Below are positions 1-21,645 of a DNA stretch of 21,645 nt, piece by piece. The stretch spans positions 1 to 21,645 of the IMG/VR virus record IMGVR_UViG_3300042544_000979; one strand, written 5' to 3'. The stretch is from a virus. How positions within the stretch are numbered: position 1 is the stretch's first letter; every line of letters begins with the position of its first letter. The notes below the pieces were generated by a model, which was given only the letters and a program-made list of their open reading frames with translations, did not search any database and was not told where the DNA came from. Both the position numbers and the translations under genes were made by a program.

Positions 1-2
1 AA

Positions 3-3000
3 GGTAGTCAGGCAAACAGAGTTCTTGAGCTTGGACAGCAGACAGCCGAAGAATTAGCGGTATTGGCAGATCGAGAATTAAAAAAGGTAGAAGATTCTCC
101 AGCATTTAAATTCCAAAAAGCAATTGAAGATATAACAGTTGCCTTGGCACCATTAGGAGAACAGTTCTTAAAGCTTATTACTCCAATTGTTGAATTCGTT
201 ACAGGAATGCTAAAGAAGTTCAACGACATGAGCGAAGGCTCTAAGACTTTTGTTGCTGGCCTAATTGCTACCCTAGGACTTGTTGCCCCAGTAGTACTGA
301 TGACCGTAGGTCTTGTTGCTAACGGTGTTGGTAACCTAATTAAAGGATTTAATTCTCTTAGACTATTCTATAACAAGCTTGGCGGAGACTCCACTGGCTT
401 AGCTAGCTCAACACAGTATTTGACACAAGAACAGCTAGAGGCAGCTGCAGTTGCAGCCTCCCTTGGACAGTCTCATGCACAGCTAGCACAAATCTTTACT
501 TCTGAAACACAAGCAGTACAAGGCCTAATTGCTGCATACCAGCAAGCAGTAATTGCTGCTAATGCTTTAAGTGCAGTTGCTCCAGTTGCAAGAGCTAGAC
601 CAGAAATTACTGTAACCACTAACTCCAGAGGTGGTCGACGTGCTGTAGCTCCACAGGGATATGCAGATGGTATAGTTTCTGTTCCTGGTCCAAAGGGGGC
701 AGGAGATATTGTTCCTGCAATGTTGTCACCAGGGGAAGCGGTTATTCCTGCCGAGCAGACCGAAAAGTACGGTCCACTAATTGCTGGTATTGTTGCAGAC
801 AACATTCCAGGATATATGGCATCCAACGTAAAAAAATCTTCAGCGACGCTTGACCTTGACGATCTAAGCAAACTAACCCCAAAAGAGCTAGAAGCTCTAA
901 GATCTTTCAAAAATGTCTCCGAAAATACAAGAAGAAGAACGCCAGCAGCGGAAACAAGCATAGAAAAAATTAAGTCTGTAGAGGGTATTAGGACAAAGCC
1001 AGAAGACGTTCAAAAACTTTTGGCAAGGCTAGATGTTAATCCAATAGATTCATTAAAAATGATGAGCAATCTTGCAGAAGTTGCAACAACACAAACCGTC
1101 GATGCTTACGAAGAGTATGTTAACACAATAAAATCAACTTATGAAACAGGAGCTAAAAAACTTGATGGAACTGTTAAAAGCTCTCAAAAGTTTAGAAAGC
1201 AGGTAAAAGAAGCTGCCAACTTTGTTTCAAAAAATGATCCATTAGATGCTCCAAACCTTATGCATGTTGGAGAAGGAACTAGCGTCTCTGGAAAAGAAGC
1301 AGCTGCCTTAAATAAACAAGGAAAGCTAAACGTTTCCCCAGGTGATTTGAAAAAGATTCTGGCAAATCCAGATGCAAAAATAGACATAAAGTCTCTTTTT
1401 GGTGCTGACAACTTTGACAATATACTAAATAAAAGGCTAGCTGGTGCTGGAATTTCCGCAGAAGAACTTTCTGGAGGACTTAAAGATGCTGGTCCAGAAA
1501 AATGGAATAAGTCCATAAGGCTAGTCGGAGGAAACATTGAAGAGCTGACTGACGAGCTGTTAATTTTTGACGAATCTGTTCAGGCGGTAACTGACTCAGT
1601 ACCAAAGACTACTGTTGTATTTGATAGTCAGGTAAAAGCTGAGGAAGCAAGAGCAAAAAAGATTGCAGCAATTAGCACTCAAGAAATAAATTCAGAGGCA
1701 ATAAGAAGAGTTAAAGATCGCATTCCAAATCTTCTTCCACTTATAGAAAAAGCTGCATCCACTCCAGGAGAAATTAGAAGTGTTCCAATTGGTATTGAGG
1801 CAGACTCTAACAGAAGAGACATTTCGAGTGGGTTAGGAAATGCTAAACTAGCCGCAAGAGCTAAAGAAGAGCTTAACCGTGCATTCCCGATAGAAGAAAT
1901 CCGACAACTTTCTCAAACTTCTTCTGTAGCATCACAGGATATATCAGAACAGTCTAAAGCAAATGCAGGACTTTCGGCTGCTTCAGATATGGCTACAAAA
2001 AATGCCAATGAGCTAGCAACGGCAACAACGCTTTTGGGTCAAAAAGCGGCTTCCGCTTCCGCTGCAATGGCGGTAACTACCAACTCTAGAGGCGGCAGGC
2101 GTGTTCAAACTCTTGCAAGAGGAACTCTTTCAGTTCCTGGACCTAAAGGTGCTGGAGATATTGTTCCAGCCATGCTCTCCCCTGGCGAAGCGGTTATTCC
2201 AGCCAAGGTAGCAGAAAAATACGCACCGTTTATTCAGGATATGATTGCTGGAAATATTCCAGGATTTATGAAGGGCGTATTCCTTGGAATGCCAAAGTCA
2301 GCAAAATCTGTTTCTAAGGGTCGCACAGCAGGAGATGAAATATACGAACTCTTTAAAAAGAGTAGTTATGCAAATACTCCTCCAACAGAATATGGTCACC
2401 AGATTTCTCCTACGACTGGACACAGCTTCCCAATCTTTGGTCTTGGCGGGGTATACCAAAAGGGAGCAAAGCAAGTATTTGTAAAGCCAATGATGGACGA
2501 AACTGCAGCTCTTGCAGAAATGAGAGCTACAGCAATTGCCAGACAGGCCCATGGATTAAAGGCACCAGAACAGCGGGTAGTTGTAATCAGAGACCCAATG
2601 GATGTGAAAAGACAAAGAAGGTTCTTAGCCCTAGAGTCTGATCTAGATCCAACATTTGTTAATACTAATCCTATGGGAGTATTTAACGAAGAGCAATACT
2701 TTAGACAGCTAGCGGCATCACTACTTCGTGCAGATAAAGATTTATCTCCTGCTAATGTCTATGGAAATGTTGTTGCCGACGTTGGACCTGCTGGGGTATT
2801 TGACAGAGCCTCTGGACTAAGACAATATTCTAAGAATCTTCCTTCTATGGAAGACCAAGCACTTGTAAATCTTCTTGGAATTAAGGGCGGTGCCAAGAGA
2901 GCTTTTGCAGAATCTACCCTTGGATTAATGGCTGGCCTGACTCCAGAGCAATATCACCAAAAGATGATTTCAGAAATTCAAAGGGTTCTTCCAAAACTTA

Positions 3001-6000
3001 AAGCAACTATTGCATCATTCGGACTAACAAATCCAGCAGACATCGGAATGTATGATGACATGGTTAGAAGGCTTGAGGCTGGTCTTTCTGTTGACTGGAG
3101 TAAGTTCCACAGCGTTCATTCAGCTGTAAAGATTCCAAAGCCAAAGAAGGTTAAAGAGCCAGTTGGCTATGCTAAGGGCGTTGTATCTGTTCCAGGACCA
3201 AAGGGAGCTGGGGATGTTGTTCCTGCAATGTTGTCTCCAGGAGAAGCCGTTATTCCAGCTGCCATGGCAGAAAAGTATGGACCACTAATTAGCTCTATGA
3301 TTTCTGGAAATATTCCAGGGTACGAGGGTGGGCTAGAAGCTGCTGACTCAGAAAAAGCCGAAAGAGATCAAAGAAGAGCAAACAGAAAAGAAACTGTTCA
3401 AAGAGTTTCTGGTCGAATTTCTCAGATTGGAATGATGGGGTCTATGGGGGTAGGTGCTGCATCAATGGTTCCAGGAGTGGTTGGAGAAATTGCTCAGCAA
3501 TTAGCGGCTCCAATCATGGCCCTATCCACCTTATCGATGTTTATACAGGGGCCATGGACCGCAGGAATTGTCGCCGCTATAGCTGTTATTGGAAGCTTGT
3601 GGTATGTTCAGGATCAATTATCTCAATCTTATAAAAAGGCTCAGGTAGAAGCTATAAGGCTTGGAGAAGCCATTGGAGGAAGTACTGAGGCAATTAGAGG
3701 TCTTGCAGAATTTAGTGGAAAAGTAACCGCTGGAGAAGTTGCAGAAAAACGAAGAGAAAACAAGTTTAGATTGATGGGGGTTGCACCAGGAAAAACTACT
3801 TTTGGAGAATCCTTTATTAAGGACGAGGCTGGGGTTGCTTTGCTCAAAGACTTAAAGATGGAAGTTGCAAATAGTGGCGGAAACACAGCTTCAGCTCTCC
3901 AGGCTGTATCTAGCCAACTATCAATGGCTGTTGTTTCTGGAGCGTTATCACAAGACCAAGCAGGAAGTATTGCGTCTCAAATAGGATTAGAACTAAATGA
4001 CTCATCTTTTGCGGTAAAAGTAAGAGCAGAAATTTCAGAACTGATTGGGCCAGATGGACAAGACCTAGCAACTAATGAGTTAGTCATTGCAACAAGGTTG
4101 GCTAACACTTCTAGAGGTAATTTAGAAGCTTCCAGAGAAACAATGAATAAACAGCTAGGCACCATGGGTGGTAATGCAACTGAGGGCGGAAGAGGTACAA
4201 ACGCCGCACTAAGTGTTCTTGGTACTGCTGCAACGGGTGCAATTGCTGGAGCAATGATTGCAAGCGTTATCCCAATTCCAGTAATAACCCAGCTAGTTGG
4301 TGGTGTAGTCGGAGGAGCCATAGGACTTATTGGTGGCGTTGTCGGACAATTGTCAATCATGGAAGGCATGGCTAAAAAAGCAGGAGCCTATTCGGGAGCC
4401 TATGTTGCGGACATGTCCATGGCACTGCAGCAACAAAATGAAATCATGGCAGTCTTAGATCAAAACTATGCAAAAAAACTTGATGAGGCGGCTGCTGAAG
4501 GAGATATTACTGAATACAAGAGGCTACAGCTAGAGTATGACGAAAAAAGGTTAGCTCTTACAGAAGTCTCAGCTGAACTGAGCAATGACATGATTGCTCA
4601 ATATGATGAGATGCTAGCTACTGGTAACAATGCAGGTGCCGAAGCTATCATGAGCGGATTAAAAAATGCGGCTGATGTAAAATTTGCAGAAGATCCAACC
4701 TATGCATTATACAGAGATTCTATTAATGCATCGATAAAGGCTGGCACAGACTCTGGTGCAATTACTGGTGGTCAAGAAATTCGAATAAGAACAGAGCTTT
4801 TGTCTGGTATGGATCCATCCACACTAAACACACTTTTAAACTCAGGAGATATTTCTAAGGTAGTAAACCTTATTACAAATCTTGGTGGCCCAATGGCAAC
4901 AGAAGTTGGAATGGTTGCCAACATGATCAAGGATGAAGAGCTCTCGGCAAAATTTATGCTAAGGGTAGAAGAGGCTGGCACTGACTCCGTAGAGGCACAA
5001 AAACTAATTGATCTTGCAGCTACCATGCAGTCTCTTGGTGGAGAAGGTGTGATGGAGAACAGCATTAACACTATCTTTAGTGCTGTAATGGATGACTCTA
5101 TGGCTTCTGCAGAAATAACTGAAACAATAGAAAGCTTAAAAGCGAATGAAGTAGAGACTGTAGAAAAAGTTTATGAAATCCTTCCAGAGTTTAATGTTGA
5201 TGGAGAATATGCAGAAGCATTCAATGAAGAATACTTTGCAACTCTACAATCAAATGCACAAAGAGAAACTTATGTTTTAGCTACTAAATTAATTATGGAA
5301 ATTCCACAGGCCGAGCTAATTGCTTCCCCCGACTTTATTGCTTGGACAAACGATCGAGGAGCAAGATACGGACAATTTCCAAAAGGCGGATCTTTAGCTC
5401 AGTGGCAACAATGGTATGCAGACGACATGGCACAAAAGGTTACCACTAGCGGTGTTGTAATGGCTGGAAGGGCAGCAGAAGAGCCAGAAGATACTGGTGG
5501 CGGTGGTGGAGGAGGTCCAGCAGCATCTCCGCTAGACGATATCTTAAAGAAGCTAAGAGATGTTCGTAAGAGCCAAATTGGAGTTACAAAGGGCTTTGAC
5601 GCATCGTCTGCAGCTATAGATAAGTTGTTTGGTGGAGATAAGGGTATCAATCTGTTCAACGGTCTAGAACAAAGCATGAGAAAGTTTGGTGCTGGAGAAG
5701 ACCTCATCAGCGTTATAGCTGGAATGGACCCAGAAGAGTTTGAGAAAAAGAAAAATCTTCTATTCAATTTTGATAAACAGACTGGACAAATTATTGGATT
5801 TAAAGACAAGCTTAAAAATATTGGAGAAGCCCTATCTTCAATTGCCGTGGGTGAATATGTTAATGACCAACAGAAGGCTGCACAAGAAGCAAAAAACCAA
5901 GTAGGTGCTTTTAATGAACTTAGGGCTGCTGGCTACTCAGTTGCAGAAGCTTACGAAGCAGTACAAGATGCCGAACTTGCCGCTGCACTTGTTAGCGGTA

Positions 6001-7688
6001 ATGTAACAGCTGCCCAAGTGCAAAAAATGCTAGAAGAAAGAAAGAAGTTCTTAGAGGAACAGAAGAAGCTTGCAAGGCTTACTCCAGAAGGTTTGCAAGA
6101 GGTATTTACTGAGGGCTTTAACAAAGCCATGGAAGCTTTTGAAGCCGAAGAAAAAAAGCTAACTCTAGAGTTTGATCTTAAAGTTAAAGACGATCAGGCG
6201 GCAATTACCGCAGCTGAAAATGAAATTGCAAAAATTAGGTATGAGATTGATGATTACGAAGCATCTCTTCGTGGAGTAGAAGATCAAGAAAAAGCAATTA
6301 ACAAGACTTACGACGAAAAACTAGAAGCCCTAGAAAAAGTTCGAGTAGCTAATCAAAAGGTTCTAGACCAAGAAAAGGGTAAGTTATCTGTTGCAGAAGC
6401 TATTTCTCGTGGTGACCTGGCCGCAACTGCAAGGGCAGCCCAAGACCTTAGAGCAACATCTGCTTCTGGATATTTCTCAAGTCAAACTGATGCACTAAAT
6501 GCTGGAAGGCAGTCAGCACTCGATCAGGTTAGAGGAGAAAACGGTCTATCTAGAGTTGAAATAGAAGAAAGAATTGAAGAGCTTACGAACAACATTTTTG
6601 AAATTGAAGAAAAGACTTTGGAGCCAGCTCAAGAAAGAGTTAGGCTGGCACAGGTTGAGTTAGACAAGAGAATTAAAGAGCTAGAGGTTTTGGGCAAAAC
6701 AAAAACCGAGTGGGAAACAATCAAAAATAATATTGATATAGCTAGAGTAAACAGTGCTGGCTATAAAGATGCAATGATAGAGGCCCTAGAAGAAGTTCAA
6801 AACATTCAAGATCTTTGGAATGAAATTGAAAAACCAAAGGAAACTGTTTATACAGTAAAGACCGTTAACGAGGGCCAGGCTTCTGGAGGAGGCGGAGGCG
6901 GAGGTGGCGGAGGCGGCACCACCCAAGACCCATTGGATCCAAAACTTGACACCCCAGCAGCTCAGGCAAATAGGATTAGACAAGCATTAAATAACGCCAC
7001 CACTGCCCCTAAAGTTTCAAAGGCACTTAGAGACGCAGCTGGAGTAACTATGTCTAATGCTGATAGAGCAGATGCATTAATAAATGCTTACCTTGCAAAA
7101 ATAACAAAAGCTCAGGCGGACGCTATTCTTTCCAAGGCTGGAGTTAGTGGAACTGGCGGAGGCGGCGGCGGAGGAGCATTTGTAACGAGAAAAGCGGCTG
7201 GAGGCCCCGTTGCTGGACCAGGAACTGGAACGTCAGATTCTATTCCAGCTATGCTTTCTAACGGAGAGTATGTAATCAAAGCTTCTTCTGTAGAAAAGTT
7301 TGGAACAAGATTCTTAGATTATGTAAATAGTGGTCAGCTACCAAAATTTAATCTGGGCGGAATGGTTAAGCCTCGTCCTATGCCAGGAATGAACAAGCCA
7401 GCATTTAACAAGCCATCCCTCGGTCTTTCAAGTATGGGAATCGCTAGACCACCAATGCCACAACTTCCTTCGGGACCAAAATTTAAACTTCCAACAGATT
7501 TGGAAGTTTCTAGGGGACCTGTAAAATTGCCAGCCTCGCAACCTCCAGCAAATAACAACAGTTCAGTGTATAATTATAACTTGAGTGTAAATGTTGCTTC
7601 TCAGTCAGATCCAAATACAATTGCACAAACAGTAATGGCTCAGCTTCAAAGAGTTGAGTCACAAAGAGTAAGAAACGGTAGATTCTAA
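3..7688 (+). CDS. Tail tape measure protein, 5'-partial, multidomain
   Basis: The frame is open to the left edge, so the TTG at 63 is not the real start; about 2561 residues are visible. A tape measure protein sets tail length and occupies the tail lumen. What shows this is the great length, hydrophobic segments (about 246-341, 3423-3606 and 4221-4365), long charged coiled coil (about 6020-6400 and 6550-6700), glycine linkers, and the place just before the distal tail and hub genes. Four copies of a module reading roughly GP..GAGD.VPAMLSPGEAVIPA followed by EKYG and IPG lie at about 606-828, 2070-2277, 3162-3330 and 7175-7365; the last, with SNGEYVI, is the version usual near the end of such proteins. 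Between copies 2 and 3 is a globular, kinase-like segment (2331-3140). The segment between copies 1 and 2 is unrecognised. The gene ends in TAATG, sharing one base with the next. Confidence 0.93.
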   Translation, partial: GSQANRVLELGQQTAEELAVLADRELKKVEDSPAFKFQKAIEDITVALAPLGEQFLKLITPIVEFVTGMLKKFNDMSEGSKTFVAGLIATLGLVAPVVLMTVGLVANGVGNLIKGFNSLRLFYNKLGGDSTGLASSTQYLTQEQLEAAAVAASLGQSHAQLAQIFTSETQAVQGLIAAYQQAVIAANALSAVAPVARARPEITVTTNSRGGRRAVAPQGYADGIVSVPGPKGAGDIVPAMLSPGEAVIPAEQTEKYGPLIAGIVADNIPGYMASNVKKSSATLDLDDLSKLTPKELEALRSFKNVSENTRRRTPAAETSIEKIKSVEGIRTKPEDVQKLLARLDVNPIDSLKMMSNLAEVATTQTVDAYEEYVNTIKSTYETGAKKLDGTVKSSQKFRKQVKEAANFVSKNDPLDAPNLMHVGEGTSVSGKEAAALNKQGKLNVSPGDLKKILANPDAKIDIKSLFGADNFDNILNKRLAGAGISAEELSGGLKDAGPEKWNKSIRLVGGNIEELTDELLIFDESVQAVTDSVPKTTVVFDSQVKAEEARAKKIAAISTQEINSEAIRRVKDRIPNLLPLIEKAASTPGEIRSVPIGIEADSNRRDISSGLGNAKLAARAKEELNRAFPIEEIRQLSQTSSVASQDISEQSKANAGLSAASDMATKNANELATATTLLGQKAASASAAMAVTTNSRGGRRVQTLARGTLSVPGPKGAGDIVPAMLSPGEAVIPAKVAEKYAPFIQDMIAGNIPGFMKGVFLGMPKSAKSVSKGRTAGDEIYELFKKSSYANTPPTEYGHQISPTTGHSFPIFGLGGVYQKGAKQVFVKPMMDETAALAEMRATAIARQAHGLKAPEQRVVVIRDPMDVKRQRRFLALESDLDPTFVNTNPMGVFNEEQYFRQLAASLLRADKDLSPANVYGNVVADVGPAGVFDRASGLRQYSKNLPSMEDQALVNLLGIKGGAKRAFAESTLGLMAGLTPEQYHQKMISEIQRVLPKLKATIASFGLTNPADIGMYDDMVRRLEAGLSVDWSKFHSVHSAVKIPKPKKVKEPVGYAKGVVSVPGPKGAGDVVPAMLSPGEAVIPAAMAEKYGPLISSMISGNIPGYEGGLEAADSEKAERDQRRANRKETVQRVSGRISQIGMMGSMGVGAASMVPGVVGEIAQQLAAPIMALSTLSMFIQGPWTAGIVAAIAVIGSLWYVQDQLSQSYKKAQVEAIRLGEAIGGSTEAIRGLAEFSGKVTAGEVAEKRRENKFRLMGVAPGKTTFGESFIKDEAGVALLKDLKMEVANSGGNTASALQAVSSQLSMAVVSGALSQDQAGSIASQIGLELNDSSFAVKVRAEISELIGPDGQDLATNELVIATRLANTSRGNLEASRETMNKQLGTMGGNATEGGRGTNAALSVLGTAATGAIAGAMIASVIPIPVITQLVGGVVGGAIGLIGGVVGQLSIMEGMAKKAGAYSGAYVADMSMALQQQNEIMAVLDQNYAKKLDEAAAEGDITEYKRLQLEYDEKRLALTEVSAELSNDMIAQYDEMLATGNNAGAEAIMSGLKNAADVKFAEDPTYALYRDSINASIKAGTDSGAITGGQEIRIRTELLSGMDPSTLNTLLNSGDISKVVNLITNLGGPMATEVGMVANMIKDEELSAKFMLRVEEAGTDSVEAQKLIDLAATMQSLGGEGVMENSINTIFSAVMDDSMASAEITETIESLKANEVETVEKVYEILPEFNVDGEYAEAFNEEYFATLQSNAQRETYVLATKLIMEIPQAELIASPDFIAWTNDRGARYGQFPKGGSLAQWQQWYADDMAQKVTTSGVVMAGRAAEEPEDTGGGGGGGPAASPLDDILKKLRDVRKSQIGVTKGFDASSAAIDKLFGGDKGINLFNGLEQSMRKFGAGEDLISVIAGMDPEEFEKKKNLLFNFDKQTGQIIGFKDKLKNIGEALSSIAVGEYVNDQQKAAQEAKNQVGAFNELRAAGYSVAEAYEAVQDAELAAALVSGNVTAAQVQKMLEERKKFLEEQKKLARLTPEGLQEVFTEGFNKAMEAFEAEEKKLTLEFDLKVKDDQAAITAAENEIAKIRYEIDDYEASLRGVEDQEKAINKTYDEKLEALEKVRVANQKVLDQEKGKLSVAEAISRGDLAATARAAQDLRATSASGYFSSQTDALNAGRQSALDQVRGENGLSRVEIEERIEELTNNIFEIEEKTLEPAQERVRLAQVELDKRIKELEVLGKTKTEWETIKNNIDIARVNSAGYKDAMIEALEEVQNIQDLWNEIEKPKETVYTVKTVNEGQASGGGGGGGGGGGTTQDPLDPKLDTPAAQANRIRQALNNATTAPKVSKALRDAAGVTMSNADRADALINAYLAKITKAQADAILSKAGVSGTGGGGGGGAFVTRKAAGGPVAGPGTGTSDSIPAMLSNGEYVIKASSVEKFGTRFLDYVNSGQLPKFNLGGMVKPRPMPGMNKPAFNKPSLGLSSMGIARPPMPQLPSGPKFKLPTDLEVSRGPVKLPASQPPANNNSSVYNYNLSVNVASQSDPNTIAQTVMAQLQRVESQRVRNGRF
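606..828 (+). repeat. Tape measure PGEAVIP module, copy 1
   Basis: This segment encodes VTTNSRGGRR, then a block containing GAGDIVPAMLSPGEAVIPA, then EKYGPLIAGI and NIPGY. It matches copy 2 (2070-2277) almost residue for residue across the block, including the leading VTTNSRGGRR, but many codons differ at synonymous positions. It closes the first hydrophobic and alanine-rich part of the tape measure protein. The role of the module is not known to me. Confidence 0.85.
2070..2277 (+). repeat. Tape measure PGEAVIP module, copy 2
   Basis: This is the second copy: VTTNSRGGRR, a short spacer, the GAGDIVPAMLSPGEAVIPA block, then AEKYAPFIQDMIAGNIPGF. It lies directly before the kinase-like segment. 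Codon choice differs from copies 1 and 3 while the protein block is unchanged, so it is an old duplication held at protein level rather than a recent DNA duplication. Confidence 0.85.
2331..3140 (+). other. Kinase-like domain inside the tape measure protein (putative)
   Basis: About 270 residues that look globular rather than helical-repetitive. In order: a glycine-rich FGLGGVYQKG followed by QVFVKP, whose Lys could be an ATP-binding lysine (about 2437-2490); a helix with conserved-looking Glu, ETAALAEMRATAIARQAHGL, then a P.QRVVV strand; later LLRADKDLSPANVYGN (about 2728-2775), which could be a catalytic or metal loop with Asn; and GVFDRASG (about 2794-2817), which could hold the metal-binding Asp. 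This order resembles HipA, PI3/4-kinase and Fam20C-type folds. The resemblance is by eye only; no activity is shown and another fold is possible. The segment lies exactly between two copies of the PGEAVIP module. Confidence 0.4.
3162..3330 (+). repeat. Tape measure PGEAVIP module, copy 3
   Basis: The third copy has VGYAKGVVSVPGPKG, then GAGDVVPAMLSPGEAVIPA, AEKYGPLISSMISGNIPGY. It lacks the VTTNSRGGRR lead of copies 1 and 2. It closes the kinase-like segment and precedes a charged helix and the second hydrophobic region. Confidence 0.85.
5496..5516 (+). repeat. Poly-glycine linker tract (7 Gly)
   Basis: Seven consecutive glycine codons separate the region after the third hydrophobic segment from the next helical part of the tape measure protein. 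Mixed GGT, GGC and GGA codons are used. It is a flexible interdomain linker by composition. Confidence 0.85.
6885..6917 (+). repeat. Poly-glycine linker tract (11 Gly)
   Basis: Eleven consecutive glycine codons in mixed GGA, GGC and GGT lie just after the main coiled coil and before a 75-residue Ala/Asp-rich segment. Its DNA is a near-perfect GGN repeat, so it may vary in length between related phages while staying in frame. Confidence 0.85.
7155..7175 (+). repeat. Poly-glycine linker tract (7 Gly)
   Basis: Seven consecutive glycine codons directly precede copy 4 of the PGEAVIP-like module near the C-terminus of the tape measure protein. Confidence 0.85.
7175..7365 (+). repeat. Tape measure PGEAVIP module, copy 4 (divergent)
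   Basis: The divergent C-terminal copy reads GGPVAGPGTGTSDSIPAMLS then NGEYVIKASSVEKFG, ending NSGQLPKFNLGG. This SIPAMLSNGEYVI form is common near the C-terminus of phage tape measure proteins, which supports the naming of the whole gene. It differs from copies 1-3, which have LSPGEAVIPA. Confidence 0.8.
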
Positions 7689-8482
7689 TGGCCTCAATTT
7701 CCTATATGAATGGAAGAAAAAAGTATCAACGCCCTCAAGCTATGCTCTGGGCAAACAATCCAGGAACCAGCTCTGGAGGCCTATATCTTCCAAATGGATT
7801 TGAGGTAGGTCAGACACCAGCAGAATCTGAAAACCAAAACTTGTTGAACGAATTTATGGTTTTATCGGATGATAATCGTTCGCCGCTACAGTTCGACACT
7901 TTAAGAATTGAAAAAAGAGAAAGAATGATTAATGGCAGAATGCGTTCTTACCATGTTGCAGATAAGCTAACCCTATCTACCTCTTGGGATATGCTTCCAT
8001 CTAGATCTTTTAAAACTAAGCCAAATTTTAATGCTAGTGCTATTCCAGACTTTAATAATGATGGAACTCCAGAACCAACATTTAGCAAAACTAGAGAAGA
8101 TGCTGGATATGAATATGGTAAAAGAACTCCGCAGTCACCGAATAACCCAAGCGATAATTCTTTTGTTGAACTGAAATCAACTCCAACAATCTTTGAGTTG
8201 CAAGATACAACTACCTACTCAGATCAATTTACCTCCGACGGTGGGGCAGGGGGAGTAGAGCTGCTTGAGTGGTACAGCACTCACCAAGATTCTTTTTGGG
8301 TATACCTATCCTATGATAAGTATACCAACTTTTCAGAAGAAGACGAAAACAGATACAACAGGCTCGGACAGTATAACGAAATTATAGAAATGTTTATTTC
8401 TAATTTTAGCTACTCGGTTGAAAAACGTGGAGGCCTAAAGCACGACCTTTGGAATATCTCTGTAAGCCTAGAAGAGGTTTAA
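7688..8482 (+). CDS. Distal-tail-like minor tail protein
   Basis: 264 residues, starting at the ATG inside the TAATG junction with the tape measure gene. Position directly after the tape measure gene and before the giant hub protein is that of the distal tail (Dit) protein in long-tailed phages, which forms the ring joining tail tube to tip. The sequence looks beta-rich and soluble, with no signal peptide or membrane helix. It has a central IEKRERMINGRMRSYHVADK stretch leading to TLSTSWDMLPSR, and ends DLWNISVSLEEV, a style of ending I associate with minor tail proteins of actinobacterial phages. The first 30 residues are polar and glycine-rich. The Dit role is inferred from gene order; the family itself I cannot name. 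It is followed immediately by the next ATG with no gap. Confidence 0.7.
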   Translation: MASISYMNGRKKYQRPQAMLWANNPGTSSGGLYLPNGFEVGQTPAESENQNLLNEFMVLSDDNRSPLQFDTLRIEKRERMINGRMRSYHVADKLTLSTSWDMLPSRSFKTKPNFNASAIPDFNNDGTPEPTFSKTREDAGYEYGKRTPQSPNNPSDNSFVELKSTPTIFELQDTTTYSDQFTSDGGAGGVELLEWYSTHQDSFWVYLSYDKYTNFSEEDENRYNRLGQYNEIIEMFISNFSYSVEKRGGLKHDLWNISVSLEEV

Positions 8483-11400
8483 ATGTTTCGGGATAAAGAT
8501 CTAGAAAAACACCTACAGACATCTTCTACAGTAAAAACCCAAACTGCTGTAATTGCAGAATGGAACATGAACTTTTTTGAAAATATTGCAAGCATTGGAA
8601 ATTATAGACACAGACCGCTACTTGGCATAGGAGAAAAATATGGATCTCTGCCAAACTTCTATGACCCAAGAGACATTGGTAATTTTTACACCAATGCAAC
8701 GCAAGCAGACGTGGTAATCGACGGTGGTCTAAAAAATGATGGAGTTACTCCAGCACTTTTTACAGAAATTAAAGAAAAAGAAAACTTATTGTTTTCTTTA
8801 GAAGACTGTTTTGCAAAGTTTAGACCAAGGTCTGGAATCAACAAGCTTAGATATGGCATCACTGGTAAGTATCTTCACCACAGTGGAACGGATATGTTTA
8901 ACCGTCCTAGATATTACATGCCAGACAAAAACGACAAATTTAAGTATTGGACATCTTATAGAACAGAGGATGGAAAAGAATATGGAATTGCAAATAAGAA
9001 AGTAAACGAAGAATTTCACATTGAAGATGCTGCTCCATATGTTGTATACAAAGAAGAAATTCCTGTTAACAGGATTGTTATTAAAACTCAAACAAATGTT
9101 GGCGATATAAACTTAGGACCATTTTCTGGACCATCTGGAACTTTTGCAGATCCATTTTTTGGAGAACAAAACAAGACAACTCCTGTAAAGTGGAAAGTTC
9201 AGTATCTAAAGAATAACGACTGGGTAGACGCTATCTCCTTTAATAGAGCTTCAATCAGAAGCAATGGAGAGCCAATCTTTTCTTCTAACGGTTATGTGGA
9301 AATAGGTTATGGACTTATTGTTCCAGAAATTTTTAGGGCTAACTTTTTAAATAATGGTGTTGTCGCATCTATAACAGTGCTTCCGCTAAGCAATGAAGAT
9401 GGACAGGCCTATCTAGTAAGAGAAAATGAAGATGACCTTGGAAAGTACTACATCTGGTTTAATGGAGAATATAGGCAGTTTGCTCCAAAGTATGGGTGGT
9501 ATGTTGTTGATGAAAATGTAGACCAGCTTACAAACTTTGTAACAGATACAACTAATCCAAAAAGATATACTGCTGGTCAGCTAGGGGCAACAGACTATGA
9601 GGAGTTTGTTTTTATATCTGGAATTCGAGTTGTTGTAGATACAATGAACAAGGTCGGATCTACCTTTGATCTAATCGAGCTTTCCCCAAGACTAACGGTA
9701 GACATAACTGGAAAGACAACTTCTTATTCCGTAAATAAGAGCTCTTCAGACTTGGGTGTAAGCGGACTACCAGTTGGCCAATTGCTGGCCTCTACGGGCC
9801 AGCTGACGCTGTTTGACTATGACCAGGCCTTTAATCCAAACAATGCCTGGGACCCAGAATCTGGGACTGGAAGCCTTGTATCAAAATATATCAATAAGAA
9901 CATTCAGATAAAGATTTATGAGGTTCTTCCCGACGTAGAAGTTTTGAATGATCTTGGTAACACAATAAAGAAAAGCTTTTATGTGCCAATTAAAACATTA
10001 TACTCAGAGTCTTTTCCGCAGTCAAATTTAAAAACAAGGCAGCTTGACATACCACTTAGAGACCTGTTTTTTCATTTTGAATCTCAGCTAGCTCCAGAGC
10101 TTTTGATTCCAAATGCATCTTTGTCCTACATTCTGGCTTTGCTTTTTGACAGTATAGGTTTTAGCAACTATTCTTTCAAGAGGGTCCTTGGAGAAACCGA
10201 TCCTATAATTCCATATTTCTTTGTTGCACCAGGAACAAATATTGCAGAAGTTCTGCAAGATCTTGCTAGGGCAACTCAAACAGCCATGTACTTTGATGAG
10301 TATAACAATTTTATTATGATGAGTAAAAACTATACTCTTCCGTCCAATGATGAAAGAGAGTTAGACATAACTCTTGTTGGGGCAAATAATGACCCAGCTG
10401 TACAAATTATAGACCCAAATCAAATTATTGAAAAAAGAGTTCTTGAAAATATTATAGACATTAGCTCTGTAGACAATGACGTCTATAATGATGGAAAGAT
10501 AAGTTATGTAGCTAGATATATTAAAAGAGAAATGGGATCTATTAAACAAGCCTATCAGGCTGATAAAAATGTTTCTTGGATATATAGCCCAGCCCTTTTG
10601 TGGGAGGTAGCTGGAACAGAAAATCTAAAGCCTAGAAATGGCGAAACTTCTACTGGAGAAAGATACGCTCTAGCGGCCATTCCCTTAAACTCAGATTTAA
10701 GCTCTTTAGTTCCAAGAGTTGAAAACCATGAACTAGTAAATAACATTATTGATTTTGGTGATGGCATCTTGTATATAGGTAGATATTCTGGATACTTCTA
10801 TTCTAGCGGAGAAATTATTAAATATGATGCCGTAGAATATAACGTTTCCGTTTTGCCATCATCAGTTCTTAACTCTGGATTTACTGGTGGAAATGTTTGG
10901 ATTAGCTCTCCAAAAGAATACGAAGATTATTTTTCAAAACTTTCTTTCAATGGCAAAATTTATCCAACTGGTCGTGTTAGAATTTATGCTGAGCCAAACT
11001 ATGAAACTTTTAATGACATAACAAGAATGTCTAACGGAGAGGTAGCCAAGCATGGTAGGGGTCAGTTTGGAACAGATATTGTTGAGCACAAGGCAGGATT
11101 AAATCCATATTGGTCGGACAACAACAATGTTTATGGCTGCTCTATGAAGTCAAAGTATTTATTTGGAAACTCTTCTTTTGGCGGACTAACTGGTATCGGT
11201 AATGCTGGAGTAAACAAACCCTTAGCTACACGAAGCTCTAGGTCTGGACTAATAAAAAACTTTTTGGGGTTCTCCTATAATGAAGAAGATTCTAGAAAAA
11301 ACAAGCTGTCATCTTCTTCAGAAACAGTACAGTCGTCAGCCCTTTCATTTAATGGTCCAGCTTTTTCTGCTCAAGAATCTCCAATAGATTTTATTTCTTA

Positions 11401-13339
11401 TGTTGGCAAACCATTAACAGGATCCTTTAAACATTTTGGAACTAGGATGCGAGTTATTGGAAAAATTGAAAAAAATGAAAATTCTATTCAAACTGCAGCA
11501 GGAGCAACAACTTATTACAACGTAGCAACAAAAACTCCACAAAGCAACCCAGCAGTTTCTGGTGGCGGAGGCGGTATTGCTGCCCTTCTTAATCCAGAAA
11601 CAAACAACGGATACTACTTTGAAATTGCAGCACTTTCAGAAAGCAACGTAGATAAATATACAACTGCGGATGGAGTGTCAAACGTATTCTTTTATAAGTT
11701 AGTAGAAAACCAAAGCTATGACCACAGAGTAACAAGTAACTTAATAGGATCTTATGCTTCTAATCAGCTATCTTCTGCGGTCAACGCATCACTAAACCTA
11801 TTGATTGACGGTGTTAAGGCGGGGGATAGAGTGCTTTTAACCAATCAGCTAAACCCTATTACCAATCAGCCTAAGCCAGAAGAAAACGGATACTACGCTG
11901 TAACAGATGCTGGTGGATCCAATATTCCTATTACAGTAACTGGTCCAAAAACTTTTACAGTTCCTATTTTAACAAACAATACATTGCCAGCATATGTTTC
12001 TGGAGGAAGCGTTATTGAATATCTTTCAAAAGAAAAAGGTGTTGCAATTTCTGGAATTACTAAGGATTCCCTACTAATAACCTATACTACTGCTGAAAAC
12101 CATGGATTGTCTACTGGAGATTTTGCTGTTGTTTCTGGAGTTAATCCAGCAAACTATGACATAGCACCTCCTTCAAAATGGGTTTTGACTAAAGACGAAG
12201 CAGCCATACCAGTAAAACTCTGGAGTGGATTGTCAACAATAGTTGTAGACAACGGAAACTTTGCTGGCCAGGCCAGAGTAGTTGCAGAAGAAGTTACTAC
12301 CGTATACGATTTAGCCTTAGAGTATGAAGACTTTGCCTCTGGAGTTAGAAGATTCTACCTATATCTAAATGATTCTCAAATTGCAACTGTAGATGATACA
12401 GATCGACTTCCAGTTTATAACAACATGGCCCTATTCGTCAGGGGTAGCTCGTCTTGTATGTTTGAAAATGTTTATGCCTTATCAAACAATTATTCCAAGA
12501 ACTCAAGTTTTGCTTTAGAGCCAGTTGCAAATTCAGTGTTTACTAATAAAACAAGTATAAATGCAAATGAATCTTTTAGAAAGTATGCCATCAATGGAAT
12601 TGTCCAGCCAACGTATCTCTCTGGTATTAGTGCTTCAGAGGGTCCAAAGTATAAAATTTTCTACGAAGAGTTTGGAACAATTATGAGAGAGGCAGCATAC
12701 TTTGACATTAAGTATGACAAGGCCTATCCAGCATTATACGCAACGATTTCTCCAAACGTGAACAATGTTCGGGGATACACTGTTTCTGGATTCTTTGCTG
12801 GAGCATATGGAGCAGAGTTCTTAATCTTTAATGCTACAGACACGTTCTTGTTTTTAGACGAAACTGTGGGAAACTATTTAAGAATTCAGGGTGTAACTTT
12901 TACACAAGATTCCAGACACGAACTGACCGTAGATGAATACTTTAACAAAAGATCAAATTTTTCAGACCCAATTATAAATGAAGACAATACAGTTTTATCA
13001 CCAAACAAGCAAAAAGAATTGTTTAATGATATTAAGAATAGCAGGATTACCTATGGGAAAAACGAATTTTCAATAGACTCTAGCTACATACAGAGCAACG
13101 ATGATGCAACAAGTTTAATGGAATGGCTGATTTCTAAAATAATGAAGCCAAGAAAATCTGTCGGTGTAAGTATTTTTGCAAACCCAACAATTCAACTAGG
13201 TGACTTAGTCTCTATAGACTATTCCGAAAAGAATGCTGCTTTGGTTGTTGACCCAAACAAAAAGTTTGTAGTCTACAGTATAGAATATAAAAAAGATAGT
13301 AATGGTCCTATGATGACAATTTATTTGAGTGAGGTGTAA
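8483..13339 (+). CDS. Giant tail hub / tail-associated protein with carbohydrate-binding-like insertions
   Basis: 1618 residues, starting at the base after the previous stop. It probably forms the tail tip hub and carries adsorption domains. Residues about 195-400 include strands such as VNRIVIKTQTNVG and WKVQYLKNNDWVDAISF, typical of discoidin-like sugar-binding sandwiches. Residues 400-620 look like a hub (gp27/Tal type) core: SPRLTVDITGKTTSYSVNKS, LTLFDYDQAFNPNNAW, then IAEVLQDLARATQTAMYFDE. The core seems to resume at about 1510-1618 with GVSIFANPTIQLGDLVSIDY and ends IYLSEV. Between lies a laminin-G/concanavalin-like jelly roll (about 984-1340: GTRMRVIGKI, NNGYYFEIAAL, RRFYLYLNDSQIATVDD, NMALFVRG). 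This is itself split by a DGVKAGDRVLLTNQ...ENGYYAVTDAGG domain (about 1083-1160) and an NHGLSTGDFAVVSG domain (about 1200-1270). No peptidase motif was recognised. Confidence 0.75.
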   Translation: MFRDKDLEKHLQTSSTVKTQTAVIAEWNMNFFENIASIGNYRHRPLLGIGEKYGSLPNFYDPRDIGNFYTNATQADVVIDGGLKNDGVTPALFTEIKEKENLLFSLEDCFAKFRPRSGINKLRYGITGKYLHHSGTDMFNRPRYYMPDKNDKFKYWTSYRTEDGKEYGIANKKVNEEFHIEDAAPYVVYKEEIPVNRIVIKTQTNVGDINLGPFSGPSGTFADPFFGEQNKTTPVKWKVQYLKNNDWVDAISFNRASIRSNGEPIFSSNGYVEIGYGLIVPEIFRANFLNNGVVASITVLPLSNEDGQAYLVRENEDDLGKYYIWFNGEYRQFAPKYGWYVVDENVDQLTNFVTDTTNPKRYTAGQLGATDYEEFVFISGIRVVVDTMNKVGSTFDLIELSPRLTVDITGKTTSYSVNKSSSDLGVSGLPVGQLLASTGQLTLFDYDQAFNPNNAWDPESGTGSLVSKYINKNIQIKIYEVLPDVEVLNDLGNTIKKSFYVPIKTLYSESFPQSNLKTRQLDIPLRDLFFHFESQLAPELLIPNASLSYILALLFDSIGFSNYSFKRVLGETDPIIPYFFVAPGTNIAEVLQDLARATQTAMYFDEYNNFIMMSKNYTLPSNDERELDITLVGANNDPAVQIIDPNQIIEKRVLENIIDISSVDNDVYNDGKISYVARYIKREMGSIKQAYQADKNVSWIYSPALLWEVAGTENLKPRNGETSTGERYALAAIPLNSDLSSLVPRVENHELVNNIIDFGDGILYIGRYSGYFYSSGEIIKYDAVEYNVSVLPSSVLNSGFTGGNVWISSPKEYEDYFSKLSFNGKIYPTGRVRIYAEPNYETFNDITRMSNGEVAKHGRGQFGTDIVEHKAGLNPYWSDNNNVYGCSMKSKYLFGNSSFGGLTGIGNAGVNKPLATRSSRSGLIKNFLGFSYNEEDSRKNKLSSSSETVQSSALSFNGPAFSAQESPIDFISYVGKPLTGSFKHFGTRMRVIGKIEKNENSIQTAAGATTYYNVATKTPQSNPAVSGGGGGIAALLNPETNNGYYFEIAALSESNVDKYTTADGVSNVFFYKLVENQSYDHRVTSNLIGSYASNQLSSAVNASLNLLIDGVKAGDRVLLTNQLNPITNQPKPEENGYYAVTDAGGSNIPITVTGPKTFTVPILTNNTLPAYVSGGSVIEYLSKEKGVAISGITKDSLLITYTTAENHGLSTGDFAVVSGVNPANYDIAPPSKWVLTKDEAAIPVKLWSGLSTIVVDNGNFAGQARVVAEEVTTVYDLALEYEDFASGVRRFYLYLNDSQIATVDDTDRLPVYNNMALFVRGSSSCMFENVYALSNNYSKNSSFALEPVANSVFTNKTSINANESFRKYAINGIVQPTYLSGISASEGPKYKIFYEEFGTIMREAAYFDIKYDKAYPALYATISPNVNNVRGYTVSGFFAGAYGAEFLIFNATDTFLFLDETVGNYLRIQGVTFTQDSRHELTVDEYFNKRSNFSDPIINEDNTVLSPNKQKELFNDIKNSRITYGKNEFSIDSSYIQSNDDATSLMEWLISKIMKPRKSVGVSIFANPTIQLGDLVSIDYSEKNAALVVDPNKKFVVYSIEYKKDSNGPMMTIYLSEV

Positions 13340-13341
13340 TT

Positions 13342-14265
13342 ATGGCTGTTGGTGGATATAGGCCTCCCGCTAAAAAATCTCCTGCTCCTGTGTATAAACC
13401 GCCAGTGGTAGCAGACAGACAGCCACCGCAAAAAACTAAGGCTCAGGTGGAGCGTGAGGAGATGGCTGAGTATGAAAGAAAGCAGTGGATCCTTAAAAAT
13501 GGTCCGAGGAGTGCAGATGCTTTGGAAGCTTGGCTTAAGGCTCCAGCTTTTAAGCCAGCCCCTGCAACACCAGCTGCACCAGCACGACCATCTGCACCAT
13601 CACGACCATCTGCACCAGTAGTAGACGACAGAGCAGACCAAGCAGCTAGAGAAGCAGCTGCCAGGGAAGCAGCCGCAAGAGAAACAGCAAGAAGAGAACA
13701 GGAAAGAAGAGAGGCTGAAAGAAGAGCTGAGGAAGCAAGAATTGCAGCAATTGTTGCAGCCCGTCCAACAGTTCCAAAATACTTAGCAAGCACATCTGTT
13801 CAGCCAGTAAAGTATGCCTCTCCAGCAGACGTTTTAATACAAGAAAGTACTTTGCCAGTAGACCTGATCCTAAAGCAAACCCTAGAAAAAATCGGGGGGC
13901 TAGAGTTAATTAGCCTTGTTAGACATGATACTGTTAATGGACAAGAGATAGCATATCAGCCAGTAAAAAATCTGTCTCAAGTAGAACGCCTGTTTGGCCC
14001 ACAAAACATGGTAAAGATTCCAGATAGCTCAGAGATTTATTTTAAAAACTTTGCCATAAAGCTAGAGGCTCATACACCTCAGTACGACCCTGATGTGATA
14101 TACATAGACATGATATCTAGAAAAAATAACGTCTTTTTTGATGCTGTTAACAATAGGATTGTTATTGAGCTTGTAAACTTAAAGCCAGACTACGAGGTTG
14201 AGGTCCAAACAGTCTCACTTGGAAAGGTTTTTGATGATACAATATATGATGAGGATGAATCATGA
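13342..14265 (+). CDS. Tail structural protein with Pro/Ala-rich and coiled-coil N-terminal half
   Basis: 307 residues; a GAGGTG Shine-Dalgarno-like sequence lies 5 bases before the ATG. Residues 1-45 are rich in Pro and Lys. Residues 75-95 are a Pro/Ala/Ser/Arg tract encoded partly by an 18-bp tandem repeat. Residues 98-140 are a highly charged Ala/Arg/Glu helix (REAAAREAAARETARREQER), likely a coiled coil. The C-terminal 150 residues are folded: ELISLVRHDTVNGQEIAYQP, VKNLSQVERLFGPQNMVKIP, IYFKNFAIKLE, and an IVIELVNLKPDYEVEVQ strand pair. I have a memory of similar C-terminal halves in tail genes of environmental actinobacterial phages, without a function. The last 4 bases overlap the next gene (ATGA). 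The low-complexity half suggests a flexible stalk joining hub to fibres; that is inference. Confidence 0.6.
   Translation: MAVGGYRPPAKKSPAPVYKPPVVADRQPPQKTKAQVEREEMAEYERKQWILKNGPRSADALEAWLKAPAFKPAPATPAAPARPSAPSRPSAPVVDDRADQAAREAAAREAAARETARREQERREAERRAEEARIAAIVAARPTVPKYLASTSVQPVKYASPADVLIQESTLPVDLILKQTLEKIGGLELISLVRHDTVNGQEIAYQPVKNLSQVERLFGPQNMVKIPDSSEIYFKNFAIKLEAHTPQYDPDVIYIDMISRKNNVFFDAVNNRIVIELVNLKPDYEVEVQTVSLGKVFDDTIYDEDES
13576..13611 (+). repeat. 18-bp tandem repeat, two copies
   Basis: Two adjacent 18-base units, GCACCAGCACGACCATCT and GCACCATCACGACCATCT, differ at one base and are followed by a partial third unit. They encode the APARPSAPSRPSAP tract of the 307-residue tail protein. 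The length is a multiple of three, so copy-number change would keep the frame. Confidence 0.85.
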
Positions 14266-15437
14266 TAACAAATACTGGTAAAAATCTATTAGCAAAATAT
14301 CTAATAGGTCAGGCACCGTCTTATGCATCGCATATTGCCATTGGTTGTGGTCCAAAGCCAAAGGCCATAGACTACATTCCAACTAGCGGAGATCTTGAGG
14401 CAATATCGCTTAAAAAGAATTTGGACTTCGAAATGTTTCGTGTTCCGATTGTTTCAAGAGGATATGTAACAGAATTAGATGCATTTGACAATCCAATCTC
14501 TAAAATTGTTTTAACGGCAGAGTTACCAACAATTGAGAGATATGAGATTACTGAAATTGGAATCTTCTCCTCTGGCTCAAACCCAACAGCTGGTGCTTAT
14601 GATAGCAAGCCTGTTTATTCTTTTGCTAGAACTGAAAACTGGGAATATCACGATGAAAATTCAGCAATAACAATTCCTCCAGTTACAGACGCACTGGGAA
14701 CATCTGAAGATCCAGAAATAATTGCTCCACCAGGCCTTGAAGTTTTTCAAACTAACGCAGACAATAAGACCTTGCTTAATGAAGTCAGGTTAGCAAGGTA
14801 TGAGTCTTGCAGATACCTAAATAACACAATTTTTATTCCTGGAGACTCATCTAGCTTATCTATGAGTGGTTCTAAAATGGTTGCAGGAACTGGATCTAAT
14901 CATATTCACTTAACTGGAGCGTCTCTGGACTTTAATAAAAATGCAGCATCCGATGAACTTAGGCTTGCCTTTTCTGTTGTCAGTAAGGACGCTCTTGAAA
15001 GCTTACAACCATTTAGAGTAAAAATTCTTATTGAGTTTGCAGATTCTGATGCAACATCGTCTACAAATTATGCTCAGTTTCAGGTAAACGTTACAAATGC
15101 CCAAAAGGGTTTTTCTACAAATAGATATGTGGTAGAAACAAGAAGTTTGGAACAGTTAGTAAAAAGTTCTTCCTTTACTTGGAACTCTGTTAACGTAGTA
15201 AAAATCTGGGCATCTGTAGAAGACTCTGCAGGAAATCCAGATCCTAAATTCTATGTTGCATTAGACGCATTAAGACTAGAGAATACAACAACCGTCAACC
15301 CGCTATACGGAATGTCTGGATATTCTGTGATAAGATCACCAGACTTAAAACCAATTGTAAAGGTTGCTAATACCGCAAATCTAGTAGAGTTTAGGTTTGC
15401 CCTAGACGTTGACTTGGGTATGGGAAATGACAGTTAA
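14262..15437 (+). CDS. Tail collar / fibre-like baseplate protein
   Basis: 391 residues beginning at the ATG of an ATGA junction. The first 130 residues, MITNTGKNLLAKYLIGQAPS, then SHIAIGCGPKP, FEMFRVPIVSRGYV and TAELPTIERYEITEIGIFSS, resemble the N-terminal domain of phage tail-collar fibre proteins, which attaches fibres to the tail tip. Residues about 150-391 look like a beta-sandwich: FIPGDSSSLSMSGSKMV, DELRLAFSVVSKD, PFRVKILIEFADSD, and a closing LVEFRFALDVDLG strand. This may be a sugar-binding or receptor-contact domain. It overlaps the start of the next gene by 11 bases, again pointing to coupled translation. Assignment of the N-terminal part is fair; the C-terminal fold is inference. 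Confidence 0.65.
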   Translation: MITNTGKNLLAKYLIGQAPSYASHIAIGCGPKPKAIDYIPTSGDLEAISLKKNLDFEMFRVPIVSRGYVTELDAFDNPISKIVLTAELPTIERYEITEIGIFSSGSNPTAGAYDSKPVYSFARTENWEYHDENSAITIPPVTDALGTSEDPEIIAPPGLEVFQTNADNKTLLNEVRLARYESCRYLNNTIFIPGDSSSLSMSGSKMVAGTGSNHIHLTGASLDFNKNAASDELRLAFSVVSKDALESLQPFRVKILIEFADSDATSSTNYAQFQVNVTNAQKGFSTNRYVVETRSLEQLVKSSSFTWNSVNVVKIWASVEDSAGNPDPKFYVALDALRLENTTTVNPLYGMSGYSVIRSPDLKPIVKVANTANLVEFRFALDVDLGMGNDS

Positions 15438-15894
15438 AAAAGTAACTATTGAAGAGAATCAGTTACCGCCTTTGTCCCCAGATGGAAAGTACCTATTAAG
15501 ATACAGAATCATTTCTGAAGATAAAAATAGAACTTCTCATTGGTCACCAATTTATTCTATAGATGCAACACCATTTATTGATAGCGTTTCTTCTAATATT
15601 GAAGTAACTAACACAGGAATAACCGTTAGCTGGGGAGACGATAATGGCAGATCAGAATACGACATATTTGTTAGCTATGGAACTTTGTCTGGAGGAGTTA
15701 CTACCTATGAGCCTTATTCTTATCATGGATCCTCCCCCATACACTCTTACTCTTTTTCAAAAAAGCCAGGCCTCTACACCAGTATCCAGGTAGCGATACA
15801 GCTATCTGGAATAGAAAAAATTAGAAGCACAGTATTAACAATTTCGCAAACCTCTAAGGCCCTGCAGCCTACAATTGATGGCGGTAGTGCATGA
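15427..15894 (+). CDS. Fibronectin type III-like small tail protein
   Basis: I choose the ATG at 15427 (MTVKKVTIEE, 155 residues) over the in-frame TTG at 15409, because the ATG gives the shorter 11-base overlap usual here. The sequence is one beta-sandwich: GKYLLRYRIISEDKNRTSHWSPIYSI at the front, then NIEVTNTGITVSWGDD and SEYDIFVSYG, then YSFSKKPGLYTSIQVAIQLS. The TVSW...YDIFV pattern and length of about 95 residues fit a fibronectin type III domain, often found as an accessory on phage tail proteins where it may bind cell-surface sugar weakly. It overlaps the next gene by ATGA. The family is recognised by pattern only. Confidence 0.6.
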   Translation: MTVKKVTIEENQLPPLSPDGKYLLRYRIISEDKNRTSHWSPIYSIDATPFIDSVSSNIEVTNTGITVSWGDDNGRSEYDIFVSYGTLSGGVTTYEPYSYHGSSPIHSYSFSKKPGLYTSIQVAIQLSGIEKIRSTVLTISQTSKALQPTIDGGSA

Positions 15895-17042
15895 GTTACT
15901 TAATACAAGTTAGAAGAGATACTGCCGCTAACTGGTCATCAAAGAACCCAGTTCTCGTAGCTGGAGAAATAGCCTTTGAAACAGATACTAAAAAGGTTAA
16001 GATTGGTGACGGAACTACCGCCTGGAACTCGCTCTCTGACATAGGAAACTTTATTTCTACTTCACTTTTAACAGCTGGTGGAACATTTACTGGAAATGTT
16101 TATGGACCCACAATTACACAATCCCATAATTATGTTTTAAATAGTGCTTTTGATATCTGGCAAAGAGGAACTAGCTTTTCTTTTGGCTCAACAGTCTACA
16201 GTGCCGATCAGTGGAGGGTAGGGAGGTCTGGAAATACAGCCGATGGACTTATAACTCGTTCAACTACAGCACCAGTAGGATTTGAGTATGCAGCTCAGGT
16301 TAGACGAGCCAATGGAAAAGATACTGCTGGAGCAATTCAGCTAACTCAAGTATTTGAAAATCTTGGAATTTCGTTAGCTGGTAAGGTTATAACTTTAAGT
16401 TTTTATGCTATGCGTGGAAGTGACTATAGTGCTACAGGAAATGCCCTGACTTTTGGTATTAACTCTGCCAGCCCTGCCCCATCTGTTGTAGCTTATGCAA
16501 CTGGCGGACTGCTGCTTAGCTCTAACGCAGATTATAATTCTCAATCTTCAACAGCAACCTTAACCACGTCTTATCAAAGATATTCAGCTACTTTTACTGT
16601 TCCAGCTACAGCTAATGCTTTTCAAATCTTTTTTAGCTTTACTCCTGGGACAAGTGCCTCTGGCACAAATGACTTTTATAGAATCGCTGGAGTTCAGCTA
16701 GAAGAGGGCCCCGTAGCAACTTTTTATAAACGCAACTCCGCAAACGTGCAGGCTGAGCTTGCAGCTTGCCAGCGGTATTACTATCAAATTGGCGTTAATG
16801 GAATTAACTTTAACTATCAAGCCGATCCAAACGGTTTTGGTGCATCAAATTTTATAAACTTTCCTACAATTATGAGAATAGCTCCAACTGTTTCTCTTAA
16901 TTTTACAAACACAGATAATGCTGTAAATGCTGGACCACTCAGTATTTCTCCTTTGGGTTTTATATCAAGAGCTTACAGGGGCAACGGAAGCTTTAGCTAT
17001 TTTGCTTATCAAATTGGATTTACAGCATCGGCGGAACTATGA
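15891..17042 (+). CDS. Tail fibre with Mtd-type N-terminal domain, probable receptor-binding protein
   Basis: 383 residues starting in an ATGA overlap. Residues 1-50 (IQVRRDTAANWSSKNPVLVA, GEIAFETDTKKVKIGDGTTAWNSL, broken here for length) match the N-terminal domain named after the major tropism determinant, which anchors receptor-binding proteins to the tail. From about residue 79 comes NYVLNSAFDIWQRGTS followed by YSADQWRV, then a long beta-rich region with ITLSFYAMRGSDYSATGNAL and FQIFFSFTPGTS, closing GVQLEEGPVATFYKR. This is a jelly-roll module seen in many tail fibres. The last 90 residues (RYYYQIGVNGINF onward) would be the tip. It is the best candidate for host recognition. I see no variable repeat or reverse transcriptase in the window, so no sign of a diversity-generating retroelement. 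Confidence 0.75.
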   Translation: MSYLIQVRRDTAANWSSKNPVLVAGEIAFETDTKKVKIGDGTTAWNSLSDIGNFISTSLLTAGGTFTGNVYGPTITQSHNYVLNSAFDIWQRGTSFSFGSTVYSADQWRVGRSGNTADGLITRSTTAPVGFEYAAQVRRANGKDTAGAIQLTQVFENLGISLAGKVITLSFYAMRGSDYSATGNALTFGINSASPAPSVVAYATGGLLLSSNADYNSQSSTATLTTSYQRYSATFTVPATANAFQIFFSFTPGTSASGTNDFYRIAGVQLEEGPVATFYKRNSANVQAELAACQRYYYQIGVNGINFNYQADPNGFGASNFINFPTIMRIAPTVSLNFTNTDNAVNAGPLSISPLGFISRAYRGNGSFSYFAYQIGFTASAEL

Positions 17043-17230
17043 CATATATGAAAATGGCACAAGCCTTTCCTAACGAAACAATAGTTTATGAAGAATCAGT
17101 TGTTAGACTATTAGATAATGCAATTATTCCTTTTGCTGAGGGCAACAGGGATTACGAACAATATCTTGCCTGGCTTGAAGAGGGCAATAGTCCCATAGAC
17201 TTTGACATCAATCTATTGCAAAACAACTAG
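17039..17230 (+). CDS. Small tail-fibre chaperone-like protein
   Basis: 63 residues starting in an ATGA overlap with the fibre gene. The segment FAEGNRDYEQYLAWLEEGNS resembles the NxDYxxYLxWLxxGN motif at the end of small phage tail-fibre assembly and XkdW-like proteins, and the position straight after the fibre gene fits such a role. The N-terminal part, ETIVYEESVVRLLDNAIIPF, has no feature I recognise. It could equally be a small structural component. It is the last gene before a promoter-bearing junction. Confidence 0.5.
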   Translation: MTYMKMAQAFPNETIVYEESVVRLLDNAIIPFAEGNRDYEQYLAWLEEGNSPIDFDINLLQNN

Positions 17231-17244
17231 ATAAGTGGTATAAT
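17217..17244 (+). promoter_or_regulatory. Extended -10 promoter, predicted leaderless start
   Basis: TTGCAA (17217-17222), a 16-base spacer ending in TGG, then a perfect TATAAT (17239-17244). The TG at 17236-17237 gives an extended -10. TATAAT is followed by 5 bases and then the ATG at 17250, so the expected transcription start falls on or within a base or two of the start codon. There is no Shine-Dalgarno sequence in the gap. Leaderless mRNAs are common in actinobacteria. Confidence 0.65.
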
Positions 17245-17249
17245 TAGCT

Positions 17250-17696
17250 ATGGCCAGAATACCGACACCAGATAGAGGACAGCCTCTAGACGTAACTTAT
17301 GTATATCAAATAGTTGAGGCGATTAATGACCTGTCGTCACAAATGTCTTCTGCAAAATATAAGTATGCATCTATTGATACCTCAGACGGTAACGAAAGCA
17401 CCTTGTTGACAGACACAAAGGTTGTTGCTGGCTCGATAGATATTTACTCTACTCTAACAGCGGTAACAGCAGAGACTCTTCCAAAAACTTTTACATACTC
17501 ATTTAAGGGTGAATATAAATACCCACCAATCGTTACTGCCACACCAGTCCTTCTCGAAGGAACCTCTGCTGGTCAGGATGTATCAGTTGTCATTCAGAGT
17601 ATAACGAACGGATCCGTTACTGGTTTTGTTAAGTTTAATACTGGAGGATCTGTAGCACTTAAGGTTCACCTTATTGCTGTAGGTATTCCAAACTAA
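17250..17696 (+). CDS. H-type-lectin-like small protein (adhesin candidate)
   Basis: 148 residues. Residues 1-45 (MARIPTPDRGQPLDVTYVYQ, then a short helix with QIVEAINDLSSQMSS) could be an oligomerising N-terminus. Residues about 75-148 resemble the six-stranded H-type lectin fold found in small adhesins and phage tail tips: TFTYSFKGEYKYPPIVTATP, VSVVIQSITNGSVTGFVKFN and a closing VHLIAVGIPN. Such domains form trimers that bind sugars. It is the first gene after the tail cluster and has its own strong promoter, so it may be expressed apart from the other tail genes. Structural protein is likely; the lectin call is by strand pattern and is moderate. Confidence 0.5.
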   Translation: MARIPTPDRGQPLDVTYVYQIVEAINDLSSQMSSAKYKYASIDTSDGNESTLLTDTKVVAGSIDIYSTLTAVTAETLPKTFTYSFKGEYKYPPIVTATPVLLEGTSAGQDVSVVIQSITNGSVTGFVKFNTGGSVALKVHLIAVGIPN

Positions 17697-17698
17697 CA

Positions 17699-18241
17699 AT
17701 GACTAAGAGGCATGGCCAGGTAGACATGGCAGAGTATAATGCTCTTCCAGTTATACCAGGGAATAAAAAAGTTTGGTTCTTAAACGGTGAACTGGTCAGG
17801 GTTCATCACCTAAATAAATCCAACGGAATTATGTCTGTTTACAATATTGTAAAGGATAGAATTGAAAGCTGTTTAATTTCTGATTTTAAAAAGAATAGGC
17901 AAAGAGCCTATACCGTAGGACAAACGGCAGAGCTTGTAAATCGTCATAAGAAGTATATGCCCAGTCTAATGAAACGTGAAATTATTCCACACCCAACTGG
18001 TTCACAAAAAGGCGGGGATACAGGTTGGCAGGTTAGATCATACTATTCAGAATCACAAGTGAAAGAAATTCGTGATATACTAGCTACCTACCACATGGGT
18101 AGGCCAAGAAATGATAAGTTAATTACAAATGACATAACCCCCAGTCGACAGGAGTTGACAAGGCGTATGGGAGATGGTATACTGACTTATACGAAGACAG
18201 AAGATGGAAGGTTCATTCCTATTTGGTCTGAGTCCATTTAA
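17699..18241 (+). CDS. Putative DNA-binding protein with MerR-like winged helix
   Basis: 180 residues starting 3 bases after the previous stop. Residues 20-65 (KKVWFLNGELVRVHHLNKS, MSVYNIVKDRIESCLISDF) look like a small beta-barrel. Residues 70-133 have the MerR-type order of helix-turn-helix then wing: AYTVGQTAELVNRHKKYMPS, LMKREIIPHPTG, a gap, then RSYYSESQVKEIRDIL. MerR domains read xxYTIGxxA...G.I....R.Y..xxV..I. The C-terminal 50 residues (HMGRPRNDKLITN, RQELTRRMGDG, FIPIW) are a conserved-looking tail. The place between structural and replication genes, with a promoter inside its own 3' end, fits a regulator, but no operator was identified. It could also be a structural DNA-binding protein. 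Confidence 0.55.
   Translation: MTKRHGQVDMAEYNALPVIPGNKKVWFLNGELVRVHHLNKSNGIMSVYNIVKDRIESCLISDFKKNRQRAYTVGQTAELVNRHKKYMPSLMKREIIPHPTGSQKGGDTGWQVRSYYSESQVKEIRDILATYHMGRPRNDKLITNDITPSRQELTRRMGDGILTYTKTEDGRFIPIWSESI
18155..18183 (+). promoter_or_regulatory. Strong SigA-type promoter inside the 3' end of the putative regulator gene
   Basis: Perfect TTGACA (18155-18160), a 17-base spacer whose last three bases are TGG (extended -10), then TATACT (18178-18183), a 5/6 match to TATAAT. The expected start near 18190 gives a leader of about 61 bases before the ATG at 18251. It would drive the small genes and the helicase. Confidence 0.7.
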
Positions 18242-18250
18242 TAGAAAGAT

Positions 18251-18466
18251 ATGGGTATGGAAAACGAAAACACCAAAGTAAGGGTTGCGTTGGGATACAC
18301 GCTTAACCTTGGCAACTTTCAGTCACTAAGAATTGATCTGGAAGTGTCAGACAGCAAGCGAGATAGTGAAAACACTAGCGAAGCTTTTGAGCGTGTCTAT
18401 GAATTTGTAGAGAATAAGCTAGCAGAAAAGGTTAAAGAAGCCTCTTCTGAAATCGACAGCAAGTAA
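18251..18466 (+). CDS. Small conserved-looking phage protein, unknown function
   Basis: 71 residues from the ATG at 18251, or 69 from the ATG at 18257; a weak AGAAAG lies upstream and does not decide between them. It begins with a beta strand pattern (TKVRVALGYTLNLGNFQSLR, then IDLEVSD) and ends in a charged amphipathic helix (SEAFERVYEFVENKLAEKV). The LNLGNFQS..IDLEV plus helix arrangement reminds me of a family of short phage proteins located near replication genes, but I know no function. It overlaps the next gene by one base (TAATG). Confidence 0.6.
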   Translation: MGMENENTKVRVALGYTLNLGNFQSLRIDLEVSDSKRDSENTSEAFERVYEFVENKLAEKVKEASSEIDSK

Positions 18467-18774
18467 TGGCTGATCGTAAATACCGAATGGCTCTGCTGAG
18501 TAGGTATAGCAAGTTCCACAAGGCAAGGTATGATGAAAAGCCAATCATAAACTTAAACGTAGAACAATGGGCGGCAGATGCACTCATCGAGTCATTTACC
18601 CTAGAGGTTTGTTATGATATGCTAGAATACTACTTTGAGGTAAGTCCAAGTCCTAGTTGGAAATACTTTGCAAACTATGCAGACACAATTATAGAATCTA
18701 GAGAGAGACTAGTTCAGGACTTGAGAGAAAGATCTGAAAGACGGAAAAAGGCCAAGGAGTGGTTAAGTGAGTAA
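18466..18774 (+). CDS. Small helical protein upstream of helicase, unknown (helicase-loader candidate)
   Basis: 102 residues, mostly helical and rich in Arg/Lys and aromatic residues. It starts at the ATG inside TAATG. A folded part, VEQWAADALIESFTLEVCYD then LEYYFEVSPSPSWKYFANYA, leads into a basic tail helix, ESRERLVQDLRERSERRKKA. The SPSPSWKYFANYAD part with a basic tail is similar in style to C-terminal regions of replisome organisers and helicase loaders, and the gene directly precedes and overlaps the helicase gene. That assignment is inference; no AAA+ or DnaD motif is visible. Confidence 0.5.
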   Translation: MADRKYRMALLSRYSKFHKARYDEKPIINLNVEQWAADALIESFTLEVCYDMLEYYFEVSPSPSWKYFANYADTIIESRERLVQDLRERSERRKKAKEWLSE

Positions 18775-19987
18775 TGTAGAAGCTAAGCTGATATCTGCAG
18801 TATTAAAAGACAAGCAGATTCATGTTTTGCTGCAAGCAAACGTGGAGAACTTACTACAAACTCATACCGATGTCTGGCAGTTTATTCGTAAATATTCTGA
18901 GATAAATGGATCAGTTCCTCCAACAACCCTAGTCATAGAAAAGTTTAGAGACTTTGCGACCACAGAAGACGTAGGCTCAACAAAGCATCACCTAGAAGAA
19001 TTGCAGGCAGAGTATCTTAACTCTAGCCTAAAAGATATCCTAATGACAACAGCTGCAGACGTACAGGGTGGCAAAGGTCCAGAAGCTCTAGAAGATCTAA
19101 TTACAAAAACCTCAGAGCTAAAAAAGAATACGGCAGTTATTCGGGACATTGATGTTACAGATATCGATTCTGCCGTGGCCTACTTTGAGAATGTTCAAAA
19201 ACAAAAAGAGCTAGGCATTCTTGGAATCAAGACTGGTCTTCCAGGATTTGATAACTACCTTCCCTCTGGAATTATGCCAGGACAGCTAGGAGTCTTTCTT
19301 GCCTATCCAGGTATTGGTAAGTCTTGGCTTTCGCTTTACTTTGCGGTACAGGCATGGAAGCAAGGCAAATCTCCAATGGTAATCAGCCTTGAAATGTCAG
19401 AGACAGAAGTTCGCAACCGTGTATTTACTATCATGGGCGAAGGGCTTTGGTCACACCGTAAGATAAGCAATGGTGAAATAAATATTGAAGATCTAAAGCG
19501 TTGGCACAAGGTCAACGTTGAGGGTAAGCCAGAATTTCATATTATATCCAATGATACTGGTGGAGACATTACCCCATCAGTTCTTCGTGGAAAGATAGAT
19601 CAGTATAAGCCAGACTTTGTAATTGTTGACTACCTACAGCTAATGAGCCCTAACCAAAAGTCAGATAACGAAACCGTAAGAATGAAAAACTTGTCTCGTG
19701 AGCTAAAGCTTATGGCTATTGGAGAAGAAGTTCCTATTATGGCTATCTCATCTGCCACACCAGATGACGTTACAAAGCTTGATACGGTCCCTACGCTGGG
19801 TCAGACTGCTTGGTCACGCCAGATTGCTTACGATGCTGACTGGGTCTTAGCAATGGGTAGAGCAGCAAATAGTGATATCCTAGAATGTGTTTTTAGAAAG
19901 AATCGTAATGGCTTTATGGGAGACTTCCTGGTTCAGGCAGACTTTGATAAAGGTTGGTACAAATATAAGGACTATGAAGATAAGTAG
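18767..19987 (+). CDS. DnaB-type replicative DNA helicase
   Basis: 406 residues. The start is GTG at 18767, set by a strong AAGGAG (18754-18759) 7 bases upstream; it overlaps the previous gene by 8 bases. Residues 1-100 resemble the helical DnaB N-terminal domain (AKLISAVLKDKQ...WQFIRKY...PTTLVIEKF). The RecA-like motor follows: the linker motif GIKTGLPGFDNYLPSGIMPG, Walker A AYPGIGKSW with Lys185 and Ser186, VISLEMSETEVRNRV, Walker B FVIVDYLQLMSP with Asp288, then PIMAISSAT and an arginine-bearing LECVFRKNRNG. It unwinds the fork as a hexameric 5'-3' helicase on phage DNA in the host cytoplasm. It is shorter than bacterial DnaB (about 450-470 residues). RadA-like recombinase is unlikely given the N-terminal domain and the primase next door. 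Confidence 0.9.
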   Translation: MSNVEAKLISAVLKDKQIHVLLQANVENLLQTHTDVWQFIRKYSEINGSVPPTTLVIEKFRDFATTEDVGSTKHHLEELQAEYLNSSLKDILMTTAADVQGGKGPEALEDLITKTSELKKNTAVIRDIDVTDIDSAVAYFENVQKQKELGILGIKTGLPGFDNYLPSGIMPGQLGVFLAYPGIGKSWLSLYFAVQAWKQGKSPMVISLEMSETEVRNRVFTIMGEGLWSHRKISNGEINIEDLKRWHKVNVEGKPEFHIISNDTGGDITPSVLRGKIDQYKPDFVIVDYLQLMSPNQKSDNETVRMKNLSRELKLMAIGEEVPIMAISSATPDDVTKLDTVPTLGQTAWSRQIAYDADWVLAMGRAANSDILECVFRKNRNGFMGDFLVQADFDKGWYKYKDYEDK

Positions 19988-19988
19988 T

Positions 19989-19994
19989 TATAAT
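19989..19994 (+). promoter_or_regulatory. TATAAT -10 box, predicted leaderless start
   Basis: A perfect TATAAT in the 12-base gap after the helicase gene, followed by exactly 5 bases and then the ATG at 20000. This is the same spacing as at 17239-17250. I see no good -35 at the usual distance and no TGN extension, so it may be weak or need an activator. No Shine-Dalgarno sequence is present for this gene. Confidence 0.45.
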
Positions 19995-19999
19995 GGATT

Positions 20000-20326
20000 A
20001 TGGACAATTTACACCATAAACCAATTAAGAGTTTTTCTCTAGATGGAAACATCTACGATGACTCCGCAATTGCACGACTAAAAATAGAATACATAAAACT
20101 ATTACTGATTGAGATGAAAACTCTGGGGTATGTGCCAAGACTAGACATTGACCCAGACTTCACAATACGGTATAATAAAGAAGTACAAATATTTGAATTT
20201 AAATTAACGACATATGGAACATACGTAGGAAAGAAAAAAGTAGAGTGGATAATAGGACTAGACGGAACAAAAGTAATCTATACACAAAAGAGCAAGTTAA
20301 AAGAGTTCTTGCGGGATCGGGTATAG
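20000..20326 (+). CDS. Small protein between helicase and primase, unknown function
   Basis: 108 residues. A helical N-terminal half (IARLKIEYIKLLLIEMKTLG, then YVPRLDIDPDFTIRY) is followed by beta strands (FEFKLTTYGTYVGKKKVEWI, then GLDGTKVIY) and a basic C-terminal end, KSKLKEFLRDRV. There is no membrane helix, signal or catalytic motif that I recognise. Location between helicase and primase suggests a replication accessory. Its last 82 bases also code for the start of the primase in another frame. The frame is intact with an ATG start; the only signal for the start is the TATAAT box 5 bases before it. Confidence 0.6.
   Translation: MDNLHHKPIKSFSLDGNIYDDSAIARLKIEYIKLLLIEMKTLGYVPRLDIDPDFTIRYNKEVQIFEFKLTTYGTYVGKKKVEWIIGLDGTKVIYTQKSKLKEFLRDRV
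20148..20176 (+). promoter_or_regulatory. SigA-type promoter inside the gene upstream of primase
   Basis: TTGACC (20148-20153, 5/6 match to TTGACA), a spacer of exactly 17 bases, and perfect TATAAT (20171-20176). The expected start near 20183 gives a leader of about 62 bases before the GTG at 20245, almost the same leader length as for the promoter at 18155. Confidence 0.6.
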
Positions 20327-21189
20327 AGGTTCAGTCTGAGGTTGATTCTGACTTTATAATCTTTTGCCCATTTCACAATAACCATCGCAGCCCCGCTGGA
20401 GAAATTGATAAGAAGAGTGGTATATTCTACTGCTTCTCTTGCCACAAAACATCAGACTTTGTAGAGTTTGTAATGTTTACCTCTGGAAGAACATACTTTG
20501 AGTCAGTTCGCTTTATTAAAAGCAAAGAGCAAGAAACAGATCTTGAACAAGAAATGACAAGACAGCTGCACGTTAAGCAAGACTATATTCCTTACGATGA
20601 GCTGCAAGTCAAAAGACTTCACCAGCAAGCCATGGAATCTCCAAGAGCAACCACATACTTTAATGGAAGAAAAATCAATCAAGACTCTATGGTTAAGTTC
20701 GGCCTAGGGTTTTCAGAAAATAAAGACATGGTCACTGTTCCAGTTCATTCTCCAGACGGAATCCTTCTAGGCTTTGTCGGCAGATCTATTGAGGGCAAGG
20801 AGTTTTTAAATACTCCAGGATTGCCAAAGGGTAAAACTTTATTTAACATAAATCGTGTAAAAACTGCGGAGCAGGTTTATGTGGTAGAATCTTCTTTCGA
20901 TGCAATTAGGCTGGATCAGGTTGGCCTTTCTGCTGTGGCAACGCTAGGGTCGAATGTCTCTGGCATGCAAATAGAACTTCTTCAGAAATACTTCAATAAC
21001 ATTATTGTTATTGCAGATAACGATGAAGCAGGCGGTAATATGAAAAACAGGCTACTAGAAAAGCTTGGATCTCGTGTTTCCGTAATACAACTAGATAATA
21101 AATACAAAGACATTGGTGATATGTCGGACGAAGACATAAAGTCATTAGACTTTAAGTTTGACAACGCTATTGCTAATATGCTAAAATAA
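20245..21189 (+). CDS. DnaG-type primase with zinc ribbon and TOPRIM domain
   Basis: 314 residues. GTG at 20245 is the only usual start codon in this frame between the upstream stop at 20200 and the zinc motif; the Shine-Dalgarno AGGA at 20227-20230 is poorly placed. The zinc ribbon has Cys41, His44, Cys63 and Cys66 (CPFH...CFSC), which in this family recognises the priming site. After a linker of about 70 residues comes the catalytic core with GLGFSENKDMVTVPVHSPDG, and a TOPRIM domain with VVESSFDA (Glu215, Asp219) and VIADNDEAGG (Asp258, Asp260) as the metal-binding acids. It makes RNA primers for the lagging strand. There is no helicase half, unlike T7 gp4, in keeping with the separate DnaB-type gene. 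Cellular DnaG is about twice this length; the missing part is the helicase-interaction end. Confidence 0.88.
   Translation: MDNRTRRNKSNLYTKEQVKRVLAGSGIEVQSEVDSDFIIFCPFHNNHRSPAGEIDKKSGIFYCFSCHKTSDFVEFVMFTSGRTYFESVRFIKSKEQETDLEQEMTRQLHVKQDYIPYDELQVKRLHQQAMESPRATTYFNGRKINQDSMVKFGLGFSENKDMVTVPVHSPDGILLGFVGRSIEGKEFLNTPGLPKGKTLFNINRVKTAEQVYVVESSFDAIRLDQVGLSAVATLGSNVSGMQIELLQKYFNNIIVIADNDEAGGNMKNRLLEKLGSRVSVIQLDNKYKDIGDMSDEDIKSLDFKFDNAIANMLK
21158..21187 (+). promoter_or_regulatory. SigA-type promoter for the ssDNA-binding protein gene
   Basis: Perfect TTGACA (21158-21163), an 18-base spacer and TAAAAT (21182-21187, 5/6 match). It overlaps the primase stop codon. The expected start near 21194 gives a 25-base AT-rich leader containing the AGGAGA ribosome binding site. 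Confidence 0.6.
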
Positions 21190-21206
21190 AAAACAATAAA
21201 TAAAAT

Positions 21207-21212
21207 AGGAGA
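21207..21212 (+). promoter_or_regulatory. Strong ribosome binding site AGGAGA
   Basis: AGGAGA ends 6 bases before the ATG at 21219. Together with the AAGGAG before the helicase GTG it is among the clearest Shine-Dalgarno sequences in the window. It fits high expression of a protein needed in bulk. Confidence 0.85.
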
Positions 21213-21218
21213 AATAAC

Positions 21219-21645
21219 ATGAGCGTAACTAAGGGACTAAAAGACATCAACGCCCTGCTTGACAAACCAAAGTATGAAGGAACTGGAAGCAAGGTTCGCT
21301 GGCTAAAACTAGCTGACGGACAGGCTGTAAAGATTCGTTTTATTGAAGAGCTAGACGAAGATTCGTCAAACTATGATCCAAAAAGAGGTCTAGCTATCGT
21401 AGTAAAGGAACACACAAATCCAAAGGACTACAAGCGTAAGGCTGTAGACACAATGGAGACAGAAGGCCGTGACTGGGCAGAAGAGATGCACCGTAAAGAT
21501 CCAAAGGCTGGCTGGAAAGCACGTCTTCGTTTTTACTGCAACGTCCTAGTCGACGACGGAATCGAAGATCCGTATGTTGCAATCTGGTCTATGGGTATCA
21601 GCAAGCAGTCTGCATTCAACACAATTCGTGAGTATGCACTAGAGA
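21219..21645 (+). CDS. Putative single-stranded-DNA-binding protein, 3'-partial
   Basis: 142 codons are visible and the frame runs open off the right edge. The protein begins MSVTKGLKDINALLDKP and then has KVRWLKLADGQAVKIRFIEE, a strand pair of OB-fold type, with later KARLRFYCNVLVDDG, PYVAIWSMGISKQSAF and TIREYAL. The FY.NVLVDDG...V.IWS.G..K...F pattern resembles the gp32-like single-strand binding proteins of large phages and their actinobacterial-phage relatives. It has one visible cysteine (in RFYCNV), so a zinc site is not evident. The strong promoter and ribosome binding site, and location after helicase and primase, agree with a protein that coats replicating DNA. The full length is unknown. 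Confidence 0.6.
   Translation, partial: MSVTKGLKDINALLDKPKYEGTGSKVRWLKLADGQAVKIRFIEELDEDSSNYDPKRGLAIVVKEHTNPKDYKRKAVDTMETEGRDWAEEMHRKDPKAGWKARLRFYCNVLVDDGIEDPYVAIWSMGISKQSAFNTIREYALE

Follow-up and report, generated by a model that had tools for sequence, protein, structure and literature searches.

Leaderless genes in Actinobacteria and predicted leaderless promoters in their phages

In the available portion of the text of Zheng et al. (2011; PMC3160421), leaderless genes average 19.2% across 86 Actinobacteria genomes, and TA-like signals (TANNNT or TATAAT) about 12 bases before a start are read as marking leaderless genes and are common in Actinobacteria; the accessible part of a study of mycobacteria (PMC4633059) likewise describes leaderless genes as common there. 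In the sections available, a report on the Cluster O mycobacteriophages Corndog, PL1, and PR2 (PMC4351075) gives leaderless SigA-like promoters, which, like ours, are bioinformatic predictions, and one on phage Adephagia (PMC11373665) gives a putative promoter, P90, that predicts a leaderless transcript. As these excerpts predict leaderless phage promoters in Corndog and Adephagia, the kind of promoter considered here is already known.

The DNA that we analyzed, called the window below, is a 21,645-base virus record (IMG/VR record IMGVR_UViG_3300042544_000979, positions 1 to 21,645). All of its main open reading frames (ORFs) lie on the plus strand, beginning with the tail region, which is followed by a lectin-like gene, a gene for a 180-amino-acid (180-aa) protein, two small genes, a DnaB-type helicase gene, a 108-aa gene, and finally a primase gene. 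Streptomyces phages of the Stanwilliamsviridae, e.g., Moab, have a similar arrangement on one strand, consisting of a MerR-like gene, small genes, a DnaB helicase gene, a small gene, and a primase gene. They differ in that the matching codons of the Moab gene, read by eye, do not spell the promoter-like sequence embedded in the 180-aa gene of the window, and the lectin-like protein found no match in 50,697 phage records at an E value of 0.01.

Several features set the window site apart from the leaderless signals described above, as far as the available text of those papers goes. Unlike the bacterial signals of Zheng et al., the sites reported here belong to phages, have TG before the hexamer at 47 of 88 sites in long contigs, and switch to and from a Shine-Dalgarno (SD) layout at one orthologous gene. 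They concern phages and loci other than those of Cluster O, are many, and are conserved over divergent relatives. Whereas Adephagia P90 is placed at a toxin-antitoxin-like locus, the window site stands at the junction of tail and replication genes. Literature searches on leaderless genes in freshwater, actinobacterial, mycobacterial, WhiB-carrying, and uncultivated phages showed no paper on this group among the matches listed from the open-licence literature; as far as these searches go, the conserved site, the switching of its layout, and its wide use in a phage group are new. The result is a sequence-based, testable case in which uncultivated, probably actinobacterial phages would run a sizeable gene set from leaderless mRNAs, and one orthologous site permits leaderless and SD-led layouts to be compared side by side. 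For gene finders, this is a warning that a start that lacks a ribosome binding site here need not be wrong, as the lack may itself be a signal.

Conservation of a TG-extended TATAAT before the lectin-like gene

The tail region ends with a 63-aa ORF (17039 to 17230, plus strand; stop codon TAG at 17228 to 17230) whose product matches phrog_20370, a family of unknown function, with an E value of 6e-9. The ATG of the lectin-like gene follows at 17250. We defined an SD site as an AGGA, GGAG, or GAGG core located 4 to 17 bases upstream of a start, and found none here; both the 19-base gap and its lack of a ribosome binding site, as given in the earlier note, were confirmed. An SD core precedes 4 of the 14 gene starts checked in the window, most of which abut or overlap the preceding gene, and the two widest gaps among these starts (19 and 12 bases) both contain TATAAT.

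In the 19-base gap lies TGGTATAAT (17236 to 17244, plus strand), the sole occurrence of TGNTATAAT in the 21,645 bases when both strands are counted. It consists of TG (17236 to 17237) and, one base on, TATAAT (17239 to 17244), and thus has the TGN directly before a TATAAT-like hexamer that characterizes extended -10 promoters of the sigma-70/SigA type. The hexamer is separated from the ATG by the 5-base discriminator TAGCT (17245 to 17249), which is free of an SD site. This puts the -10 near enough for the +1 to fall on the start codon, as in a leaderless gene, with a gap of 5 bases compared to the canonical 6. The -35-like TTGCAA (17216 to 17221, plus strand), which the last codons of the 63-aa ORF overlap, shares four of six bases with TTGACA and lies 17 bases before TATAAT. 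The geometry proposed earlier was therefore borne out for TATAAT and its TG extension, whereas TTGCAA starts at 17216 rather than 17217 and the spacer is 17 rather than 16 bases. With these small corrections the observation itself was confirmed; the interpretation built on it was supported in part. A generic promoter scan of positions 12000 to 21645 gave 31 matches compared to 23.0 (standard deviation, 5.3) in shuffles, which is unimpressive alone, and the weight of the promoter call thus rests on relatives.

To collect relatives, we scanned viral contigs with the 180-aa protein and kept the best 80 of 600 encoding stretches; a lectin-like homologue precedes the 180-aa relative in all 80. One locus (L058), in which the lectin-like gene runs off the contig and its start lies beyond the end, was set aside. 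With the window added to the 79 loci with a readable start, all 80 rows have TGNTATAAT 5 to 24 bases upstream of the aligned start. By the earlier note, close relatives that retain the genes but lack TATAAT would speak against its reading, and we looked for such loss by a scan with a lectin alignment. The best 80 of 584 hits contributed 57 further distinct loci, for a total of 137 rows (the window and 136 loci). Exact TGNTATAAT is retained in 125 of these 137 rows and, after clustering at 90% identity, in 65 of 70 clusters, in sets that both favor near relatives, and the search did not refute the reading. Lectin identity to the window falls to about 26% among the loci that keep the element. 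Since the element is invariant by choice in the 65 aligned rows, where flanking positions reach at most 0.64 bit, the count over 70 clusters is the fair figure. The 12 rows without the exact element comprise five with TGNTATACT, two with TATAAT lacking TG, and five with no clear element, and all 12 have an SD site.

The -35 region is nearly unconserved. Over 43 representatives, the mean best match was 2.95 of 6, compared to 2.55 in shuffled sequence (1 of 200 shuffles was as high), in keeping with the weak or dispensable -35 of extended -10 promoters. TTGCAA is kept in four of the five closest loci (L002, L003, L005, and L006), reads TTGCAG in L004, and is missing from most others; the -35 named in the earlier note is thus present, but as a minor part, and we rejected it as an essential one. 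An upstream ORF was identified in 41 representatives; the element overlaps it in 17 of them, so that part of the conservation of the element could be coding, and follows its stop codon in the other 24.

The element also recurs elsewhere in related genomes. Seven long relative contigs (643,787 bases in total) contain 136 TGNTATAAT sites, 50 of which lie 4 to 9 bases before an ORF start (1 with an SD site), 1 at 10 to 14 bases, and 35 at 15 to 30 bases (20 with an SD site). By comparison, four permuted motifs with 24 to 61 sites each had 1, 1, 2, and 2 sites at 4 to 9 bases. The pattern is less clean for TATAAT without TG (546 sites; 49 at 4 to 9, 17 at 10 to 12, and 63 at 13 to 30 bases). Before the first ATGs of 575 long ORFs, TATAAT occurs 53 times at 5 to 9 bases and 4 times at 10 to 14, against means of 2.7 and 4.0 for three control hexamers. 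The distance peaks at 6 bases (26 ORFs), where the seventh base after the hexamer falls on the A of ATG. Each contig has 10 to 17 genes with TATAAT 3 to 9 bases before the ATG, 88 in the seven; 47 of the 88 sites have TG, and 47 have a 6-base gap. Across 12 of 12 long contigs, TGNTATAATN(4-9)ATG has 90 matches (two overlapping pairs counted), whereas the reversed pattern has 8. A full TTGACA accompanies some of the leaderless-type sites, which ties the hexamer to sigma-70-type promoters. Given the excess of TATAAT 5 to 9 bases before starts in the seven contigs, the window site is one of many predicted leaderless-type promoters in an actinobacteriophage-like group.

Spacing, Shine-Dalgarno sites, and the proposed mechanism

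The TATAAT-to-ATG distance is 5 to 9 or 13 to 24 bases in the 125 rows with the element and never 10 to 12. SD sites accompany 0 of 56 rows at 5 to 7 bases, 13 of 37 at 8 to 9 bases, and 32 of 32 at 13 to 24 bases. The element is present in all 80 of the 137 rows that lack an SD site, compared to 45 of 57 rows that have one (Fisher p = 1.3e-5); with one row per 90% cluster, which takes out only part of the relatedness, the counts are 40 of 40 and 25 of 30 (p = 0.012). Such an association is expected if a gene lacking an SD site needs a leaderless mRNA of its own, a need that an SD site would lift. The 13 rows (of 137) that combine an SD core with an 8- to 9-base gap have the core at or before the predicted transcription start, which fits translation of read-through mRNA. 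In three loci with a 9-base gap before the lectin-like gene (L046, L047, and L052), AGGAG comes directly after TATAAT; from its position at or before the predicted start, this AGGAG could serve read-through mRNA only.

We consider it very likely that TGGTATAAT is an extended -10 promoter giving a leaderless (or near-leaderless) lectin mRNA, with an SD-free start and a translationally coupled next gene. The main sigma factor of the host (SigA/sigma-70 type) would read TGGTATAAT, and transcription would begin at A17250, or within about 2 bases of it, making the lectin ATG the first codon of the mRNA. Ribosomes would then initiate on this 5'-terminal ATG without an SD site, a common mode of initiation in Actinobacteria, and translation of the 180-aa gene would be coupled to that of the lectin-like gene. 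Read-through tail mRNA would be a poor template for the lectin-like gene, which lacks an SD site, and the level of the gene would therefore be set by its own promoter. A promoter with its start on or next to the ATG at 17250, as the earlier note had proposed, is well supported at the level of sequence by conservation, spacing, the dependence between SD site and promoter, and recurrence in long contigs.

An unlikely, though not negligible, variant is that the promoter is real and the start lies a few bases off, yielding a very short leader or heterogeneous ends that are still translated independently of an SD site. The gap ranges from 5 to 9 bases among rows without an SD site, and a gap of 9 would leave a leader of about 3 bases. 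In the window, the canonical start on the seventh base after the hexamer is 17251, inside the ATG; the gap falls one base below the commonest value of 6, and only with a 5-base discriminator would transcription begin at A17250. A gap of 5 bases is found in 17 of 137 rows at the lectin site and in 39 of 59 ATG loci at a second TATAAT site downstream, described below. What weighs against a displaced start is that the commonest spacing in the long contigs, 6 bases, places base 7 on the A of ATG.

We regard it as highly improbable that the lectin-like gene is instead read from tail-operon transcripts only, by re-initiation after the 63-aa ORF, with TATAAT being incidental or serving another function. 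The upstream genes are tightly packed, with a gap of just 19 bases, and one linked upstream ORF family precedes the gene in 69 of 77 loci, as such a reading would have it; yet the distance from the upstream ORF varies between -8 and 43 bases across 41 representatives, and the other 8 loci, including the window, have four other upstream families and keep the element. Moreover, TGNTATAAT is tied in its spacing to start codons genome-wide, and rows lacking an SD site are never without it. Dependence of the element on one fixed upstream gene was rejected, even though 69 of 77 loci share one family. Conservation of the hexamer through AT-rich composition or shared ancestry, without selection, is scarcely credible: the sequences are AT-rich (G+C, 0.39) and some loci are near-copies, but flanks at or below 0.64 bit contrast with an element kept in 65 of 70 clusters, and the permuted motifs, which together with the control hexamers led us to reject chance or composition as its cause, show no such pattern.

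On a tree of the 43 representatives, all of which keep the element, layout (a gap of 9 bases or fewer versus more than 9) changes nine times, and at least five of these changes are forced by well-supported branches. Shuffled labels required a mean of 9.9 changes, with 163 of 500 shuffles as low as observed, so layout is hardly heritable over these representatives. We tentatively suggest, as an idea that may well prove wrong, that leaderless promoters act as an insulation device, in which genes lacking an SD site, some of them for virion parts, would yield protein only from mRNA begun at their own promoter, and none from read-through mRNA. Evolution would then repeatedly toggle genes between an insulated (leaderless) and a read-through-competent (SD) state while the promoter core stays fixed, and the only mRNA served by the SD sites that some loci have at or upstream of the predicted start would be read-through mRNA.

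Lectin-like protein, downstream genes, and host

The lectin-like gene (17250 to 17696, plus strand), whose start codon coincides with or adjoins the predicted transcription start, encodes 148 aa. The Pfam H-type lectin family (PF09458) scored 14.7 bits on the window protein, below its curated cut-off of 24, and matched 4 of 12 members of the lectin-like protein family at E values up to 0.1 (best, 3.9e-5). In a predicted model (pLDDT, 81.7; pTM, 0.60), the nearest solved structure was Helix aspersa agglutinin (E value, 2.8e-4; TM scores, 0.43 and 0.60), followed by pyocin and phage tail fibers or spikes. Among predicted viral structures, the best match was an uncultured-phage protein at 46% identity, followed by tail-fiber and H-type-lectin entries. 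The model resembles the Helix agglutinin, short of a claim to PF09458 membership, and the protein most likely serves in virion attachment, as a probable tail tip or receptor-binding part. Two distant lectin-like proteins, used as queries against viral contigs, matched only their source contigs.

The 180-aa gene (17699 to 18241, plus strand) begins with an ATG 2 bases after the lectin stop, without an SD site. The earlier note called it a putative regulator, a role whose basis is the annotation of homologues in Streptomyces phages as MerR-like helix-turn-helix proteins; Pfam gave no family above cut-off for the 180-aa protein. The same note held that the two genes would be expressed separately from the tail genes. 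That inference is sound, given the adjoining SD-less ATG, but incomplete, because the strand continues into the dnaB and primase genes, which are probably served by an embedded promoter and a second TATAAT.

The embedded promoter-like sequence, TTGACA-N17-TATACT (18155 to 18183, plus strand), lies within the 180-aa gene and shows conservation at synonymous sites. Of 139 analyzable codons, 7 are invariant in the 43 representatives: GAG, TTG, ACA, GGT, and ATA lie in or directly beside the hexamers and TAT just downstream, while most codons between the hexamers vary. A hexamer is altered in 2 of 43 representatives (L046 and L073), through an amino acid change. TTGACA-N16-18-TATAMT occurs 46 times in the 12 long contigs compared to once for the reversed pattern, and the embedded copy is recognizable in 11 of the 12. 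This sequence probably drives the replication genes. A literature search on promoters within coding sequence found no paper among the open-licence ones covered. The second leaderless-type TATAAT (19989 to 19994, plus strand) is separated by 5 bases from the ATG of the 108-aa gene that follows dnaB (20000 to 20326, plus strand; no SD site in the window). In 59 of the 60 loci with the gene, an in-frame ATG follows this TATAAT after 5 to 7 bases; in the remaining one (L017), a GTG follows it after 5 bases. Judging from these conserved motifs, the genes further downstream are probably transcribed from their own promoters.

WhiB was found in 8 of the 12 relative contigs covered by the search, and, together with the kinship of the proteins to those of Streptomyces phages, points to Actinobacteria as the host group. 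The available part of a study of freshwater phages (PMC6802176) uses whiB to call actinophages, and the words "leaderless" and "promoter" are absent from that part. A freshwater Nanopelagicales host would fit the G+C content of the long contigs (0.36 to 0.43) and WhiB, though we do not claim one. Among 84,980 genomes of bacteria and archaea, neither the 180-aa protein nor an alignment of eight of its relatives found a relative, and thus no host or prophage can be named.

Ten proteins of TATAAT-led genes were compared with PHROGs, giving one head maturation protease, one weak tail-protein similarity, two unmatched proteins, and otherwise families of unknown function. Upstream of the protease gene (L086:1314-2738, minus strand), an A-run with G's lies just before TATAAT, 8 to 9 bases from the ATG. 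Genes with similar N-termini and the same A-run layout are found in G002, G003, G005, G007, and G008, the PHROGs match coming from L086 only. The A-run and TATAAT before the head maturation protease perhaps form a distinct promoter class.
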